A DNA stretch of 64,000 nucleotides from a virus. Position 1 is the stretch's first letter; each line of letters begins with the position of its first letter. Under the pieces are notes generated by a model. That model saw only the letters and a list, made by a program, of their open reading frames with translations, did no database searches and was not told the DNA's origin. The stretch spans positions 1 to 64,000 of IMG/VR virus record IMGVR_UViG_3300027832_000009. One strand, written 5' to 3'. Below are positions 1 through 64,000 of this stretch, piece after piece. The translations under genes were made by a program, and so were the position numbers.

Positions 1-3
1 ACA

Positions 4-411
4 CTAGGGTGTTACGCGTTTCCATTTCACGACTGGTTTCCATTTCTCTGCTGGTTTACACTGCACGGTATCGTCAACAGACGACACGTACAGCAGAGGT
101 ATGTAATTGGCCGTCCATATTACCACATCCCACATACCGTCTTCTCGCATACCCAGCACACGCTCACCAGGTTGGGGCACCTTTTCGCTGATGCAGGTCC
201 AGCTGTCTTGCTGTTTGGGTGTAACCGCGGTGCGACCAAACCGCCCTACGATGCCTATCTCGCTGATCTCCAGCTGTAGCAGGACTTCGTTGCTGGTCAT
301 GTCGAACAGTTTACGCAGGCTGTCCAGTACCTCCGGATCTTCCCACCTTCGCACACTGGTGATGCCGGTGCCTTGCTCTTCCGGCTTCGGGTTGATCACT
401 ACTTTGAACAT
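4..411 (-). CDS. DUF551-like small phage protein
   Basis: Predicted 135 aa. I start at the internal ATG at 411 because AGGAG lies 7 bases before it; the longer frame starting at 453 has no such signal. The C-terminal half (about residues 70-135) has the DUF551 pattern: a Trp-rich start, a PQPGERVL turn, an acidic DG turn, alternating hydrophobic strands and a final PVVKWKRV. A second DUF551-type protein is at 52487-52681. DUF551 proteins are common in phages and have no established role. The 32-bp stem-loop repeat at 495-526 lies in its leader. Confidence 0.75.
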   Translation of the reverse strand: MFKVVINPKPEEQGTGITSVRRWEDPEVLDSLRKLFDMTSNEVLLQLEISEIGIVGRFGRTAVTPKQQDSWTCISEKVPQPGERVLGMREDGMWDVVIWTANYIPLLYVSSVDDTVQCKPAEKWKPVVKWKRVTP

Positions 412-494
412 CGTCGTCTCCTGTTTACTGCTGTTTTTTTGCGGTCGCGGCACTACCGCGGCCTCGGTTAACTCGATCTTGCGTCACGCACTTA

Positions 495-526
495 CTTGGA
501 TACTAAGCCCCCAAGTAGGCATACTA
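495..526 (-). repeat. 32-bp stem-loop repeat, copy 1 (family B)
   Basis: A 32-bp sequence with one mismatch to 14016-14047. On the minus strand it contains TAGTATGCCTACTTGG, then a second TAGTAT, and its CTTGG/CCAAG arms can pair. Both copies sit upstream of a minus-strand gene, here in the 139-bp gap between the genes at 593-1000 and 4-411. Possible promoter, operator or processing site. The rest of this gap holds a GC-rich inverted repeat (about 442-462) without a downstream T-run on either useful side. Confidence 0.6.
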
Positions 527-592
527 AACACTATCCCGCTCGCGACTACTGTAGTCGCATTGCCAATTTATGCAGCCTCTTTAGTATCTGAG

Positions 593-1000
593 TTACACAG
601 CGTCGCCCTCAGTGGGCTCTACACTACCCTCAGCAGCTGCAGCGGCAGCGGCTGCAGCAGCGGCAGCGTCCTGCCGGTCCTTAGTCCTCGCCCTCTGCCG
701 ATCGATCATTCTGCCGATAGCAGCTTTGCTCATCCCTACGGCTTGTGCCCCCTCTCTGGTGGCGAAAAAATACCGGTTGGTGCCCTCGTTGATAGTGCCG
801 CCAGCCTGCACGAGACCCTCTTCAACCATACTGACCAGCACAGTATGGTCTTCGCTACCTATCTCGGCACAGAAGTGATTTCTCTCACCCCAAGTTGCTG
901 GTCTCCTCTGGCTGGTGGCGCCTAGCATATGCTGGAGCAGCTCCAACCTTTTCTGGATTGCTCTGACATAGGGTGTATCTGGTGCCGCCTCATCAATCAT
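593..1000 (-). CDS. Hypothetical protein, winged-helix-like with poly-Ala tail
   Basis: Predicted 135 aa; ATG at 1000 with GGAG 8-9 bases upstream. Residues about 40-100 have the rhythm of a winged helix-turn-helix (helix, MVEEGLVQAGG turn, RYFFATREG wing, then SKAAIGRMID), so DNA binding is possible; this is inference. A run of 12 alanines encoded by mixed GCN codons follows, then an acidic tail. The mixed codons argue against simple trinucleotide slippage. No specific family recognised. Confidence 0.7.
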   Translation of the reverse strand: MIDEAAPDTPYVRAIQKRLELLQHMLGATSQRRPATWGERNHFCAEIGSEDHTVLVSMVEEGLVQAGGTINEGTNRYFFATREGAQAVGMSKAAIGRMIDRQRARTKDRQDAAAAAAAAAAAAEGSVEPTEGDAV

Positions 1001-1022
1001 AGGGGTATCTCCACTGTTTCTG

Positions 1023-1577
1023 TTAGCTTGTAGTTACGGTTTTTAATTGAACCAGTCTCATATGGATCGGAGGCATCGACTTCTGCGCTTCTTCTACTGC
1101 TACTTTGACCGCTGCGGCAACAGCTGTGTCTACCATAGCCCTGGTAGCTAGTGCTACAGCTTCTCGCACCTTCCGTTCAATCATCCGGTCTAGTGCCTCC
1201 TCCCGGTATTGCGTAGCCTCCATGACCTTCGCCGCCTCAGCAGTAACCAGGTTCTTGAAGTAAGACTGGCAAGCTTCAGCAACCATTTTTTCGACAGTCT
1301 GGGTCATCGGGTAGTCAATGAACCACTTCTGCCGCCCTGTAGGCTCTTTCGTACCGGATGCGAACCCTTCTACAACTTTCCCCACCTCTGCAGCAATACT
1401 AACTGTCATGCCGTGACTGAGCCGCCACAGCTCTGCATCTGCCAGGTCCTTGAACTGTTTTGCGACGATCTTCTTGCACACGCTCTTTTTGAGCTCCAGC
1501 TCGAGCTCTACATCCTCGCCTATTAGCCGCTCAAGTGCTGCAGCTGTCAGCTGCAGTCTCATAGTCTCACGAGTCAT
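1023..1577 (-). CDS. Hypothetical helical phage protein
   Basis: Predicted 184 aa, almost entirely helical. The N-terminus (LTAAALERLIGEDVELELEL) resembles a conserved opening I know from many uncharacterised phage and prophage proteins, in which LTAE.LERLIG is followed by E-rich residues and a basic segment. The C-terminal half is Ala/Val/Glu-rich and probably coiled coil. No catalytic motif seen. It lies in the same minus-strand run as its neighbours; function unknown. Confidence 0.75.
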   Translation of the reverse strand: MTRETMRLQLTAAALERLIGEDVELELELKKSVCKKIVAKQFKDLADAELWRLSHGMTVSIAAEVGKVVEGFASGTKEPTGRQKWFIDYPMTQTVEKMVAEACQSYFKNLVTAEAAKVMEATQYREEALDRMIERKVREAVALATRAMVDTAVAAAVKVAVEEAQKSMPPIHMRLVQLKTVTTS

Positions 1578-1634
1578 CTCTCTGCCTCTCTGCGAATTAA
1601 TTGTTTACTACAGGTACCTACACAATGCAGGTCC

Positions 1635-3074
1635 TTACTTTGATTGTGGTATCTCCACTGTCTCTGTACCGATTGCCGTGATACGGATGTAGTCTCGTCT
1701 AGGGGTTGGCCTGCAGGTGCTAAGCTGAACGGTATACCGCAAGTCCGGGTGCTCTACGAGCCACCTGGTTAGCACAATTTTTCGAAGTGGTGATGGTAAG
1801 TCTTTACACAGGCACCGGAACTTGAGGTCTTCTCGCATGTTGCCTAGGCAATAACCCTCCAACACCGATGTAACCACTACCCACGGCTCTGGTCGCTCGC
1901 CCGTGTCGGTAGGTTCGAGCACCCAGTCTACGTCTACCCGCAGAAGGTGCAACGGGTCGGTTAGTTCAGCCCAGTCTTCGCTGGGCGGTGCTGAGCTCTC
2001 CGCTGGCTGCTCAGTTTCTTGCGGTGCGACTACCTGCAGAACAGGAAGATTCTCAGGAAGACACCAAAACTTGAAGCTGCTACTGAACTCCCCGACAGTG
2101 TGATGCTCGTCAGTCTCGTAATACTCCCAACCGCCGGACCAGCTCTTGATTGCATCAATACCGTAGCGCAAAACGTGGGATGTGTCTGTTAGCTCAACCC
2201 ACACAGAGGCTTTGGCTTGCTCCGCTGTTATTGGCAACCACACCCCGGTGGTCACATACCGAGAGTAGTGTTCTCCCCAACCCATCGCCTCACTCACCTC
2301 GCCAATAACTGAGACAGTCACGCACCAGTGTTCGCTGTCCCTGCAAATGTACGCGATATCTACATCCTGTGTGAGGCATTGCGGGTAACGGAAGTACTGC
2401 GGAAATTCTTCTTTTACTGGTTCAACTACCTGCTTCACAGGAAGATCCGCTCGCCGACACTTGAACCTCCACGTTTGCTGGTCTGCGGAACACTCCGCAA
2501 TCGTCATACCAGCCGAGTCGAATATGGGGCCAGAGCGTTCACCGCCCTGCACCTCTCTATAGTGATAGTCTGTAGCCTTTCGAAGGATATGGGTCGGGTC
2601 TGTCAGCTCCACCCACTCCTCATCACAAATAGCTGCGGGGGCTGCCGCCATCACTACCTGCTTCACAGGAAGATCTGCTCGCCGACACTTGAACGTCCAT
2701 GTATTACAACAGGCTGCGGAACACTGCGCAATCGTCATACCCGCCGAGGCATGTATGACGTTACAGGAGTCAGAGTCCTGAAACCCCTGATAGTCGATAT
2801 CCTTTCGCAGGATATGGGTCGGATCTGTCAGCTCCACCCACTCCGCGGCTTCTCGCTCCAGATCGTGCTGAGTTATCACGTCTTCCAGCAATCTACCCCA
2901 CACCTTGTCCTTCGGCAAGGTTACGGAGTTCCCGTCCTTATATACGACCTGGCAAAAATATGGAGACTCGAACACAACTGAGGCTACAGTGCTACCTTCA
3001 CCGATCGGAAGAACACACCTACACGGTGTTGTTTGTCTTGACGTAGAGCCGCTTGTCATAAAATCGCTTGTCAT
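1635..3074 (-). CDS. Modular repeat protein (WVELTD modules)
   Basis: Predicted 479 aa; ATG at 3074 with AGGAG 8 bases upstream. Four copies of a roughly 60-residue module start with W(V/A)ELTD..H(I/V/L)LR and end with FKCRRADLP-like residues, at about 79-141, 154-217, 292-350 and 367-428. Modules 1 and 2 are nearly identical in their conserved parts. Between 2 and 3 (about 223-290) is a different module, FPQYFR...Y..RD...TGVWLPIT..QA, of the type that builds the next gene upstream. This looks like repeated small beta-rich domains; binding function inferred, no enzyme motif. Confidence 0.8.
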   Translation of the reverse strand: MTSDFMTSGSTSRQTTPCRCVLPIGEGSTVASVVFESPYFCQVVYKDGNSVTLPKDKVWGRLLEDVITQHDLEREAAEWVELTDPTHILRKDIDYQGFQDSDSCNVIHASAGMTIAQCSAACCNTWTFKCRRADLPVKQVVMAAAPAAICDEEWVELTDPTHILRKATDYHYREVQGGERSGPIFDSAGMTIAECSADQQTWRFKCRRADLPVKQVVEPVKEEFPQYFRYPQCLTQDVDIAYICRDSEHWCVTVSVIGEVSEAMGWGEHYSRYVTTGVWLPITAEQAKASVWVELTDTSHVLRYGIDAIKSWSGGWEYYETDEHHTVGEFSSSFKFWCLPENLPVLQVVAPQETEQPAESSAPPSEDWAELTDPLHLLRVDVDWVLEPTDTGERPEPWVVVTSVLEGYCLGNMREDLKFRCLCKDLPSPLRKIVLTRWLVEHPDLRYTVQLSTCRPTPRRDYIRITAIGTETVEIPQSK

Positions 3075-3100
3075 AAAACTGTCTCCTGCTGTTAATTGAA

Positions 3101-3186
3101 CAATTTTTTACCTGTGCAGTTGACCTGCCTCAAGTTCAGCGTACAGTGCTAGTCATGCCTCTGCAGAGGCTTCATTTCTGCAGATA
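3101..3186 (-). repeat. 86-bp dispersed repeat, copy a (family A)
   Basis: Matches 14843-14928 over all 86 bp with few differences, and 11863-11927 over its right-hand 65 bp. Its centre is the perfect palindrome GCCTCTGCAGAGGC, and CTGCAGA recurs nearby. On the minus strand it covers the last codons of the upstream gene and most of the leader of the next. An inverted partial copy is at 27150-27181. Possible terminator-proximal, processing or regulatory element; no U-tract that would make it a simple terminator. Confidence 0.7.
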
Positions 3187-4884
3187 GCACGGTCTCGCAC
3201 GCTCACTGAGCAGCTCTCTCGCGTGCTGCTTTGTTATCGTGAGCCACACACCCTTCGTAAGCCGCTCGTCGTCTGCCAGTGACCAGTAGTGCGGCCCAGC
3301 TTCACGGCCGTCGCTGGTTACGAAATAATAGTGCGCCACGTCTGCCCTGCGGATGAACTTGGCTGTCTTGAACCCTCTACCGGATTTCACGATGTACTCC
3401 GGAAACCTATCAGAAGTCTGCAGTCTGGTGCGTGCATCGGCGTAGGTTATCGCCACGTAGTACCCTGCATCCACCATGGAGTCGTACGGTCCGCCCGGCA
3501 TCGGATGCTCTAGACCATCCACAGTCACCCTCGTCGCACGGATGCTGTTTTCTCGCCTCATGAAGGCAGTACCCTGCGCATACCCAAACGGGTTCACACA
3601 ATACTGAGGGAAAGTCTGTTTCTCCAGCATCAGGGCTCTCGCCTCTGCTTCCGTGATTACACACCAAACACCTTCCCGCATTGCCTTGTCTTCCAACGGC
3701 CCCCATACACCACCGGGTACCCGCACTCGGTTACTGTACACAGTAGAAAACTCGGTCGGCGATGTGCGAACCACGTAGACCTCACGAGCAGACGATAATC
3801 CTGCTCCCCTGCGCATAATGTACTGCGGGAACACCAACTTCGTCTCAGATTCCTCAAGCTCACTGGCGAGCTCTCTCGAGATCTTAACCCACAGCCCTGC
3901 CTCAACCAGCTGGCTGTTTTCGCTTGTCCACACAAACACTGGCCGGTTCGATTTGGTGATGCCGCTGCCCTTATACACATAGTAGTACTCATCCGCAGTG
4001 TCTCTACGGATGTACGCAACTTTGTCGTTGCCTCGCTTTTGCGATGCTCTGAAATACTGCGGGTATTCTGGTGCTGGTGCGCTAGCGTTAGCTGCAGACA
4101 AGATGATCGCTGCCTCCTTCACCGTGATCTCTTTAAGGGATCCCAGCAGCAAAGCTGCATTATAATGGCGGCTCTCGAACTCGAGCTTGTGCGTAACACC
4201 CATTCTACCGACAGCGACCGACTCGTTCCACGAGTCCTCCCTGATGAAGTTGACGCCAGTATTAGCAGGGCCGCTTGTCGCCACGAGATACCGAGGGTAA
4301 ACGATGGCCGCTGGTTCTGGCTTTACTGGCTCTGCCGGTGGCGGTGCTGTCACCGGTGCAGCAGTTTTCGGTATGGGGTTGGCTTTCGCCTCCGCTTCCG
4401 CTATCTCTCGCCAGTCAACCTTCGGGAGGAGGTTGGCTCTCGCCTCCGCCTCCTTAACCTCTCGCCAAACACCCTCATCGATATTCCGGTCTGCGGTATT
4501 GTCCCATTTGTACTCAACCTCATGCCCGTTGCTGTAGAGCATCGCAGCAGCGCATCGACTATACCGGACGATAAACGCAAAAAATGCCGCGGTTGGCTCC
4601 GCGTGCGCGACGTACACAGGATACCGCTGAGGAACAACCGGTTTACTCTCCTCCACTTTGCTGGGAGGAACAACCCAACCCCAGTGTTTGCACTCTGGAG
4701 GGGCCGCTGAGTAGTACTCACTCAGCACCGCAGTTGGAACTTTGGACAACTTTCCAACATGCTCCATAATGTGCGAATCTGGATCGCCTTCGATCGACCC
4801 GATGTACTTACCGCAGATAGTTGTAGCCGAATCCCCAGGTTTAGCCGTATTGTGGATTAACCACTGATCTGGTCTGTATTTCAT
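3172..4884 (-). CDS. Modular repeat protein (FPQY/RRD/GVW modules)
   Basis: Predicted 570 aa. ATG at 4884 chosen because AGGAG precedes it; the longer frame to 4914 begins inside a palindrome. After about 90 N-terminal residues come about six copies of a 65-75-residue module: (Y/F)P.Y at the start, an (Y/F)IRR(D/E) strand, a central Gly turn, an aromatic segment, G.W..IT and EA.. at the end. This module type is familiar from uncharacterised phage proteins. A Pro/Ala-rich linker occurs near residues 175-200. The last codons lie inside family A repeat copy a. Function unknown; repeated binding domains are inferred. Confidence 0.8.
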   Translation of the reverse strand: MKYRPDQWLIHNTAKPGDSATTICGKYIGSIEGDPDSHIMEHVGKLSKVPTAVLSEYYSAAPPECKHWGWVVPPSKVEESKPVVPQRYPVYVAHAEPTAAFFAFIVRYSRCAAAMLYSNGHEVEYKWDNTADRNIDEGVWREVKEAEARANLLPKVDWREIAEAEAKANPIPKTAAPVTAPPPAEPVKPEPAAIVYPRYLVATSGPANTGVNFIREDSWNESVAVGRMGVTHKLEFESRHYNAALLLGSLKEITVKEAAIILSAANASAPAPEYPQYFRASQKRGNDKVAYIRRDTADEYYYVYKGSGITKSNRPVFVWTSENSQLVEAGLWVKISRELASELEESETKLVFPQYIMRRGAGLSSAREVYVVRTSPTEFSTVYSNRVRVPGGVWGPLEDKAMREGVWCVITEAEARALMLEKQTFPQYCVNPFGYAQGTAFMRRENSIRATRVTVDGLEHPMPGGPYDSMVDAGYYVAITYADARTRLQTSDRFPEYIVKSGRGFKTAKFIRRADVAHYYFVTSDGREAGPHYWSLADDERLTKGVWLTITKQHARELLSERARPCYLQK

Positions 4885-4904
4885 TGTCTCTCTCTCCTGC
4901 TTGC

Positions 4905-4918
4905 CGTTATGCATAACG
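4905..4918. promoter_or_regulatory. Palindrome CGTTATGCATAACG (family D)
   Basis: Perfect 14-bp palindrome in the leader of the 3172-4884 gene, 21 bases before its start codon. Similar GTTAT-NN-ATAAC sites occur at 14062, 15609, 26141, 38287 and 54101, mostly in gene boundaries, which suggests a shared operator-like site. No binding protein is known. Confidence 0.45.
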
Positions 4919-4934
4919 ACAATCTACCTACTGT

Positions 4935-5273
4935 TTACTCCTCGTGCTGGCTAACGCTTAACCAGCACGCCCCTGATAATCCCACAGTTGTCACATCCGA
5001 CACTCTGCGGTAGCTAGCGGCCCGCTTGCTGTACGCGACCGCCTCGTCACTGTCCACTGCGCGGAATAAGAACCTTTTGCCACTCTTGAGAGCACACTCA
5101 AACAGGGCAGCCCTGTAACCCTTCTGCCAATCCGCACTGTTCTTGCCCCACTTTGCAAAGTCCGCAAACTCCCAGAACGGGGCACCAGTGTCAAAGAACT
5201 CGCCACTGGTGGGTGGCGAGTACGAGTCATCGCTGGTTGGTAGCAGGTCGTCGAGAGGAATCATAGTCATCAC
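4935..5273 (-). CDS. Hypothetical protein
   Basis: Predicted 112 aa; ATG at 5273 overlaps the TGA of the upstream gene by 4 bases (ATGA), so translation is probably coupled. The N-terminal 40 residues are acidic and Pro/Ser-rich; the middle has an aromatic helix (PFWEFADFAKWGKNSADWQ) followed by a basic segment. No family recognised. Confidence 0.7.
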   Translation of the reverse strand: MMTMIPLDDLLPTSDDSYSPPTSGEFFDTGAPFWEFADFAKWGKNSADWQKGYRAALFECALKSGKRFLFRAVDSDEAVAYSKRAASYRRVSDVTTVGLSGACWLSVSQHEE

Positions 5274-5566
5274 CCTCCCGCTAAAGCGTCAAGTGTTGCC
5301 AACTCTGCTACGAGACCTGCTCGCAGCCTGGTCACCTCCGTCAGATCCAGCGTCACCTGCATACCTGCTGTAGCCTCATGTAGGTCCTCGGCTGGCATCC
5401 AGCCTTCCGCGTCAACACAAGTGATACTCCCATCTGACACCAGGCGGATCCTGTCACCAACCTGGAACTCCCCATTGCGGCTCTGGTGCGTAACCAGGAA
5501 CGGGGCACCCACCGTCATGCCGAATTTTTCTTCGGCGTAACCAATTGCTGGCTTACCGTCTGCCAT
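5270..5566 (-). CDS. Hypothetical protein
   Basis: Predicted 98 aa. The middle (about residues 25-60) has a small beta-barrel look: GAPFLVTHQ, FQVGDRIRLVSDGSITCV and a GWMPAEDL turn. The QVGDRIRLVSDG strand is reminiscent of DUF2158/KOW-like folds but too weak to assign. C-terminal helix rich in Leu/Ala. Coupled by ATGA to the downstream gene. Function unknown. Confidence 0.7.
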   Translation of the reverse strand: MADGKPAIGYAEEKFGMTVGAPFLVTHQSRNGEFQVGDRIRLVSDGSITCVDAEGWMPAEDLHEATAGMQVTLDLTEVTRLRAGLVAELATLDALAGG

Positions 5567-5597
5567 TGTTTTCTACTTTCTGTTTTTGGATCCTGCC

Positions 5598-6119
5598 TCA
5601 GCCAGACACCCGGCTGCTTCGCTCCTTGGGGTACCCTTCCGGCAGCCTATCTACCGTGTTGCCCACAATACCCAACGCGTCCCCCCTGAAACTGTAGGCT
5701 GTCTCACCGCTGGGATAGTATTCTGGGACCATGGTCACACACCTTAGCCCACACTTACTGAAAAAGAGTTGCGCAGGTGTATTGATCTCAGCCACCCTGA
5801 CAATCAGGTCCTCCCCACGCTGCCTACCCATTAGAGTACGCAGCGCGATCCTGTGCAACACAGCCGCCCCGATACCCCTGCGCTGGTACTCGGCTGTGAT
5901 TGCAATCAGTAACAGCTCTGGTTGCTTCTTCTTGGCGAATAGCAACGCATAGTGACCGATCACCCCATGATCCGCCTCGATCACCATATTCGCTATGTTG
6001 GAACACCTGTGCATAGCCAGAATCTCGTGTTGCGGTAGCGGATACGGGGCCAGCTCTTTCTCCAACCTCAGTACGGAGAACATGTGCTTCGCAGGATCAA
6101 ACAAAGTGAACATTAACAC
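5598..6119 (-). CDS. GNAT-family N-acetyltransferase
   Basis: Predicted 173 aa, the usual size for a single GNAT domain, which transfers an acetyl group from acetyl-CoA to an amine. Motif A is clear at about residues 75-95: strand LLLIAITAEYQRRGIGAAVL, where Q/RRGIG is the CoA pyrophosphate-binding loop. Motif B follows (NTPAQLFFSKCGLRCV). The start is uncertain: GTG at 6119 or ATG at 6113, since the nearest AAGGAG is too distant. Substrate unknown. Confidence 0.85.
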   Translation of the reverse strand: MLMFTLFDPAKHMFSVLRLEKELAPYPLPQHEILAMHRCSNIANMVIEADHGVIGHYALLFAKKKQPELLLIAITAEYQRRGIGAAVLHRIALRTLMGRQRGEDLIVRVAEINTPAQLFFSKCGLRCVTMVPEYYPSGETAYSFRGDALGIVGNTVDRLPEGYPKERSSRVSG

Positions 6120-6167
6120 TAGATTTTTGATGGCGGCACTCCTTGAGTTGCTGGTGTGAGGAAACTG

Positions 6168-6485
6168 TCACGGCTCAACTGCCACATCCGGCTCATCCGG
6201 CTCATCCGGCTCATCAGGTGCTATCGGTGCCCACGCTATTACACTCGCCTCAAACGACGCAAGCTTCTTCTCGCACTCTGCCACGGACTCCTCAATAGTG
6301 TGCGGTTCTAGTGTCCACACTCTCCGCTGCAACAACAGGATCTCTGTGCGGAGTTCTGAAATCAGCTTGCGGTTACTGATGATGCTGTCAGACAGCTGCC
6401 TGAACCCCTCCTCAGTCCTCCCTCCGCCAAAGAACCGCCAGAGTTTATAAGTACACCTGTGAACTATCCTGCGCATCACGCTCAT
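6168..6485 (-). CDS. Hypothetical coiled-coil protein with DEP repeat tail
   Basis: Predicted 105 aa; ATG at 6485 chosen for AGGGG 6 bases upstream over a longer frame to 6584. A basic N-terminus precedes a heptad-like helix (about residues 30-75: FRQLSDSIISNRKLISEL and on). The C-terminus has three tandem DEP units encoded by a 9-bp DNA repeat (about 6190-6216), a likely site of repeat-length change. No family recognised. Confidence 0.65.
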   Translation of the reverse strand: MSVMRRIVHRCTYKLWRFFGGGRTEEGFRQLSDSIISNRKLISELRTEILLLQRRVWTLEPHTIEESVAECEKKLASFEASVIAWAPIAPDEPDEPDEPDVAVEP

Positions 6486-6541
6486 GGTCGCCCCTGTAGA
6501 CTGTGTCTGGATATTAGTAACGAGGTATACAACCCACCACT

Positions 6542-6979
6542 CTAGAGGGGTATACTCAAACTCTCTCCGCTGCTGTCCCAACACAGCGATTCCACTTCAT
6601 CAGTATCCCCAACTGTGCGGACAAGTATTGTGGCCTGGCTGAGCAGCTCCGCAAGTGCTTCTATCGCAATCACCCGCCTATCGGTATCGCTCTGCAGATT
6701 AAACCAGTCTACCCACGGTATGCCCGTGATCGCACAACTGTCTGAAACGGGTGCTACCGGTGCTGGTGTAACCTCAGGCGGGTCCCACGTGCTTACCAAA
6801 TCGTCGCCTGTCTCGTGCGTGCGATAAACCACACCGTTATTCGTGTACGTTATTCCGAGCTGGCTCGTGAATGGGAAAGTAGTATATCGCTCGACCGGCA
6901 GTCTTAGCCTTACCGGGCCTACTATATACCCATCTCTGCTCTTGTAGTAATTGCCCTCTTCAAGCCTCATAATTCTCAA
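6542..6979 (-). CDS. Hypothetical protein with RDG-VGP phage module
   Basis: Predicted 145 aa. Residues about 9-70 have a phage-type strand module: NYYKSRDGYIVGPV, a short aromatic strand, GITYTNNGVVYRTHETGDDLVSTW. The Y..RDG..VGP...G..Y...G...DLV pattern is one I have seen in many small phage proteins of unknown role. The C-terminal part is helical and acidic. No enzyme motif. Confidence 0.7.
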   Translation of the reverse strand: MRIMRLEEGNYYKSRDGYIVGPVRLRLPVERYTTFPFTSQLGITYTNNGVVYRTHETGDDLVSTWDPPEVTPAPVAPVSDSCAITGIPWVDWFNLQSDTDRRVIAIEALAELLSQATILVRTVGDTDEVESLCWDSSGESLSIPL

Positions 6980-7000
6980 CCCTCTCGTGTTAGGTGCTCG

Positions 7001-7288
7001 TTATCTGTTCCAACCCCGACGGATATCCAGCCAGGGTTGCCCGTCTGTTCTTTCAATGATCACACTCGTGTCATTGTCCTCTTCTCCGCCGTTTAGGCCT
7101 CGGTACCTGTGGCACCTATAACCCGTCTCTTGCAGCTCCCGCATAGCTACCCTCAACTGGAGGATAGTAATGTTGAAAGACGGCACAGACAACCCTCGAT
7201 GCGGCGTGAAGGCCTGTCTGTGCGTATCCCACGTACCTATCGAGTAAAGTGGCGTTTGCTCGCGATCACTTAGCGCTTGCGGTGTCAC
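7001..7288 (-). CDS. Conserved small phage hypothetical protein
   Basis: Predicted 95 aa. Contains LYSIGTWDTHRQAFTP, SFNITILQLRVAMRELQE, GYRCHRYR, an acidic turn and TSVIIERTDGQPW. This order (YS.GTWDT, TP, QL..A.REL, GY.C.R.R, S..IERTDG) is one I recognise from a recurring uncharacterised phage and bacterial family. No function known. Its 5' end overlaps the 3' end of the upstream gene by 23 bases. Confidence 0.75.
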   Translation of the reverse strand: MTPQALSDREQTPLYSIGTWDTHRQAFTPHRGLSVPSFNITILQLRVAMRELQETGYRCHRYRGLNGGEEDNDTSVIIERTDGQPWLDIRRGWNR

Positions 7289-7454
7289 GTAGTCGCCTCT
7301 CTACCCACTGAGCTGTCTTCCGCTCGCAGGTGCGGCAGCGAGCCTCGTACGTCGCATTGAAACCACCAAACAAGAGGTACGACCGAGATGGTTGCAACTC
7401 TACGTTTGGCTTGAGCTGTTTACATCTGTCACACATCTGCTTCCCTGTGCTCAC
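7266..7454 (-). CDS. Zinc-ribbon miniprotein
   Basis: Predicted 62 aa. Two CxxC knuckles (MCDRCKQLK and CRTCERK), about 27 residues apart with a basic/aromatic strand between, fit a small treble-clef or zinc-ribbon domain. Overlaps the next gene upstream by 4 bases. Probably nucleic-acid or protein binding; inferred from fold only. Confidence 0.75.
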   Translation of the reverse strand: MSTGKQMCDRCKQLKPNVELQPSRSYLLFGGFNATYEARCRTCERKTAQWVERRLRDTASAK

Positions 7455-7738
7455 GATTCGTCCTTTGTGGAAGAACTAAACAGAGTCAACAGTAACGCTG
7501 TGATAGCCCACCGGGCTCGCTGAACCCGGATAGGTAGGGGGTTCTCACTCATTAACTCTTTGAAGGCCCGCTGCCGAGCCCTGTCCCGAATTGCTGCCAG
7601 TCTGTCATTTATCTTCTTGATCTTCTTCGACAGATTGTCGTGGCAGTGCACACACAGCTCCACACCTCCGCCGCCAAACTCGCTGTCTAGTAGGATAAGT
7701 ATGTTTTTCTCCAGCCTACAGTTATCGCAGATCTTCAT
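7451..7738 (-). CDS. Zinc-finger protein with helical tail
   Basis: Predicted 95 aa. CDNC near the N-terminus and CVHC after a Gly-rich turn (FGGGGVEL) form a likely zinc site, then a basic coiled helix (SKKIKKINDRLAAIRDRARQ). It resembles its neighbour at 7266-7454 in its cysteine layout. ATG at 7738 overlaps the upstream stop by 4 bases. Function unknown. Confidence 0.75.
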   Translation of the reverse strand: MKICDNCRLEKNILILLDSEFGGGGVELCVHCHDNLSKKIKKINDRLAAIRDRARQRAFKELMSENPLPIRVQRARWAITALLLTLFSSSTKDES

Positions 7739-8523
7739 GTAGTCCCCTTTTCTTCTTTTTTTGCTCTGTTGAACTGCTTCTTGGTAGATGGACCTCGCAT
7801 CAGCTCCCTGTGTGCGACTACCTCTTGCTGATCCTCAGCAACCATCTGATCGAGATTTGCAGAAAACCAGCTGTGCAACCCTATCTCCAGGACTTTACTA
7901 ACATGACCCCCTAAATAGTCCTTCCTGGCTAAAGATGCATCGCCAATAAACGTAACCTCTCCTGTCATTTGAACTATCAGCGCCATCGCTGTACCTAGTC
8001 GACAAAGACTGGCCGGTGACCAGTCATTCTCAAACTCGTCGAGATCATAAACCTCAGCGACGGTCCTCACCTTCCCGTTAGACCCAGGTGAAAACCCTGT
8101 CGCACTTACTGTCGCTATATAGGTAGGGCAAACAGGGCTGGTTTTACGGAGGTGCAACAGCGCCTCCAAAATAGCCTCGCGCAGTCTGTGCGATTTATCG
8201 CCCGGTATGCTTTCAGCAGTCACCAAATCTGGTCGCAGCTTTCGCTCAAGCTCTGTCACCTCGCGACGAAGACTGGCAACCTGATCCTTCAATTGTGTGG
8301 CGACCTGCTCGGCCTTCTCGACTTGCAGCTCGGCCGCATCGGCCCGCACTCTGGTTGTGTGCTTGATCTCCTCTGCGCGCTTTGTGTCCTCCACCGCTGC
8401 AGCCATCGCCTTCCGCAACACATTCACATCGTCTTTAAGGGCCTTCAGTCTCTTCTGCCCCGCGGTATCGTTGTTCAGGTATTCCGAGAGCTCCTCAAAC
8501 CTCCGCTTTATCTGCGAAATCAT
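7735..8523 (-). CDS. Coiled-coil protein, paralogue of upstream gene
   Basis: Predicted 262 aa. The first 65 residues (MISQIKRRFEELSEYLNND, KRLKALKDDVNVLRKA) are nearly the same as those of the protein at 8533-9267, so the pair arose by tandem duplication. A coiled coil spans about residues 20-105. The C-terminal globular part shares a weaker FE..WS...L..LG.A.A.I..M.G.VT...D pattern. The tail is Lys-rich. No known family. Confidence 0.8.
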   Translation of the reverse strand: MISQIKRRFEELSEYLNNDTAGQKRLKALKDDVNVLRKAMAAAVEDTKRAEEIKHTTRVRADAAELQVEKAEQVATQLKDQVASLRREVTELERKLRPDLVTAESIPGDKSHRLREAILEALLHLRKTSPVCPTYIATVSATGFSPGSNGKVRTVAEVYDLDEFENDWSPASLCRLGTAMALIVQMTGEVTFIGDASLARKDYLGGHVSKVLEIGLHSWFSANLDQMVAEDQQEVVAHRELMRGPSTKKQFNRAKKEEKGTT

Positions 8524-8532
8524 CGTGCGCCC

Positions 8533-9267
8533 CTAAATATAGTCGTGACTTGGATGTTGTCCGGAATCCGCCGCCTCATACAGCTTAGAAGAAGCAGCAG
8601 AGAACTGTTCAACGTTTTTCGGGGCGAACCATTGCCACATATGTCGCTCCACTGGCCCCTCGTCTCCTTTAACAGCCATCTGCTTGAACAGTTTATCCGT
8701 CACAATTGTCACACCACCGTTCATGCTTGCGATAACTGCAACTGCTGCACCTAGCGTCCACAGGTCTTTATGCGACCAACCTGTCGCAAACTCCTCTCGC
8801 ACATAGGTATCAGCACGAGTTGTTGAAGCGGCCGATCTTGTACGGCCAGTTTCTTTTTCCCGCATTATAGCTTTAGGGCAGCAGCGTACTTCCTTCCTGA
8901 GTTTTTTCAATACGGCCCTAACAACGTGTTCCTGCATATCACCACCAGCTGACTCTGCGTGATCACCCTCCTCGATGACCTCTGCAGGTGTTAGCGATGC
9001 CACTTCTCTGGTTAAAGCATCAACCCTGACCAGCAGCTGCATACTCTCCAGCTGTGCTGCGTAGTTAGCCGCCTCTGCACTGTCGGCCCTCGCCCTGGCA
9101 GCATTCTTGGTCTCCTCTGCTCGTCTGGTGCTGTCTTCCGCGACGGCTAACGCCTTCCGCAACACATTCACGTCGTCTTTAAGCGCCTTCAATCTTTTCA
9201 GGCCCTCTGTGTCCTTGTTGAGGTATGAGGATAAATCCTCAAACCTCCGCTTTATCTGCGAAATCAT
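8533..9267 (-). CDS. Coiled-coil protein, tandem paralogue
   Basis: Predicted 244 aa; N-terminus almost identical to the gene immediately downstream (MISQIKRRFEDLSSYLNKD, KRLKALKDDVNVLRKA). Coiled coil to about residue 90, then a globular region with EFATGWSHKDLWTLGAAVA and SMNGGVTIVTD matching the paralogue. ATG at 9267 overlaps the stop of the ParB-like gene by 4 bases, so all three are probably one transcription unit. Confidence 0.8.
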   Translation of the reverse strand: MISQIKRRFEDLSSYLNKDTEGLKRLKALKDDVNVLRKALAVAEDSTRRAEETKNAARARADSAEAANYAAQLESMQLLVRVDALTREVASLTPAEVIEEGDHAESAGGDMQEHVVRAVLKKLRKEVRCCPKAIMREKETGRTRSAASTTRADTYVREEFATGWSHKDLWTLGAAVAVIASMNGGVTIVTDKLFKQMAVKGDEGPVERHMWQWFAPKNVEQFSAASSKLYEAADSGQHPSHDYI

Positions 9268-10271
9268 CTGCTTGTCCTGTCTACTGCTGGCTGCCCCTTC
9301 TGATTTTTCTTGTTCGTAGAGAACACCTTCAGCTTTTTTGTGACCCTGTTCAGTATGTGGAAAAACTCGTCCACGTTTGGTACCTGCTCGCCGTGCGTCA
9401 GGATGCTGTCAACAACTGTCTCGACAGTTTTCAGTGCCCTTAACAAGACAACGTCTTTTGGTATCTCCATTCTCTGCCGGCCGGTTAGCCTGGTTGAGAT
9501 CTCTGTCTCTTTGTGGACATCATCAAGCCTGCTCGAGTACACCTGATACGGGTTCGACCCCTTCGGTAGCGGGGCAAAGAACTCGTCAATAAATGGTACA
9601 GCGTCCTGAACAGACAGCTTCGCCTTCCGGATAGTCTGCAGGAAGGCTGTTATTGGCAGTGTTGCCTTCTCCAGGAGGTTACCAGTTTCCAGGTGTGGTC
9701 GCAGCTCCGCCAGCAGCAGATCTGGGAGATCCGCCGGTCCTCCAACATCTCGGATACAGCTCTGGAGCTCGATAGCCTCCGCTATCCGCTTCACGTCTGC
9801 TGTCTTCCAGCCGCCCATCTTGGCGACCTCTGCGTAACTCATTTTTCTGGCGATTACCAACACCTCGACAGCTCGTCGACGAGTCCACTCAGCCGGCTCT
9901 GCGCGGCCCTGCATTCTCGCATTCGCCAGCACCCGGATTGCCGCAAGTGAGTCCTCCGAGTCCGTCTCCACAACGTAGGCAGAAATCCTGGTAGTCTCCT
10001 GCAGAAGCTCTGCAGATAGACGCTGGACCCCATCCAACACACGAAAACCATCACGTGTCACACATAGTATCGCGGCCGGAGCGGCTGAGCCTCCCTCCAT
10101 CAGCGCCGCATACTCCAGCACAGCGTCCTCACGGACGGCCACCGGTCTTCCCAGGTTCTCCTGATCCCAACCCGGTGCAAACTCCTCCGGGAATCGCAAT
10201 CCGTTGCGATACGAGTATTGCACACCCATCTGCGTCAGGAAGTTTTCCGTCCTGCTGTCTGTCGTAAACAC
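9264..10271 (-). CDS. ParB/Srx-like nuclease-fold protein
   Basis: Predicted 335 aa; GTG start at 10271 with AGGAG 7-8 bases upstream. Residues about 38-105 look like a ParB/sulfiredoxin domain: GRPVAV, a DAVLEYAALM helix, AILCVTRDG and then VLDGVQRLSAELLQ, the counterpart of the ParB vvDGhhRl.A box. A helix-turn-helix follows (MSYAEVAKMGGWKTADVKRI). ParB-type domains bind CTP and DNA in plasmid partition or act as phage regulators or nucleases; which applies is not clear. Confidence 0.7.
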   Translation of the reverse strand: MFTTDSRTENFLTQMGVQYSYRNGLRFPEEFAPGWDQENLGRPVAVREDAVLEYAALMEGGSAAPAAILCVTRDGFRVLDGVQRLSAELLQETTRISAYVVETDSEDSLAAIRVLANARMQGRAEPAEWTRRRAVEVLVIARKMSYAEVAKMGGWKTADVKRIAEAIELQSCIRDVGGPADLPDLLLAELRPHLETGNLLEKATLPITAFLQTIRKAKLSVQDAVPFIDEFFAPLPKGSNPYQVYSSRLDDVHKETEISTRLTGRQRMEIPKDVVLLRALKTVETVVDSILTHGEQVPNVDEFFHILNRVTKKLKVFSTNKKNQKGQPAVDRTSR

Positions 10272-10272
10272 T

Positions 10273-10617
10273 CTACTCTCCTGCAGTAAAAATTGTTGTT
10301 GTTACACCCTGTGATTTGAACTGTTTGTGCCGCTTTAACTTACCCGCTCTCTGCAACTCCAGAATTGTGTCCACTTCTACCTCCAGCTGCTCCACTGCTG
10401 TGGTATTACCTGTTGTTACGCACTTAAACATCTTCACGGATAATGCTGGGTAGTCCGTCAGGTGTATTACCCAGCCCACGCCCAACAGCATGGAAACCAT
10501 GTGAGCCTCTGTAGAGAGGGCCTCTGCTGCCAGGACTGGCTGGTTTTCAGTCATTTTGCGGTCCTGCAGCATACCAGTATGATCCACACTTGGTTGCCCG
10601 GGCTCAGTGTCTGACAT
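10273..10617 (-). CDS. Hypothetical protein
   Basis: Predicted 114 aa. A polar N-terminus is followed by a compact alpha/beta-looking middle (AHMVSMLLGVGWVIHLTDYP, VKMFKCVTTGNTTAVEQLEV) and a basic C-terminus. It ends 2 bases before the ParB-like start, so it is probably cotranscribed. No family recognised. Confidence 0.7.
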   Translation of the reverse strand: MSDTEPGQPSVDHTGMLQDRKMTENQPVLAAEALSTEAHMVSMLLGVGWVIHLTDYPALSVKMFKCVTTGNTTAVEQLEVEVDTILELQRAGKLKRHKQFKSQGVTTTIFTAGE

Positions 10618-10643
10618 TTGAAATATTTCTCCTCACGTCGCTC

Positions 10644-10832
10644 TCAGTCTTGGATGTTGAGCTCGCTTTTAACTTTCTTCCAGATTTTGTCTATCAGACG
10701 GTACAGCACATCATCAACCTGACGCTCTTCGTTCAGGTCCTTGATCTTCTCCATCACAGCCCGCCTGGCATCCGCCACAGAGCCGTCGATCGCGTCGTAG
10801 AGCTCTTGGCGTTTCTTCGCACTAATCCGCAT
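10644..10832 (-). CDS. Hypothetical small helical protein
   Basis: Predicted 62 aa. ATG at 10832 selected: GAGG lies 8 bases upstream and it starts 1 base after the upstream gene's stop codon. Nearly all helix with many Lys/Glu/Asp (KKRQELYDAIDGSVADARRA), likely coiled coil or oligomeric. Function unknown. Confidence 0.65.
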   Translation of the reverse strand: MRISAKKRQELYDAIDGSVADARRAVMEKIKDLNEERQVDDVLYRLIDKIWKKVKSELNIQD

Positions 10833-10833
10833 G

Positions 10834-11274
10834 TCAGACCCTCGCAGCTGCCGCATTGAACTCACCCGCATCTACTACTGTGTGCGCATCCCCGTTCAGC
10901 TCGCAGTAACGCCACCGGTTCCAAGCATGCTCTGCCTCCGCGTCCTCCCGGATTTCCGCAATTACGAACGCCCTGTTCGCTGTTCCGAGAATGCGCGATG
11001 CTGCAGTCTCTCGAACATGGACAGTGTCCCCAACTTCAAACTCTGGCTCTCCGGGTGCAGCATCAGGAAATTGGGTGATCGTCCAACTGTATCGTACCCC
11101 GTTCAAGTACACCGCGGTGGCTTTCTCAAATGCCACCGCGGTCAATATACTCTGCGCCAGCTCAGTCGGGAACCCCCTAACTGTCTCCTGTACGATTCCG
11201 CCTTTCTTCCGCAGAAGAAACGCGAGAGGTTCACCATTACGGAAAAACTCAATCCTTACATTCTTCTTATCCAT
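10834..11274 (-). CDS. Hypothetical protein
   Basis: Predicted 146 aa; ATG at 11274 with GGAG 6 bases before. Begins with alternating strands (VRIEFFRNGEPLAFLL) and has EFEVGDTVHVRETAASRI in the middle, a GD.V.V barrel-like strand found in KOW/SH3-type folds. Acidic C-terminal helix. No catalytic motif or named family. Confidence 0.7.
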   Translation of the reverse strand: MDKKNVRIEFFRNGEPLAFLLRKKGGIVQETVRGFPTELAQSILTAVAFEKATAVYLNGVRYSWTITQFPDAAPGEPEFEVGDTVHVRETAASRILGTANRAFVIAEIREDAEAEHAWNRWRYCELNGDAHTVVDAGEFNAAAARV

Positions 11275-11317
11275 GACTACTCCGATTGATTAGATGAAAA
11301 ACTAAATCCCCATTAGA

Positions 11318-11542
11318 TCACGGTATTGAAGCACCCGCTGCCCGCTCCGCAGCCATTTGATTCGCAGCTGCCAGATCTTTTAGCTCCTCCGCCAAACTGA
11401 GATCGAAGCTCGTCGCAATAACGTCTTCGATCTCCTCCGCATCGCACCCCAGCACAGTCATCCACTTACGGCGGATAACTACAGCCTCATCGTGCTCTCT
11501 GTCGATCTGACGCCACTGTGCTCTGATTCTTGGGTCTATCAT
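11318..11542 (-). CDS. Hypothetical small helical protein
   Basis: Predicted 74 aa, rich in Arg/Glu/Ala, probably helical. Its ATG at 11542 lies in the TGA of the upstream ribbon-helix-helix-like gene (ATGA overlap), which suggests translational coupling and perhaps joint function. No family recognised. Confidence 0.65.
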   Translation of the reverse strand: MIDPRIRAQWRQIDREHDEAVVIRRKWMTVLGCDAEEIEDVIATSFDLSLAEELKDLAAANQMAAERAAGASIP

Positions 11543-11751
11543 CGTGACTCCAGCTGGGAGAGCCGAGTCTCGATATCTGCCAGTCTAGCTTCGACAGGCT
11601 TGGATGGTTCGTATTTCATGAGCGCCGTCCGCAGCAATTCACTGATTGCCGTGTCTCGAAACATGACCTTTCCGGTCTCCGCCCGGCGAGCCTCTCTGTA
11701 TGTCGACAGCTTGGCTTCCAGGTCTTTTGGTAACGCAGACTTACTCCGCAC
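11539..11751 (-). CDS. Ribbon-helix-helix-like protein
   Basis: Predicted 70 aa. I choose the GTG at 11751 because GGAG lies 7 bases upstream; the frame continues to a TTG at 11769 without a signal. SALPKDLEAKLSTYREAR followed by FRDTAISELLRTALMKY has the strand-helix-helix layout of small phage and plasmid repressors, and a C-terminal ADIETRLSQLE helix could dimerise. DNA binding inferred. Confidence 0.6.
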   Translation of the reverse strand: MRSKSALPKDLEAKLSTYREARRAETGKVMFRDTAISELLRTALMKYEPSKPVEARLADIETRLSQLESR

Positions 11752-11862
11752 GATAAGACTCCAATGCAACCGAGTTGCGTGTGAGGGTTACTAGCCAGAC
11801 CGCCCCTAAAAACAACTCACCGAATAACTCCGGCGATTTTTTTAACTTTCGTCCAGATTTTC

Positions 11863-11927
11863 TTGACCTACCTCAAGCTCAGCGTACAGTGCTAGTCATG
11901 CCTCTGCAGAGGCTTCGTTTCTGCAGA
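11863..11927 (-). repeat. Dispersed repeat, copy b (family A, shorter)
   Basis: Matches the right-hand 65 bp of the 86-bp copies at 3101 and 14843, including GCGTACAGTGCTAGTCATG and the GCCTCTGCAGAGGC palindrome. It overlaps the 3' end of the 11879-12268 gene. Its left part has diverged, so the palindrome-bearing part is the conserved core. Confidence 0.7.
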
Positions 11928-12268
11928 GCTGCCTTTGTTTGCGCTGGTGTCGCAAACAATTCGTCGCGACTGTCACGGGCTGCCGCCGCATCACTGGCGA
12001 TCTCCACCTTGGTGTTCTGCGGAATACGTCGGTAAAACACTCCAGGTTGATCGCACAGCATTCCTATTGCGGCCCCCACCTCATACCGCCCCGTTCGCCA
12101 GCAGAACTCGTCGCCCTTGATGAGGGCTTCGCCGACTTCCACTACTCGCCAGATGGTAGCCGGGCGGCGCCAGTAAATGGTATCCAACACGCCAATGCGG
12201 TGCAGCCACGCACCTATCGGAAACATGATCAGCATTCCCCATACTACACCATATAGAAACTCAAGCAT
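11879..12268 (-). CDS. Small membrane-anchored hypothetical protein
   Basis: Predicted 129 aa; ATG at 12268 with AGGAG 8-9 bases upstream. Residues 2-20 (LEFLYGVVWGMLIMFPIGAW) form one likely transmembrane segment, followed by a basic HRIG and a soluble domain with the strands TIWRVVEVGEALIKGDEF and YEVGAAIGMLCDQPG. The last 15 codons lie in family A repeat copy b. Inner-membrane location inferred; function unknown. Confidence 0.7.
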   Translation of the reverse strand: MLEFLYGVVWGMLIMFPIGAWLHRIGVLDTIYWRRPATIWRVVEVGEALIKGDEFCWRTGRYEVGAAIGMLCDQPGVFYRRIPQNTKVEIASDAAAARDSRDELFATPAQTKAALQKRSLCRGMTSTVR

Positions 12269-12298
12269 ATCATCATCTCCTGCTGGATCACGATGGAA

Positions 12299-12727
12299 TC
12301 ATGTGCGACTACGACTGTTCGATGTTACGTGCGCTTCTCCCCAGATATTATCACACTGCTCCTTTATCGCAGTACGCAGATCAACCTCCATTTTGTTCAT
12401 TTTCACCCGGCGGTCGGCTACCACCTCAGAGATAGCCTGCTCCATGAACTGTCTCTTGTTTTCGGCGTATTTCGACCACTTACCGCTGTGTGGCTCAAAT
12501 GTCTTATTTTCCAAATAACCACCCTGCCCGCCAACGCAGCCAAATAGCTCGCTGACCGTACACATTCCGAATCCTCCTTCGAGATTATACTCAGGCCTAC
12601 CTATTAGGATCATCTGTGTTCCTTCACGACACATATAGTACAGCACGGTATCGTTACCGTGGATTGTAGTTTTGAATGCCCAGATAGATCCCGCATCGGG
12701 GTAAGTGAATGTTTTCGTAACTTCCAT
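12299..12727 (-). CDS. Hypothetical protein
   Basis: Predicted 142 aa. ATG at 12727 is preferred over an upstream in-frame start at 12871, because AGGGG lies 9 bases before it and the upstream extension is Arg/Cys-rich and unlike its neighbours. First half strand-rich (FTYPDAGSIWAFKTTIHGND, VLYYMCREGTQMILIGRP), second half a charged helix (KMNKMEVDLRTAIKEQ). No family recognised. Confidence 0.65.
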   Translation of the reverse strand: MEVTKTFTYPDAGSIWAFKTTIHGNDTVLYYMCREGTQMILIGRPEYNLEGGFGMCTVSELFGCVGGQGGYLENKTFEPHSGKWSKYAENKRQFMEQAISEVVADRRVKMNKMEVDLRTAIKEQCDNIWGEAHVTSNSRSRT

Positions 12728-12812
12728 AATAAACACCCCTGCATACTCTCGAGCTAGGTGACGTTCGACGGGCGGCACCCGAAGATGCCGCCCGTACAAA
12801 CATCGACAGAAA

Positions 12813-12977
12813 CTACTCCTCCGCTGCCCTATCGCGATTTTGTGACCACGTCGCAAGCGAGCACATCGCATTTGCTGCGTTGCACGCCGCTTGCGAGAAC
12901 TTCAGGGCATCATCAGACTTTTCAGCCTTTGCCGCTTTCTCAATCATCGACTCAACTGACTTTACTAACTCATTCAT
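12813..12977 (-). CDS. Small helical phage protein (54 aa)
   Basis: A short frame read directly from the sequence: MNELVKSVESMIEKAAK, then ALKFSQAACNAANAM. The A(L)..SQAA.NAANA pattern is typical of a small helical protein I know from many phage genomes, whose function is unknown. It fits cleanly between its neighbours and ends with TAG at 12813. Confidence 0.7.
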   Translation of the reverse strand: MNELVKSVESMIEKAAKAEKSDDALKFSQAACNAANAMCSLATWSQNRDRAAEE

Positions 12978-13041
12978 CGGGTTCTATCTCCGCTAAATCG
13001 CCGTCAAACAAAATGTTATAACCGAGCGACGGTAAGCTCGA

Positions 13042-13275
13042 CTACAAAGCAACGTTCTCTACTGCATACTTAACTGCGTCGTTGATGGTGTCTGCCAGTG
13101 TTTCCCGGTTTGATGGGAACACAGCTTCTCCGCCGGTGCTGTTGTGCAGAACCACTTCAGCGCACCCGTTAGACAGGTTTACTATTACCTCTACGTTATC
13201 CGGTAGCTTGCTGCACGCATTGTCTACTGCTGCAGCCAACTTGGCGTTATACAGCCTCGCTCCAATTGAATCCAT
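13042..13275 (-). CDS. Hypothetical small protein
   Basis: Predicted 77 aa; ATG at 13275 with AAAGGTGAG just upstream. Mixed alpha/beta pattern (AKLAAAVDNACSKLPDNVEV, IVNLSNGCAEVVLHNS) ending with an acidic helix. The upstream 109-bp gap has a 9-bp hairpin at 13337-13360. No family recognised. Confidence 0.65.
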   Translation of the reverse strand: MDSIGARLYNAKLAAAVDNACSKLPDNVEVIVNLSNGCAEVVLHNSTGGEAVFPSNRETLADTINDAVKYAVENVAL

Positions 13276-13336
13276 GTACTCACCTTTGTTACTCGTTACA
13301 GGTACGCACCGGCCGCCGCAGGCTCTGCTACGTCTG

Positions 13337-13360
13337 GCCGCTGGGTGCTACCCCAGCGGC
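13337..13360. other. Intergenic stem-loop without U-tract
   Basis: Stem GCCGCTGGG/CCCAGCGGC (9 bp) with a 6-base loop, between the genes at 13042-13275 and 13385-13591. Neither side has a clear T-run, so it is not a canonical intrinsic terminator; it could be a processing or stability element. Confidence 0.45.
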
Positions 13361-13384
13361 AACTGTTGTTCTGAAAACTACGGG

Positions 13385-13591
13385 CTACGCACCCGTACAA
13401 ATGCTAGTTACCGAGGACGACTCTTTCTCCGCAATCCGCATAGCCATCATGATAAGCACAAGCTTGACCTCGCACTCCTCATCCGCTGCATCTGTCGTGG
13501 GAGCGTCCGCTGTAGCTCTGCGAAGGACTGCCGCGGCAGCTGGGTTTAGGTGGCTCAACGCCTCAGCCAACTTTTTCAAGTTAATAGCCAT
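13385..13591 (-). CDS. Hypothetical small protein
   Basis: Predicted 68 aa. AAGGAAGG lies about 14 bases upstream of ATG 13591, rather far. N-terminal amphipathic helix (NLKKLAEALSHLNPAAAAVL), an Asp-rich middle and a hydrophobic KLVLIMMAMRI segment that could be a buried helix or membrane segment. Function unknown. Confidence 0.6.
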   Translation of the reverse strand: MAINLKKLAEALSHLNPAAAAVLRRATADAPTTDAADEECEVKLVLIMMAMRIAEKESSSVTSICTGA

Positions 13592-13671
13592 ACTCTAACT
13601 CTAACCTTCCTTTTGTGTTTTTGTCTGTTGTGTGTGGTGTCAAAGTATTTCCCACTGACCCACTTGTGTGA

Positions 13672-13956
13672 TTACTCGACTGGTGTGTCCGCCTCACAAT
13701 CCCGACTCGCCAGCTCATACAGAGAATTGTTGAACTTTGCTATCTCCAGTTCTAGTTGTAGTCTCCTCGAATATAATGCCGGTTGTCCGTATATTTTCTG
13801 AAGTCTGTCTCGCAACATTCTGCAGCCCACTATCTGCTGCTGGATTATTAGCAGCGTAGCAAATTCGCTGTGTTCAGCTAACCGAAGCATCATCGCCTCA
13901 GCTGTCGCCGTTAAGCTGTCGCACTCTCTCGCTATTACGCCCGCCACATCGGACAT
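13672..13956 (-). CDS. Hypothetical helical protein
   Basis: Predicted 94 aa from ATG 13956, which has GGTGGTGAG 7 bases upstream. In-frame ATGs at 14004 and 14043 give longer versions, but the latter starts inside repeat family B. Long helices (VIARECDSLTATAEAMMLRL, IIQQQIVGCRMLRDRLQK). Probably expressed from the family B/D elements just upstream. No family recognised. Confidence 0.6.
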   Translation of the reverse strand: MSDVAGVIARECDSLTATAEAMMLRLAEHSEFATLLIIQQQIVGCRMLRDRLQKIYGQPALYSRRLQLELEIAKFNNSLYELASRDCEADTPVE

Positions 13957-14015
13957 TTGTGGCTCACCACCGTTAAACGGTACCTCAGTACCACCGCTAC
14001 CCATGTGTGCCCTTG

Positions 14016-14047
14016 CTTGGATACGAAGCCCCCAAGTAGGCATACTA
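14016..14047 (-). repeat. 32-bp stem-loop repeat, copy 2 (family B)
   Basis: One mismatch to the copy at 495-526. On the minus strand it precedes the 13672-13956 gene, as copy 1 precedes the gene at 4-411. It is only 15 bases from a GTTAT-NN-ATAAC site, so this gap is a good candidate control region. Confidence 0.6.
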
Positions 14048-14061
14048 TCGGGTCAAAGGTT

Positions 14062-14075
14062 CGTTATTCATAACC
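14062..14075. promoter_or_regulatory. GTTAT-TC-ATAAC inverted repeat (family D)
   Basis: Inverted repeat with GTTAT/ATAAC arms in the 121-bp gap between the genes ending at 14078 and starting at 13956, next to family B copy 2. One of six such sites in the window. Confidence 0.4.
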
Positions 14076-14077
14076 AA

Positions 14078-14791
14078 CTACTGGAAGTAGGTTAGGTTAT
14101 CCGGCTCGCGATGTAGTTTCTGCCGCTCCCCGCGAGCCACATCCTCCGAGCCGGCGGCAGGAGCAGCAATAGAAGCTAATATCCTGCTATCCTCAGCAGC
14201 TATCATTCTTCGCATGATAGGATCCAGCAGAGTGGGTTGTGGCGTGATCGTTAGGTGATCGCCCGCACTCTTGAATCTATCCGTGTAACTATCTGGTACT
14301 GCGTCTGTGAATACCTTCACCAGATGCTCCAGCAACATACACCTGCTGCACCACGGGTTAACCTGATCACGCAGCTCGTCTAGCGGCGCGTCGCGTAAAC
14401 TTTCTGGCAGCAGTCGCCGATCCGGGTCGGCTGATCGCAGAGCTTCCAGCTCTGTTTCCGCCTGCTTATGAGCTCGACGGCACATCCCAGCAAGTACGAG
14501 GGCCTCCTCCCACGAAACATTAACATCTGAACCGTGTGAGAAACCTGCGAAAGCTGGTGCGGGCTCCATCGCCGCTTGTACAGCCTGCCCCACCACCGCT
14601 ACCTCCGGAGGTACCGGATCGTGCGGTCGTAACCCGTGCATTTTGAACTGCTGCTGGAGATGTAGATCCAGCCAACGTGCCACAACTCGGCTGATCGTGA
14701 TGGTTACCAGATCAACTGGTTCGGTTTTGCCTGATTCTTGGTGCTGCTCTACTACCACTGAGTCCTCCTGTTTGATTGCCTGTTTTTGCAT
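14078..14791 (-). CDS. Hypothetical protein
   Basis: Predicted 237 aa. ATG at 14791 chosen because GAGGAG lies 7-8 bases upstream; the longer frame to 14872 enters repeat family A. Helical with a VTITISRVVARWLDLHLQQQ segment and one CSRC pair near residue 140. No enzyme motif or family recognised. Confidence 0.7.
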   Translation of the reverse strand: MQKQAIKQEDSVVVEQHQESGKTEPVDLVTITISRVVARWLDLHLQQQFKMHGLRPHDPVPPEVAVVGQAVQAAMEPAPAFAGFSHGSDVNVSWEEALVLAGMCRRAHKQAETELEALRSADPDRRLLPESLRDAPLDELRDQVNPWCSRCMLLEHLVKVFTDAVPDSYTDRFKSAGDHLTITPQPTLLDPIMRRMIAAEDSRILASIAAPAAGSEDVARGERQKLHREPDNLTYFQ

Positions 14792-14842
14792 GTCCAGTCT
14801 CCTCTGTTTCTCGTTATCTCGTAATTCCGTGGTGCTGTTACA

Positions 14843-14928
14843 CAATTTTTTACCTGTGCAGTTGACTCGCATCAGGTTCAGCGTACAGTGCTAGTCATGC
14901 CCCTGCAGAGGCTTCATTTCTGCAGATA
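14843..14928 (-). repeat. 86-bp dispersed repeat, copy c (family A)
   Basis: Full-length copy of the element at 3101-3186. The palindrome is slightly altered here (one C for T). It fills most of the gap between the end of the first glycine-rich gene and the 14078-14791 gene. Confidence 0.7.
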
Positions 14929-15216
14929 TTAGCGTCTTCTTGTAGTCGTTGAGATGGTGGCGTCGCCGTCACCACCACCGTTACCGTTGCTGCCGCCGTT
15001 GTAACCGTTGCCGAAGCCGAAGCCGAAGCCGAAGCCGCTGTCGTAGCCGGAGCCGGAGCCGGCACCTCTGCCGCTGTCATAGCCGGAGCCGTAGCCGAAG
15101 CCGTAGCCGAAGCCATAGCCGTCGCTGGCGCCGTAGCCGATGCCATAGCCGTAGCCGCTGCCATAGCCGTAGTTGCCTACAAGTTTCAAGGTGTTGCAGC
15201 CTGGGCCTGCGATCAT
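14929..15216 (-). CDS. Glycine-rich low-complexity protein 1
   Basis: Predicted 95 aa. ATG at 15216 overlaps the upstream TGA (ATGA). After NTLKLVGN it is almost wholly GYG/GFG/GSG repeats and ends in the shared signature TISTTTRRR. It is one of five tandem paralogues (also 15652, 15972, 16296, 16616). The DNA is a degenerate CC(G/A)-(A/T)AG-type triplet repeat. Possible extended polyglycine structure, receptor-binding tip or RNA/DNA-binding condensate protein; none of these is demonstrated. Confidence 0.7.
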   Translation of the reverse strand: MIAGPGCNTLKLVGNYGYGSGYGYGIGYGASDGYGFGYGFGYGSGYDSGRGAGSGSGYDSGFGFGFGFGNGYNGGSNGNGGGDGDATISTTTRRR

Positions 15217-15536
15217 TTCAGCCCCCAGTTTTCCGATACCGGAACGGAGCAAATCTCCGACCCTGCCGGGATCTCGACATCATTCTCCAGCGGTCGCAGG
15301 AATACCTTAGGTGACAACGGGTTCGATAGCATCCCATCGAACCCAACTTCTTCCCATTTGAAGACAAGGATCGCTCTGCTCAGGAAGATCCTGCCGTCCT
15401 CCCGCCGAGCATCCCCAGCGAAGATCCACCCGCGATCCACCACAACTACAGCCCTGCTTCCAGTCGGCCGCGGTACTGGAACTGAGTCTGCTCGGACATA
15501 CGTAACACCATTGATCACTACTGTTTGCTCGATCAT
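15213..15536 (-). CDS. Hypothetical protein within glycine-rich cluster
   Basis: Predicted 107 aa; the only normal-complexity gene inside the glycine-rich run. Strand-rich (MIEQTVVINGVTYVRADSVP, RAVVVVDRGWIFAGDARRED, IFLSRAILVFKWEEVGFDG). The RGWIFAGD..R..GR..L..A..V..W pattern resembles one I know from small uncharacterised phage proteins. Its stop overlaps the start of glycine-rich gene 1, so the two are probably coexpressed. Confidence 0.75.
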   Translation of the reverse strand: MIEQTVVINGVTYVRADSVPVPRPTGSRAVVVVDRGWIFAGDARREDGRIFLSRAILVFKWEEVGFDGMLSNPLSPKVFLRPLENDVEIPAGSEICSVPVSENWGLK

Positions 15537-15608
15537 TCTGTTTCTGCCTCTACTTATTGCTTACTACTTACTGTCGCTGCCTCACAATGAGTCAGCTATC
15601 TATGAGCT

Positions 15609-15624
15609 CGGTTATCAATAACCG
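15609..15624. promoter_or_regulatory. CGGTTAT-CA-ATAACCG inverted repeat (family D)
   Basis: Seven-base arms with a 2-base centre, in the 115-bp gap between the glycine-rich gene at 15652-15951 and the gene at 15213-15536. The longest-armed family D site except 54101-54118. Confidence 0.45.
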
Positions 15625-15651
15625 ATTACACCCTTTACACCCTGCTGCACA

Positions 15652-15951
15652 TTATCGTCGTCTGGTAGAGGTCGACACTGTGCCGTTACCATTGCCGTTG
15701 CCGAAGCCGCTCCTGCTGTAGCCGTTGCCGTTGCCGTTGCCGTTGCTGCTGTAGCTGTCGCAGTCGCCGGAGCCGGTGCCAGAACCGGAGCCGGAGCCGT
15801 TGGTGCTGCCGTATCGACCGTTGTTGCCGAAGCCAAAGCCGAAGCCGAAGCCGTTACCGTATCCGGTGCTGTAACCGTATCCGAATCCGAAGCCGTTGCC
15901 GAAGCCGTAACCCAAGCCGTGGCCGCTACCTACTAGTTTTAAGCTGCTCAT
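15652..15951 (-). CDS. Glycine-rich low-complexity protein 2
   Basis: Predicted 99 aa; ATG at 15951 with AAAGG 5 bases upstream. N-terminus MSSLKLVGSG resembles the LKLVGN of copy 1 and the MSSVRPVGGG of copies 3 and 4; body of GYG, GFG and GNG units; C-terminus TVSTSTRRR. The leader sequence is closely shared with copies 3 and 4, so the gene and its ribosome binding site were duplicated together. Confidence 0.75.
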   Translation of the reverse strand: MSSLKLVGSGHGLGYGFGNGFGFGYGYSTGYGNGFGFGFGFGNNGRYGSTNGSGSGSGTGSGDCDSYSSNGNGNGNGYSRSGFGNGNGNGTVSTSTRRR

Positions 15952-15971
15952 TTTTACCTTTCTGCTTCCTG

Positions 15972-16268
15972 CTACCGTCGTCTGGTAGCTGTCGAGATTG
16001 TGCCGTTGCCATAGCCGTAGCCGTCGCCGTAACTGTGGCCGCCTCGCTCGTTGCCGTCGCCATAACCGTCGCCGTCGCCGTTACTGTAGCCGCTGCCGTA
16101 GCCGTTGCTGAAGCTGCGGCCGCTAATGTAACCATTGCCGGTACCGCGGTTGCAGCCGTTGCCGAAGCCGAAGCCGTGGCCGTTACCGTTGACGAAGCTG
16201 TAACCGGCGCCGGAACCTTGTCCGCTGCCGTGACGAATACCGCCACCCACTGGTCTCACACTGCTCAT
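15972..16268 (-). CDS. Glycine-rich low-complexity protein 3
   Basis: Predicted 98 aa; starts MSSVRPVGGGIRHGSGQG and ends TISTATRRR. Less Tyr/Phe and more Asn/Asp than copies 1 and 2. GGAAGG precedes the start codon, within a leader nearly identical to that of copy 4. Confidence 0.75.
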   Translation of the reverse strand: MSSVRPVGGGIRHGSGQGSGAGYSFVNGNGHGFGFGNGCNRGTGNGYISGRSFSNGYGSGYSNGDGDGYGDGNERGGHSYGDGYGYGNGTISTATRRR

Positions 16269-16295
16269 TTTTACCTTCCTGCTTTCTGCTTTCTG

Positions 16296-16595
16296 CTACC
16301 GTCTTCTGGTAGTCGTTGAGATTGTGTTGCAGCCGTTGCCGAAGCCGCCGCCGTCGAAGTAGCCGCCGCTGCCGCTGCCGTGGCCGCTGTTGTAGCCGGA
16401 TCCGTTGCCGAAGCCGTTGCAGTAGCCGTAACCTCTGCTGCTGTAGCCGCTGGTGTAGCCGTTGCCGGTACCGTAGACGCTGCCGTAATCGCTGCCGTTG
16501 CCGTGGCCGTCACCATTGCCGTGGCCGTTGCCGTTGCCGGAACCTTGTCCGCTGTTGTAACTAATACCGCCACCTATTGGTCTCACACTGCTCAT
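16296..16595 (-). CDS. Glycine-rich low-complexity protein 4
   Basis: Predicted 99 aa; starts MSSVRPIGGGISYNSGQG and ends TISTTTRRR. Closest to copy 3 at both ends and in the leader (GGAAGG before ATG), which suggests a recent duplication. Central region is GNG/GHG/GYG repeats. Confidence 0.75.
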   Translation of the reverse strand: MSSVRPIGGGISYNSGQGSGNGNGHGNGDGHGNGSDYGSVYGTGNGYTSGYSSRGYGYCNGFGNGSGYNSGHGSGSGGYFDGGGFGNGCNTISTTTRRR

Positions 16596-16615
16596 TTTTA
16601 CCTTCCTGCTTTCTG

Positions 16616-16906
<291 letters not shown>

Positions 16907-16940
16907 TTATCGCCCCCTCTCTTTTTGTCCGCCACCTGCG

Positions 16941-16967
16941 GCAGCCGGCTCGCAATGAGCCGGCTGC
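16941..16967. other. 11-bp perfect stem-loop before glycine-rich cluster
   Basis: Perfect stem GCAGCCGGCTC/GAGCCGGCTGC with a 5-base loop, between the stop at 16997 and the start of glycine-rich gene 5. No T-run follows on the minus strand (only a weak one about 20 bases away on the other side), so a factor-dependent stop, attenuator or mRNA 5' cap structure is as likely as intrinsic termination. Confidence 0.5.
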
Positions 16968-16996
16968 ACAGAGTGGATCTTGCTGCTTATGAGCAA

Positions 16997-17443
16997 CTAA
17001 TCGAGAGCCCTGCGCTCCCTCATCTCAATCGCGTCGAACTCTCGCTGGTAGTGACACGCGACTGTCATTTCCGCCAACATCTTAACAGGTCCGTGTGTTG
17101 GGTGCAGCACTACGCGAGTTGCTGCCAGCACCAACACAGGGCCTTCCAGCGACTCGCTGGACCAGTTAGGCGGGTACCACTTTGTAACACCCTCCAACGA
17201 GTCAAGGCAGTGCTTTGCCCCCTCAGTGTTACCCGGCACAAGCTGACATGAATCGTCAGTGGACCGGATAAAATGTGCCGGCACTGTATCCACAATGACT
17301 AAATACAGGTCCCCCTGCCTGATGGCGTCGTTAGCAATGCAACCCCTTGTAAAGCTCTCGGGCCTCCCCGGCTGAACAAGTGGGTCTCCACCTGCCCTCA
17401 CACGACACATAGTACTCTCGATTTCCTGAATCACTGTTGTCAT
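16997..17443 (-). CDS. Hypothetical protein
   Basis: Predicted 148 aa; ATG at 17443 with GAGGT 7-8 bases upstream, 13 bases after the end of the giant QV-repeat gene. Mixed composition with strands such as GDLYLVIVDTVPAHFI and GPVLVLAATRVVLHP and a charged C-terminus. No family recognised; probably cotranscribed with the QV-repeat gene. Confidence 0.7.
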   Translation of the reverse strand: MTTVIQEIESTMCRVRAGGDPLVQPGRPESFTRGCIANDAIRQGDLYLVIVDTVPAHFIRSTDDSCQLVPGNTEGAKHCLDSLEGVTKWYPPNWSSESLEGPVLVLAATRVVLHPTHGPVKMLAEMTVACHYQREFDAIEMRERRALD

Positions 17444-17456
17444 GATGCGACCTCTT

Positions 17457-20400
17457 TCATGTAGCTGCTATCAGATTGAACTTTTTGTCGCCAGCAAGCC
17501 ACAGCTGAGCCTGCTCGCACGTCATGATGGTAGATGGAACACCCATCGTAACCATCTTACCAGTCACACAGCCAGCAACAAGCCTCTGTGAATTGTCTGC
17601 CAATCGGTACAACGCTTCTGGTGTGTTGCTGATCGGGTTTGTCATGCTGTGCACACACACCGCACCAGACTCTTCAATATACCTGGCCCACCCAAACCGG
17701 GTGATTCGGATAGATCGGATGTCTTGATTCGTCTCCTCGTTGATCTGCGCAACCGTTTGTGTCTCCGGTCGCATAACAATCTGCTCATCCACTCGTATGC
17801 CGTGAAGCGACCAGACCCCAAAACCATCACGGTACCGACACGCCATCCCTGTCTCGTTGTGCAGTCGCCCCGCTTCATCTCGGTGCAGCTCACTGTGCCG
17901 GTGCTGAAAAATGCACGCACCCTTATACGGCGCCCACCAGCCGCAGTGCTTGGCCAGCTCAAGCAGTCCGGAAAGTTTATCTGTAGCCTCCGTTAACCCG
18001 CAATGCTCGCGGAAAAATGCGTAATAAGATAACCACCCTACGTCGTGTGATCCAAAAACTTGATCGCTGACCTTATTCAGGAGCTGCTCTCGTAACTGCT
18101 CCGGGGTCTGCTCCGGGGTCTGCTCCGGGGTCTGATCGCTGACCTGCTCCAGGACCGGATCACCGACCTGCGCACTGACCGGGCCACCAACCTGAGCCCA
18201 TGTCCGCGAGCTAACATAAACCCGGACCTGCTCCCGGACCTGATCCATGATCGCCTTGTTGACCTGATCAGAGACCTGATTCGAGACCAAATCCTTGACC
18301 TGCTCCGTGACCAGCTCGCCAACCTGATCTAGGACCTGCCTCCAGATCTGACTCCAGCCCTGATCCAAGACCCGAGTACTGATCTGATCCCAGACATGCT
18401 CCCGCGCCTCGTCGCTAACCTTCGCATCGACCTGAGAACCGGCCTCAGTCCTGAGCATATCCCTGATCTGATCCCAGACCTGCTCCAGGACCAGATCACT
18501 GACCTGATCATTGACCGGACCAACGACCTGAGCATCTGCCAGCAAGTGGACATAACCCCGGGACTGCTCCGTGACCTGCCTGTTGACCTGAGCATCAACC
18601 TGATCAGCGACCTGATTCGAGACCTTCACCTGGACCGTCCCCATGGCCGTCTCGTTGAGCTGATCCTGGACTAGGTCCCGGATTTGCCTCAAGACCTGAC
18701 CGGGGATCCAGCTCAGTACCTGATTCGCGACCGCCGCACTGACCTGCTGATTGACCTGCCCGTTGACCAGCTCCCTAGCCCGTGCATCGACCTGATCTCT
18801 GACCTGCTCCAGCACCTGATTACTAACCTGCTCCCGGATTTGGTCACTGACCACGCTGCTGACCTGATGGATAACCCGATCATTGACCTGATCCAAGACG
18901 TTCTTCCTGATCTGGCCCAAGACCTCGCCCGCGACCGGATCACTGACACTCTCGCGAACCTGACTCCAGATCTGATCCCGTACCGTTGCAACGACCTGAT
19001 CTCGGAGTTGCTCCCACACCTGTTCACGGACCAGCTCCTCGGCCTGATCCGAGACCGTATCACCGACCTGCGCACTGACATAATTACTGATCTGATCCCT
19101 GATCTTCGCACTGACCTGCTCGCTGAGCTGCGCGTCGACCTGCGAACCGACCGGACTCCAGATCTGGTTCCAGACCTGACCCCAGACCTGATCACCGACC
19201 TGCTCCATGGTCGCCTCACTGACCAGCTCATGGACCTGACCCGAGACAGTATCCCGGACCTGCTCGCTGACCTGACCGCTGACACGCATCCGGATCTTCT
19301 CCCAGACTTGCTCCCGAACCTGCCCGCCGACTAGCATCCGGATCTGCCCCCAGACTTGATCACGAACCTGATCGCTGGACTGCTCCCGGACCTGATCTTG
19401 GACCTGCTGCCGGACCCCTGCACTGATCGCCGCATTGAGCTGATCGCTGACACCGTTCCGGACCTGATCCACGACCCGCTCGCCGACCTGATTTCGGACC
19501 TGATCCCGTACCGTTGCAACGACCCGCTCTCTGATCTGCTCCCAGACCTGATCTCGGATATGCTCCCCTACCTGCGAACTGACCTCGTCACCTGGAGTAT
19601 TCAGGATGATCTCACGTGATCGCTCCCAGACCTGATCTGCCACCTGCCCGGTGACCCGCTCACGGACCGCTCTCCGAGCCGTCTCGCTGGGCTGCTCCCG
19701 GACCTCAGCCGCAACCGACTCGCTGAGCTGCTCCCCAACCTGCTCAATGGCCTGCCCGCTGAGCTGCTCCCGGACCTGCTCCAAGACCAGCTCTTTTAGT
19801 TGTTCCCAAGCCTGACCCATGACATGGTTGCTGGACTGCTCCCGGACCATCCTACGGACCGACTCGCTGGCCTGATCCATGACCTCGCCAGCGGCATGAT
19901 TGTTGGCCATATTACGGACCTTACCCCAGACATGCTCACCGACGACATGCTCGCCGACCTGCTCCCGGATCTGCTCACCGACGCTCTCGCGTACCTGAGC
20001 CGAGACCGGACCACGGACCTTACCCCAGACATGCTCACCGACCTGCCCACTGATCAGCTCACTGATTTGTGCAGCGACCTGATTACTGACCTGGTTATGG
20101 GCCTCAGCCCAGACCTGCCCCCAGACACGAGTACCAACCTGCTCACCGACCGGCTCGGCAACCCCAGCCCTGACATGCGCATCGACCTGACCGCGGACCT
20201 GGCCACTGGCCTGATCCTGGGCCTGCTCGCCGACCTGTTCCCGGATTCTGTCCCGGATCTGCCCCATGACCGGCTCGGCGACATGATCCCTGACCTGATC
20301 CAAGACTTCACTACTGAGCTTCTCGCAGAGCTTACCCCAGATCTGCCCCAAGACCTGCCCCAAGACCTGATCGCTGACTTTCTCGCCTGGGGTATGCGCA

Positions 20401-21716
20401 ATCGCCTCTTGGGCTACCTCCCAGGCCTGCTCCCGGACCGGCCTCAAGATCTGCTCCCGAACCGCGAGCGTATCATTGCCCGCCTCCCATATCTGATCAC
20501 TGATATCATCGCCGACCTGTTCCCGGATCTGATCACGGATCTGATTATCGATCCGACCCCAGATCTGCCAACGGACCTGCTCCCAGATCTCCTCCCGTAT
20601 CAGCCCCGAGACCTGCGAGTGGAGCGCACCACTTACCTGATTGGTGACCTGAGTATCGACACGATCACCGACCGGATCCAAGACCTGATCAGCGAGCTCA
20701 TTCAGGACCTGCTCCTTGACCTCCTCGTTGACCATATCCAGTACCGGCCACGTGACCTGCTCGTGGATCATAGAATTGACCTGAGCACTGACCTGGTTGT
20801 CGAGCTGATCCAGGGCCTGCTCAACGAGCTCATCCCGGATCTGCTTACCGACCTGCTCGCTGAGCGTATCATCGACCTGAGCACTGACCTGATCCAAAAT
20901 CTGCCCCGCGACCTGCTGCCAGACCTGACCCATGACATGGAGCGCATCACTGACCTGCCCGCTGACCTGCGCATCGACACTATCACCGACCTGAGCAGTG
21001 AGAGCATCACTGACCCCCCCGTTGACCATATCCCGTACCGGCCACGTGACCCGATCGTTGATCATAGAACTGACCTGAGCACTGACCTGGTTGTCGAGCT
21101 GAGCCAAGACCTGCTCAGCGAGCTGATTCCTGATCTGCTTACCGACCTGCTCGGTGACCTGCTCGCTGACCGGATCACTGACACTCTCGCGAACCTGATT
21201 CCAGATCTGATCCCGTACCGTCTGCCAGATCTGATACACGATCCTATCGCCGACCTGTTCCTTGACCTGCTCGTTGAGCATATCATCGACCTGAGCGCTG
21301 GCCTGTTTGTCGACCTGACTCAAGACATGGTTCCGTACCTGCCCACCGACCTGATCACTAACCGGCCTGGTGCTCTTACCCTTGACCTGCTGAATAACCC
21401 GATCCAAAACGCTATCACGGACCTGCGCCCAGGCCTTCGCCAAGATTTTATTCCTGACCTGGTGCTGGAGCCGCTCCATACCTTGATCCGAGGCAATAGA
21501 CTGCAGTGCTACCGCCCCCATAGCCGCCGCTATGGGCGAATCGAAAAGAAGAAACAATTTGGGCGGCTCCAGCCCAGCTGCTACGTAGCACTCGATTGCA
21601 GCCGCTTTGGCCTTCTCGAAATCGCACGGCTCGCATGAGAGCCCTATCTTCAACCATTTCTCTGTGTGCAGCGGGAGCTGCGCGATCTGTTCTGGTGTGA
21701 GTTTTTCTAACTTCAT
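17457..21716 (-). CDS. Giant DUF6745-like protein with QV tetrad repeats
   Basis: Predicted 1419 aa. Residues 1-85 (LTPEQIAQLP...WLKIGLSCEP, AGLEPPKLFLLFDSPIAAAM) match what I know of the N-terminal region of DUF6745 proteins. Residues about 1221-1419 match the DUF6745 C-terminal region: HCGWWAPYKGACIFQHRHSE, LHRDEAGRLHNETG, RDGFGVWSLHG. Between them are about 1130 residues of a four-residue period, mostly xxQV/xxQI. Shorter QV-rich inserts are, from memory, present in bacterial DUF6745 proteins. Function unknown. An extended fibrous or scaffold role is inference. Confidence 0.85.
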   Translation of the reverse strand: MKLEKLTPEQIAQLPLHTEKWLKIGLSCEPCDFEKAKAAAIECYVAAGLEPPKLFLLFDSPIAAAMGAVALQSIASDQGMERLQHQVRNKILAKAWAQVRDSVLDRVIQQVKGKSTRPVSDQVGGQVRNHVLSQVDKQASAQVDDMLNEQVKEQVGDRIVYQIWQTVRDQIWNQVRESVSDPVSEQVTEQVGKQIRNQLAEQVLAQLDNQVSAQVSSMINDRVTWPVRDMVNGGVSDALTAQVGDSVDAQVSGQVSDALHVMGQVWQQVAGQILDQVSAQVDDTLSEQVGKQIRDELVEQALDQLDNQVSAQVNSMIHEQVTWPVLDMVNEEVKEQVLNELADQVLDPVGDRVDTQVTNQVSGALHSQVSGLIREEIWEQVRWQIWGRIDNQIRDQIREQVGDDISDQIWEAGNDTLAVREQILRPVREQAWEVAQEAIAHTPGEKVSDQVLGQVLGQIWGKLCEKLSSEVLDQVRDHVAEPVMGQIRDRIREQVGEQAQDQASGQVRGQVDAHVRAGVAEPVGEQVGTRVWGQVWAEAHNQVSNQVAAQISELISGQVGEHVWGKVRGPVSAQVRESVGEQIREQVGEHVVGEHVWGKVRNMANNHAAGEVMDQASESVRRMVREQSSNHVMGQAWEQLKELVLEQVREQLSGQAIEQVGEQLSESVAAEVREQPSETARRAVRERVTGQVADQVWERSREIILNTPGDEVSSQVGEHIRDQVWEQIRERVVATVRDQVRNQVGERVVDQVRNGVSDQLNAAISAGVRQQVQDQVREQSSDQVRDQVWGQIRMLVGGQVREQVWEKIRMRVSGQVSEQVRDTVSGQVHELVSEATMEQVGDQVWGQVWNQIWSPVGSQVDAQLSEQVSAKIRDQISNYVSAQVGDTVSDQAEELVREQVWEQLRDQVVATVRDQIWSQVRESVSDPVAGEVLGQIRKNVLDQVNDRVIHQVSSVVSDQIREQVSNQVLEQVRDQVDARARELVNGQVNQQVSAAVANQVLSWIPGQVLRQIRDLVQDQLNETAMGTVQVKVSNQVADQVDAQVNRQVTEQSRGYVHLLADAQVVGPVNDQVSDLVLEQVWDQIRDMLRTEAGSQVDAKVSDEAREHVWDQISTRVLDQGWSQIWRQVLDQVGELVTEQVKDLVSNQVSDQVNKAIMDQVREQVRVYVSSRTWAQVGGPVSAQVGDPVLEQVSDQTPEQTPEQTPEQLREQLLNKVSDQVFGSHDVGWLSYYAFFREHCGLTEATDKLSGLLELAKHCGWWAPYKGACIFQHRHSELHRDEAGRLHNETGMACRYRDGFGVWSLHGIRVDEQIVMRPETQTVAQINEETNQDIRSIRITRFGWARYIEESGAVCVHSMTNPISNTPEALYRLADNSQRLVAGCVTGKMVTMGVPSTIMTCEQAQLWLAGDKKFNLIAAT
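18072..21461 (-). repeat. 12-bp-period coding repeat (xxQV tetrads)
   Basis: About 3.4 kb in which CAGGTC-type QV codons (GACCTG on the plus strand) recur every 12 bases, with few reading-frame breaks in any frame. That explains the long antisense open frame here. Repeat units are diverged, apart from an exact triple TPEQ near the C-terminal end (around 18105-18140), so most of the array is old and under selection. Confidence 0.85.
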
Positions 21717-21773
21717 CTGTTTACTACTTTCTGTTTAGTTAGGTTTAGTGCTGCAATACTAACTCGCAGCACA

Positions 21774-22004
21774 CTATCTTCTGAACACGACTCCTTTGGA
21801 ATCATCCTGTATGGTCACACTGAACCACACACGGCTATTATTGTACAGATCCTGATTCGTATTCCTGACGCACGTGACGGCGTGACCCTCGTCAGCTGCC
21901 CGCACATAATTCACAGAAGACCACTCTCTGTCCTGTGCTAGCACTCTGTACAGCCGAAGAGATACCGCAGCTCTCGGCTGTCTGGCTGCCAGTGTTATCT
22001 GCAT
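21774..22004 (-). CDS. Hypothetical small protein
   Basis: Predicted 76 aa; ATG at 22004 with AGGAGG 6-7 bases upstream, one of the strongest ribosome binding sites here. Strand-helix-strand pattern (MQITLAARQPRAAVSLRLYR, VWFSVTIQDDSKGVVF). No family recognised. Confidence 0.65.
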   Translation of the reverse strand: MQITLAARQPRAAVSLRLYRVLAQDREWSSVNYVRAADEGHAVTCVRNTNQDLYNNSRVWFSVTIQDDSKGVVFRR

Positions 22005-22042
22005 ACTCTGCCTCCTATACTGTTTACTGTGATGCGTTGGCG

Positions 22043-23188
22043 TTACCTGCCGACACTTGCAGTCATTGCTGCTATTGCAGCCGGTCCAACCTTCTCAATC
22101 AGCTTCCGCTGCTGCTCTGGTGTCAGGTGTTTCCAGCCACCTTGAACAGCAGCCGCTGCCATATCCTTAGCATCCTGCGCGTTTTCTGGCCTCATAGCAG
22201 AGTACATTTGCTGTATCGGCCCAGCGTACGCAGCTGGGTCGTTGTACTCCATATGACCACCCAGATAGTTTTTACCCACCTGCTGCACACCTGACACAGC
22301 TGCAGCAGCCGGGCTTCTGTAATGCATTAGGGAATCCAGCATACCACGACCCACAGCAGGTTTAGAGAGTTGATATTTCATCGCATCATTCAACGCCAGG
22401 CCGTACAACTCATCTCTGGATTTAGATGCGGTTACAGCAGCCTCGTCACCCCCATGACCGAAAATATTTCGTTTCAATCTCCCGAGAGTTGCGTCCTGCA
22501 ACGTGTACTGCTTGACCTTCTGCCCCTGCTCACTCAGCCTCCTTCTCTGATTAGGTGTCAGCCCAGCCTGCACACCATAATCGCTGGTCGTGTTGTAGAT
22601 CGAATCGTTCACAACCTGATTCGCATCACTGAGGCCTTGAGCTCCCGAATACACCAAGCCGGCAGCTGCGGCCTGATTCAGCCTACGCATACCCGGCACA
22701 CCGTCAGCTGACAGCAGTTTTGCTGTGTTCATGGCTGGCCGCTGGCGAAATCTCTCACCTGCAGGCACGTTAGCGACAGTGTTGAGGGCTCTACCAGCAC
22801 GACTCGGCAAAGGTTTGCCTATGTTCGCCGCTACCAACGCTGGTGCCGGTCTTGATCTGGGTGCCGCGACAGCCTTCACAGCAGGTGTCACAGCTGCTAC
22901 AGCTCTGGTCGCCAACGACTTGGCTGGCGGCGTCGGTACCTTGTTCGCCATTGATGTGGTGATTGATTTCTGCTGCGCCGGTGTAGGCACACGCATCTGC
23001 CTGACCGGCGACTGTATCGGTGCAGCTCCAGGTCCTGCCACAGGCCTGCCCATTGTTTTGGAGGCTGTACGGGACAAGACTTTGGAAAGACCCTTCATGT
23101 TGATGGCCTGCTTCTGTAGCTGGCTATCTGGATGCGTCAACACATATAGACAGTGGACTGCCCGCAGATCCGTGAGGCTGTTGAACAT
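22043..23188 (-). CDS. Hypothetical Ala-rich protein, possibly virion-associated
   Basis: Predicted 381 aa; ATG at 23188 with AGGAG 5 bases upstream. The longer frame to 23245 would begin inside repeat family C. Basic, Ala/Pro-rich N-terminal 170 residues (for example TPPAKSLATRAVAAVTPAVK), then a Gln/Asn-rich helical part (RRRLSEQGQKVKQYTLQDAT). The style, and the Gly/Ala-rich neighbour at 23886, fit internal virion or ejection proteins; this is inference. Confidence 0.7.
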   Translation of the reverse strand: MFNSLTDLRAVHCLYVLTHPDSQLQKQAINMKGLSKVLSRTASKTMGRPVAGPGAAPIQSPVRQMRVPTPAQQKSITTSMANKVPTPPAKSLATRAVAAVTPAVKAVAAPRSRPAPALVAANIGKPLPSRAGRALNTVANVPAGERFRQRPAMNTAKLLSADGVPGMRRLNQAAAAGLVYSGAQGLSDANQVVNDSIYNTTSDYGVQAGLTPNQRRRLSEQGQKVKQYTLQDATLGRLKRNIFGHGGDEAAVTASKSRDELYGLALNDAMKYQLSKPAVGRGMLDSLMHYRSPAAAAVSGVQQVGKNYLGGHMEYNDPAAYAGPIQQMYSAMRPENAQDAKDMAAAAVQGGWKHLTPEQQRKLIEKVGPAAIAAMTASVGR

Positions 23189-23885
23189 GTTTTCTCCTGT
23201 GCTTGTTTGTCCGGCTGCACGCGATGCCCTGCTTCGAACCCGCAAGGCTGGGATTGTTATTGTGGATCCTGGACTGTGCTGCCGTGCTATGAACCCGCAT
23301 GGCTGGGATTGTTGTGAGAGCGTATATGTGAGGAGCTGTGTACTGTGACCTGCTGCCCAATATGCTCTGCTTCGAACCCGCAGGGCTGGGATTGCTATGA
23401 GAGCGTATATGTGAGGACTTGTGCAGTTGCCCTGCTATGAACCCGCAAGGCTGGGATTGTTGTGAGAGCTTATATGTGAGGAGCTGTGCACTGTGACCTA
23501 GAGCTGTCACGATGCGTACCAACACCCCTGTTGCACTGCTTCGAACCCGCAAGGCTGGGATTGTTGTTGAACGTGTTTTCTTCTGTGCTTGCTTGCCAAG
23601 CATACGGCAACTTCGGCGGTTTCGGTGCCCTGCTTCGAACCCGCAGGGCTGGGATTGTTGTGAGAGCGTATATGTGAGGACTTGTGCAGTTGCCCTGCTA
23701 TGAACCCGCATGGCTGGGATTGTTGTGAGAGCGTATACGTGAGAGCTTATATGTGAGAGAGTATATGTGAGGAGCTGTATACTTTGGCCCCCTGTTATCC
23801 TGCTTCGAACCCGCAAGGCTGGGATTGCTGTCAAAATGTGCTGTGAGAGCGTATATGTGCGAGTGTATATGTGAGAGCTCACAGG
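23189..23885. repeat. Family C repeat array (8 copies), non-coding
   Basis: A 697-bp gap holding eight copies of a roughly 28-bp unit, TGCTTCGAACCCGCAAGGCT then GGGATTG (variants CTATGAA, CATGG, CAGGG), starting at 23230, 23285, 23368, 23433, 23537, 23631, 23696 and 23801. Spacing varies from 55 to 105 bp. Spacers are themselves related (GTGAGAGCGTATATGTGAGG recurs), unlike CRISPR spacers. Each unit can fold into a small hairpin (CCTGC/GCAAGG arms). A ninth copy is inside the next gene at 24279 and a diverged one is at 33738. Confidence 0.8.
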
Positions 23886-24662
23886 TTAGGGCGAGAGCCG
23901 AGAACCGATGTTGGCCCCGACTGTGCCGCCAGCTGCACCACCAACCAGTCCGCCAACACCAGCCGCCAATCCTCCAGCTGCACCCAACGCCCCACCACCC
24001 AAAGAACCACGAAGTGCGGCCATCATCCGGCTCCGCTTCTTGCCCTCCTCATCTACACCTGTATCGCTAAACATGCCGTGCAGCCCGCCAATTGCAGCAC
24101 CGGCAGCCGCGCCAGCACCAGTCACACCACCAACCCTGCCCATCGCAGCACCACCCGCCAGCTGGCGAATCCGTTGCTGAATACCTGCGTATGGCGACAC
24201 GTCAGCTTGTGGGATCTCTGCAGCTGGAGGTGCGATAGGAGCAGCAGGCGGTTGCATGCCTGCAATCTTCCTTTGCCCTGCTACGAACCCGCAAGGCTGG
24301 GATGAATCTTTACTCGAAACAACGATTTTCCCAGAAGAAGTTGCCTGCATACCCTTCCCTGCAAGCCTTGCCCTGCCAATCTTAAATCCTTTCGCTACAC
24401 CTGCTGCGTGGTTGCCATCCACAGTCCCAGCCGGCCCCAACGCTCCGTGTGTTTCTATAGGGTTGCCTGCTGGACTGCCTGGCAACCCTGGAAACGCTGT
24501 AGCCTTTCCTCGCTGCGTCGAAAGCCCTGTTTGCGGTATTCCACTCCCCATCACATGTCGTGCCCCAGCCTGCTGTCTTGGTGCTGTGTTACCCGGTGCA
24601 ACCATTGGTGAAACAAGTGCACTTTTTCTCCACGCCCTGATCGCTGCAAGTGCATCCGACAT
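23886..24662 (-). CDS. Glycine-zipper protein, possibly virion internal/ejection protein
   Basis: Predicted 258 aa; ATG at 24662 with AAGGA about 8 bases upstream. The C-terminal 95 residues contain GxxxG/AxxxG glycine zippers (GAGAAAGAAIGGLHGMF, GGGALGAAGGLAAGVGG) of the kind found in pore-forming and membrane-inserting proteins. Around residues 120-128 a family C repeat is translated in frame (SQPCGFVAGQ). Divergent from the plus-strand gene at 24807. Role inferred only from composition. Confidence 0.7.
   Translation of the reverse strand: MSDALAAIRAWRKSALVSPMVAPGNTAPRQQAGARHVMGSGIPQTGLSTQRGKATAFPGLPGSPAGNPIETHGALGPAGTVDGNHAAGVAKGFKIGRARLAGKGMQATSSGKIVVSSKDSSQPCGFVAGQRKIAGMQPPAAPIAPPAAEIPQADVSPYAGIQQRIRQLAGGAAMGRVGGVTGAGAAAGAAIGGLHGMFSDTGVDEEGKKRSRMMAALRGSLGGGALGAAGGLAAGVGGLVGGAAGGTVGANIGSRLSP
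24279..24306 (-). repeat. Family C repeat, intragenic copy
   Basis: TGCTACGAACCCGCAAGGCT followed by GGGAT, matching the array units, embedded in frame in the 23886-24662 gene. It shows that the unit can sit in coding DNA without breaking the frame, as expected of a dispersing mini-element or a recombination scar. Confidence 0.75.
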
Positions 24663-24806
24663 AATAAATCCTTTGTTTCCGCTGGTTTGACTTGATTGGT
24701 AGCAAGGGGTGGAGTTCAGGGTTATAGTCTGCCACACAGAGGCAAGGAACACAATACCGCAGAGGTATATCCGTGCCAGCAACGCAAAACACAGGGAGTA
24801 CAACAG
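24663..24806. promoter_or_regulatory. Divergent intergenic promoter region
   Basis: The 144-bp gap between a minus-strand start (24662) and a plus-strand start (24807) must hold signals for both directions. Candidate elements are TTGACT near 24687 and TATAGT near 24723 (plus), and TATAAC near 24720 (minus), but the -35/-10 spacing is not convincing for either. Confidence 0.35.
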
Positions 24807-26087
24807 ATGACAGAAGCTGCAGAATCCTTCCCCACCCACACACACCAATTAATTGACAGTATGAAGGCCCCATACAGGCTGATGACCGAAGGGGAGGTCA
24901 TTTTTCCCAGCTGTTACATTGGTAATACCAGCACAGGTACGTGGGAGCTCACTACTGCGGCTTTCTGGCACTCTGAGGCTGTTCCTACAGCATTCCAGCT
25001 ATTCTGTGCTCCTTCGTCTCCTGAGGACTACAAGATCGTCTACGGGGATCAGGTTATCTCTGAGGATGCTGTGTACTGGCATCAGGGGCACTGGATCCCT
25101 GTTCCTGTCTGCTGGTACGGTCTTGGCGTCTCCAAGTACTGGCACAGCGACCCTGGCAGCATAAAGCAGACTGTCAAAGGAAACTCTGCTGTCTATTCAA
25201 TGTACCGTCAGAGTGCGATGGTCGCACACCCTGTTCGATCGACGTGGCGGACGTTATCCGCACCTCCGGGACACAGACATCTACAGATCGGTGAGGTCGT
25301 CAGACAGAAAGACCTGCGTACGAGTGCTGTAGACAACAATAAATGGGCTGACGTGAACGCACCAGTGATCGGAACTACCATCACAGGGGTCACCATAGAG
25401 AGCGCTCGCTTTATTCGCCCTATCCCTGTGCATTGGGTCAATTGGTACGTGAACACCAGACCGGGCTTCGGGGCTAATGCGAACGCTGGGACATCCCTGA
25501 GCACTGCTCTGGGTAACATTATCGCTGTTCGCAAGAAAATGCAGGAAATTCAGCATAACACAGGGCAACCATGCTATGGGATTATCTGGGATACGTTCGG
25601 CACAGCGTTGCAGGTCTTCGACAAACCAGTCAACACTCAGGATATGTCGCCCACCATCGCAACAATCGGGGATTCTGCTGTCCCTGAGTCTATCCGATGG
25701 AACATGGAGTACTCCGTCTACCTCGGAGAGCCAATAACCCATAACGGGCTGCTGTCACTAGCCGAGAAGGATATGCCGGCCAGACACAGAATACTGAGCG
25801 CTGGCGAAGTCAGTCAGGATGGGGACCTCATCTTCACACTGGCTCCCGGGAAGCGATTACCGTTTATCTGGCAGCCTGTGGCACCAAAGTTGTGGTATCA
25901 GCCCGGATTACGCCAATACATCTTCTGTCGGCACTCAGATGCTGTCTGCAACATGGATGCCCCGGAAGTACGGTTAACCTTCCTCACCGAACGGGTGGCC
26001 AGTCTGGAGCAGGGGCAGCAGGACCTCAGAGGCCAAATCCACTCCCTGCTCCAGCGATTAGCCATCCTGACACCAAAGGCCAGCTAA
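24807..26087 (+). CDS. Plus-strand modular protein (GEV modules)
   Basis: Predicted 426 aa; ATG at 24807 with GGGAG 8-9 bases upstream; an earlier in-frame start at 24696 overlaps the divergent promoter region. Four copies of a phage-type module are visible: (Y/H)R.L..GEV..(D)...W, at YRLMTEGEVIFP, YKIVYGDQVISE, HRHLQIGEVVRQ and HRILSAGEVSQD, each followed by an aromatic strand and an F(I)R-type ending. The last 45 residues form a likely coiled coil (FLTERVASLEQGQQDLRGQI). The lone plus-strand orientation suggests separate control. Could be a tail or surface-binding protein; unproven. Confidence 0.8.
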   Translation: MTEAAESFPTHTHQLIDSMKAPYRLMTEGEVIFPSCYIGNTSTGTWELTTAAFWHSEAVPTAFQLFCAPSSPEDYKIVYGDQVISEDAVYWHQGHWIPVPVCWYGLGVSKYWHSDPGSIKQTVKGNSAVYSMYRQSAMVAHPVRSTWRTLSAPPGHRHLQIGEVVRQKDLRTSAVDNNKWADVNAPVIGTTITGVTIESARFIRPIPVHWVNWYVNTRPGFGANANAGTSLSTALGNIIAVRKKMQEIQHNTGQPCYGIIWDTFGTALQVFDKPVNTQDMSPTIATIGDSAVPESIRWNMEYSVYLGEPITHNGLLSLAEKDMPARHRILSAGEVSQDGDLIFTLAPGKRLPFIWQPVAPKLWYQPGLRQYIFCRHSDAVCNMDAPEVRLTFLTERVASLEQGQQDLRGQIHSLLQRLAILTPKAS

Positions 26088-26093
26088 ACAGAG

Positions 26094-26813
26094 CTATACC
26101 GGTGACTCGTAGAGCGGACGAGTCATCAGTGAGCCGGTTTCGTTATGCATAACGGGCGAGTTCGTGACAACCAGCGTGTTCAGCTTATTCACCAGGAACA
26201 GGTCGCAAGGCCAGCCTTGCCTCAAGTCTGCATCAGCCCAGGCCTTGCGACCTGACTCATTAACAGCGTACATCAAACAACCCTCGTGCCACTTGAGGTC
26301 AGGAGGGGTAGTCAGACCCATGGATACCTTCCAAAGAGGACCCAGGAACCGGATCTGCGCTTCTTCTGTGAGCGGCTTGGTCTGCAACTCACTGAACTGC
26401 ATGCCGGGCAGCGACACGACCGGCCGAGTAGGTGACAGATTCCTGCCGTGGAAGCTGATTGCCTGAATATCAGGGTACGTCTCAAAAACATCATGACACG
26501 TATCCATGGCCCTGTGCAAGTACGCCTTATTCAACGACCCGAGCTTCACGTCGTCCTCAAAGACCAGCGTAATGGCCGCCTTTGAGCGTTTGTGGATCTG
26601 GGTGTGCCCGTACATCGCTCTGTACTGCCTAACCGCGTAATCCCGCTGAGATGGCCGCCAGGACCGGTCTACCGAGTATTCGGCATGGTCAAACGGTAAA
26701 TCACTGTCCTCATTCACATACATCGTGTGTGTAACACCTGCATGCTGCAGGAGTTGCGTCGTAGTGCACACCTTTCTCGGGTGGCAAAGCACAAATACTT
26801 CAAGATCGATCAT
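26094..26813 (-). CDS. Glycosyltransferase-like protein (GT25-type)
   Basis: Predicted 239 aa; ATG at 26813 chosen for the GGGGAG/AAGGG signals just upstream. An N-terminal strand (LEVFVLCHPRKV), a QYRAMYGHTQIHKRSKAA segment, then LVFEDDV at about residues 83-89, which fits the metal- and nucleotide-sugar-binding DxD-like acidic site of GT-A folds such as GT25. The C-terminal part keeps GCLMYAV and a LFLVNKLNT-like segment typical of such enzymes. Convergent with the plus-strand gene, 6 bases apart. Acceptor unknown. Confidence 0.75.
   Translation of the reverse strand: MIDLEVFVLCHPRKVCTTTQLLQHAGVTHTMYVNEDSDLPFDHAEYSVDRSWRPSQRDYAVRQYRAMYGHTQIHKRSKAAITLVFEDDVKLGSLNKAYLHRAMDTCHDVFETYPDIQAISFHGRNLSPTRPVVSLPGMQFSELQTKPLTEEAQIRFLGPLWKVSMGLTTPPDLKWHEGCLMYAVNESGRKAWADADLRQGWPCDLFLVNKLNTLVVTNSPVMHNETGSLMTRPLYESPV
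26141..26154. promoter_or_regulatory. Palindrome CGTTATGCATAACG (family D, intragenic)
   Basis: Identical to the palindrome at 4905-4918, but inside the 3' end of the glycosyltransferase gene (codons for VMHN). It is the only clearly intragenic member, so it may be chance, or it may act on the convergent gene pair. Confidence 0.3.
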
Positions 26814-26829
26814 ATCACCCTTCTCCCCA

Positions 26830-26914
26830 TTTACAGATACGAGGCCCCTGCACAGGCGCTGAAACACTACTTATCAGCCACAGCAGCCATTGCTGCAGCC
26901 AGCACACGTCTCCA
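26830..26914 (-). repeat. 85-bp duplicated segment, copy 1 (family E)
   Basis: Differs from 27824-27908 at only two positions. It covers the last 16 codons and stop of the 26867-27127 gene and continues into the leader of the glycosyltransferase gene. Its leader part (CCTCGTATCTGTAAA on the minus strand) occurs a third time at 27560-27593. Confidence 0.8.
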
Positions 26915-27127
26915 ACATGTCATACTTATCCCATGGAACTCAGTATCGATTGCACCCCGCTCTGCAGCCTCCTCCTCGCCTCGCACCCACCGCAGCATCG
27001 CATATTGGATGACCTGCACAGTTTCAGGCTCCGTGTAACCGCACAGCTTGAGCTCCTCCAGACCTGCTGGGATATCCAGCCGGTCAACATTATGACCCGG
27101 TACCAAACCATGTCGCATCAAGAACAC
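26867..27127 (-). CDS. Hypothetical small protein
   Basis: Predicted 86 aa from a GTG at 27127, or 83 aa from the ATG at 27118; neither has a strong ribosome binding site. Helical (LEELKLCGYTEPETVQVIQY, MLRWVRGEEEAAERG). Its 3' end is duplicated almost exactly at 27870-27908, where only a fragment survives. No family recognised. Confidence 0.65.
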   Translation of the reverse strand: MFLMRHGLVPGHNVDRLDIPAGLEELKLCGYTEPETVQVIQYAMLRWVRGEEEAAERGAIDTEFHGISMTCWRRVLAAAMAAVADK

Positions 27128-27149
27128 CCATTTCTATATCTGTCTGCAG

Positions 27150-27181
27150 CTGCAGAAATGAAGCCTCTACAGAGGCGTGAC
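27150..27181 (+). repeat. Family A core, inverted copy d
   Basis: CTGCAGAAATGAAGCCTCT then the palindrome half and CGTGACC, matching the family A core with three differences but in the opposite orientation to copies a-c. It lies between a terminator and the 26867-27127 gene. Confidence 0.55.
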
Positions 27182-27186
27182 CAAAC

Positions 27187-27225
27187 AAAAAAAGAGCGAG
27201 GGGATTAACCCCCGCTCTCTCGCTC
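27187..27225 (-). terminator. Intrinsic terminator
   Basis: On the minus strand, GAGCGGGGGTTAATCCCCTC closes with GCTC and is followed by seven T. The stem is GC-rich with a short loop, a classic rho-independent terminator downstream of the poly-Asp protein gene. Confidence 0.8.
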
Positions 27226-27266
27226 AACTCGCCCCCAGAACAACGCAGGCTGCGTTGTAAGCTGGG

Positions 27267-27701
27267 CTAACCTGCAAAATTGTCGTCATCATCGTCGTCG
27301 TCGTCGTCATCGTCGTCGTCGTCATCGTCGTCGTCGTCATCATCGTCATCGTCTTCCTCCTCGGCGAAGTCGTCGTCTGCATCGGCGAAGTCGTCGTTAA
27401 CGAAACCATTGACCTTTGCTGCATCCTCCTCTGCGGGGGCCACCAGCAAATCACTGTCCGCACCGTTGTAGAGCGGCTCATCATGTTCCGGCATATCATC
27501 TACCATAAATTCAACATCCTTCATGTTAACGAGGCCCCACCGAGACGGTAGGGTGTAAGGTTTACAGATACGAGGACCACTCACAGGCACTGACGCAACG
27601 GTATCACTGCAACTTGCAGGCAGCAATAGAAAACAGCTAGCCAACGCGGCAGCCCCAAGAAACTCGTCAAATGTATCCGTCACAAATGATGGGCGTATCA
27701 T
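27267..27701 (-). CDS. Acidic protein with long poly-Asp tail
   Basis: Predicted 144 aa from ATG 27701 (GGAGAGG 8 bases upstream); a shorter 85-aa form could start at the ATG at 27524. The C-terminus is FADADDDFAEEE followed by an almost uninterrupted run of about 27 Asp and the end NFAG. The first 35 residues include a hydrophobic ALASCFLLLPASC segment. Such acidic tails occur in DNA-mimic proteins and as protein-docking tails of SSBs; either role is speculation. The GAY run (about 27280-27350) should be length-variable. Confidence 0.7.
   Translation of the reverse strand: MIRPSFVTDTFDEFLGAAALASCFLLLPASCSDTVASVPVSGPRICKPYTLPSRWGLVNMKDVEFMVDDMPEHDEPLYNGADSDLLVAPAEEDAAKVNGFVNDDFADADDDFAEEEDDDDDDDDDDDDDDDDDDDDDDDDNFAG
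27560..27593 (-). repeat. Family E leader element, copy 3
   Basis: About 34 bp resembling the leader parts of the 85-bp duplicates (29 of 34 positions by eye). Here it lies inside the poly-Asp gene, ahead of the internal ATG at 27524. Confidence 0.45.
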
Positions 27702-27823
27702 GTCGCAGCCTCTCCAGAAATTCAACCCTCGCAAAATGGTCGTACGGAATATCTACCGAAACCGACCGACGAGTGGCTGTAACCGGTTACAACCACAAAA
27801 TCGTCGAAGATTCAAACACAGAG

Positions 27824-27908
27824 TTTACAGATACGAGGCCCCTGCACAGGCGCTGAAACACTACTTATCAGCCGCAGCAACCATTGCTGCAGCCAGCACA
27901 CGTCTCCA
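27824..27908 (-). repeat. 85-bp duplicated segment, copy 2 with gene remnant
   Basis: Near-identical copy of 26830-26914. It carries the last codons of the 26867-type gene (WRRVLAAAMVAAADK and stop) but no start codon; a stop lies just upstream in frame, so this is a 3' gene remnant. The 224-bp region 27702-27925 holds nothing else I can call. Confidence 0.75.
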
Positions 27909-27925
27909 TAAGCCTCACAACACAG

Positions 27926-28099
27926 TTACTCGACCTTCTTGCTCCTTGGCGTGTAGCTGGGGTTATCAAACTGGTACAGCTGGGCGCCGCATCGCTGACA
28001 CTTGTCCGCCCTGTACCAGTGCACAGCCTGACAACTGCGGACCCGGCACTTCCAGTAATGCTGGTACCAGCCAGGCACCACCGGCCGCCCGGCTCTCAT
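27926..28099 (-). CDS. Zinc-ribbon miniprotein (57 aa)
   Basis: Read directly from the sequence: MRAGRPVVPGWYQHYWKCRV, then CQAVHWYRADKCQRCGAQLY. Cys at about residues 18, 23, 34 and 37 form a compact zinc ribbon, followed by a basic tail. Its ATG overlaps the stop of the upstream gene (ATGA), so translation is probably coupled. Function unknown; nucleic-acid binding is plausible. Confidence 0.75.
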   Translation of the reverse strand: MRAGRPVVPGWYQHYWKCRVRSCQAVHWYRADKCQRCGAQLYQFDNPSYTPRSKKVE

Positions 28100-28380
28100 A
28101 TCTTGGGTATCGCGCTGGTGTCTTCGACAAAATCAAAATAGAACCGCGGCCTGTGTTGGAAGCACAGAGATCCGACAGCACCATCAGATTTACGCGTCAC
28201 CACACAGTACGGGGCGATAAACGACCTAACCTCGAAATCCTCAGTCAGCTGGGCGGTGTCCCATGCTTGCCCGAACAACGCCTCGAGCTCCTCCCGTGTG
28301 CGGGGATTCGCATTAATCTCCTCCAGCTGCTTCATTCGCAGCGCCTCCACTTCTCGTGGATCGGGTTTAGCTTTTGCCAT
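28096..28380 (-). CDS. Possible nested in-frame gene (94 aa)
   Basis: The sequence from ATG 28380 (MAKAKPDPREVEALRMKQLE) has its own GGAG signal 9 bases upstream and lacks counterparts in the three paralogues, as if an independent small gene became fused to paralogue 1 by loss of a stop codon. Strand-rich C-terminus (FIAPYCVVTRKSDGAVGSLC). It may exist as a domain, as an internal-start product, or both. Confidence 0.4.
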   Translation of the reverse strand: MAKAKPDPREVEALRMKQLEEINANPRTREELEALFGQAWDTAQLTEDFEVRSFIAPYCVVTRKSDGAVGSLCFQHRPRFYFDFVEDTSAIPKI

Positions 28381-29523
28381 TGTGGTCTTCTCCTTCAGGA
28401 TAGGTTTGTAAAGTGACTGATCTAGTAAAGCGATTCCCGTTGCGTGCACCGTCACAGGTGGTGTCGAATAGACCTCACCAGACGGAATATCGTTGATAGC
28501 TGCCTCGACACAGCCCGTAGCTACCGTCACATTACGCCAACCGCTGGCACTGCGTAGTAGGGCCAAATACGTCAACATGCCGCTGGTGCGGATGTTCTCA
28601 CCATAAAACACAGGTTGCTGCATGGGCCACAGCACCACAGCCGACCGCCCTGGTGATGGCCTTGGTATTTCGCACCATGTGAACACATTGGAATCCAGCC
28701 AGTGGTTGTACTGCTGGAGCTCCTTATTCAAGATCTTATTTGCCCACACTTTACCACGACGCATAGCCTCACTAATAGATACGTCATCCTCAGGGAAAGC
28801 ATCGGCCAACCTGTTCGCAACATCTCGCCACGTTACAAAGAAGTACCCATCAATAGCCTCATCAACTACAGTGGGTGTTATTATTACAGGCTGCATGCGG
28901 CCGTCCTTGTATTTCACAAACACCACCGCAGCTGTGAGGCTCTGCAATAAATGGATCTTCTGCCGCAGGTTAGTCATAAGTGCGTAACGTGGACGCAGCA
29001 TCGACCGCCCCCCATAGATTTTGGTAGTGACACCCCTTGTGTTGACCTGCCATCTCCTCAGCATGTATTCGAGTATCTTCGGCACACTGCCGTCATCCCC
29101 AGTGTGTGCCGATAGCATAGACCTGCTCAGCAGTGCCTGATCCAATAACTCGTGTGTGACCGTCGACAGGCTTCCACCCAGCGGAGATGAGCCGTACATG
29201 GTAACTGTAGGCTTAAGCATGTGACGCCTAGTACCCGTTTGCCAGCTGTCGGTATAAAACAAGTTATAAAAATACTCAGCGTCAGGTGTTCTTCTCCCCT
29301 CTTCTACACAAACAAACTTTGTATACCGGTAGTCACCGCCATCACCAGCAATCACATTACGGCCGGGTAGTGTCACACCCTCTGAAGCTGCAAACACAAG
29401 TTCCCTGTACCTGCTGTTATCAAGACGAGGGTTACGCTGCCTGCTCGGCGATAACTTATCACCTAGGTCGCACCGCACCGGTATCAACAAACGCTCAGCT
29501 GTCGCCTGCATTGTAATGTGCAC
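28096..29523 (-). CDS. Paralogue cluster protein 1, with C-terminal extension
   Basis: Predicted 475 aa; GTG at 29523 with AGGAG 6 bases upstream. It shares a core with the next three upstream genes: VVFVKYKDG, FFV, a YN.WL.S.V(Y/F)TW segment and FYG..IRT.G.L. This member alone continues in frame for about 94 residues after KEKTT. The extension begins with its own ATG at 28380, preceded by GGAG, so a separate product 28096-28380 may also be made. No known family or active site. Confidence 0.75.
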   Translation of the reverse strand: MHITMQATAERLLIPVRCDLGDKLSPSRQRNPRLDNSRYRELVFAASEGVTLPGRNVIAGDGGDYRYTKFVCVEEGRRTPDAEYFYNLFYTDSWQTGTRRHMLKPTVTMYGSSPLGGSLSTVTHELLDQALLSRSMLSAHTGDDGSVPKILEYMLRRWQVNTRGVTTKIYGGRSMLRPRYALMTNLRQKIHLLQSLTAAVVFVKYKDGRMQPVIITPTVVDEAIDGYFFVTWRDVANRLADAFPEDDVSISEAMRRGKVWANKILNKELQQYNHWLDSNVFTWCEIPRPSPGRSAVVLWPMQQPVFYGENIRTSGMLTYLALLRSASGWRNVTVATGCVEAAINDIPSGEVYSTPPVTVHATGIALLDQSLYKPILKEKTTMAKAKPDPREVEALRMKQLEEINANPRTREELEALFGQAWDTAQLTEDFEVRSFIAPYCVVTRKSDGAVGSLCFQHRPRFYFDFVEDTSAIPKI

Positions 29524-30565
29524 ACGTTTCTCCTATGTTTACTGTCGCGATGTCTGGTCTTAATCTCACCGTTGTTGAGGGATGCATAATTTTGATAACG
29601 CTTTCAAGACAACGAAGTAGGCCGTTCGTCCTTATGTCGCTGCCATAAAACAGTGGTGTATCGAGCACCGTGTCTTCACCGTTAACTTGCGTGCACCATG
29701 TGTATACATCCGACGCCAGATACGCGTTGTACTCATCAATATCTCTCCGAAGTGCTCTATATGCCCAGTCTTTAGCAGCCTGTACAGCCTCCTTCTTGGG
29801 TAGTGAGAGCAGATTCGAATTTACTAACGGCAGCCTGAACTCGTGCGTTCGCATGAAGAACACACCAGAGATATCCCGCGGCTGTGTGAGATGCGACAGT
29901 TCGCGGGATTCTTTTAGTTTTCTACCATCATATTTCACAAAAATACACGCACCGCACAGGTTCTTTACCCACTCACACAGCTTGTAGAAAGGCACACTGA
30001 TGGCAACACCACCAGCCGCTTTACTGTCAAGCCTGCTGTATGTATCGCCAAGAGCGTTGCGGACCTCTCTTGCTACCAAATCCGTCTGCCAGTCTAACTC
30101 CGCCAGTATGTCCCTATAACGGGGTGCTCCCCACCGATCAATGTTGTCCAGCGTCTCCTCTGGGCGGGTATGGCGTAACGCTGGCTCGGTTCGCAGCTCC
30201 GACAATATCCTGAACAGCATATACCGCCTACTACCAGCCTCCTGGAGTCGTATAGGGTTGACTGAGGATAGACTGATCCAACCAGCCGAAGGGAATAGCC
30301 AAGTCTGTTGGTCACTCGGTAGCAACCTACCGCCTTTCGATCCAAACAACACGCAACCGGTAGCGGTAGTGTTGTGCAGCAGAGCTTCTGTTGTTGCCCC
30401 GTCATGTATGTTATACGCTTTGAAGTTTTTATATACAGTCACCCTAAGACCGGACCTGGGGTTTCGCATGATAGCTGCGTTACCCAGCGGCCCCCTCTCG
30501 CCGACAAAATTCAACTTAGCAATTCCTACCGTCAGTGGCTCGGCTGGGAGGCTAGTAAATCGCAT
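29495..30565 (-). CDS. Paralogue cluster protein 2
   Basis: Predicted 356 aa; ATG at 30565 with AGGGG about 7 bases upstream. The core (residues about 185-330) has CIFVKYDGR, GVFFM, IDEYNAYLASDVYTW and FYGSDIRTNGLL, matching its neighbours. The N-terminal half differs and is strand-rich. It overlaps both neighbours by about 30 bases, so the four genes are probably translated as one coupled set. Function unknown. Confidence 0.75.
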   Translation of the reverse strand: MRFTSLPAEPLTVGIAKLNFVGERGPLGNAAIMRNPRSGLRVTVYKNFKAYNIHDGATTEALLHNTTATGCVLFGSKGGRLLPSDQQTWLFPSAGWISLSSVNPIRLQEAGSRRYMLFRILSELRTEPALRHTRPEETLDNIDRWGAPRYRDILAELDWQTDLVAREVRNALGDTYSRLDSKAAGGVAISVPFYKLCEWVKNLCGACIFVKYDGRKLKESRELSHLTQPRDISGVFFMRTHEFRLPLVNSNLLSLPKKEAVQAAKDWAYRALRRDIDEYNAYLASDVYTWCTQVNGEDTVLDTPLFYGSDIRTNGLLRCLESVIKIMHPSTTVRLRPDIATVNIGETCAHYNAGDS

Positions 30566-31437
30566 GCGTCTGCCCCTGTAATGAATTTGAACCTGCTATC
30601 CGACCCCGCGGTTGCGAGCGTCTGCAATGTACCATTTGTTCGGTGGTCTGCACCGTATCGGTACCGGTGGCCGGACCAGCGTACCGGTGCCACCGGAGTA
30701 CCGCCAGGCAGTAAAGCGATTTTGTACACCTCGTTACTGAACCAGCTATTGTACATTCGGATCTCTTCCGTCACCGCCTCATCTGCCCACCTAAACACCC
30801 GCTGCAGTGTTTTACCCTCCAACGAGTCGCGGTCTTGGTAGTACTGCCGACTTATACAGCTCGCAGCGGCTGCAAATGGTACCACGAAAATTGCAGAGAC
30901 ATCTCGCTCTAACAATTTGCGACTATTGCTTATCCCCTTCCAGTCCACCCTGTGGAATACACCGTCACGAAACCGCACAGGTACTACAGCTATAGACATC
31001 ATATGCAACCATACAAGCAGTTGCTGAAACGACGCAGGTGTTTTTCTGGTATCGCTATACTCCTGCCTCTGTGCCGCAACCCTTCGGTAGTACCTGTCTT
31101 CAAACACGAGAAGGTTACGTAACAACTCAGATCTAATGCGTCCAACATCTTCAGGAAGTAGGTAGTTGTGGATCTCTAATTCGGTGCTTATTACACTGTC
31201 TAAATTTTTTGACTTACTGAGTCCAGGGTGTACTGTGTAACTACGTACAAGTTCCCCTTTGTATTTACTAAACATCATAACACCACACACCAACGACTCG
31301 ATCTCCCCCGTGATTCGACTGTACCTTCCGCCAGTTGCGGGCTCGCCTTTGCAGTCGGCAGACCACCCTTTGCGTAAAGGGTTAATCTTGACTTGCGTGG
31401 CGTACACTACAGGCTTGATACTGCTTGTTATCTGCAC
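30532..31437 (-). CDS. Paralogue cluster protein 3
   Basis: Predicted 301 aa. I use GTG 31437, preceded by GAGAGGGGG, rather than the in-frame ATG at 31536 deep in the upstream gene. It begins MQITSSIKPVVYATQVK, matching paralogue 4, with which it is highly similar throughout (QRQEY.DTRKTPASF, VDW.GIS, RDVSAIF, EEIRM..SW.SNEVYKIALL). The pair is clearly a recent tandem duplication. No family recognised. Confidence 0.75.
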   Translation of the reverse strand: MQITSSIKPVVYATQVKINPLRKGWSADCKGEPATGGRYSRITGEIESLVCGVMMFSKYKGELVRSYTVHPGLSKSKNLDSVISTELEIHNYLLPEDVGRIRSELLRNLLVFEDRYYRRVAAQRQEYSDTRKTPASFQQLLVWLHMMSIAVVPVRFRDGVFHRVDWKGISNSRKLLERDVSAIFVVPFAAAASCISRQYYQDRDSLEGKTLQRVFRWADEAVTEEIRMYNSWFSNEVYKIALLPGGTPVAPVRWSGHRYRYGADHRTNGTLQTLATAGSDSRFKFITGADACDLLASQPSH

Positions 31438-31438
31438 A

Positions 31439-32320
31439 TCACACCCCCTCTCTACGTGTAATGAATTTGAACCTATAATCTGCCGCAGTGGCTGCGAGTA
31501 TCTGCAGTGCGCCATTCGTTCGGTGGTCTGCACCATATAGGTGGCCGGACCCCCATAACGTGCTTGTCCCCCCCGACGTACCGTCGGGCAGTAAAGCGAT
31601 TTTGTACACCTCGTTACTGAGCCAGCTATTGAACATTCGGATCTCTTCCGTCACCACCTTACCCGCCCAATTATACACATGCGTCAGGTTTTTACCCTCC
31701 AGAGATCCCCGGTCTCGGTAGTACTGCCGACCTAGACAGTCCTCAGCGGTATCAAATGACACCAAGAAAATTGCAGAGACATCTCGCTCTACCAATTTGC
31801 CTTGGTTGCTTATCCCTCGCCAGTCTACCTTGTGGAATACACCGTTACGCAACCGCACAGGTACTACAGCTACAAACATCATATCCAGCCATGCAAGCAG
31901 CTGGTGAAACGACGCAGGTGTTTTTCTGGTATCTCTATACTCCTGCCGCTGCGCCGCGACCATTCGGCAGTATCTGTCTTCAGTCATAAGGAGTTTACTT
32001 AACAACTCGAGGCGTCTAGTAATCTGATAACTGTCAGGCTGGTAGATGTGGGCCGCTAATTTAGCGTCTATTACAATATCTAGAGTGTCTACCTTAGGGC
32101 GTCTACTGTTTACGCTGCGATTCGATAAACATGCCCTGCTGTATTTACTAAACGACAGGATATCACACACCAACGACTCGATCTGCCCCGTGATTCGATT
32201 GTACCGGTTGCCGCACACTACAGGGTCACCCTCGCCGTCGCTACCCAGCCTTTTAGGAAAAGGGTTACTCTTGACTTGCGTGGCGTACATTACAGGCTTG
32301 ACGCTGCTCGTTATCTGCAC
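31439..32320 (-). CDS. Paralogue cluster protein 4
   Basis: Predicted 293 aa from GTG 32320 with GAGAGGGG upstream, the same start context as paralogue 3. It keeps the shared motifs VVPVRLRNGVFHKVDWRGIS, SNEVYKIALLPDG and GADHRTNGALQIL. It ends 2 bases from the GTG of paralogue 3. First of the four in transcription order, after the terminator at 32358-32394. Confidence 0.75.
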   Translation of the reverse strand: MQITSSVKPVMYATQVKSNPFPKRLGSDGEGDPVVCGNRYNRITGQIESLVCDILSFSKYSRACLSNRSVNSRRPKVDTLDIVIDAKLAAHIYQPDSYQITRRLELLSKLLMTEDRYCRMVAAQRQEYRDTRKTPASFHQLLAWLDMMFVAVVPVRLRNGVFHKVDWRGISNQGKLVERDVSAIFLVSFDTAEDCLGRQYYRDRGSLEGKNLTHVYNWAGKVVTEEIRMFNSWLSNEVYKIALLPDGTSGGTSTLWGSGHLYGADHRTNGALQILAATAADYRFKFITRREGV

Positions 32321-32357
32321 ATCACACCCCTCTCTACGTGTAAAAGAGCACAACCCT

Positions 32358-32394
32358 AGAACACAAATAGCCCACACTCGTATGAGTGTGGGCT
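32358..32394 (-). terminator. Terminator after thyX
   Basis: Perfect 11-bp stem AGCCCACACTC/GAGTGTGGGCT with a 4-base loop (32369-32394), then ATTTGTGTTCT on the minus strand. The plus side is also T-rich (TTCTTTTCTTT), so it may stop transcription in both directions. It separates thyX from the paralogue cluster. Confidence 0.65.
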
Positions 32395-32426
32395 ACAAAT
32401 TCTTTTCTTTAGCTATCAGCTGATAC

Positions 32427-33374
32427 CTACGCCCATAGCTCGTCGGTCACAGGCCGGTCAGTCGCCTCATTAGAGATCAGCTTCCTTAACTGCTGCCAAC
32501 CATGCTCGAAATTACCTGACGCTGCCGCTGCTGCTTTGTAGCCTTCTAGCGTCGTACAATCTACATTGATGCACTTGGCGGCATGCTCGAGCGCACTTGC
32601 GTGCTTAGGTGTATCGGCAACAAGTCTGTCATACAGATCCAGATCTTTCGCTGGCGCCCTGCTACCGTTATGTGTCAAATACGACACACGAGCGCACCGC
32701 GCAGCGGACACCTTCGGTAAGTCGATATAGTCTATGTCCCAGTCCTCGACCTTGTCTATGAACGGTAGATGCCAGTCACCAATATGGAGTTGCGAGACCC
32801 TCCCCGCTGCCTGATTAGCAGACATACATTCGCGAATAAGACCAGCCAGTATCTGGATATGCGGCTCTGCTTTCTCGTGGCAGCGTAATGCGAACAGGTT
32901 CGCAAATGAGCTGGTGGTTCCTGAGAGGACCACAGTGATCCACATCCACGGCTCCAGCAGCCTGTTAGGGATCTGTTTGTGTAGGCCGAGCTTCAGCATC
33001 GCCCACGCAACAGCGATCACGAAAAGTCGCAGAGTGAGCCACAGCCGTCTGCAAACCCAGATTCTCAGTGCAGAAACTTGGGAGTAGGCCTGCATACCTT
33101 GCTGAGCCGCCCCCCAATAAACCGGTACAACCGGATCCCTATAAACGTCACGAAGCATCTGCCGCACAGGGATGGCTCGGGACGATGCGGAGTTACGTGA
33201 GTTTCTGCGGTGAGTCAACAGCTCGCTGTGGATGAACCGATTATACCGGATCTCAAGTGTTGTTAGACGGCTTCCGTTTGGGTGCCGACTGTCGGCCAGT
33301 ACTCGACACCTTATTCCTGACGCTTCGTCGTTTCGCTGTGTCGCCTCGCTGCTTATCTGTGTCATGCTTCTCAT
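32427..33374 (-). CDS. thyX: Flavin-dependent thymidylate synthase (ThyX-like)
   Basis: Predicted 315 aa. ThyX methylates dUMP to dTMP using FAD, NADPH and methylene-tetrahydrofolate. The signature is at about residues 50-69: SELLTHRRNSRNSASSRAIP, a variant of the RHR...S motif with THRR.SRN.SSRA as in several phage homologues. The upstream LADSRHPNGSRLTTLEIRY and the later PKHASALEHAAKC also fit. The start overlaps the DUF3310 gene by 122 bases with no strong ribosome binding site; a later start is possible but would shorten the conserved N-terminus. Confidence 0.85.
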   Translation of the reverse strand: MRSMTQISSEATQRNDEASGIRCRVLADSRHPNGSRLTTLEIRYNRFIHSELLTHRRNSRNSASSRAIPVRQMLRDVYRDPVVPVYWGAAQQGMQAYSQVSALRIWVCRRLWLTLRLFVIAVAWAMLKLGLHKQIPNRLLEPWMWITVVLSGTTSSFANLFALRCHEKAEPHIQILAGLIRECMSANQAAGRVSQLHIGDWHLPFIDKVEDWDIDYIDLPKVSAARCARVSYLTHNGSRAPAKDLDLYDRLVADTPKHASALEHAAKCINVDCTTLEGYKAAAAASGNFEHGWQQLRKLISNEATDRPVTDELWA

Positions 33375-33717
33375 GCTTCTGCTTTGCTTTCCCTACTACC
33401 TGTGCCTCAATGACATTGAACGTAGACCGTACACCGTAAAACTCCTGCAACAATATCTGCGTGTAGTGAATCACCTTCTTGAGATCTGTGATACCACCCT
33501 CTACGCCGCCTTTCTTTCCGTGCCTCGTGATGTACTTGACAACCTCGAACTCGATACCTCCCAAGTTGTTTGCCAACGAGTACGTCACAGGCTCAATACC
33601 ACATCCCTTGTAGTGGCTACCACCCTGCTGGATCTCCAGCACACCCTGCTGACGTGCCGCCTTTGCGATTTCCCGTTTCACACGACTAACACGACACACT
33701 GAAGCTGAATTAGGCAT
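33253..33717 (-). CDS. DUF3310 protein
   Basis: Predicted 154 aa. Residues about 31-95 match DUF3310: GGSHYKGCGIEPVTYSLANN, then EFEVVKYITRHGKKGG and TDLKKVIHYTQILL. This domain is widespread in phages and is often annotated loosely as nucleotide-kinase related; its reaction is not established. The C-terminal 50 residues are basic and low-complexity and overlap the thyX start. Adjacent to thyX, consistent with a nucleotide-metabolism pairing. Confidence 0.85.
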   Translation of the reverse strand: MPNSASVCRVSRVKREIAKAARQQGVLEIQQGGSHYKGCGIEPVTYSLANNLGGIEFEVVKYITRHGKKGGVEGGITDLKKVIHYTQILLQEFYGVRSTFNVIEAQVVGKAKQKHEKHDTDKQRGDTAKRRSVRNKVSSTGRQSAPKRKPSNNT

Positions 33718-33737
33718 ATCTGCGAACCTGTTGATGT

Positions 33738-33781
33738 CCTGCTGTGAACCAGCAGGGTTGTGATTGTTATGAGTGAGAGGA
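33738..33781 (-). repeat. Diverged family C repeat
   Basis: CCTGCTGTGAACCAGCAGGG followed by TTGTGATTGTTATGAG and GTGAGAGG, alignable with the 23.2-23.9 kb array units and their flank. Here the hairpin arms are perfect (CCTGCTG/CAGCAGG), which suggests that the hairpin is what is conserved. Confidence 0.6.
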
Positions 33782-33804
33782 CCCCCGGAAACCGAGGGTC
33801 CTCT
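33776..33804. other. 9-bp stem-loop
   Basis: Stem AGAGGACCC/GGGTCCTCT with an 11-base loop, in the gap between the DUF3310 gene and the 33887-34675 gene, directly beside the diverged family C repeat. No T-run on the minus strand. Confidence 0.45.
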
Positions 33805-33886
33805 ACTGAGCGCAGGGCCACAGATCTTCGCTGACTAGACGGTTTATCAGCTAAACCTGCGACCCGCGAATTCGCACAAAGACCTA

Positions 33887-34675
33887 CTACTCCCCATATG
33901 GGCCGGTTGGTCCTGTCGCTCCGTCTGGGCTGCTTGGCGACACAGGCTCAACCACAACAGGCTCAACCACAACAGGCTCAACCACAACAGGCTCAACCTC
34001 TGGCTCAACCACAGTAGGCTCAACCACAGCAGGCTCAACCGCCTCTGGTGCCGCTGGTAGAGTGGCAAACAGCGGACTTGCTGTCTCGCTGAATGACTTG
34101 ACCGTGCCTACACCATCCGGACCCAGCGGCGCAACATCGTCGATCGCCACAAACTCCGTAATGCTCGGGTGTGATCTGTTCCCGGCGTCGTCGATGTAGC
34201 TCAAGGTTATTGTGTACGCCGTGTCTTGCAACACGGAGAATTGCACAACCTGGTCTGCCAGGGCTGGAACCTTAACAACGAGTGGCTCAGCGTTAGCCTG
34301 ACTGATAGTCACCTGCTGGATAACCACATCCGAGTCCGTCAGACGTGGGTCAGCCAGCGTCAGCTGCTTATTGATGTAGGACATAAACTCGCTCTCCGAA
34401 ATAACGTCAATCTCTGATATTTCTGGCGGTACCACAAGGTGCCGCCACACTAATTTCCGCAAATTTTCTTGCGACTTCCTCAAACCTTCTGACTGCGTCA
34501 TCAATGACGCAGCCGCGCTGAACGTGAACTGCCGCAGCTCTCGCAACGTGTCCATTTGCACCAGCACCAGTTGCTGCAGCTCAGCCACCTTTAACAGAAC
34601 TGCCGCAATATCCGGTGCTGGTGCCACTGGCTTTGATGTTCCGAATAATCTGCCAAATATACTGCGACCAACCAT
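33887..34675 (-). CDS. Hypothetical protein with VEP repeats and collagen-like end
   Basis: Predicted 262 aa; ATG at 34675 with GGAG about 12 bases upstream; the longer frame to 34858 overlaps another gene. N-terminal helical part, a middle beta domain (PLVVKVPALADQVVQF, TAYTITLSYIDDAGNRS), then a C-terminal run of VEPVV units encoded by a 15-bp repeat (about 33949-34035) and a short GATGPTGPYGE triplet end. The Gly-X-Y end and beta domain suggest a virion surface protein; inference. Confidence 0.7.
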   Translation of the reverse strand: MVGRSIFGRLFGTSKPVAPAPDIAAVLLKVAELQQLVLVQMDTLRELRQFTFSAAASLMTQSEGLRKSQENLRKLVWRHLVVPPEISEIDVISESEFMSYINKQLTLADPRLTDSDVVIQQVTISQANAEPLVVKVPALADQVVQFSVLQDTAYTITLSYIDDAGNRSHPSITEFVAIDDVAPLGPDGVGTVKSFSETASPLFATLPAAPEAVEPAVVEPTVVEPEVEPVVVEPVVVEPVVVEPVSPSSPDGATGPTGPYGE

Positions 34676-34730
34676 GGTTGGCAATCTCCACTGACCAGTT
34701 AAAAAAAACAGCAAAACAAAATGGGCGTTA

Positions 34731-35123
34731 CTACGGTGTCTCGCCGTGGACGTCCACCGCTTTTGCCCGCCTCTCGAGCATGGTGCTCTCACCACCGTCG
34801 TTGCCCCTGCCGGTATTAACGCTAGCAGACAACCTGTCTGTAAGCGCACTGATTGCAACAGGTTCGACCTCGCGATCGAACTGGATTGTCACCATAAAAT
34901 AGTCGGTGTTGTGGTCCCTCGTCAGCACGATCCCTGAAATTGCTGGTGAGATGCTGGCCGTGGAAACCGCGTCATCCACAAGCTCAGCAATTCCTCGCAT
35001 CAACTTCCCGAGTACGCCAGCAGCAGCTGCTGCGACACCAACCTCTCGCAGGGCAGCCTCAGTCGACTCGCCCTGCTCTATCTGCACCTTCGTAGATACT
35101 TCGTCTTTTGTTGTTGTGACCAT
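34731..35123 (-). CDS. Hypothetical protein
   Basis: Predicted 130 aa; GGGG lies close upstream of ATG 35123. An Ala-rich helical N-terminal half (STEAALREVGVAAAAAGVLG) and a strand-rich second half (GIVLTRDHNTDYFMVTIQFD). The strand pattern could be a small ferredoxin-like domain. No family recognised. Confidence 0.7.
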   Translation of the reverse strand: MVTTTKDEVSTKVQIEQGESTEAALREVGVAAAAAGVLGKLMRGIAELVDDAVSTASISPAISGIVLTRDHNTDYFMVTIQFDREVEPVAISALTDRLSASVNTGRGNDGGESTMLERRAKAVDVHGETP

Positions 35124-35152
35124 TTGATCCCCTATTAACTGCTGTCTGTGGT

Positions 35153-35440
35153 TTACTCTTCTTGACCAATTTTAGCGATAGCCGCAGCTACCGCCGTGTA
35201 CACCAGCACATCGTCGGCACGTAATGCCAGCATGCTTGACTCGTACTCTGTGTCCTCTAACTCCAGCATCCCCTGCACAATCTCTTGTGCTATCTCCTCC
35301 ACCTGCTGCTCGGTCCGCAGCTGCTCCGGCATCGCTACCTCCAGAGGTCGGATATTAAACGCTTTCACCAGATTCTGCGACACATCCCCAAACTGGTCTC
35401 TCAACCGTTGGCGGTAACTAGACTGGTCGTCTTGACTCAT
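35153..35440 (-). CDS. Hypothetical small protein
   Basis: Predicted 95 aa, helical and acidic (QVEEIAQEIVQGMLELEDTE). ATG at 35440 lies in the stop of the glycosyltransferase gene (ATGA), so the two are coupled. No family recognised. Confidence 0.65.
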   Translation of the reverse strand: MSQDDQSSYRQRLRDQFGDVSQNLVKAFNIRPLEVAMPEQLRTEQQVEEIAQEIVQGMLELEDTEYESSMLALRADDVLVYTAVAAAIAKIGQEE

Positions 35441-36261
35441 AGCTCTACTCCAGCTTCAAATCTCTTAACCTTGTCCGCCATGGCGTATGGCGGAGACACA
35501 TTCAACCCTATCCTAACAACACGCTGATTTAAGCTCCACCGTTTACCTGGTCGGACCAGCGACGTCACGCCAATGTGCTGGCAGATTCCTGGGTTTATCA
35601 CACCTACCCACAGCCCTGCGGCTGCGGCCGAATTACGCAACAGGTCGTCAAATCGCTTCGTTACGTTTGGTGGCTGCTTCAAAAAATTCGCCTGCTCGTA
35701 CACCCGCCTGCTCACATACAGACACTGCGCGGTAATACCCGACGACACAGCTCCCTGCGTGTGACCCTTGTGAAAACTTTTACCGAGCTTCACACCAGCC
35801 AACACACCGAGAGGGTTGCTGTTACCCCAGCTGTTCACTATTTGCAAAAGTTGAGTATACCACTCCACCTTTAATAGAATGTCATCCTGCAGCAGGATTA
35901 CCCCCTCCGCCTCGGTTGTCTCAAACAACCTTCGCAATACATGACAAGAGGCTTTCACTACACCCATGGGTTGCTTACTTACACTAACAGATACCCTATC
36001 TGCCAACGGTGTCAGCTTCCTGTTACCTGCTGGCAACACAGAGAAGCCGTAACCGCTCCACTTGCTGATCTTGGGCCAGTCATACTTAACCTCTAAAAGT
36101 GGGCCTCTGCCGTAGTAAGCCTTCGCCGATGCATCTGTGCTGCAATCATCATGCACCATTACCCTCACGTCTGCCGGTAACTGCGTAGCACTCAGCGACC
36201 GTAACGTGATGTCGAGATACCCTGCTCTATTTCTAGTCAGTACACAAATTGGTGGTTGCAT
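35437..36261 (-). CDS. Family 2-like glycosyltransferase
   Basis: Predicted 274 aa. Begins with the GT2 pattern ICVLTRNRAGYLDITLRSLS (strand, helix), has VMVHDDCSTDAS for the nucleotide-binding acidic residues, and VILLQDDIL (D126-D127) as the metal-binding DxD-like site. A later DDLLRNSAAAAGL helix could provide the catalytic acid. It lies between the portal gene and small helical genes, which suggests a virion or late-gene role. Sugar and acceptor unknown. Confidence 0.8.
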   Translation of the reverse strand: MQPPICVLTRNRAGYLDITLRSLSATQLPADVRVMVHDDCSTDASAKAYYGRGPLLEVKYDWPKISKWSGYGFSVLPAGNRKLTPLADRVSVSVSKQPMGVVKASCHVLRRLFETTEAEGVILLQDDILLKVEWYTQLLQIVNSWGNSNPLGVLAGVKLGKSFHKGHTQGAVSSGITAQCLYVSRRVYEQANFLKQPPNVTKRFDDLLRNSAAAAGLWVGVINPGICQHIGVTSLVRPGKRWSLNQRVVRIGLNVSPPYAMADKVKRFEAGVEL

Positions 36262-36279
36262 TATTTGCGGACCTATGCC

Positions 36280-38268
36280 CTACATTGCTGCTGGTGCTGG
36301 TGCTTGCTGCTGTTGCTGCATCAGCATATCGCCACCTTGGAGCCTCGCCTGATTTCGCATCTCATCCAGTTGCGATTTAACCAAGTCTGCCATGACTGGG
36401 TTCTCTTTCCTCAGCTGGATCAGATAACTCTTCCTCTGACTCTCAGGCATTGTCATCGCCTGCTGAGCCAGTGTAGTAGCCTGAGATACCATCTCTTCTA
36501 CTGTAGTTGGCTGGTTCGGTGTCGGTAGCTGCTGGGCAGCGAATTGCTGAGATGCCCCTCCCGGGGCGGCACCCGCCGGCGCAGCTCCACCAGCGGCAGG
36601 TGCAGCTGGTGCTCCGCCGCCAGGCATTGCTCCCGGCATTCCCTGCATCATTGGCATCTGCCCTGGCATCCCCGGCATAGGTGGCGGAGGGGCGCCACCG
36701 GCTGGCTGGCCTTGTACCGCAGTTGCCTCCATTGATGCAGCCTGATCCATCTCCTTCTGCTGCTTTTCCGTCTCCTCTGCAACTATTCGCTCTTCCTCCA
36801 GCTTCAGCCGTTCTTCTTCTGCGAAGTCTGCACCCACAGAGGCCATACCCGTTGTGCGACTCATCTGGCCGCCCATCATCAGTTGAAGTTTCGCCATCTG
36901 TCGATTCAGGTCATCCGCATGGGTAACCTTGGTCAGGCGAGCAGTAACCGGCTGCCAGTTAAAGATCTCACCAACTCGCTGCACTATATGAGCGAGCTGC
37001 TTATTCAGTGCGTTTACCAGGCTGGACCAGTATGCCTCGAACAGCCGCAGCGCCGCGGGTGCTGCCTGCATGCTCATCGAACCTTTGTACATTTCTACCG
37101 GGATACCAATGGCTGTCAGCAGCGTATCCATACCGAGCTCTAGTAGCTCCTTCGGAGCCAGTTGCGTAGCATCCCCACCCAGCGCGTGATACTCGATCGG
37201 CGAGGGTAGGACATTCCACTCTGTCGGGTTAGCCCTGCGCCGCTTGATCATGGACCGGACACGGGAGCTAAAGTCGCCCATGTTCAGCATTATTACAGGG
37301 TCGTTAAGGTCTCCCCCATCCCCACTGCTACCTTTACGCGGGGCAGGTGTGATCACTCGAAACGGGATAATGTAATCTAACGCCAGAGCTTCATTGTAGG
37401 CGTGCAGCAGCTGGACGTACCAAGCCTGCCTGAAGTTAGCCAGAACTCTACTTATTCCCCATCCGTGACTACGGATACCGGCGAGCGGCTGCTCTTTCAT
37501 GTGGTACACGACATCCTTATCGAACCACAAGTGCTGATTGTTCTTTACAGCGTCCACAACTTCCCAATTTGCCCGCTCAAGCTGAAACAGCTCTCCGCGA
37601 CGCAGCTGGGATCTGTAGTCTTCTGGTATCTTCCAGATGTAAGCACTCTGACCTGTCAGCTGGTCGTAGCAAATCGCCATCTCGTGTGGGGACCATCGCT
37701 TTACAACGACATCGCCAGTAACCCCGGCCCTTCTGTCAATATGCCGCCAGTCACCCGAGTATCCGCACTGCTTGCAGGTGGCATTAAATTTGAATCCGTT
37801 GAAGCTATACCCGAATGACGAACTGTTCGCGATCTTGTTCAGCGGGCTCTCGAAGCCACATTTTCGGCAGGCGAGGTATCGCTTGAATGGCATCAACACA
37901 GACGTGAATGAATTACCGTAGGTCAGGTAATCCAGCCCGATCGTAAGCAGTAGCTCGCGGATACCGAGTTTGTCTTCAAGAAAGTCTATGTACTGCTGCT
38001 TTTCTTGTTTACCAAGTCGCTGCGCACCGTCCCCATCAGACTTCGCAACAATCTCCACTTCCGTGATAAAGTAAGCGACAATCCTGGAGATCGCCGAGCG
38101 GTAAACACCGCTGGCATTGATGATAAACTCGGTCCAGCGGTTGGCCTCATCTATTGTGGATGGCATAGCCATCGAAGAGAAACTCATGAAGGGGTCGGCA
38201 AACTGGTGCGGGTCTTTACCCGACCACATGCCGCTGGAGATCATTGAGTCTAGGCCGGGAGCAGCCAT
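36280..38268 (-). CDS. Portal protein
   Basis: Predicted 662 aa, large for a portal, whose dodecamer forms the DNA channel at one capsid vertex. Portal-like features: a helical N-terminal region (RSAISRIVAYFITEVEIVAK), LTIGLDYLTYGNSFTSVLMP, KDVVYHMKEQP, IMLNMGDFSS, the stem/clip-like LELGMDTLLTAIGIPVEMY and then a long Gln/Glu helix. CRKC (C134) and CKQC (C165) form a zinc-ribbon insertion. The last 130 residues are a Pro/Gly/Ala/Met/Gln-rich tail ending in poly-Gln. No terminase is visible nearby. Confidence 0.85.
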   Translation of the reverse strand: MAAPGLDSMISSGMWSGKDPHQFADPFMSFSSMAMPSTIDEANRWTEFIINASGVYRSAISRIVAYFITEVEIVAKSDGDGAQRLGKQEKQQYIDFLEDKLGIRELLLTIGLDYLTYGNSFTSVLMPFKRYLACRKCGFESPLNKIANSSSFGYSFNGFKFNATCKQCGYSGDWRHIDRRAGVTGDVVVKRWSPHEMAICYDQLTGQSAYIWKIPEDYRSQLRRGELFQLERANWEVVDAVKNNQHLWFDKDVVYHMKEQPLAGIRSHGWGISRVLANFRQAWYVQLLHAYNEALALDYIIPFRVITPAPRKGSSGDGGDLNDPVIMLNMGDFSSRVRSMIKRRRANPTEWNVLPSPIEYHALGGDATQLAPKELLELGMDTLLTAIGIPVEMYKGSMSMQAAPAALRLFEAYWSSLVNALNKQLAHIVQRVGEIFNWQPVTARLTKVTHADDLNRQMAKLQLMMGGQMSRTTGMASVGADFAEEERLKLEEERIVAEETEKQQKEMDQAASMEATAVQGQPAGGAPPPPMPGMPGQMPMMQGMPGAMPGGGAPAAPAAGGAAPAGAAPGGASQQFAAQQLPTPNQPTTVEEMVSQATTLAQQAMTMPESQRKSYLIQLRKENPVMADLVKSQLDEMRNQARLQGGDMLMQQQQQAPAPAAM

Positions 38269-38286
38269 ACCATCACCATCCGCCTT

Positions 38287-38300
38287 GGTTATTAATAACG
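38287..38300. promoter_or_regulatory. GGTTAT-TA-ATAACG inverted repeat (family D)
   Basis: GTTAT/ATAAC arms, 18 bases upstream of the portal start codon and just after the stop of the 38305-38475 gene. Same core as the perfect palindrome at 54101-54118. Confidence 0.4.
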
Positions 38301-38304
38301 AACT

Positions 38305-38475
38305 TTAAGCCTGGCGGGTCTGACGAGCTGCTGTTGCGAGCCGCTTCACAGTATCACCATCCAATGTTTCTTCCCGCTTCGCTGTCTCCATTAGCGGTAT
38401 GGCTACCAACTTTTTCTGCATTTCAACAGATGTCGGCAAAGTTGTTGCCTCGCTGACTACGCCTCTCTTCTCCAT
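38305..38475 (-). CDS. Hypothetical small protein (56 aa)
   Basis: Read directly: MEKRGVVSEATTLPTSVEMQ, then KREETLDGDTVKRLATAARQ. GGGAG lies 8 bases before ATG 38475, and the gene fits exactly between the 38478-39245 gene and the portal. Charged and helical; function unknown. Confidence 0.65.
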   Translation of the reverse strand: MEKRGVVSEATTLPTSVEMQKKLVAIPLMETAKREETLDGDTVKRLATAARQTRQA

Positions 38476-38477
38476 TA

Positions 38478-39245
38478 TTACTCTCCCGCCTCTGGGTCGC
38501 TCACTATAAGTAAGACGCAGTACTCTAGCGTACCGTGCTTGAATTGTATACCTGTTGTCGCTATTTCCCAGACGTCTGCTGTGCCTACAACATTAACAAA
38601 GATACGCGGCTGAGGGCCGCCCTCCTGACCAGTCATGTCTGGAAAATAACATACACCAGCATTTCTTGCGTGGTCAACCACAAGAATAAGCATATTACCT
38701 TGCCGCAACACTTCGGAGTACTGCGATGTCAGTTTGCCAAACCCGGCGACTTGGAACAGCACAGATTTTGCTGTTGATGGCGGTGCTTGTATCACTGGTT
38801 GTTGCGGTTGTTGTGCAGATCTGCGGCCAGCAACTAGCGCTTCCAAGTCCACCCGCTGCATATCTGGAATGGGCGGACCTACTGCTGATGTGGGACCTAT
38901 AGACCCTAGAGGCATTGCTGGGTTACCTTCTTGAACACTCAATGGTCGGGATGCAATAGGGTTACCTGTGGTCAGGCTTTGTAGAGCTTGGTGCCTTAAA
39001 CTCTGCACAGTCACAGATCGCTGCTCCGGTCTACCCGGGTCGTAGTTGATCGTCATATTGCCCACATCGTGCGGGTCGAACGATTGTGGTACTCCGCCAG
39101 GTGTAGCCGGTGGGATGATTACAGTAGCGATTCCCTTCTTCGGTGCCATGTGCTGCGAGACATGTCTGGTGTCTCCAAGCACCCTCCCATCATCGTCTCT
39201 CGCCCACCCCTCGAGCTCATTACTGAATTTTATGTACCCTACCAT
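38478..39245 (-). CDS. Hypothetical protein, probably virion-related
   Basis: Predicted 255 aa; ATG at 39245 (AGGA close upstream). The in-frame extension to 39344 would run through a terminator T-run and is rejected. N-terminal strands (MVGYIKFSNELEGWARDDDG), a middle Pro/Gln-rich linker, and a C-terminal beta domain (KSVLFQVAGFGKLTSQYSEV, NMLILVVDHARNAGVCYF). First gene after the terminator, next to the portal. No family recognised. Confidence 0.7.
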   Translation of the reverse strand: MVGYIKFSNELEGWARDDDGRVLGDTRHVSQHMAPKKGIATVIIPPATPGGVPQSFDPHDVGNMTINYDPGRPEQRSVTVQSLRHQALQSLTTGNPIASRPLSVQEGNPAMPLGSIGPTSAVGPPIPDMQRVDLEALVAGRRSAQQPQQPVIQAPPSTAKSVLFQVAGFGKLTSQYSEVLRQGNMLILVVDHARNAGVCYFPDMTGQEGGPQPRIFVNVVGTADVWEIATTGIQFKHGTLEYCVLLIVSDPEAGE

Positions 39246-39260
39246 GGTCCTGCTCTGCCT

Positions 39261-39300
39261 AAAAAAAAAGAATAATACGGGCCGGACAACTGTCCGGCCC
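39261..39300 (-). terminator. Intrinsic terminator
   Basis: On the minus strand, stem GGGCCGGAC/GTCCGGCCC with a 4-base loop, then GTATTATTC and nine T. Very strong rho-independent terminator, ending the run of genes from 39310 upstream and separating it from the portal group. Confidence 0.85.
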
Positions 39301-39309
39301 ATATCATAT

Positions 39310-39744
39310 CTACATAAACAACAACGGGTTAGCCGCCGCCACAACCTGTGTAGGTACTGTCAGGAACAACAGCATCATAACAATCTTGGAGGGGTGGCCA
39401 GCTTCAGCTGCCTGCCATACTTGCTGATGGTAATGTACAGCTAACTGTGTCAGCAATACATAGGCCTTAGCGTCGGGTAACAAGAACGCTGCAGAATGAC
39501 CGCACTCCCCATCTTCGCCGACTGTCGCCGACATGACGCACACAATACAAAAATCACTATCGTCACCCACCCAAGGGGTAGCCAACGAAGCGATAGTGTA
39601 CCGCTGCAACCAGAGAAGTACAGCCTCGGCCGGTAAAAGGTGACTATCCGTAACTGCCCCGCTCGGGGCAAGTACTGTGTACTCATCTATTATCGACTGC
39701 AACGCTGCTCCCGTCCGCCCAAAGACATCTGTCATACTTTTCAT
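39310..39744 (-). CDS. Hypothetical protein
   Basis: Predicted 144 aa; ATG at 39744 overlaps the upstream TGA (ATGA). Mostly hydrophobic alpha/beta (LPAEAVLLWLQRYTIASLAT, DFCIVCVMSATVGEDGECGH) with a hydrophobic C-terminus (IVMMLLFLTVPTQVVAAANP) that could be a membrane segment. Followed by a strong terminator. Function unknown. Confidence 0.65.
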   Translation of the reverse strand: MKSMTDVFGRTGAALQSIIDEYTVLAPSGAVTDSHLLPAEAVLLWLQRYTIASLATPWVGDDSDFCIVCVMSATVGEDGECGHSAAFLLPDAKAYVLLTQLAVHYHQQVWQAAEAGHPSKIVMMLLFLTVPTQVVAAANPLLFM

Positions 39745-41180
39745 CGTATGGTTAGTGTCCTGTAAGCGCCGAGGTCTTCAGCACCCAACTGTACGCCGCG
39801 TTGGGAGAACAGTATGTGCTGCGTCACCCCCATTCGGCGAGCGAATAAGGGGCTGGTTGGGTTACCAGCTGCCAGGTCCAAGTCCGCGCAATCCAGCTTG
39901 TCAGCCAGGTGCGGATACTTGCACAAGCAAACCCCTACAGCAAGGTCATCCTTCTGCTGGTCACTTAACTCTGTGACCGGCGGTATGACCGTCCGCATTT
40001 CTTCTCGCGGGTTTAGCAGACTTGGCAGTATCGCCTCGTCGCTGTAAAACGACTCGAGCGGTCCAAGGAGGTCTCGGATGGTTGGTATCAACGATACCAA
40101 CTTATCCGTAATTCCCCCCTCAACCTCCCGGGCAGACTCCTCATCCCAGCGTACATCGAGCTCTTTTGCCGATTCGGCCTGTAGCTGCAGCTCGTTAAGC
40201 TGCCGCACACAAGACAAGACATCGACGACAGGCTCGCCATTGCTGTCCTCCCCCTGCATGTATGCAGCCAGCCGAGCTGTATTCATCACAGCCAGCGTAG
40301 TACCGCAAAAGCGGTACGGGTTAGGTACCTGCGAACCACATAGCTCCTTGAAGTCCTCAAAGATCTCTGTGTTTGGCAGCCTGCTCTTACACAGGTAGTC
40401 AGCCCGCACCAACCAGTGATTGGTTGGGTTACCGGCGACCATTGGTTGCCGACACATGATCTGCCGTATAGTTCTGCCGTCTATCCTTCGAGACAACACC
40501 TCTTGAAGGTTTGCCGCCGCGTAAGTTACATCACACCTTGCGATGCCTGCGGCCACTACCGCCGCGACCCGGCCACCAATTGCGACGTTAGATGGGTCGC
40601 ATTTCACTAGCAGTTTCGGCATAACCGGAACGGTTTCCGGTTGCACCTGTGCTTGTGCTGCTTGCACACCCTCTCGGAGCGTCTGCAAGCCAAGCCACGC
40701 CCATTGCATATCGGCATCTTCGATAAGGTCTGGTGTGACCGGTGCTGCATTGATGATCTTACCTGTAGCCTCCGGAAAGGCTACCCACCCGAGATTCTTG
40801 AATCCGTGGGTACTATACTGTACCCAACCGTCTACAAGATTTCCTCGGATCTCCCACAACGGGAGGTCGATCACACTGCGTGTACCCGGTGCGTCGAGCC
40901 TTCCCCGATATGTCACCACCGCGGCGGCGGTCTGGCCCAGTGGGGCCACTATGTCCTTCACATCCCATATCATCGTGCCATGGGGCCACGGGGATGCGCC
41001 CCACTGCAAACCGCGAACAATAGCGAGCTGCTTGTGGATAATTGGGAACGTGTACCGCGTCTCCGCCCTCTCTGCTGAGGTGGTGGGTTTCCGGAACACT
41101 CGCTTTGGGTGTCCCTCTCCGGCTGCGATTACTTCGGTGATCGCTGCGGTAATTGCTGCTGTTACTGTTGACTGCGTCAT
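39741..41180 (-). CDS. Hypothetical protein
   Basis: Predicted 479 aa from ATG 41180; a TTG at 41210 is also in frame. Mixed alpha/beta, with strands such as FPIIHKQLAIVRGLQWGASP in the first third and GTTLAVMNTARLAAYMQGED in the middle. Several Cys, no recognisable motif. Among the larger unknown genes near the portal, so a structural or packaging role is possible but unsupported. Confidence 0.7.
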   Translation of the reverse strand: MTQSTVTAAITAAITEVIAAGEGHPKRVFRKPTTSAERAETRYTFPIIHKQLAIVRGLQWGASPWPHGTMIWDVKDIVAPLGQTAAAVVTYRGRLDAPGTRSVIDLPLWEIRGNLVDGWVQYSTHGFKNLGWVAFPEATGKIINAAPVTPDLIEDADMQWAWLGLQTLREGVQAAQAQVQPETVPVMPKLLVKCDPSNVAIGGRVAAVVAAGIARCDVTYAAANLQEVLSRRIDGRTIRQIMCRQPMVAGNPTNHWLVRADYLCKSRLPNTEIFEDFKELCGSQVPNPYRFCGTTLAVMNTARLAAYMQGEDSNGEPVVDVLSCVRQLNELQLQAESAKELDVRWDEESAREVEGGITDKLVSLIPTIRDLLGPLESFYSDEAILPSLLNPREEMRTVIPPVTELSDQQKDDLAVGVCLCKYPHLADKLDCADLDLAAGNPTSPLFARRMGVTQHILFSQRGVQLGAEDLGAYRTLTIR

Positions 41181-41219
41181 GACTGAGTCTTTCAAAAGAA
41201 AGCTATCCAAAAAATTAGG

Positions 41220-41447
41220 TCAGCCACACTTTGTGACTAACCTCCTTAAACAATCCATTGTCCGATCTGGCACATCTTGCAATGTACGACCGGCGTCTAG
41301 CTGAGCCTGCGTTACCACAAGCTGCTCACCTCTGGATCCCTTTATTTCATTTACGAACGTGAGCAGGATTCCACCCACGACTTTACGTTTCCGCTTCACT
41401 GGGCGGCCCTCGTAAAACTCTCGGCTATGCCGCTGTTCGTGCGACAT
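41220..41447 (-). CDS. Hypothetical small basic protein
   Basis: Predicted 75 aa; ATG at 41447 selected for AAGGGGGA 5 bases upstream over a start at 41474. Basic N-terminus (RPVKRKRKVVGGILLTFVNE). No family recognised. Confidence 0.65.
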   Translation of the reverse strand: MSHEQRHSREFYEGRPVKRKRKVVGGILLTFVNEIKGSRGEQLVVTQAQLDAGRTLQDVPDRTMDCLRRLVTKCG

Positions 41448-41489
41448 TGGTCCCCCTTTGCTACGCGTAGCCATTAGACGAAGTTACAC

Positions 41490-41540
41490 ACTATGTCTAA
41501 TAGATATGCTATACAACATACATACTAACTGACGCGTTTA
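41490..41540 (-). promoter_or_regulatory. AT-rich leader, weak promoter candidate
   Basis: The gap 41448-41549 is the most AT-rich part of this region. On the minus strand, TTGTAT is followed 17 bases later by TAGTGT, an acceptable spacing but a poor -10. Offered only as a candidate start for the 41447 gene. Confidence 0.25.
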
Positions 41541-41549
41541 CTCGCTGAG

Positions 41550-42302
41550 TTAAAACAGTTGCGTGCCGCCACTGTCCTCATCGTAGTCTTCTTCCCCCAA
41601 CTGGTCTTCTTCCTCATCACCAGGCTCCTCGCTGATCAGGCTACCGAGCTGCGATACCTCCGTAACCGGAAGCTCGCTACCTAACCAGCCGTCTTCAACT
41701 ATATCCCCAGCAACTTGAGGTAATGCAAGCGATAGTGCGCCATACGGCGTTATCAGCGACTGATTGGCCCCGCGTGTTATGTGCATTCTCTGCCCGAGAA
41801 AACAAAACATGTAGACCGACTCCCCAGTCTTCGCCCTTATCGCATCAATGAGCCCCTCCACATTCTCGAATGTCTGCAACTCCGGGGCTGCAGTCTCGGG
41901 GATCACCAGCAAGAAAAACGCACTGCCAGCCTCCCTACGCTGATTCAGCAGCGTCACCATCAGAGAACCCATAGCGCCAGGTACTGCTATTGCTGGCTGT
42001 GGTTGCGAGACCTGTAACAGTGCAGCTGGTGGTACCACTGGCACAGCCTCGGCTGATGCGGGCTGTTGCAACCTTAACTGCAACAGCAGTGCCTGCAAAA
42101 CAGTAGCCAACTCCGGCGTGGCTACGGCACCGCCCTGTGTTGACGGTGGTGCTGTTTCTGCCGCCGGCTCGGATTGTTGTAACGCCGCCCCGAGTTGCTG
42201 CGGTGGTGGAAACGTTGAGGCTGGTCGCTTACCTGCACTGCCACGTGGTGGGACTGCAGCTTGCGGCTGCGGGTTACCTGGCTCTGTGATACTGTTCGAC
42301 AT
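41550..42302 (-). CDS. Hypothetical protein, Pro/Gln-rich with acidic tail
   Basis: Predicted 250 aa. Three parts: a disordered Pro/Ala/Gln-rich N-terminus (1-110), a compact domain (about 112-200: LQTFENVEGLIDAIRAKTGE, YMFCFLGQRMHITRG, LITPYGALSLALP) and an acidic tail (EEPGDEEEDQLGEEDYDEDS). The middle FENVE.LI.AI...V..F.G.R..IT.G...L.TP.G pattern resembles a small domain I know from other uncharacterised phage proteins. Confidence 0.7.
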   Translation of the reverse strand: MSNSITEPGNPQPQAAVPPRGSAGKRPASTFPPPQQLGAALQQSEPAAETAPPSTQGGAVATPELATVLQALLLQLRLQQPASAEAVPVVPPAALLQVSQPQPAIAVPGAMGSLMVTLLNQRREAGSAFFLLVIPETAAPELQTFENVEGLIDAIRAKTGESVYMFCFLGQRMHITRGANQSLITPYGALSLALPQVAGDIVEDGWLGSELPVTEVSQLGSLISEEPGDEEEDQLGEEDYDEDSGGTQLF

Positions 42303-42306
42303 TTCG

Positions 42307-42576
42307 CTACTCCTGATACAGAATCACGATCGCCAGCATGATACATTTGACAGCATACGGATCTTTATCCGTACCGTGCCACACTGTATGCATACCGAGG
42401 GTTCCAGGGTTGACGATGATGCTACCAGTCTCAACCACCCAATCTGCTACCTGCTGATCCAGACTAAGCTGGCTAACGGATGGCGGAGAGAACTCCACAT
42501 ACCGCGACCCCTCTTCGTCTACCACCCGCTGATACCACCGGGTCTCGGTAAATGTCCGTGTAAAGAAGACAGTCAC
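42307..42576 (-). CDS. Hypothetical small protein
   Basis: Predicted 89 aa; GTG start at 42576 overlapping the upstream stop. Strand-rich (MTVFFTRTFTETRWYQRVVD, VVETGSIIVNPGTLGMHTVW). No family recognised; coupled to the 42573-42950 gene. Confidence 0.65.
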   Translation of the reverse strand: MTVFFTRTFTETRWYQRVVDEEGSRYVEFSPPSVSQLSLDQQVADWVVETGSIIVNPGTLGMHTVWHGTDKDPYAVKCIMLAIVILYQE

Positions 42577-42950
42577 TGTTCGCTGCCCCCTCGCTTGATG
42601 GGCGGTGCGGGAATTCCGAAAGTTTCCTCTGGCTCTACTGCCGGCTCTTCTGCTGCAGCCGATGCAACTCCAGAAGCCGCCACCTCGCTGCGGTCGAACT
42701 CAAAGCCTTTAGGGTCCAGCTTCTTTGGCCTGATAAGAAACTCTCCCTTCCTCGTATCGAATACTATGTCTGTCAGCACCTCGCGGCCGCTATTGCCGAG
42801 GGCTTTGAGCCGGCCGATCGGGATGTACCTCTTGCCAACAACCGGCTCTGGCTCGATAACCAGCCGCTGAAGCCCAGTAATAGCTTCACCTTTTGCCGTA
42901 ACAGCTATTAAACTCTCGTCAGTACCTGTCAGGGTGAATATCAACTGCAT
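42573..42950 (-). CDS. Hypothetical protein
   Basis: Predicted 125 aa. Beta-rich first 80 residues (MQLIFTLTGTDESLIAVTAK, GLQRLVIEPEPVVGKRYIPI, REVLTDIVFDTRKGEFLIRP) and an acidic, Ala/Glu-rich tail. The strand pattern could be an OB- or SH3-like barrel; no specific family. Confidence 0.7.
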   Translation of the reverse strand: MQLIFTLTGTDESLIAVTAKGEAITGLQRLVIEPEPVVGKRYIPIGRLKALGNSGREVLTDIVFDTRKGEFLIRPKKLDPKGFEFDRSEVAASGVASAAAEEPAVEPEETFGIPAPPIKRGGSEQ

Positions 42951-43564
42951 GCTAATTCCAGTTTAGAAAGTTCTTCTGTTGTGTATGGTGGAGCTACAGC
43001 ATACTTTGGCAGCAGCCCGCTACCCACCAACCTTGGTAATAAATGGTAGAATCCGGTGTCATGATTCACCGCGAAAACTTGTACTGTAACAATTGGCAGC
43101 GCCGGTAATAAAGGGGATTTCTGCATAGCCACTACATCCACCACAGCGACAGTGTGCAACAGCACCTGATATGTGGTCATGTCACTAGCTATAAACGCAG
43201 CACTCCCTACGAAATTTCGCAAGCCCTCCCAAAGATCTTTACGGACAGCGTAAATGCGGCGATCCAAGTCTACAAACTTGTTTAACACGAGCTGCTGACC
43301 CAGCCCGTCGAATAACGCTGGCCCACTATCAAACACGGCCACAGCATCTGTGGCGTCCTCTACAGCTGTCAGGAAGTCTCGCACCAGGTCGCGGTTCAGG
43401 CCTGGTATCGTTGCGTGAAGCACACCTGATGTGCACAGCACGAAATGGGCCTGCATATCCAGCAGTGTAAACTTGCTGACATCAGTCCTCGGCGGCTCCT
43501 CCGCTATCTCCAGCTTCCGCACAATCGACTGTATCGGGTTGGCCATCTCTGCTAGTGGGTCCAT
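42941..43564 (-). CDS. Hypothetical protein
   Basis: Predicted 207 aa; ATG at 43564 with AGGA about 8 bases upstream. Alternating helices and strands (MQAHFVLCTSGVLHATIPGL, LDRRIYAVRKDLWEGLRNFV, VVDVVAMQKSPLLPALPIVT). Overlaps the upstream gene by 83 bases and the downstream one by 10. No family recognised. Confidence 0.7.
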   Translation of the reverse strand: MDPLAEMANPIQSIVRKLEIAEEPPRTDVSKFTLLDMQAHFVLCTSGVLHATIPGLNRDLVRDFLTAVEDATDAVAVFDSGPALFDGLGQQLVLNKFVDLDRRIYAVRKDLWEGLRNFVGSAAFIASDMTTYQVLLHTVAVVDVVAMQKSPLLPALPIVTVQVFAVNHDTGFYHLLPRLVGSGLLPKYAVAPPYTTEELSKLELACS

Positions 43565-43973
43565 CGATCATATCCTGCACACCTTGCCGCGAGATGTGTT
43601 GACAAAAATACGGGTAGAGTTCGAAAGAAGACTTACCAGCATCCAGCTCTCTCTGGAACTGCCGGCAGAAAATGTCAACAGCTGGTACCACTCTGTTGAG
43701 TAGACCCCCCACAACCTCCGAAGCTGTCGGTGTCCCCATTGTGCGGGATTTGTGCACGGCTATCTCTGTCATGCCGCTCAGCAGCGATGCCTCGTCGCTG
43801 GTTGTTTTCCATGTACGCAGCTCGTGCGCTCGTGCGTTAACGATAACGCACAGAGCTCTCCGCAGCTGTACCTCGAGGGCAATAGAGCAAGCCAGCTGCG
43901 GGCTCTCTGACACAAGGTGCCTAATATCCCTGATTACACTGTTCTGCTGATCTGATAAGTTCGGCTCTATCAC
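43482..43973 (-). CDS. Hypothetical helical protein
   Basis: Predicted 163 aa from GTG 43973 (ACAGGAG upstream). Helical (LACSIALEVQLRRALCVIVN, VVPAVDIFCRQFQRELDAGK). Its C-terminal 27 residues are encoded in the 83-base overlap with the next gene, so either this end or the downstream start is dispensable. Function unknown. Confidence 0.65.
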   Translation of the reverse strand: MIEPNLSDQQNSVIRDIRHLVSESPQLACSIALEVQLRRALCVIVNARAHELRTWKTTSDEASLLSGMTEIAVHKSRTMGTPTASEVVGGLLNRVVPAVDIFCRQFQRELDAGKSSFELYPYFCQHISRQGVQDMIDGPTSRDGQPDTVDCAEAGDSGGAAED

Positions 43974-44059
43974 GGCTGCTTCGCTCCTGTGTTACCCTCG
44001 CTGAATACCAATGCACACTCTCCACCGAGTTTACACGACCGGCAGCTGCATTTGCAAAC

Positions 44060-44767
44060 TTACCGCTGCGTATACTCAGCAAGACCCTCTTTGTACATGT
44101 CTATACCGAGGCTGCAGCAAAACACCGCGTCTGCCACATTGTCATCCCCAACTGCGCGGGCTTCTTCTTCCGATGAATCTACCAGATTCATCCCATATTT
44201 AGTATTGGCTGCTCGCACCATATCCAACTTGCTGGCTACACCCTTACCAGTTGCGTACTTCTTTATCGTACCAATATCCTGCGGTTGAGTAGGTACCCCA
44301 TTCGCCTCTGCCCACGATAACACTGTCATCTTCAGCCCGCCCAGGAACTCCTGCGACGTTGCAGCCCTGGCCACAATAGCAGCTGGCGACAGTCTACCCT
44401 TAAACTGTTCCGCTGGTGGTGTGTACTTCACATTCTCAAACGAGATGAAATCTGGCTTTGTCACAGCCAAGAACTGCCGCAGTCTGAGATGCCTTAACGC
44501 ACCCGAGTCAAACGGCCCTACAGACAGATCCCATATCCCAGCAACGATCAGCTGCCCGTCAAGAGGTTTATCTTTCTGCAGGTCGCAAACAGCGAACCCG
44601 CATTTCGTACCCAGGTCCAGCCCGATTACGCGGACAAACACCCCGTCAGGAACGGGGTGCTCCGTCGCAAACGATGCCGGATCCTTCCGCAACCTCAGCC
44701 GCCCTGTCGGTAGCGGGGTGACTGCGTCACCAAGAGTCGCAGAGGATACTGCTCGTTTTTTTGCCAC
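44060..44767 (-). CDS. RuvC-like Holliday junction resolvase
   Basis: Predicted 235 aa; GTG at 44767, just after the upstream stop. RNase H-fold RuvC motifs: VRVIGLDLGTKCGFAV (D51), FISFENV (E111), TIKKYATGKGVASKLDMV (the basic substrate-binding segment typical of RuvC) and GDDNVADAVF (D208/D209 and D213). These four acidic positions would bind the metals that cut four-way junctions during recombination or before packaging. Basic, disordered N-terminal 45 residues. Coupled to a degenerate exonuclease-like gene. Confidence 0.85.
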   Translation of the reverse strand: MAKKRAVSSATLGDAVTPLPTGRLRLRKDPASFATEHPVPDGVFVRVIGLDLGTKCGFAVCDLQKDKPLDGQLIVAGIWDLSVGPFDSGALRHLRLRQFLAVTKPDFISFENVKYTPPAEQFKGRLSPAAIVARAATSQEFLGGLKMTVLSWAEANGVPTQPQDIGTIKKYATGKGVASKLDMVRAANTKYGMNLVDSSEEEARAVGDDNVADAVFCCSLGIDMYKEGLAEYTQR

Positions 44768-44769
44768 GG

Positions 44770-45534
44770 TTAAGTCCCACTTCCTAGTTTGTACCACTCC
44801 TGCAGGATTTCACAGTACCGGATCAGCATATCGTCGGCAGTCAGTACTGTACCCGGTGGTACACCCAGACCGTAGAGTGGCAGCATGAAGCTACGCAGCG
44901 ACCACTTCGACTTAGAGCGAATAGCTGCAGCATTACGCTGCCACTCTGCCAACGGTACTGAAGACATCGCATACACGCCCTCGTCGGCTTGTCGCAGTTT
45001 TTCTATATTCGCCGTATCCACCACCCCACCGAGCAACGTGGACGAGTCAAGCTGCTCGTCAACGGTGACGGGTAAATGCGGCTTCAAGAAGTTCCAATGA
45101 AACGACAGCAACCCATGCCCGACTACAGGTGTACCTGCAAGAATCGCGTCAGCGATACTCGCCGCCATAGTTGCTACAGCCTCCCGGCCATCAATTGCGC
45201 TGTGCTGTACTGCACTGCCATAGTCAGGATACTGTCCAGTACCCTGCGCAGGCTCTGCCATCCTCAATCTGTCGAGGTCGTTGTGCAGTCTTTCCAAGAT
45301 CGGTGCTGGTGTGTTACTGAAATTCCACCGCAGCATGCCCCGGGCCAAATTCCGAATAACTGGAGTTGCCCCACCAAGCTGCACCAACGCAACTGAGTGG
45401 TCTACCACAGTTGCTGATGTCGCACTGAAGCCGCTTGTCTCCATGTACACACACAGAAACGACCCTGGTATTGGGTATCTCTGCAAGTGTCGCAAAACCT
45501 GCTCGCGACCCTCTACTGGTAACGTTGCTACCAT
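44770..45534 (-). CDS. DEDD exonuclease-like protein, catalytic residues altered
   Basis: Predicted 254 aa. Layout recalls a DnaQ-type 3'-5' exonuclease: CVYMETSGF..(30-36) where DxET is expected, ATVVDHSVALVQLGG as the next strand, VVGHGLLSFHWNFLKPHL where GHN...FD..fL is expected, and VVDTANIEKL for the DT.-L segment. The first and second catalytic Asp appear to be Tyr30 and His/Trp, so it may be inactive or structural. Assignment rests on pattern only. Located 2 bases before the RuvC-like gene. Confidence 0.5.
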   Translation of the reverse strand: MVATLPVEGREQVLRHLQRYPIPGSFLCVYMETSGFSATSATVVDHSVALVQLGGATPVIRNLARGMLRWNFSNTPAPILERLHNDLDRLRMAEPAQGTGQYPDYGSAVQHSAIDGREAVATMAASIADAILAGTPVVGHGLLSFHWNFLKPHLPVTVDEQLDSSTLLGGVVDTANIEKLRQADEGVYAMSSVPLAEWQRNAAAIRSKSKWSLRSFMLPLYGLGVPPGTVLTADDMLIRYCEILQEWYKLGSGT

Positions 45535-45551
45535 AAACTCCTGCTCTCTGC

Positions 45552-46307
45552 TCAGCGTGTTGCTGAAACTAGTTTTCTGAATAGCCGCAATACACGGCTG
45601 TTTTTTAACACCTCTCGCACTGCGTCGATCTTCAGGTTGGCGATCTTCGCCGCTCCCTGTAATCGTTCATTCGCTATCTGCAGCTCCTGCAGCTGCTCCT
45701 GCAGACCCCGATTCTTTGTAACCTGCTCTGCAACGCTGTCCACGAGCTCTTGTCGCAACCTTCTAGCTTGCTCCAGTGCTCGACGCGTCTCACTCACCTC
45801 CACGCGCAACAACGCTATCGCGTCTACCGGAGTCTGGTCGCCGTCTCCCCCCCTCGGCGACCGACGGTCAGCCAGCGACCTCGCCGCTGCCAACATGCGA
45901 GCCATATCCGGCGCTGCGTCGCTAGCCTCACCTTGCAGCGTCACGTCACGCACAGCAACGAACCACCCAGCTGCTATAGACTCACCAAACCGGGCAAAAA
46001 CCAAATCTTGCACAACCAGTCGGGACTCCAAGAACCCACTGCGTTGCAGTGCATCAAACGGTGAGCTGATAGTCGGTTCTCTAATATACATCGCCAACGC
46101 GGCACCCAGCTTACCACACGCCTCGGCGATCTCCTGCTCACTGATCTGGTGTGTATGACAAGCTTGCTTCGTTGCGTCGCCCCAGTTGCACTCATCCAGC
46201 TTGGAAAACACTTCTGCAACCAGTGCAGGGAACAGGTAAGCGATGTCGCGATAAGGTGAGTAACCCTGCAACCCTGCGGAATTCTGCGGTCTGATATTCA
46301 TAGTCAC
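45552..46307 (-). CDS. Hypothetical coiled-coil protein
   Basis: Predicted 251 aa. Residues about 155-235 form a long coiled coil (ALEQARRLRQELVDSVAEQV, LQEQLQELQIANERLQGAAK) with a basic end. The N-terminal half is globular with helices around an AYLFPALVAEVFSKLDECNW segment. ATG at 46307 overlaps the upstream stop. No family recognised. Confidence 0.7.
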   Translation of the reverse strand: MTMNIRPQNSAGLQGYSPYRDIAYLFPALVAEVFSKLDECNWGDATKQACHTHQISEQEIAEACGKLGAALAMYIREPTISSPFDALQRSGFLESRLVVQDLVFARFGESIAAGWFVAVRDVTLQGEASDAAPDMARMLAAARSLADRRSPRGGDGDQTPVDAIALLRVEVSETRRALEQARRLRQELVDSVAEQVTKNRGLQEQLQELQIANERLQGAAKIANLKIDAVREVLKNSRVLRLFRKLVSATR

Positions 46308-46642
46308 TGAAACGCTCCGTTAACACACTGAGATATGACACTACTCTGAGTTTCCTCATCCAGAATTGCGAACGCAGCCAAGTGCGCGTCCCAAACCCGC
46401 AACCCCTCTACGGACTGACAATGTCGAGACTCCTCGACTATAAACTCACCAGTATTGTAGTAGGCGTAAACAACCGCCTTATCTATGCCTGCAGCAAGCA
46501 TTGCTTGCGCTACCTGCGGTACACCTTTTGGTTTGTGTGGGGGCTCTGCCGCTTTCTTGCTGTTACCGCAACACTTCTTGACCTTTTTATTACTGCCGCA
46601 GGGACACATCATATTTCGTTCACTGGTCACTACTGACTCCAC
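46304..46642 (-). CDS. SEC-C zinc-motif protein
   Basis: Predicted 112 aa. Residues about 13-26, CPCGSNKKVKKCCG, are a textbook SEC-C metal-binding motif, also found at the SecA C-terminus and in many small proteins. The remainder is helical (PQVAQAMLAAGIDKAVVYAY, AHLAAFAILDEETQSSVISQ). GTG start at 46642; ATGs at residues 11 and 12 are alternatives. It is not SecA. Role unknown. Confidence 0.8.
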   Translation of the reverse strand: MESVVTSERNMMCPCGSNKKVKKCCGNSKKAAEPPHKPKGVPQVAQAMLAAGIDKAVVYAYYNTGEFIVEESRHCQSVEGLRVWDAHLAAFAILDEETQSSVISQCVNGAFQ

Positions 46643-46645
46643 ACT

Positions 46646-47515
46646 TTAACGCTTGGCGATATCTACAAGACACCGCTGGTGACTAAGACACTGAGCACAC
46701 ACAGTTGCTGCTGGTGCAGCCGGGTCAAACAACGCGTCTGCATTCATGCACTTGTCGCAGAAGCCTAGCGTATATGACAACGGCCGCACAGCGAACGGGC
46801 ACTCATTTCTACCTATCGCACACTTCGTGCAGGGGTGGGTGTAACCTCGTGGGCAACCCGCCTTGTGTCGACACCTGACCGCCAGGAAGTTATCCCTGTT
46901 CCATTTACACAGACTATCCGGGCACTCTACTTCCTTGAACCCGGGTATACCGTCCCTGACACACGACTGCTCAAACTTACCGTAAAATCTTAGGTAAGTC
47001 ATGTCCAGCGTGTGACGGTACGGGTATCGCCCGTTAGCGGCAGAGAATCCGATTTTTCTGGCTATGTGTTTGATAGCACCCGCGCTCAGGTATCTGGTAA
47101 CCGTCAGACCGCTGCCTGTACCGCTCAAGATCCGGAAGACGCACTCCGATACAATATTCGCATAACGGAGTACACGCGATAGAGACCTTATCTCTACAGC
47201 CATCCACTCCTCGCTGTGCTGCCCAACCCACGGCCTAGCCGCTGCACCGCTCTGGAGTGTTTCAAGATTTCCAGCCATCAACCAAGCCAGCTTTACCGCT
47301 ACACCGACCGGAATTGCTTCATTAATATGCGGCCGAACAGTTTCGAGTATCGCATTGTATGGTACGCCAGGCATAACTTTCTTTAACAGCCTGCACAGCT
47401 CGCTGAACTCTTCAGCTTCCCTGAGAGGCTTACCTACGAAATGCACAAACGCCTTGGAATATAGCGTCTGTCGCAGTTTGTCTATTCTTGTGATGCCAAT
47501 TTTCGGCCTGTCCAT
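46646..47515 (-). CDS. Cys-rich zinc-binding protein
   Basis: Predicted 289 aa; AGGG precedes ATG 47515. The N-terminal 170 residues are helical and basic. The C-terminal third has about 14 Cys in pairs (CPDSLCKW, CRHKAGC, CTKCAIGRNEC, CDKC, CAQC, CLSHQRC), probably three or more zinc sites. A nucleic-acid-binding or transcription-related role is possible; no family recognised. Confidence 0.7.
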   Translation of the reverse strand: MDRPKIGITRIDKLRQTLYSKAFVHFVGKPLREAEEFSELCRLLKKVMPGVPYNAILETVRPHINEAIPVGVAVKLAWLMAGNLETLQSGAAARPWVGQHSEEWMAVEIRSLSRVLRYANIVSECVFRILSGTGSGLTVTRYLSAGAIKHIARKIGFSAANGRYPYRHTLDMTYLRFYGKFEQSCVRDGIPGFKEVECPDSLCKWNRDNFLAVRCRHKAGCPRGYTHPCTKCAIGRNECPFAVRPLSYTLGFCDKCMNADALFDPAAPAATVCAQCLSHQRCLVDIAKR

Positions 47516-47524
47516 AACACCCTA

Positions 47525-47995
47525 TCACTTAACTGGTTGAACGATTCTCCGAACTCGCGACGGCTGTGCCGGCTCTACTGGTGTTGTACTGAGGGTGTCC
47601 AGTTGCTGTAGTTCTTCTGCTGCCTCCACCTCTGCGACCTCTCCCGGCTGCGGCAAAGGTGACGCTGCTGGCTCAGCCAGCAGATTGTGTGTATTTACTG
47701 CCTCGTAGCAATACGACCGCAACTGCTCAGCCGCCACTGCCAGTCGCGTCACTTCCGCTAACAGCTCAATAGCAACCCTGTTCGGGCCGTTCGCTAGAAC
47801 TGTTGCAATCACCTCTTCTGTGAGTAGCGGGCTCAGTACTATCTCGCCTGTTGGTGTGTTAGCCATACGCACCACAACTACAGCCCCAGGTTGCGTGAGC
47901 AAATCGGTCTGCGCAGCTGCTTCCGCATAAGCCGAGTAGAGACGAAAAGCTTCCTGCGTCATCTCTGCAATTTCTGTTAAACACCTGTCTATCAT
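47525..47995 (-). CDS. Hypothetical helical protein
   Basis: Predicted 156 aa; ATG at 47995 overlaps the upstream TGA by one base (TGATG). Helical N-terminal 120 residues (LTEIAEMTQEAFRLYSAYAE, RVAIELLAEVTRLAVAAEQL) and a Pro/Glu-rich, finally basic tail. No family recognised. Confidence 0.7.
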   Translation of the reverse strand: MIDRCLTEIAEMTQEAFRLYSAYAEAAAQTDLLTQPGAVVVVRMANTPTGEIVLSPLLTEEVIATVLANGPNRVAIELLAEVTRLAVAAEQLRSYCYEAVNTHNLLAEPAASPLPQPGEVAEVEAAEELQQLDTLSTTPVEPAQPSRVRRIVQPVK

Positions 47996-48432
47996 CACAA
48001 CTCCTTTACAAAAAATGCCACACCATGAAAAATTTTCCAAACATTTTCACCGTTATGCACAGCGGCATACGGTATGTTGCCAACTGATATCACAACCCGC
48101 GAAGCGTTCAAGCTGTTAGCGCTGCTATCTATAATCATCCCTAACTTTGTAGCGAACAGCACAATAGCTGTAAGCGATGGCGCCGTTATGTATCGCTGCA
48201 CGGGTATTTCTATTGATGAGCTGGTCGATGACCGCTGCCAGTGTATTGTATCGTCCAACAGACTTGTCTTAGGTACAAACCACGAGCCGCGAGGTCCTCC
48301 ACCTGACATAATGTCTGCGTGCTTCTTGTCCGGGCCGCCCATCGCCTCAATGTCCAACACTCTGTGATCTAACTGCACTGCATAACCTTTACGTTTAAGG
48401 GGAGTACGGGGAGTACTGAAGTCCGTGCTCAC
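47995..48432 (-). CDS. Hypothetical protein
   Basis: Predicted 145 aa; ATG at 48432 lies 38 bases inside the glycosyltransferase gene. Strand-rich, with GGGPRGSWFVPKTSLLDD and a C-terminal NIPYAAVHNGENVWKIFHGV segment. No family recognised. Confidence 0.65.
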   Translation of the reverse strand: MSTDFSTPRTPLKRKGYAVQLDHRVLDIEAMGGPDKKHADIMSGGGPRGSWFVPKTSLLDDTIHWQRSSTSSSIEIPVQRYITAPSLTAIVLFATKLGMIIDSSANSLNASRVVISVGNIPYAAVHNGENVWKIFHGVAFFVKEL

Positions 48433-49219
48433 CTACAGAGAACAACTGATCCGCTGGGTGCAACAACGTCGTCGCCTGATCTAGTGACGTTGCCGCACTA
48501 TTGCGACCTATCTGCGGCTCGCTAACCCCTCTACGAGGCGCGGCCGATTCTTTACCTGCTGCATCCGCGTTTACAGCTACTCCGCCTGCAGTGTAATTAA
48601 TCAACTTGATACCAGCGTGCCGACACGCTTCACCGAGCATCGAGTCACCACCATTGTGAGACAGATTCAACCACGGGTAATTCAGATTGTGTAGTACAGC
48701 AGTTTGAATTAACCACCAACTACCCTGAATAAACGAAACTTTATCCGGTGCTATACCAGTATTTGAGTTATACCACGGTTGAGATTTCACCCACGATCTC
48801 TGCTGCCCCAACCACGGGATCGTGTACGCTCTACCGAGCAAGCCTGGGCTGGTACCTAACTGGCCCACCAAAGTTGATAACCATGAAGCCTGACGCGACA
48901 CACTCCCGCTAATTAAAAATGTGTCATCGTCAAACCACATGATATAGTCAGACTTCGCAGCCTCCCCGACACCGTAAAACATCTCGCGCATCATGGGATA
49001 TTTACGAAGGTTGCTGTCACTTTCAACAATAACAGCACGACTATACTCGCCGAGGGTGCTGTAGACATAATCTTTTGTGACCTGCGCTACAGCATTCAAC
49101 CCTACTACTATATTCACATCATCGAACCACGCTGCCTGCAGGATACTTTCAATACATCGCTTTGCGAGTGTCGGGTAGTCGCCGTACAGAAGCACGCAAA
49201 CAGTTACTCTAGCAGACAT
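48395..49219 (-). CDS. Family 2-like glycosyltransferase
   Basis: Predicted 274 aa; AAGGG precedes ATG 49219. GT-A fold signs: VTVCVLLYGDYPTLAKRCIE, IVVGLNAVAQVT, and YIMWFDDDTFL with the D97-D99 metal-binding DxD. A WW..Q...L....P....S..GGDSMLGE segment resembles the acceptor part with a catalytic acid. Unlike the 35437 enzyme it sits in the replication half, which raises DNA or protein modification as possibilities. Substrate unknown. Confidence 0.8.
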   Translation of the reverse strand: MSARVTVCVLLYGDYPTLAKRCIESILQAAWFDDVNIVVGLNAVAQVTKDYVYSTLGEYSRAVIVESDSNLRKYPMMREMFYGVGEAAKSDYIMWFDDDTFLISGSVSRQASWLSTLVGQLGTSPGLLGRAYTIPWLGQQRSWVKSQPWYNSNTGIAPDKVSFIQGSWWLIQTAVLHNLNYPWLNLSHNGGDSMLGEACRHAGIKLINYTAGGVAVNADAAGKESAAPRRGVSEPQIGRNSAATSLDQATTLLHPADQLFSVGEHGLQYSPYSP

Positions 49220-49247
49220 GCCGTAGCCCTTATTCTAACGACTAGCA

Positions 49248-50159
49248 TTAAGCCGGAACAGCTGATGCGGATCGCGATCTACGTGTCGGTGGTGGGTCTA
49301 CAGGCGTGTCCGCATCTTGCTCAATTGCCCGACTTGCCCGTGTTCCGCTGGCCTCTACGGCTGCGGCAACTCCGCTTCTCGCCTCAGTCGCATCCTCTTC
49401 ACGTGCTTTCAACGTGTCGTTGATCCTTGTGACAGCTGCGTCGCTGAGTTCTGAAATTACCTGCAGCTCACCTGCTAGTTTGCTGGAAGCTTCAAGCATC
49501 TGCTCAGCGTAGGACAACATGGCGTCGTCCAGCTCGCTGTCCTCCATATTGCTGAGCTCCCGAAAAATGCTGTGTGCCTCCCCGTTCCAGAGCTGATCGT
49601 GCAACCGCTGCATTCTCGCCAGTTCTTTGATCAGCGATCTGATTTGTTTCTCTACCGTTACAGGTACAGCGAACGGCCTACCGTGGCCGCTGTTAGGGTC
49701 CTCTTTGGCGGCCTTGATTTCTGCGTGTAGCGCCGGAGCTGTCAGCTCTTCCCGCACCGCTCGCGAAGCCCACTTCTTCCTTTCTGTCTTCGTAGCACAG
49801 GTTAGTAGTATTGGAATATGTGACCAGGTCAGCCCTACCCCAGTCTTTGCGTTCTTGAGATCCAGCAGCCACTGCAAGTCCTCCGTAGAGAAGTTCTCAA
49901 AGAATCGCAACGCTGTAGTTACCGTTGATGCGTGCTTAGCAACAGCCTCCAACAGAAGCTCGAGGCCGTCTGTACCGTCTGTCCCGCGGTAGCGATCCCC
50001 GTCCTCTTTAACCGCCTGCACTGTCTTACCTAGTTTGTAGTACCACTGAATTGTACCGTCTCGCTGAGCCTGAATCTGCTGCTCCACAACTGCGAGCTTA
50101 GTCAGGAGTGGGGCCGGCATACGCTCGACAACTACATCTCTAACACTTTTCTCTACCAC
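49248..50159 (-). CDS. Hypothetical protein, possible HTH/partition-like
   Basis: Predicted 303 aa; GTG start with AGGAG upstream. Helical throughout: LTKLAVVEQQIQAQRDGTIQ, then GVGLTWSHIPILLTCATKTE followed by RKKWASRAVREELTAPALHA, an arrangement like DUF1016- or ParB-type helical domains where S..H...L is followed by R....A. Long coiled coil at about residues 165-240, and a Ser/Arg/Pro-rich disordered tail. Assignment uncertain. Confidence 0.65.
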   Translation of the reverse strand: MVEKSVRDVVVERMPAPLLTKLAVVEQQIQAQRDGTIQWYYKLGKTVQAVKEDGDRYRGTDGTDGLELLLEAVAKHASTVTTALRFFENFSTEDLQWLLDLKNAKTGVGLTWSHIPILLTCATKTERKKWASRAVREELTAPALHAEIKAAKEDPNSGHGRPFAVPVTVEKQIRSLIKELARMQRLHDQLWNGEAHSIFRELSNMEDSELDDAMLSYAEQMLEASSKLAGELQVISELSDAAVTRINDTLKAREEDATEARSGVAAAVEASGTRASRAIEQDADTPVDPPPTRRSRSASAVPA

Positions 50160-50194
50160 AAAAATCTCCTACAGGGTCTAACCCGTAAAAATTG

Positions 50195-51328
50195 TCACAC
50201 AAAAAGAACACGACCTACCAACAACTTGTAGGCGACAAGCTCAGCACACTCTCGCAGATCTGGTCGCAGCGTTCTGGCTGTTCCCAGCAGTTGCAAAAAC
50301 AGATCCAGCGCAGCTTTCTTGGCGTACTCGGTACCCAGGTGCAGTGGTGGAGCCTCTAGCTCACCGTCGCTGTCTGTTCGCAGTGTTCGCTTCAGGATAT
50401 CTTGAGACAGCTCTTGCTGCAAACCAAGGCTTCGCAGAATACGGACAACAGCGCGAGATTGAACCTCTACAGCTTTTGTCGACATTTCGACACTGTAACC
50501 CAGTGGCCGAGATGCGACTGTTGAAATACCGTGCTCCAGAGCCGCCCACTCGAACTTCTTGTCAAAAACTGTCGAGAACAACTGCGCAACCTTGCCGCCG
50601 AAAGTTACAGCATTGTGCTTGCGAGACATCCTGGCACCGAACGGCTTGAACGGTGCCAGACTGACCCCGTGTGATGAAAACACCGCCACAGACCCACGCA
50701 GGGCTGCCCCGCTTGCCTCCTGAACTGTGAAATAGTACCCCTCGTTGAATGAGTAGGTCTTATCTCGCATAGTAATAATAACCGACGACGCTGGTTTTCG
50801 GAACCAGAGTGTCATCCCCCTACCAATCAGTCGAGCCCCGTAAAAACTACAGGTCGTACCGTGTACGTCTTCGCAAATAGTCAGCGATGTCTGCAACACC
50901 TCATGATTTTTGATGTACTGCTGACTGTTACCTACCAGACCCTCCAAACTGTGGGTCTTCCTATTCACGATCATTCTGTACTTGGCTAACTCTGCAAATC
51001 GCAATTCGACGAGCTTGTTCCACACTCGTACTGCAAACGCGACGTCGAAAACACGGCTGGCGTCTGTGTCAGCTGTACCTATGCCCGCCAACGACTTAAC
51101 GACACGGGCTGTGCCCGGTCCAAGCTTGTGTGCGACTTGCTGAAACATAGACCTACTCAAAACGGCAGACCCATGAATTGTCTTGCCGTTTTTACCGAGC
51201 TTCAGCTGGTCCACTGCAATAATGTCTACCAGCTCTGTGTGCGAGTCCGTCGCTTTCAGTGTCTTCTGCAGTAACTGCAGCTGACCTTGTCCGAATGTCA
51301 CCAGCTCCGGCTCACTGTAAATTTGCAT
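50195..51328 (-). CDS. Hypothetical protein
   Basis: Predicted 377 aa; ATG at 51328 overlaps the end of the upstream gene by 17 bases. Central region strand-rich (SFYGARLIGRGMTLWFRKPA, SSVIITMRDKTYSFNEGYYF). It shares a short (M/G)..WFR...Y pattern with the adjacent 51312-51911 protein, which may mean distant relationship. No known family. Confidence 0.7.
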   Translation of the reverse strand: MQIYSEPELVTFGQGQLQLLQKTLKATDSHTELVDIIAVDQLKLGKNGKTIHGSAVLSRSMFQQVAHKLGPGTARVVKSLAGIGTADTDASRVFDVAFAVRVWNKLVELRFAELAKYRMIVNRKTHSLEGLVGNSQQYIKNHEVLQTSLTICEDVHGTTCSFYGARLIGRGMTLWFRKPASSVIITMRDKTYSFNEGYYFTVQEASGAALRGSVAVFSSHGVSLAPFKPFGARMSRKHNAVTFGGKVAQLFSTVFDKKFEWAALEHGISTVASRPLGYSVEMSTKAVEVQSRAVVRILRSLGLQQELSQDILKRTLRTDSDGELEAPPLHLGTEYAKKAALDLFLQLLGTARTLRPDLRECAELVAYKLLVGRVLFV

Positions 51329-51911
51329 TACTCGCCCAGTCCGTACCAACAGTGTGCGTAAACGACCTCAGCCCTTCCAACACATAGTAGGTACCACGAA
51401 ACCAGAACATAAACCTGCGGCACAGTGTTTCCTGCACTTCTTCAGGTTCCGTATCGAAATCAGGCATACCAGTCTGGGATACCTGATTATGCATTACCTG
51501 GATGGATGCCTGCTTAGCCCAGCTACAGCGGAACACCAACCCAAATCTGACAGCTTTGACGTTTATCTCGTGCTCGCTGGCTACCTTGGCGTACTCATCA
51601 ATCAGCTTCAGCTTAGACAGCTTACCACCAAGCAGCGAGGCATAAGGTAGTTTTCCAGAGTACCTGTTAGTGCTAGCCGCTAACCGCACAGGATAAGAGG
51701 GGAACACAGTGGCAAACTCTGCAAAGGCTACCCTCGGGCTGCCTGTCAGGTTCTGCTGGTGCCGCTTCAATGCTGGGAGCTGTAGCTGGCTACTCGATAA
51801 CTGCAGCAGCTTCGCAACAACTGCCTCCTCAAACTTACCTGTGTCACGGTTGCTACTGTTGTCTTCCGCGTCCTGCTTCAGCTTTTTGAAAAGCTTGTGA
51901 CTATCATTCAT
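51312..51911 (-). CDS. Hypothetical protein
   Basis: Predicted 199 aa; AAGGAG lies 11 bases upstream of ATG 51911. Charged helical N-terminus (LFKKLKQDAEDNSSNRDTGK), then strands ending FMFWFRGTYYVLEGLRSFTH. Forms a coupled pair with the 50195 gene. No family recognised. Confidence 0.7.
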   Translation of the reverse strand: MNDSHKLFKKLKQDAEDNSSNRDTGKFEEAVVAKLLQLSSSQLQLPALKRHQQNLTGSPRVAFAEFATVFPSYPVRLAASTNRYSGKLPYASLLGGKLSKLKLIDEYAKVASEHEINVKAVRFGLVFRCSWAKQASIQVMHNQVSQTGMPDFDTEPEEVQETLCRRFMFWFRGTYYVLEGLRSFTHTVGTDWASNANLQ

Positions 51912-51939
51912 ATTCAGCGTTTCTCCTTCATATTACTTA

Positions 51940-52004
51940 GATGCAACCGCGTTGGCGGTCACCCGTTTTCACATGGAACTTCTTTCGCTCCAACCGGCTG
52001 ATCT
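51940..52004. repeat. 65-bp repeat, copy 1 (family F)
   Basis: About 58 of 65 positions match 52416-52480, in direct orientation. On the minus strand this copy encodes the end of the 51959-52204 protein (DQPVGAKEVPCENG, stop). Confidence 0.7.
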
Positions 52005-52204
52005 TTGTCGTTCGTTTTCGACACAGGTATGCCGTCCGTGATGACAAGCACGCCACAATCAGTCGCACCGAAATGTGACACCTGCTGACCGTCCTGCAGC
52101 GCTTGATTCAAATCCCCCAAATACGCCGTGCGGTTATTACTAAACCAAAATGCTCGTCTGCCCACTGGTTTTACCCCTACAAAAGAATGTTGAAGATGGC
52201 CCAT
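51959..52204 (-). CDS. Hypothetical small protein
   Basis: Predicted 81 aa. Contains SHFGATDCGVLVITDGIPV, a credible strand pair, and ends in the repeated DQPV...VPCEN segment. Its 5' end overlaps the first codons of the plus-strand DUF2158 gene, so the true start may be later. Moderate confidence only. Confidence 0.45.
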   Translation of the reverse strand: MGHLQHSFVGVKPVGRRAFWFSNNRTAYLGDLNQALQDGQQVSHFGATDCGVLVITDGIPVSKTNDKDQPVGAKEVPCENG

Positions 52205-52477
52205 AAATTCGAGCCTGGTGATGTGGTAAAGCTAAACAGCGATACCAAACAGAACCCTGACATGACCGTACAAGGTCACACTGGAAACGGAAAAGTCGTC
52301 TGCAATTGGCGATCCGGCCCGCAGCCGTTTGAAGAAGAATTTGACGAACGGCAACTACAGCTTGTGCGTAGTGCGGACGATGCCGCAAAACCCAAATCAC
52401 AAAAACGAACAATAAGATGCAACCGAGTTGTCGGTCACCTGTTTTCACATGGAACGTCACTCGCTACAACCGGCTGA
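52196..52477 (+). CDS. DUF2158 (YodC-like) protein, plus strand
   Basis: Predicted 93 aa from ATG 52196 (an in-frame ATG is also at 52187). FEPGDVVKLNSDTKQNPDMT, VQGHTGNGKVVCNWRSG and a later EEEFDERQLQLV match DUF2158: GD.V.LKSGGP.MTV....G.V.C.WF...F....L. These are small beta-barrel proteins common in phages, role unknown. The C-terminal 20 residues after RTIRCNRVV are encoded by repeat family F, so this end was probably acquired by the duplication. One of two plus-strand genes here. Confidence 0.75.
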   Translation: MAHKFEPGDVVKLNSDTKQNPDMTVQGHTGNGKVVCNWRSGPQPFEEEFDERQLQLVRSADDAAKPKSQKRTIRCNRVVGHLFSHGTSLATTG

Positions 52478-52480
52478 TCT
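52416..52480. repeat. 65-bp repeat, copy 2 (family F)
   Basis: Direct repeat of 51940-52004. On the plus strand it encodes the tail of the DUF2158 protein. On the minus strand it retains DQPVVASDVPCENR plus a stop, with no start, as a remnant of the 51959-type gene end. Confidence 0.7.
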
Positions 52481-52486
52481 CTAGCC

Positions 52487-52681
52487 TTATGCGGACTTAG
52501 GAACGACTTGCTCGGTCACACGGAGCCATTTTACAATTGGCTGCACCCTACCACCATAATCTGCTGCGTACCACCCGTGTGTTTTCGTCCACATGATTTT
52601 CCCCCACCACCCATCTGCACGCATCGCAACTACCGACTCGCCGTGCTCCGGTAGATTATCTTCGACACTTATCCACTCCAT
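52487..52681 (-). CDS. DUF551 protein
   Basis: Predicted 64 aa; ATG at 52681 with GGAG 6 bases upstream; the longer frame to 52732 overlaps the RecA-like gene. MEWISVEDNLPEHGESVVAM, DGWWG...W and PIVKWLRV are the complete DUF551 pattern (W..V...LP..G..V......G......W.P). A relative of the gene at 4-411. Function of the family unknown. Confidence 0.8.
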   Translation of the reverse strand: MEWISVEDNLPEHGESVVAMRADGWWGKIMWTKTHGWYAADYGGRVQPIVKWLRVTEQVVPKSA

Positions 52682-52712
52682 ACATATCTCCAATAATCGC
52701 CACCTGATTAAT

Positions 52713-54032
52713 TTAGTCGTCGCCACCATCACCCTCCAGCATGTCCGGGAAGTCCGCAGCGCTGAAACTTGCAGGGTCGTCTCTGAATTGCTGCAGGTTT
52801 ACCAGCAGCGCCGCCCGCTGCTTATCACTCTCGGCCGACATAAACTCTGAGTACGGGATACGTTGATCCCAAACTGTTCGCACCTCGATGCCCAGGATTT
52901 CGTACAACTGCACCAAAATATCCTGCCGAGTCTCCAGCAGCCTACCAAGCTGCCGGAATGTGGTCGGAGAGTCTTTCGGTACGCCCAGCACATTCGACCA
53001 CGCCTTTCGCGTAGTCTTGCTGATTACGTGGATATCACACACCTCCTGAAGCCTCCTGTATAAGCCCTTCTTCCCTTTACAGCTCTCGAACGCCAGCAGT
53101 AGCTCTATGCTCGCTGTCTCCCAGTCCCAGGCTGTCTCCTGACGAGGTTTACCATTTGGACCGGGTGCTCTCCACCACAGCAGATCCGCTTTGACAGAGA
53201 ATCTTGAAGGGCCGAGGCTGTTCTTCTGCAGCGTAAACTGCACAGTGATACCGCCGTAATTCGCCTTGTCGATGTCCTTTATTCGGACCATCTTGATCTC
53301 GTAAGTCTCCATGAACTTCACAGACTTACCGCCGGGTATGTCGTCTTTGGGTCTCCCCATCGCATCTGTACCAGGTTTGAGATGGTTTGTCCCGACAACC
53401 GTGAACGGGTAGTTGCGAAGCTGTCCCGGCATAGCCCTCATGAAGCGGCTGATCAGGTTAGCCATCACAGCAAAACCCCTGGATGCAAAACCGTCCGAGT
53501 GGATATTCTCCAACTCGGCTGCTGTGCCCGTTGCTGTAATGCTGTCAACACCCAGTATGAGGGGCCACACTGCTCCGGCCGTTTTAGAGTCTTCGTAGAT
53601 CTCTTTGGTGGAACTAAGTGTCCGGATCAGGAACTCCTGCCACTCCTCCAACGAGGTCGTATCCTCCTTGAAGAACTTGGATGCCCACTCCGGGTTGTAC
53701 TTCAGTATACTGCGACGAAGTTCTGGGCTGTCCTTATTCTCGTTCTGGGCTAGCGCTGCCCCGCCGTTCGCCATGTAGTGCCACCGCATTATCTCATAGA
53801 GAAACGCCGACTTGCAGGAACCCTCCTGCCCTGTCAGCTGCACAATCTTACTCAGCGGAAAGACAGTCGAGCGGAAAAAGTACCGCATCACCAGCGACGG
53901 TAACGGGATACCTGTAACTACGCCGACGTCAGCCGGCTGGACGCTGCCCTTACCTTGCTGCACCCGCTGAGCGGATAACCCTGCAAAACTAGCCGCCACA
54001 GAATCCACTGACTTACCAGATTTCTTTGCCAT
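52713..54032 (-). CDS. RecA/UvsX-like recombinase
   Basis: Predicted 439 aa. P-loop ATPase of the RecA type: Walker A GQEGSCKS at 68-75 (an unusual version of GPESSGKT), Walker B-like LILGVDS at about 161-167, and VVGTNHLKPG where RecA has the NQ-containing loop 2. An acidic C-terminus (DMLEGDGGDD) is also usual in RecA/UvsX. It would form filaments on ssDNA and pair homologous strands in phage recombination. It follows the candidate SSB across a terminator. Confidence 0.8.
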   Translation of the reverse strand: MAKKSGKSVDSVAASFAGLSAQRVQQGKGSVQPADVGVVTGIPLPSLVMRYFFRSTVFPLSKIVQLTGQEGSCKSAFLYEIMRWHYMANGGAALAQNENKDSPELRRSILKYNPEWASKFFKEDTTSLEEWQEFLIRTLSSTKEIYEDSKTAGAVWPLILGVDSITATGTAAELENIHSDGFASRGFAVMANLISRFMRAMPGQLRNYPFTVVGTNHLKPGTDAMGRPKDDIPGGKSVKFMETYEIKMVRIKDIDKANYGGITVQFTLQKNSLGPSRFSVKADLLWWRAPGPNGKPRQETAWDWETASIELLLAFESCKGKKGLYRRLQEVCDIHVISKTTRKAWSNVLGVPKDSPTTFRQLGRLLETRQDILVQLYEILGIEVRTVWDQRIPYSEFMSAESDKQRAALLVNLQQFRDDPASFSAADFPDMLEGDGGDD

Positions 54033-54059
54033 AAATCACTCTCTCTGACACCTGGTTGC

Positions 54060-54093
54060 AAAACAAAGCCCACGCGGAACGACCCGCGTGGGC
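54060..54093 (-). terminator. Intrinsic terminator
   Basis: On the minus strand GCCCACGCGG/CCGCGTGGGC (10-bp stem, 6-base loop) followed by TTTGTTTTG. Ends the operon that includes the candidate SSB gene, immediately before the RecA-like gene, which therefore needs its own promoter or readthrough. Confidence 0.85.
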
Positions 54094-54100
54094 TGACTAA

Positions 54101-54118
54101 CTGGTTATTAATAACCAG
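54101..54118. promoter_or_regulatory. Perfect palindrome CTGGTTATTAATAACCAG (family D)
   Basis: An 18-bp perfect palindrome, the longest member of the GTTAT-NN-ATAAC family, between the stop of the candidate SSB gene and the terminator, upstream of the RecA-like gene. Could be an operator or a second mRNA 3'-end structure. Confidence 0.5.
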
Positions 54119-54121
54119 AGA

Positions 54122-56056
54122 CTATTGAGCAGTTACTCCTGCAGCTGCCTGTGCTGCCGCAAGTGCTAACTGTGCTCGACCGCCACCAGCCGCTGCAGGT
54201 TGTGCAACCTGTGCCGGCATCTGCTGAGCTACCCCTCCAACCTGCTGCTGAGGTGCAGGGTTAGTAGGATACGCTACTGGCATCGCAAAACCTGCGGCTG
54301 GTTGTGTCGCCACGTTGGACACAGGTAGCGGCATTACCGTTGGCTGAACCACCGCTACCGGAGGCATACCAGCCACAAGACCAGCCATGGCAGCGCCCAC
54401 CTGTGCGGGTTGCTGCATCTGCTGAGGCATCTGCTGCATCGGCATCTGCTGCATCGGCATCTGCTGCATCGGCATCTGCTGCATCGGCATCTGCTGCATC
54501 GGCATCTGCTGCATCGGCATCTGCTGCATCGGCATCTGCTGCATCGGCATCTGCTGCGGCATACCCGCCTGCTGTGTCAGCTGGTGGGCAGGGAACCCGC
54601 TGTTTACCTGAGGCATATGCGCCTGCGGCAAACCACCGACAGCCGGAAACACCGCAGCCGGGTTTCCAACAAACGGCGCCGCAACTGTCGCGTTTGCGGT
54701 TGCTGCGTCGGCATACATTGCAGGCTGCTGTGCCGGGTCTACCAGCACAGCCTGCGGTACAGGGTTTAGCGTAGATGGTAGACTAGGCATCGCGCCCTGT
54801 GGCTGTGGCATTACCTGCGAGCCGGTTAACCCGTGTGCTCCGTAGACCCCAGGCATCCCCTGCACACTTGGTGCACCGTACATCCCCGGCATGCTCTGCA
54901 CACCCGGCATACCCTGCATCCCGTAACCTTGCGGCATCATCCCGTGCATAACACCCGGCATACCGTATCCGCCACCAGCCACAGACATGGCCGCTACAGC
55001 CAGCTGCCGAACACGATCTGGAATCCACTCAGGGTGGTCGTGGAACGCGTAGAGAATAACACTTGGTGGGAACTTGTCCGCAATCCACTGAGCCTGCTGC
55101 TCATAATCATGGAACACCAGCGAGGTATCCCACTGGATAGACTGCCCCACCAATTGCGACTTGAACGCCGAGAAGTCCGCGCCAAGTCCGTTGAAGTTAT
55201 CCTCAGCGTAACACGCATACGACGTGTTACCACCACCCTGCGATCGACCACTCCACTGCTGGGCAGCTTGAGCAGCCCAAGCTGCTGGTCCGTTAGGTTG
55301 ACCCGCAGATGCTCTCGCAACACGTGGGTCGGGTTCGTCCCCTTTCCAGAACGTCACAAACCGGCCGCAACCGGGCTCAAGCGATACCATGTCCCCGTTA
55401 ACGAACGAGTTCTGATAGTCCTGCGTTCTAGGATCTGCTCCGGGTAGCATCGCATTCATGAGCGCCTGCAGCTGCCCTGCGGCAGATTGCGTCATACCCA
55501 GCAACTGCGGCTTATCTACCCAACCTTTTGGTGGGTGATTAATCACATTCTTGTGTTGAAAAACCAACACCTGAGAAAAGAACGCCATGCTTGGTTTTGG
55601 GAGCGCTGCCGAACGACCTGTGCCGCCCTGCAACAACGCCGCCCAACCCTGCTGGTCTTGCGCGTTCTTCACAGCGTTACTAACTGCGTTATACAAAATG
55701 TGCGGCGGGCTCTCCTCCACAGGCGGGCTGTGAGTATCCATCACATCCCGAATCAGAAATGAAGCCCCACCACCAGAAGCGTCGCGGCCGAAGTTGGTAA
55801 CTGCTGGGTACGCCCGAATCCAATCCCCGAACGCATTCGGCTCTGCTGATAAGCGGTAAGGCTCAAACAGCGGATTCTCTGGAGTAGCCCCGGACTGCTT
55901 GGGTGGCAGAAATCGCACAGTGCACGCACCGCCCCCCCACGCCAGTCGATACAAGTCCACCATGTTGTGGTCAACCATGAACTGACCACCGAATCTGCCG
56001 CCAGTCAACTGCGATTGCTCACGAAAACTGTACGCACCTGTTGGATTATGAACCAT
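54122..56056 (-). CDS. Candidate ssDNA-binding protein with MQQMP repeats
   Basis: Predicted 644 aa. The N-terminal 330 residues are globular and aromatic-rich (for example GGACTVRFLPPKQS, FWKGDEPDPRVARASAGQPN, QWDTSLVFHDYEQQAQWIAD). From about 365 the chain is disordered Met/Pro/Gly/Gln-rich, including eight exact copies of a QQMPM unit. Position between RecA-like and polymerase genes, the composition and the separate tail fit a phage SSB, but I see no defining OB-fold motif, so this is inference. A virion protein is an alternative. Confidence 0.6.
   Translation of the reverse strand: MVHNPTGAYSFREQSQLTGGRFGGQFMVDHNMVDLYRLAWGGGACTVRFLPPKQSGATPENPLFEPYRLSAEPNAFGDWIRAYPAVTNFGRDASGGGASFLIRDVMDTHSPPVEESPPHILYNAVSNAVKNAQDQQGWAALLQGGTGRSAALPKPSMAFFSQVLVFQHKNVINHPPKGWVDKPQLLGMTQSAAGQLQALMNAMLPGADPRTQDYQNSFVNGDMVSLEPGCGRFVTFWKGDEPDPRVARASAGQPNGPAAWAAQAAQQWSGRSQGGGNTSYACYAEDNFNGLGADFSAFKSQLVGQSIQWDTSLVFHDYEQQAQWIADKFPPSVILYAFHDHPEWIPDRVRQLAVAAMSVAGGGYGMPGVMHGMMPQGYGMQGMPGVQSMPGMYGAPSVQGMPGVYGAHGLTGSQVMPQPQGAMPSLPSTLNPVPQAVLVDPAQQPAMYADAATANATVAAPFVGNPAAVFPAVGGLPQAHMPQVNSGFPAHQLTQQAGMPQQMPMQQMPMQQMPMQQMPMQQMPMQQMPMQQMPMQQMPMQQMPQQMQQPAQVGAAMAGLVAGMPPVAVVQPTVMPLPVSNVATQPAAGFAMPVAYPTNPAPQQQVGGVAQQMPAQVAQPAAAGGGRAQLALAAAQAAAGVTAQ
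54426..54557 (-). repeat. 15-bp tandem repeat (8 copies plus partial)
   Basis: Eight exact copies of GGCATCTGCTGCATC from 54426, then a partial ninth. It encodes the QQMPM units of the candidate SSB tail. Perfect identity, unlike the diverged QV array, means that it is recent or being kept uniform. Confidence 0.9.
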
Positions 56057-56087
56057 TACTCAAAATTCCTTAGTACAGAAAAAACAG

Positions 56088-59000
56088 TTAAATGAATTCG
56101 ACAGGGACACCTGCCGCTGTAGCCGTCTCCTCAGTCATAGACTCACCCCAATTCAGCTGTACCTTGTAATCGATACCGAAATTGTAAGGTGCCCCTACCG
56201 TGATTGGCTTATTGTCCAAACTGCGAGGCCACACTGGGACCTGCTCAATCATACACTTCCTGAGCGTCCCTGCTCGCACAACATTACCACTGCTGTCTAC
56301 CTCATCGCACACAAACTCTCGTATGTGCGGTATCGGTACCTCGAACAGCAGCGAGTCATGAATCTGCATGAGGATTCTGAACGGTACGCTGCCTACCAGT
56401 TTCTTCTCCTCTGAGAAGTTGTGGATTGCAACCCATACCGCATCCGCCACACAATTCTGGATCGGGAAGTTTTTTCCCTGCCGACGCTGATCTGATTCAA
56501 CAGACCTGTTTCTCGTTACAGTGAACCTTCTGTAACGGCCGAATGATCCGGCCAACCAACGCGGATTCTGCGTTCTCTCTTCGCACATGTCAAGGAAGGG
56601 AAGGGTCAACGGGTATTGCATGAAATACGCGTCAATAATCTGCTGACACTGATCAGCCGTAACGTCTGTCCCCTCCTCCTGACACTGCCGGGCTATAGCT
56701 TCAGCCCCCCTACCGTAGGGGATGCCAAAGTTGACACTTTGGTGTGTCAGGATACCACCATAGGTGACGACGTGTGTAGAGTCCGTAGTACAATCATAAA
56801 CTCTTCGATCACCTACTGCTGTCACTTCCCGCGCTAGCTGGAAGTTTGCTCTCAGTTCCAACAACGCATTCAACTCGTTGTAAGCCGCTGTGGCCTCCTC
56901 TGATAGCCGGCCAGGTTCTACAGCACCAAGAATCAACCGCAGCCGTGTAGGACTAAGGCTGACTCGTGCACTCACTCTCGTACATTCACGGCACTTCTCT
57001 TTGGTCTTACCTGTCACATACGGCAACAGCACAGTCAACCTACCAACCTGGTGCGGAATGATGTCTCTGTCCTGTTTGTACGCCCCGCTAGCCACACACT
57101 GAGCTGTTTTGCGTTGTGTGATGAATCCGATGTGCTCCAGGAAATTATCCCGAGACGTGTTACCTCGCACAGCGATCGCATAGTACGTCCCGTCGTAGCC
57201 AGCTCGGCTCTCTGGGGATACTTTACAGATCACAGCAAATGCAGCCAGCAACTGCTGCAGTCCGTACGCCAGCTCGTTACTCGCGGTGGAGTACGTGATC
57301 CCAAAGCTGCTGCCGTTACGCTTTGCCGACCCGTCACCTTCGAACATCCACCTCAGCATGATTCGCAGCAGGTGCTGGGGCCATGACCATACAAACTCTG
57401 GCATCTTGAGGTTGTGAGAACCTCTACCACAAAACTCGCACAACCAGCGAGACAACTCCACGGAATTTATGGCATGTTGAACCGCTCCTTTTGCATTTGC
57501 TTGAGGTGATCGTACCCTGTCGCCAAACAGCCGGAGTAGCAATTGAGTAACTGCTGCAGAAAACTCTGGGTCGTACGCCTCGGATATCCCAATCTGAATA
57601 CAGCCTCTAACCGGGTCATTGCTACCTTCTGCCAGAAACAAACCAATAAACGCAGCCCAGTCTTCGTTGAACGTAGTTGGGAAGTTTATTGATTTGAAAC
57701 TTGCCAGCTGCTCGCACGGAATTGTCACGAACTCTGTGTTGTCCCCAAACGGCCCCACAGCCTGTCTGACAGCAACCCAATCCCCAACAGCGATGTCTTC
57801 AGCATACCGGAATCCATACGAGCCATCAGCGTCGATCACTCGATACTGGTGAGCCCCGGTTGAAGTCAGGCTGAACCCCATCTCTGTTTCTACCTTCAGG
57901 CAGGGTTTAATCCCGCCGGAATAGACCCCAAGCAGCGGCAGATCTTGCCGCTCACTAGCCAGCTGCACAACTCCCGGCCTGGCTTGCCATTCGTCGTCGT
58001 TCAAACCTGCGGCCACTGCTTCAATTAGCAACATACCTTGGGAAGTATGCAGTCTTGTACCCTCCACAACACACTTTGCAGCATTTCTAAACTGCGGAAA
58101 CCCTGCTTTTACCAGCCCTTTTTTAGTTGGTTCGCAGTCTAGCTTAAACGCTTTAACAGCCTGATTGCTGTGGATGTCGTAATACTCTGGGTGATTCTCC
58201 GGCAGAATATTTCTTCTGACGTGCTCAATCATCGCGGCATCTCCGGACAGCCACGCTATCACAGCCAGCTCGGCCCCGGTGTAGTCTGCCTCTATCAGAA
58301 CGTACCCTGGGGAGGCTTTTAACACGCTGCGGATAGGGTGTGAGTAACACGGGGCACCCAACACGCTGAGATAATCGCCCTGCGCCTTCCTCTCTCCGGT
58401 GACCCTGTCCGTTGCCCAGGATCCCAAAATTCTTTTGTAGTCCGCCTCGCGTCGCGACGAGATAGCTTGCAGGTTTGGGCGTGAGCTGGAGCCTCGCCCA
58501 GTTTCCATCGTCTGCCTGAATCTTGTCCTCACTTTACCGTCATCATTTGCCAAACTGGCAATACCCTTATCGTAAACAAAAAATCCGGCTGTGTTTTTTT
58601 GAAATTCTCCATTCGTGTTTGTGAAAGGTGTTCTTAGAAGACCCTTCAGCGTTTGCGAAACAAACACAATATCTCGCAAGAGCATGACCAGCGGGTTACG
58701 GTACCCGAGAATGCCCAACGTCTCCTTATCCGCCGCTGGTGTGTGAACGGCCTCTGCTCTTCGCATGACGACCTTGTCCCACGTCATCGACCGCTTACCT
58801 GTTGTCTTCAACGGGGTAAACCCCAACGACAACGCACCCTCGGGGCGCTGCGCCCTCCGCTGATTTGTAATTGGGTCAATCTTGGGGGAGAACGGCGTCC
58901 CAAACAAAAACTCCACCTTATGTGGGGCGCTGCTTGGATTGAAGGTGGGCCAACTGATTTGAGATCTCAGGTGCGTCAACAGCCTATTATGCACATCGAT

Positions 59001-60743
59001 GAACAACAACGCCAACATATCGATCCGCGGAAAATCGACGCTGATCCCTGTCATCTCCATTTCCAACACGCCGAGACTGGCGCTGTGTGAAACGAAATAC
59101 GACTCCCACGAACTGTTACCAAACGAATCTCTGTCCAGCAGTCCGCCCTCCTGCATATGCTTGAAACAGATTCTCCGGCAACAGTCTACGTCCAGGTGTG
59201 CATAGTTGTACCCAAACTCTGGGTCTGTCGGCTCGGGGTGTAGCAACCACTTCGGCAAAAACCCATAACCCTCGAGCTGATCTTTAGTGATCCCCAACTG
59301 TTTGCACCGCTCGGTCACCGCGTCCCGGATGAGTCTGTCGTACGCCGGGGCATCCGTGTGCTTAATTGTCTGCTCTGTCAGCCCGTAGAGTGCTGTCTCA
59401 TCCACAGCGTGACATTGCAGGATTGTGTCAAACCCGCCGTGAGACCGCATCTGCGATAACTCAGCTGGTGGTGCGTACGACTCTCTCGCATCGATGCCTG
59501 CGTGCACCAGCCACGGCAAGTCCGCTCTAAAGAAGTGGCCTCCAACTCTTGGACGCCAGTTCGCAGCGGGATCTGGCAGGAGCAGCCGCTTTAACTCTGT
59601 TATCGCCGCATCAATACTCGGCTTGAATGCCGGCACCCCATTCTGGTGTCGCAGGATCACCGCAAAACCTTCTTTATGTTTTGTCGAGAATTGGATCGTT
59701 CGAAGGTAGGCACCCTCGTCAGTCGGGTACGCTCCATCCCACTCCCCGTCCACAGCAATCAGGTTTCGCCACGGGTCCGTATCGTTGCGTATCTCGTCAA
59801 TTATTTCCCGCAATTGCCGCTGCTTGTAGATATTGATGTGCCGCAAGCCTGTCTCTTGCTGACCTACCTCGATACCTCGTGTTAACCTGGCAAACGTACT
59901 GAACGTAGCACAGAAGTCATCCAGCTTTTCCGGTTGTAGAGCTACCGCACCAGGACTCTCCGCAACCATGACCCGGGCTGTCTTGAACATAGGCTCCCCG
60001 CCTGGGAGTGTCAAGTTAATGTACTTGTCAGCCACTCGTCCCAGCATGTCCCTGATGGTTTGTTTGTCTCCCAAAATAGCCTTAACAGCTTCAGACCCAA
60101 GACAGAGGATAAAATCTGGCTGCACCAGCCGCAGCTCCTGCTCAAGCAGGATCGCATTAGACTTAATGTGGTCTTTTGGTATCGCATGACTCTGGGGGTT
60201 TACAATCGGCCACTTCACTACAGGGGTCACGTACCAGGTTTGCGAGTCTGTAACACCTGCCGTCAGCATAGCTTGCTGCACCACTGTCGCCGCATCACTT
60301 ACCAGGTGGCTTCTGGCCGCCATCTCGTCACGACCTGGGCACTTATAGATCACCATCACACTGGACCGCCTCGGTCCTCCGGCTTGGTAGACCAAGACCT
60401 GGTGAAACTTGTGCCCTGGAAGCATTGGCGCATCAACATAAGTCGACTTCAGCGGTACCCGCATTGTGAAGCGTGGGTCATAAAGCGCTCGTCTATACAG
60501 GTAATTCAGGGCTGGTCCGAATTCCTGTGGCTGTCCGGCAGCTCGGCTCCTCGCTGTAGCTGCTGTGGGCTGCGGATCCCCAAGTGCTTCCGCCATAAGC
60601 CTAAAGACGTGGCCCGGTGGAGGCATACCTGGGCTGTTTAACGGGTAGAACGGGTACTCTCTGTTGAACTCCTCGCTAACAGGTTTCCCCGCTAAAAGTC
60701 GCTGAAATTGCTCACTGTCTACAACGTTCTCAAACGAATTCAT
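56088..60743 (-). CDS. UDG-like/3'-5' exonuclease/DNA polymerase A fusion, intein-split
   Basis: Predicted 1551 aa before splicing, 1106 after; ATG at 60743 with AAAGG 8 bases upstream. Residues about 125-297 resemble family 4 uracil-DNA glycosylase (VIYKCPGRDE, FILCLGSEAVKAILG). Then DEDD exonuclease motifs: AVDGEWDG (D332, E334), GHFFRADLPW (D408), AHLDVD (D518). Polymerase motif A is IEADYTGAELAV (D820), motif B FRNAAK-SVNFGIPYG with an intein between K890 and S1336, motif C MQIHDSLLFEV (D1463). It is the replicative polymerase of the phage by context. Confidence 0.9.
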   Translation of the reverse strand: MNSFENVVDSEQFQRLLAGKPVSEEFNREYPFYPLNSPGMPPPGHVFRLMAEALGDPQPTAATARSRAAGQPQEFGPALNYLYRRALYDPRFTMRVPLKSTYVDAPMLPGHKFHQVLVYQAGGPRRSSVMVIYKCPGRDEMAARSHLVSDAATVVQQAMLTAGVTDSQTWYVTPVVKWPIVNPQSHAIPKDHIKSNAILLEQELRLVQPDFILCLGSEAVKAILGDKQTIRDMLGRVADKYINLTLPGGEPMFKTARVMVAESPGAVALQPEKLDDFCATFSTFARLTRGIEVGQQETGLRHINIYKQRQLREIIDEIRNDTDPWRNLIAVDGEWDGAYPTDEGAYLRTIQFSTKHKEGFAVILRHQNGVPAFKPSIDAAITELKRLLLPDPAANWRPRVGGHFFRADLPWLVHAGIDARESYAPPAELSQMRSHGGFDTILQCHAVDETALYGLTEQTIKHTDAPAYDRLIRDAVTERCKQLGITKDQLEGYGFLPKWLLHPEPTDPEFGYNYAHLDVDCCRRICFKHMQEGGLLDRDSFGNSSWESYFVSHSASLGVLEMEMTGISVDFPRIDMLALLFIDVHNRLLTHLRSQISWPTFNPSSAPHKVEFLFGTPFSPKIDPITNQRRAQRPEGALSLGFTPLKTTGKRSMTWDKVVMRRAEAVHTPAADKETLGILGYRNPLVMLLRDIVFVSQTLKGLLRTPFTNTNGEFQKNTAGFFVYDKGIASLANDDGKVRTRFRQTMETGRGSSSRPNLQAISSRREADYKRILGSWATDRVTGERKAQGDYLSVLGAPCYSHPIRSVLKASPGYVLIEADYTGAELAVIAWLSGDAAMIEHVRRNILPENHPEYYDIHSNQAVKAFKLDCEPTKKGLVKAGFPQFRNAAKCVVEGTRLHTSQGMLLIEAVAAGLNDDEWQARPGVVQLASERQDLPLLGVYSGGIKPCLKVETEMGFSLTSTGAHQYRVIDADGSYGFRYAEDIAVGDWVAVRQAVGPFGDNTEFVTIPCEQLASFKSINFPTTFNEDWAAFIGLFLAEGSNDPVRGCIQIGISEAYDPEFSAAVTQLLLRLFGDRVRSPQANAKGAVQHAINSVELSRWLCEFCGRGSHNLKMPEFVWSWPQHLLRIMLRWMFEGDGSAKRNGSSFGITYSTASNELAYGLQQLLAAFAVICKVSPESRAGYDGTYYAIAVRGNTSRDNFLEHIGFITQRKTAQCVASGAYKQDRDIIPHQVGRLTVLLPYVTGKTKEKCRECTRVSARVSLSPTRLRLILGAVEPGRLSEEATAAYNELNALLELRANFQLAREVTAVGDRRVYDCTTDSTHVVTYGGILTHQSVNFGIPYGRGAEAIARQCQEEGTDVTADQCQQIIDAYFMQYPLTLPFLDMCEERTQNPRWLAGSFGRYRRFTVTRNRSVESDQRRQGKNFPIQNCVADAVWVAIHNFSEEKKLVGSVPFRILMQIHDSLLFEVPIPHIREFVCDEVDSSGNVVRAGTLRKCMIEQVPVWPRSLDNKPITVGAPYNFGIDYKVQLNWGESMTEETATAAGVPVEFI
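56739..58073 (-). mobile_element. LAGLIDADG intein in polymerase motif B
   Basis: 445 codons, residues 891-1335 of the precursor. Starts with Cys (CVVEGTRLHTS, block A), has T962..H965 (block B), and ends with VYDCTTDSTHVV and GGILTHQ followed by Ser+1. The usual terminal HN is HQ, a known functional variant. Homing-endonuclease motifs are FIGLFLAEGS (1032-1041) and LRWMFEGDGS (1130-1139). Removal rejoins RNAAK-SVNFGIPYG, an intact O-helix. Confidence 0.92.
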
Positions 60744-60761
60744 ACAACACACCTTTCCTAG

Positions 60762-61874
60762 CTAGCTGGGCGCTGTTATGCGGACCCCTCTAGCTGAGCA
60801 CTGTGAAACAATAATGGACCAGTTTACCTCTCGGGGTAGAGATCCGGGATCTGTGCCGTCTGGCAACCTCACTGACAATACTGGTGACTGGCTGCACGCG
60901 GCAGTCAGTCGCTGCAATGCAATAGCTGTCTCCTCTACCGCTTCCGGATCATAGAGTAGCACTATCGGCTTACCGGCACAGTTCACAGCCAGCAGCTGTG
61001 CCTGCTGCTGAGACAGGCTTGAGCCCATGGTAGCAACGCCAGGGTTACCAATTCTGTGTACGTCGGTAAGTCCTTCTGTGATGACAACACACGGACATTG
61101 CGAAGCCACATCAAAGTTGTACAGGATACGCTGCTTCTTTAGCCCTGGCATCGTGTAATACTTGGGTGTTGTCTTCCAGTTGCTCAGTTCTCCGAGGTGC
61201 CTACCCTGCCAACCCACATACTGCGAGTTGAACCACACAGGGAATATTATCCTACCTGCCGCCGTCGCATATCTGTCGCTGGCTGACGAGCAGTAGCCCG
61301 CCCCCCACTGCCTTAAACTGTCCAGCGTATATTGTCTCTCTACTAGCATATACTGCAGAGCTGGGTGATTAGGATTAGATACATATAAGTCAGCCAGCGG
61401 TAATACCACACCCGGCGGGGAGGCTTCTCGCACAGTAACAGCTTCTTCTGCTGTCGTCTCAGACTCTCGCACGCCGAACAAGTTATTACCTCGCTCACTC
61501 GCGTTGCGAAACCCGTAAATCAAATCGTAAAGTTTCTGCTGGTTTGTGCCCTGCGTCAGGCAGCTCTCGTTGTAACAGATAGCCAAAAACTTCATCGGCC
61601 ACCCGTCGTGACCCACCTGCCCAAACATGTGGTTAACCCACAGTCTCTGCCGGGTATCGCGACAGAAAGGACAAGGTATCGTGTAATACTCTCCGGCCAC
61701 CTCAACATTCAGTCTTGGTCGTTGTACCAGCATGGACTGCCTGGCTGTTGCGATGAATGGGAGCCCCTCGTTTGCTACACCCACTTGACCATCTGTAAGT
61801 GCCCACAACTTGTCATACAATCCTCTACATAACACGCTATGGCCAAGATATTCATGATGTCCTGCACCTAACAT
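60762..61874 (-). CDS. DnaG-like DNA primase (TOPRIM)
   Basis: Predicted 370 aa, shorter than bacterial DnaG (about 600), as usual for phage. CPFC (68-71) and a CYNESC pair (100-105) make the N-terminal zinc ribbon for template recognition. The middle has IIFPVWFNSQYVGWQGRHLG, a primase core strand pair. TOPRIM motifs are VVITEGLTDVHRIG (catalytic Glu) and IVLLYDPEAVEET (metal-binding D.D/E). Adjacent to the helicase, 1 base apart, consistent with a primosome pair. Confidence 0.88.
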   Translation of the reverse strand: MLGAGHHEYLGHSVLCRGLYDKLWALTDGQVGVANEGLPFIATARQSMLVQRPRLNVEVAGEYYTIPCPFCRDTRQRLWVNHMFGQVGHDGWPMKFLAICYNESCLTQGTNQQKLYDLIYGFRNASERGNNLFGVRESETTAEEAVTVREASPPGVVLPLADLYVSNPNHPALQYMLVERQYTLDSLRQWGAGYCSSASDRYATAAGRIIFPVWFNSQYVGWQGRHLGELSNWKTTPKYYTMPGLKKQRILYNFDVASQCPCVVITEGLTDVHRIGNPGVATMGSSLSQQQAQLLAVNCAGKPIVLLYDPEAVEETAIALQRLTAACSQSPVLSVRLPDGTDPGSLPREVNWSIIVSQCSARGVRITAPS

Positions 61875-63569
61875 CTAAGTATTGCCGCTCCCTTCCAGTT
61901 CTGGCATAGTCGCCTGCGGAGGCATAGCCGATAAGTTTGTCCTCCTCGACAGTGTTTGAATGGCTCCAATAGCCGCAGCCTCTGTTGCGCTGAGGAACCC
62001 TGCTCCAGAGTCGCTCACCACGTACTGCGATGAAACATCCACCATAAGTGCAAACTCTGGGTGGATTTTTAGAATTGCCGGAGCCACATTCTCATTCGCC
62101 CTGTTACGGGTCTTTGAGAAGTTAAACATTCGGCAACCCGTCACAGGGTCGGCCACCCCGAGTACCCCGCATACTGCCATGTTTTCCGCAAAAGACTTCG
62201 AGTCCGCCGCGTCAGTATGTTTCAGTCTGCGGGTCGGTGCGCTTTTACCTATCTCGCCGTTGAGCTGGTGCAGCACCCAAACCGGGCACTGAAACCTCTC
62301 GGCGATCTGCTGACGCACACGACTACCGAAATACTTCAGCAATGGTGTTCTTTTTCCCTCGTCCATGCCGTTGGCGTGCATGTGCCTCTCTACAACCAAC
62401 CCTGCATAATCTATGACAACCATAGAGACCTCCACATTGTCCAGTGACTCCACAAGTCTGCTGATATGTGCTTCAATCTCGTCGATGTAGCCGGTCCCCG
62501 CATTCGGATACTCCACAGATCCCGATATGTCCAGTACACGGAAGCAGGCTGTCAGGATCGGCCGTCTGAGTTCGTACCTCTCCCGCTCTGAGAGGACATG
62601 CGGCTGACCTCGCTGGTCTTCCCGCTCATACGGCAACAACGTCGCTTGCGTTGTCATGTTCGTGAATGGGTCTGGTACGCTGACCCTGTCTCGCGGGATG
62701 CGAAAGAATCCAGACCACACCTTCGGCCGCAACAGCACTGCAGACTCTTCAGCCGTTACATAGATCGAAATCTTAGGTCTAGTGTTGTTTTGTTGGGCCA
62801 TAAACCAACACAACGACGCATTTGAAATTGCCAAATGCACACCCATTGTCGTTTTACCGCCACCTGTTGGACCCAGTAGACCGTACACCTCGCCCGCCCG
62901 CTGCCCGCCCAACGCGGTATCCATGAACGTAGTGCCTGTCGGTGTCAGCTCCAGTTGTGTGTTGATCGCGGTTCCAAATTCTGGCGCCATTTCAACTACT
63001 GGTAGGTCGGATAGGGTATTTGCCTCGCTGTGCAACCGTGTAGCTGCTTGTAATACGCCAAACAGATCCACCGGTACAGATTGCATCCCTGCGTTGTTTA
63101 TGATTCTGCGTACGGGTGAAAACACACCCCTCGCAATAATCAGCCGCCGCAAAATGGTCCTGGCTAGCTCTGCGTTAGGTCCGCCTGTCGTCACGCTTGG
63201 GTTGGCTACAGCGTATAGCAGACCATACTCGTTGCGAATAAATAACGCCTGGTTCTGCTGTGCCATCAGGACAATGGCTGGGTTGTTGCCGAGCTCCTGC
63301 TGCACCACATAAACGAGTGACTCATACGTCACGCCACCATACTGATTCCACGATGCCGATATAGCCGCCCATGTCAGGCTAAGCAGTATCTCGTCGTCTC
63401 TGAAATAACTCGCCTGCAGCTGGCGGCTCGCCTCTGCAAACATAGGTTTATTTGTTCCGCATACAATCAACAAAAACTCAATCGCCGTTGAGTCTACTGC
63501 AGACTCGACGACAATAGGTCTCTGCGAATACGCAACAATGTCGCGTATCCCCTGGTCTTGCACTGCCAT
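61875..63569 (-). CDS. DnaB-like replicative helicase
   Basis: Predicted 564 aa. RecA-type ATPase core: Walker A GPTGGGKT (233-240), Walker B SMVVIDYAGLV, VWVLHQLNGE as the DnaB H4-like loop, and RMFNFSKTRNRANE with the arginine/lysine finger. The N-terminal 200 residues are helical, like the DnaB N-domain. Expected to form a hexamer that unwinds the fork ahead of the polymerase. Same operon as the primase. Confidence 0.85.
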   Translation of the reverse strand: MAVQDQGIRDIVAYSQRPIVVESAVDSTAIEFLLIVCGTNKPMFAEASRQLQASYFRDDEILLSLTWAAISASWNQYGGVTYESLVYVVQQELGNNPAIVLMAQQNQALFIRNEYGLLYAVANPSVTTGGPNAELARTILRRLIIARGVFSPVRRIINNAGMQSVPVDLFGVLQAATRLHSEANTLSDLPVVEMAPEFGTAINTQLELTPTGTTFMDTALGGQRAGEVYGLLGPTGGGKTTMGVHLAISNASLCWFMAQQNNTRPKISIYVTAEESAVLLRPKVWSGFFRIPRDRVSVPDPFTNMTTQATLLPYEREDQRGQPHVLSERERYELRRPILTACFRVLDISGSVEYPNAGTGYIDEIEAHISRLVESLDNVEVSMVVIDYAGLVVERHMHANGMDEGKRTPLLKYFGSRVRQQIAERFQCPVWVLHQLNGEIGKSAPTRRLKHTDAADSKSFAENMAVCGVLGVADPVTGCRMFNFSKTRNRANENVAPAILKIHPEFALMVDVSSQYVVSDSGAGFLSATEAAAIGAIQTLSRRTNLSAMPPQATMPELEGSGNT

Positions 63570-63594
63570 GGAGACATCCTAAAACAATTAGCGG

Positions 63595-63972
63595 CTACAG
63601 CCCCATTTCCGCACGAATTAAACACGCTGCCGTCTGCAGTTGCGCCGGTACGCCACTACAGAGTGCTCTATCATACTGCTCTGCTTCAAACACATACTGC
63701 ACCAACGCTGACCTGAAACTGGCCACCGCTATGTGATTTATCGCCTGCTCTATGGCTACACAGAACCTGGTGAATGGCGTGATGACACACCCCGTGCGAT
63801 CCGTCAAGGCGTACGAAAGTGCGTCACGCTCTGACCACCCCAGATTCCGCATCAACGGCATGGCCACCATACCGATCTGCGTCTGATCTGACTTTAGCTG
63901 CTTCCGAATATGCTCAACCCGGTCGACGTGAAATTGCTGCCAGTTCTCAGCCGCCCACTCTGAATAGAGCAT
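63595..63972 (-). CDS. Hypothetical protein, probably cut at window edge
   Basis: At least 125 aa. The frame stays open upstream of ATG 63972 to the window end (codons for GLPFPAAR) and no ribosome binding site precedes the ATG, so the true start is probably outside the window. Helical, with SERDALSYALTDRTGCVITP and ALVQYVFEAEQYDRALCSG. Just upstream of the helicase. No family recognised. Confidence 0.6.
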   Translation of the reverse strand: MLYSEWAAENWQQFHVDRVEHIRKQLKSDQTQIGMVAMPLMRNLGWSERDALSYALTDRTGCVITPFTRFCVAIEQAINHIAVASFRSALVQYVFEAEQYDRALCSGVPAQLQTAACLIRAEMGL

Positions 63973-64000
63973 GCGGGCAGCTGGAAAAGGTAACCCGCCA

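Follow-up and report, generated by a model that had tools for sequence, protein, structure and literature searches.

The array gene and its domains

The window (the whole stretch of 64,000 nucleotides that was analysed) is part of a virus record with a complete length of 87,335 bp, in agreement with the phage origin that a sequence-only reading of this DNA had proposed. A single open frame, with an ATG start and without an internal stop codon, encodes a protein in which a giant array of four-residue repeats (tetrads) lies between two terminal regions (Table 1). The gene takes up 6.7% of the window, matching the figure of nearly 7% given in that reading, and the DUF6745 membership and conserved ends that it had assigned to the protein are both borne out. 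At the C-terminal end, residues 1217-1357 match PF20530 (DUF6745) with E 7.5e-28 and 97.7 bits against a cut-off of 27; positions 6-138 of the 206 in the model are aligned, and the remainder aligns to relatives, but is diverged. The N-terminal region lies outside the Pfam model, although it is kept in DUF6745 relatives with and without arrays, with 31-97% identity and twelve invariant columns in the alignment; in the relative L095 it was predicted by AF2 with a pLDDT of mostly about 95. On the plus strand, a 612-aa ORF overlies the array, and it was taken as a by-product of the array codons.

Table 1. Features of the array gene, with positions in the window.
Feature	Position	Strand	Basis
Whole gene, 1419-aa DUF6745-type phage protein with giant tetrad array	17457..21716	-	
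Conserved N-terminal region, residues 1-85	21462..21716	-	alignment; AF2 of relative L095
Tetrad array, residues 88-1212, 280 tetrads x-x-(Q)-(V/I/L)	18081..21455	-	phase-tracking parse
Phase break 1, SD, two extra residues (256-257)	20946..20951	-	phase-tracking parse
Phase break 2, ND, two extra residues (414-415)	20472..20477	-	phase-tracking parse
Phase break 3, V, one extra residue (592)	19941..19943	-	phase-tracking parse
Internal segmental duplication copy A, in array, CDS nt 560-706	21011..21157	-	90% identical to copy B
Internal segmental duplication copy B, in array, CDS nt 854-1000	20717..20863	-	
C-terminal DUF6745 domain, residues 1213-1419 and stop	17457..18080	-	Pfam match 1217-1357

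Period and composition of the array

The phase-tracking parse confirmed the giant repeat, with 280 complete tetrads interrupted by just three phase breaks. V, I or L occupies the in-phase position in 245 of the 280 tetrads, compared to 82.1 +/- 3.8 (maximum 97) in 2000 residue shuffles. Position 4 of the tetrad is held by V (181), I (43), L (21) or A (20), and never by F, D, N or H, while Q occupies position 3 in 154 of the tetrads; the array also contains 21 prolines. Its DNA was earlier described as diverged, which holds in so far as 252 distinct 12-mers are found among the 280 units, but the codon use retains a trace of a 12-bp repeat. GTC makes up 78% of the Val codons in the array and 15% in the other genes of the phage, a bias unlike that of those genes and a residue of the 12-bp DNA repeat. 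This is the longest tetrad array found in our analysis, and in our reading it is an extreme, older and partly diverged one, with codons still foreign to its phage.

In searches of Pfam, PHROG, NCBIfam and PADLOC, several profiles matched the array, namely DUF445 (58.4 bits, cut-off 33.8), YpjP (32.2 bits, cut-off 27), CTD9, GvpQ, DUF4816, phrog_568 and REase_II. These matches were taken as compositional and driven by the repeat, because they lie wholly inside the array and several unrelated families match in the same way. A PDB profile search gave only weak matches to the array, and in BFVD every hit with E below 0.01 was either a DUF6745 protein or a phage protein that is uncharacterised.

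Distribution of the module

Related arrays of the types xxQV, xxQL, xxSL, xxNL, xxTV and xxEI occupy the same site in other phage DUF6745 proteins. Two or more unrelated phage proteins also contain them, and they form stand-alone genes of 54-107 aa in tightly overlapping operons, as in L171, where five successive junctions between such genes show a 4-bp overlap. The DNA pattern matches at least 120 viral stretches, in a search that itself selected for the CAGGTC/CAGCTC-type motif; the majority lie in DUF6745 proteins, and the rest in stand-alone genes or other proteins. The 36 complete DUF6745 proteins obtained in this way hold 13-59 tetrads. DUF6745 proteins without an array are common, and no array was present in the Mycolicibacterium and Microcystis-phage members examined. 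Proteins of this family also occur on bacterial chromosomes and plasmids, and the QV/QL DNA pattern is rare in actinobacteria, since it was found in one of the 396 genomes of an actinobacterial sample. In comparison with the family, the window protein shares the C-terminal domain and the N-terminal region, and many phage members carry shorter arrays at the same site; it differs by its 280 tetrads, and the array is absent from the Pfam description.

The tetrad array is therefore a portable 12-bp module, present in several unrelated phage protein contexts and in stand-alone small genes, and not just a spacer in the window protein. The earlier proposal of a tether between the two ends loses weight, because arrays stand alone in operons as small proteins and those at the DUF6745 site range from none to 280 tetrads.

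Comparison with close relatives

The ends of the protein are 95-97% identical to those of a sister phage (L002), whose array has about 715 residues, or about 178 tetrads, versus 1125 residues in the window. Ten of the 14 gaps between the two arrays have lengths that are multiples of four residues, and the gains and losses are mostly of whole tetrads. In Mycobacterium abscessus prophages with near-identical ends, 20, 46 and 63 units were found. Between the window and the sister phage, nonsynonymous divergence per site is highest at positions 1 and 2 (about 0.10 each), followed by position 3 (0.059) and position 4 (0.022); the value for synonymous sites is about 0.056, and dN/dS in the aligned array blocks is about 1.3-1.5. 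Positions 1 and 2 exceed the synonymous sites only modestly, and many of the changes lie in clusters, as expected from gene conversion, so that positive selection is not proven.

These values bear on the earlier claim that the repeat is selected for its period and not for its DNA, which in that form is not supported. The low divergence of position 4 relative to synonymous sites supports constraint on the period at the protein level; on the other hand, related arrays are extremely homogeneous in their DNA, third bases included, and vary only at certain bases of positions 1 and 2.

Position-specific variation

Among 21 related arrays, base 1 of the unit varies in all 21 and base 5 in 17, both of them falling in the first two residues of the tetrad, while variation at the third bases, mostly synonymous, is limited to 7 of 84 site-arrays (Fisher p about 1e-20). 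Inside an array, 84-100% of the units share one position-4 codon, although in the genomes concerned this codon averages 30% of its synonymous set. The polar residue at position 3 is uniform inside each array and differs across arrays (Q, S, N, T or E). Residues 3 and 4 are thus held fixed within an array, and residues 1 and 2 are varied from a small, recurrent vocabulary, often G, R or W followed by D and A or G; in NGG-type arrays, Arg is encoded exclusively by AGG or exclusively by CGG. In many arrays, positions 1 and 2 are near linkage equilibrium and the order of unit words is near random. Segmental duplication does occur inside the window array (Table 1), but tandem segmental duplication as the sole source of the arrays was rejected, the excess of word blocks being weak or absent in most of them. 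The near-invariant synonymous sites could reflect recent homogenisation or a constraint at the DNA or RNA level, and not selection on the protein.

Comparison with known repeat systems

Pentapeptide-repeat proteins have a five-residue period with the motif A(N/D)LXX, and resemble the arrays in their very short units, each with one aliphatic residue of the inward type, and in the variable number of these units. An assignment to them was rejected, as the period here is exactly 4 and both the motif and a Pfam pentapeptide match are missing. TAL-effector repeats are near-identical units of about 34 residues with two adjacent variable residues, shuffled in number and order. The resemblance is one of working principle only, in the two adjacent variable residues per near-identical unit; here the unit has four residues and bears no sequence relation to those repeats. 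Diversity-generating retroelements are phage-borne and diversify restricted codons in an adenine-specific manner. Variation at restricted codons on a phage is the common trait, but here the diversity lies among tandem units, and the pattern of variation speaks against such an element: base 8 (A of CAG) is essentially invariant and the variable bases are not A-specific, base 1 showing G and T plus A or C in many related arrays.

Proposed explanation

We propose, with a probability of roughly 0.45 and on the basis of sequence comparison, that in this DUF6745 phage protein a portable module of 12 bp and four residues has been expanded to extreme length, and that it may serve as a diversified interaction surface. 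Residues 3 and 4, polar and aliphatic, would form a repeating scaffold, while residues 1 and 2 would make up the putative surface, and recombination that alters the number and order of units could alter what the protein binds. More weakly, the protein may have an early role in infection, directed at host defence or the metabolism of nucleic acids. This is suggested by gene context, as most of the DUF6745 phage genes examined are surrounded by genes for recombination, replication or methylation. Their neighbours include RecE/RecT, Erf, Sak4-like, DnaB, helicase and methyltransferase genes, and further Gam/ERF/RepA, adenine methylase and uracil-DNA glycosylase. Against the proposal, the replication genes of the window phage itself lie tens of kb away from the array gene, and metagenomic assembly may collapse arrays.

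Alternative explanations

It is also possible, though in our estimate rather unlikely, that the array is a selfish or neutral 12-bp DNA repeat, which expands within a permissive loop through slippage or recombination. It would be tolerated if in frame, soluble and mildly amphipathic, with variation at the unconstrained positions 1 and 2. The many DUF6745 proteins without an array, the foreign codons, the dN/dS values, the readily changing unit number and the appearance of the module in unrelated proteins all agree with this. However, pure tolerance should free the synonymous sites too, yet these hardly vary. The restricted vocabulary, the single Arg codon used in each NGG-type array, and the confinement of position 4 to V, I, L and A also speak against it, and the translationally overlapping stand-alone genes argue for function.

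A narrow beta-solenoid with four-residue sides is a comparably doubtful proposal for the fold, compatible with the diversified-surface explanation. V, L or I would point inward, homotypic ladders of Q, S, N, T or E would form at position 3, and positions 1 and 2 would lie at exposed corners. One inward aliphatic every four residues, the polar residue that is uniform within arrays and differs between them, and the turn-type residues G, D, N and S at positions 1 and 2 are consistent with it. On the other hand, AF2 predicted no solenoid for either the window segment or L095, despite its reported over-prediction of solenoids for repeats (PMC11795689). A PDB fold search gave no match below E 0.28.

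Less probable still is a structural rod or ruler, in line with the rod considered in the sequence-only reading. The array would then be an extended alpha helix or spacer that functions through its length. The regular hydrophobic period, the length and the helix predicted by AF2 would liken the array to coiled coils and tape-measure-like rods. A 120-residue segment of the window array was modelled as one continuous helix (best pLDDT 83, pTM 0.37), the L095 array as helices (pLDDT 42-85), and the scores against DUF445 maybe reflect a helix-like composition. However, the hydrophobic period of alpha-helical coiled coils and such rods is 3.5-3.8, within an accessible range of 3.33 to about 3.9 (PMC4786415), and the period of 4.0 kept across 280 tetrads exceeds it. 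Repeats are known to provoke hallucinated structures from predictors (PMC11795689), and the five AF2 models of the window segment spread over pLDDT 52-83. Furthermore, some related arrays are about 20% glycine (up to 23%), the window array has its prolines, and phages whose ends are nearly identical have arrays that are about 400 residues apart in length.

Selection of CAGGTC/CAGCTC every 12 bp as a DNA or RNA element, such as a recombination or binding site, with the protein as a by-product, seems improbable. It would account for the half-unit that is constant, synonymous bases included, in four phages (GC 0.40-0.50) whose genomes use GTC for 17-24% of Val codons, and for the recurrence of the pattern across viral stretches, but the search had selected for that very motif. 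Other DUF6745 arrays are built on TCGTTG, AATCTC, ACCGTG or GAGATC and yet encode the polar-aliphatic pattern, and in the window array most of the DNA identity has gone but the position-4 aliphatics are retained. Finally, a tail tape-measure protein, in which the helix would determine how long the tail becomes, would suit a very long, repeat-rich product of the second-largest ORF in the window, but is highly improbable given the DUF6745 proteins encoded by bacterial chromosomes, by plasmids and within the early modules of phages, the great length difference between sister phages, and the lack of any identified tail gene adjoining the array gene.

Implications

The diversified surface proposed above could be one case of a wider principle, which we put forward more tentatively: a mobile combinatorial recognition module of two scaffold residues and a two-residue code, built from recombined 12-bp units and working alone, in operons of small proteins, or within carriers such as DUF6745 proteins. 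If so, the window would hold its largest known array. No paper turned up in literature searches on DUF6745 and on the repeat strings, and a mobile 12-bp module with two varying residues and fixed third bases is in no family model or paper that we found. The strict period also raises the question of what fold four residues can make. If functional, the arrays would count among the smallest protein surfaces known that are modular and recombinable, and would readily supply diversity in the conflict between phage and host; if neutral, they would offer a clean natural case of concerted evolution in which neighbouring codons behave in opposite ways.

Anatomy and origin of the window array

A phase-tracking parse of residues 86-1212 of the window protein gave 280 complete tetrads (four-residue units of 12 bp) and three phase breaks, with V/I/L in phase 245 times against 82 ± 4 after shuffling. 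The tetrad expansion described in the sequence-only reading was thus borne out, as was its family assignment, the C-terminal end being DUF6745 (PF20530) and the N-terminal end being kept across relatives. Residue counts were R59/S53/W28/G27/L24 and others at position 1, E78/D65/G37/A29/N23 at position 2, Q154 with scattered R/P/K/E/L/H/T at position 3, and V181/I43/L21/A20 at position 4. The antisense xxDL frame overlying the array (Table) is taken to be a by-product, open because the array codons give no reverse-strand stops.

In regard to origin, GTC makes up 78% of Val codons in the array and GAT 89% of Asp codons; the shares in twenty other ORFs of the phage are 15% and 42%, from which we infer that the array started as a 12-bp DNA repeat and drifted later. 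The earlier description of the repeat DNA as diverged was partly wrong, as the codons still show this origin. Blocks are also duplicated inside the array (e.g., CDS 560-706 and 854-1000, 90% identical).

The sister phage L002 (82.7-kb contig) has ends 95-97% identical to those of the window protein, yet its protein has 1012 aa. Within the array, 10 of 14 gap lengths were multiples of four residues, and two non-multiple gaps, 78 and 25, fall at phase breaks specific to the window array. In a codon alignment, the two ends had dN/dS values of 0.44 and 0.24, and the alignable array blocks ~1.3-1.5. Nonsynonymous differences per site were 0.100, 0.096, 0.059 and 0.022 at positions 1 to 4, with synonymous differences at ~0.056, so constraint acts on position 4 but not on positions 1-2. 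Change at positions 1-2 may even be favoured, the excess over synonymous change being statistically not decisive. Many changes are multi-base, the pattern expected from conversion between units.

Variation and length in the DUF6745 family

C-terminal-domain profile searches found 33 viral loci and 80 bacterial ones, the latter nearly all from Streptomyces, Actinomadura, Nonomuraea and their relatives. The array is absent from nearly all bacterial and several phage DUF6745 proteins extracted from these loci, while many phage proteins carry it at the same place with different residues at positions 3-4 (QV, QL, SL, NL, SV/AV, TV, EI, QSL). The 280 window tetrads are extreme, since 36 complete DUF6745 proteins with the DNA pattern, among the matches listed, hold 13-59 by our count. 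M. abscessus prophages with near-identical ends carry 20, 46 and 63 units. Among plasmids, the L123 array (GPGVGPGG, then RAQVGDQV) appears to switch reading frame, as a broken or frame-switched copy would, and an array-less gene in L124 (Streptomyces cadmiisoli) adjoins the STM4011-STM4015 gene set. Array-less homologues also occur in the cultured Microcystis phage Ma-LMM01 (gp174) and in related MaMV phages.

Across 21 related arrays, with a variable base defined by a minor fraction of at least 0.15, base 1 of the unit was variable in 21/21, base 5 in 17/21 and base 2 in 10/21, while third bases (3, 6, 9, 12) were variable in 7/84 cases (Fisher p about 1e-20, the arrays being not fully independent, e.g., three are M. 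abscessus prophages). In the 61 units of L113, variation is confined to bases 1 and 5. Few residues are used: G/R/W, then D and A, G or V; in C-ending arrays the set is R/D/Y/H/G or R/C/S. Arg in NGG-type arrays is AGG or CGG, never both within one array. In many arrays all six combinations are present, with positions 1 and 2 near linkage equilibrium and word order near random; in some, the two positions are associated or blocks recur. The codon at position 4 is fixed at 84-100% per array, against an average 30% of its synonymous set at the same locus.

A portable module

The DNA pattern for the QV/QL unit matched at least 120 viral stretches. Of the ORFs that hold the listed matches, most fit a profile for one or other end of DUF6745 proteins (N- or C-terminal) or are truncated at the edge of a contig, and others do neither. 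These matches include stand-alone genes of 54-107 aa, nearly all tetrads, with common ends MKSVKKQV...KKELR or MNKV...EQTK: seven in L171, at least five in L142, nine across L138/L149 and two in L202. Five consecutive junctions between them in L171 have 4-bp overlaps. Within the stand-alone genes bases 1-5 are variable and bases 7-12 (CAGGTC) hardly change, GTC being 17-24% of Val in these genomes. The search favours CAGSTC, so that ascertainment accounts in part for its commonness across phages but not for its constancy within any one of them. Phage proteins unrelated to DUF6745 (L186, L239, L242, L157) carry the same array, the first three with a common C-terminal end (SYWAVK...GKxxVxGKxGKxLGEY), and the N-termini of L239 and L242 differ.

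Genomic setting

Recombination, replication and methylation-type neighbours (Table) suggest an early, DNA-metabolism setting for DUF6745 array genes; array-less gp174 adjoins uracil-DNA glycosylase, and no such genes are adjacent to the window copy. Elsewhere, the full 87,335-bp record, of which the window covers 64 kb, encodes a UDG-PolA fusion, primase, DnaB-like helicase, UvsX-like protein, thymidylate synthase, SbcCD and terminase. The polymerase fusion probably contains an intein, judging from a LAGLIDADG-like domain at residues 1131-1209. Many other large ORFs of this phage had no PHROG match, marking a divergent virus.

Table. Coordinates and neighbours of tetrad-array genes and other features.
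Feature	Location	Strand	Remarks
DUF6745-type gene with array	window 17457-21716	minus	1419 aa, no stop
Antisense open frame, xxDL tetrads	window 19800-21638	plus	612 aa
DNA polymerase A, uracil-DNA glycosylase domain, 3'-5' exonuclease	window 56088-60752	minus	1554 aa
SbcC/SbcD pair, DNA helicase, terminase large subunit	L120, record bases 63900-83800
Seven small tetrad-only genes	L171 2357-3960	reverse complement	conserved ends, scrambled variable pairs
DUF6745 array, Nocardia farcinica plasmid 3	L123 400-1932
Ma-LMM01 gp174	L257 1450-2586		no array
RecE and RecT	L097		neighbour of array gene
Erf	L116		neighbour of array gene
Sak4-like protein	L110		neighbour of array gene
DnaB	L102, L118		neighbour of array gene
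DNA helicase	L112		neighbour of array gene
Methyltransferase	L115		neighbour of array gene
Gam, ERF, RepA	prophiGD102-1		neighbours of array gene
Methyltransferase	MW202476		downstream of array gene

Structure and proposed role

The AlphaFold2 (AF2) model of L095 with 46 relatives had pLDDT about 90-98 over most of both end regions, and its array was helical at 42-85. A 120-aa window segment was modelled as a single helix (pLDDT 83 in the best model and 52-83 over all five; pTM 0.37), and a PDB fold search returned no match. A strict period of 4.0 falls outside the range accessible to coiled coils (PMC4786415), and structure predictions of repeats are unreliable (PMC11795689). The array may be a helix, a beta-solenoid or disordered.

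A rod, solenoid or fibre holding two end regions together, as first suggested, is too narrow a mechanism, as the array is also portable and forms stand-alone operons. The evidence best fits an array that recombines, with a tolerated selfish repeat as the main rival explanation. In such a recombining array, units would be exchanged, positions 3-4 would serve as a scaffold and positions 1-2 would diversify, possibly for binding and early in infection.
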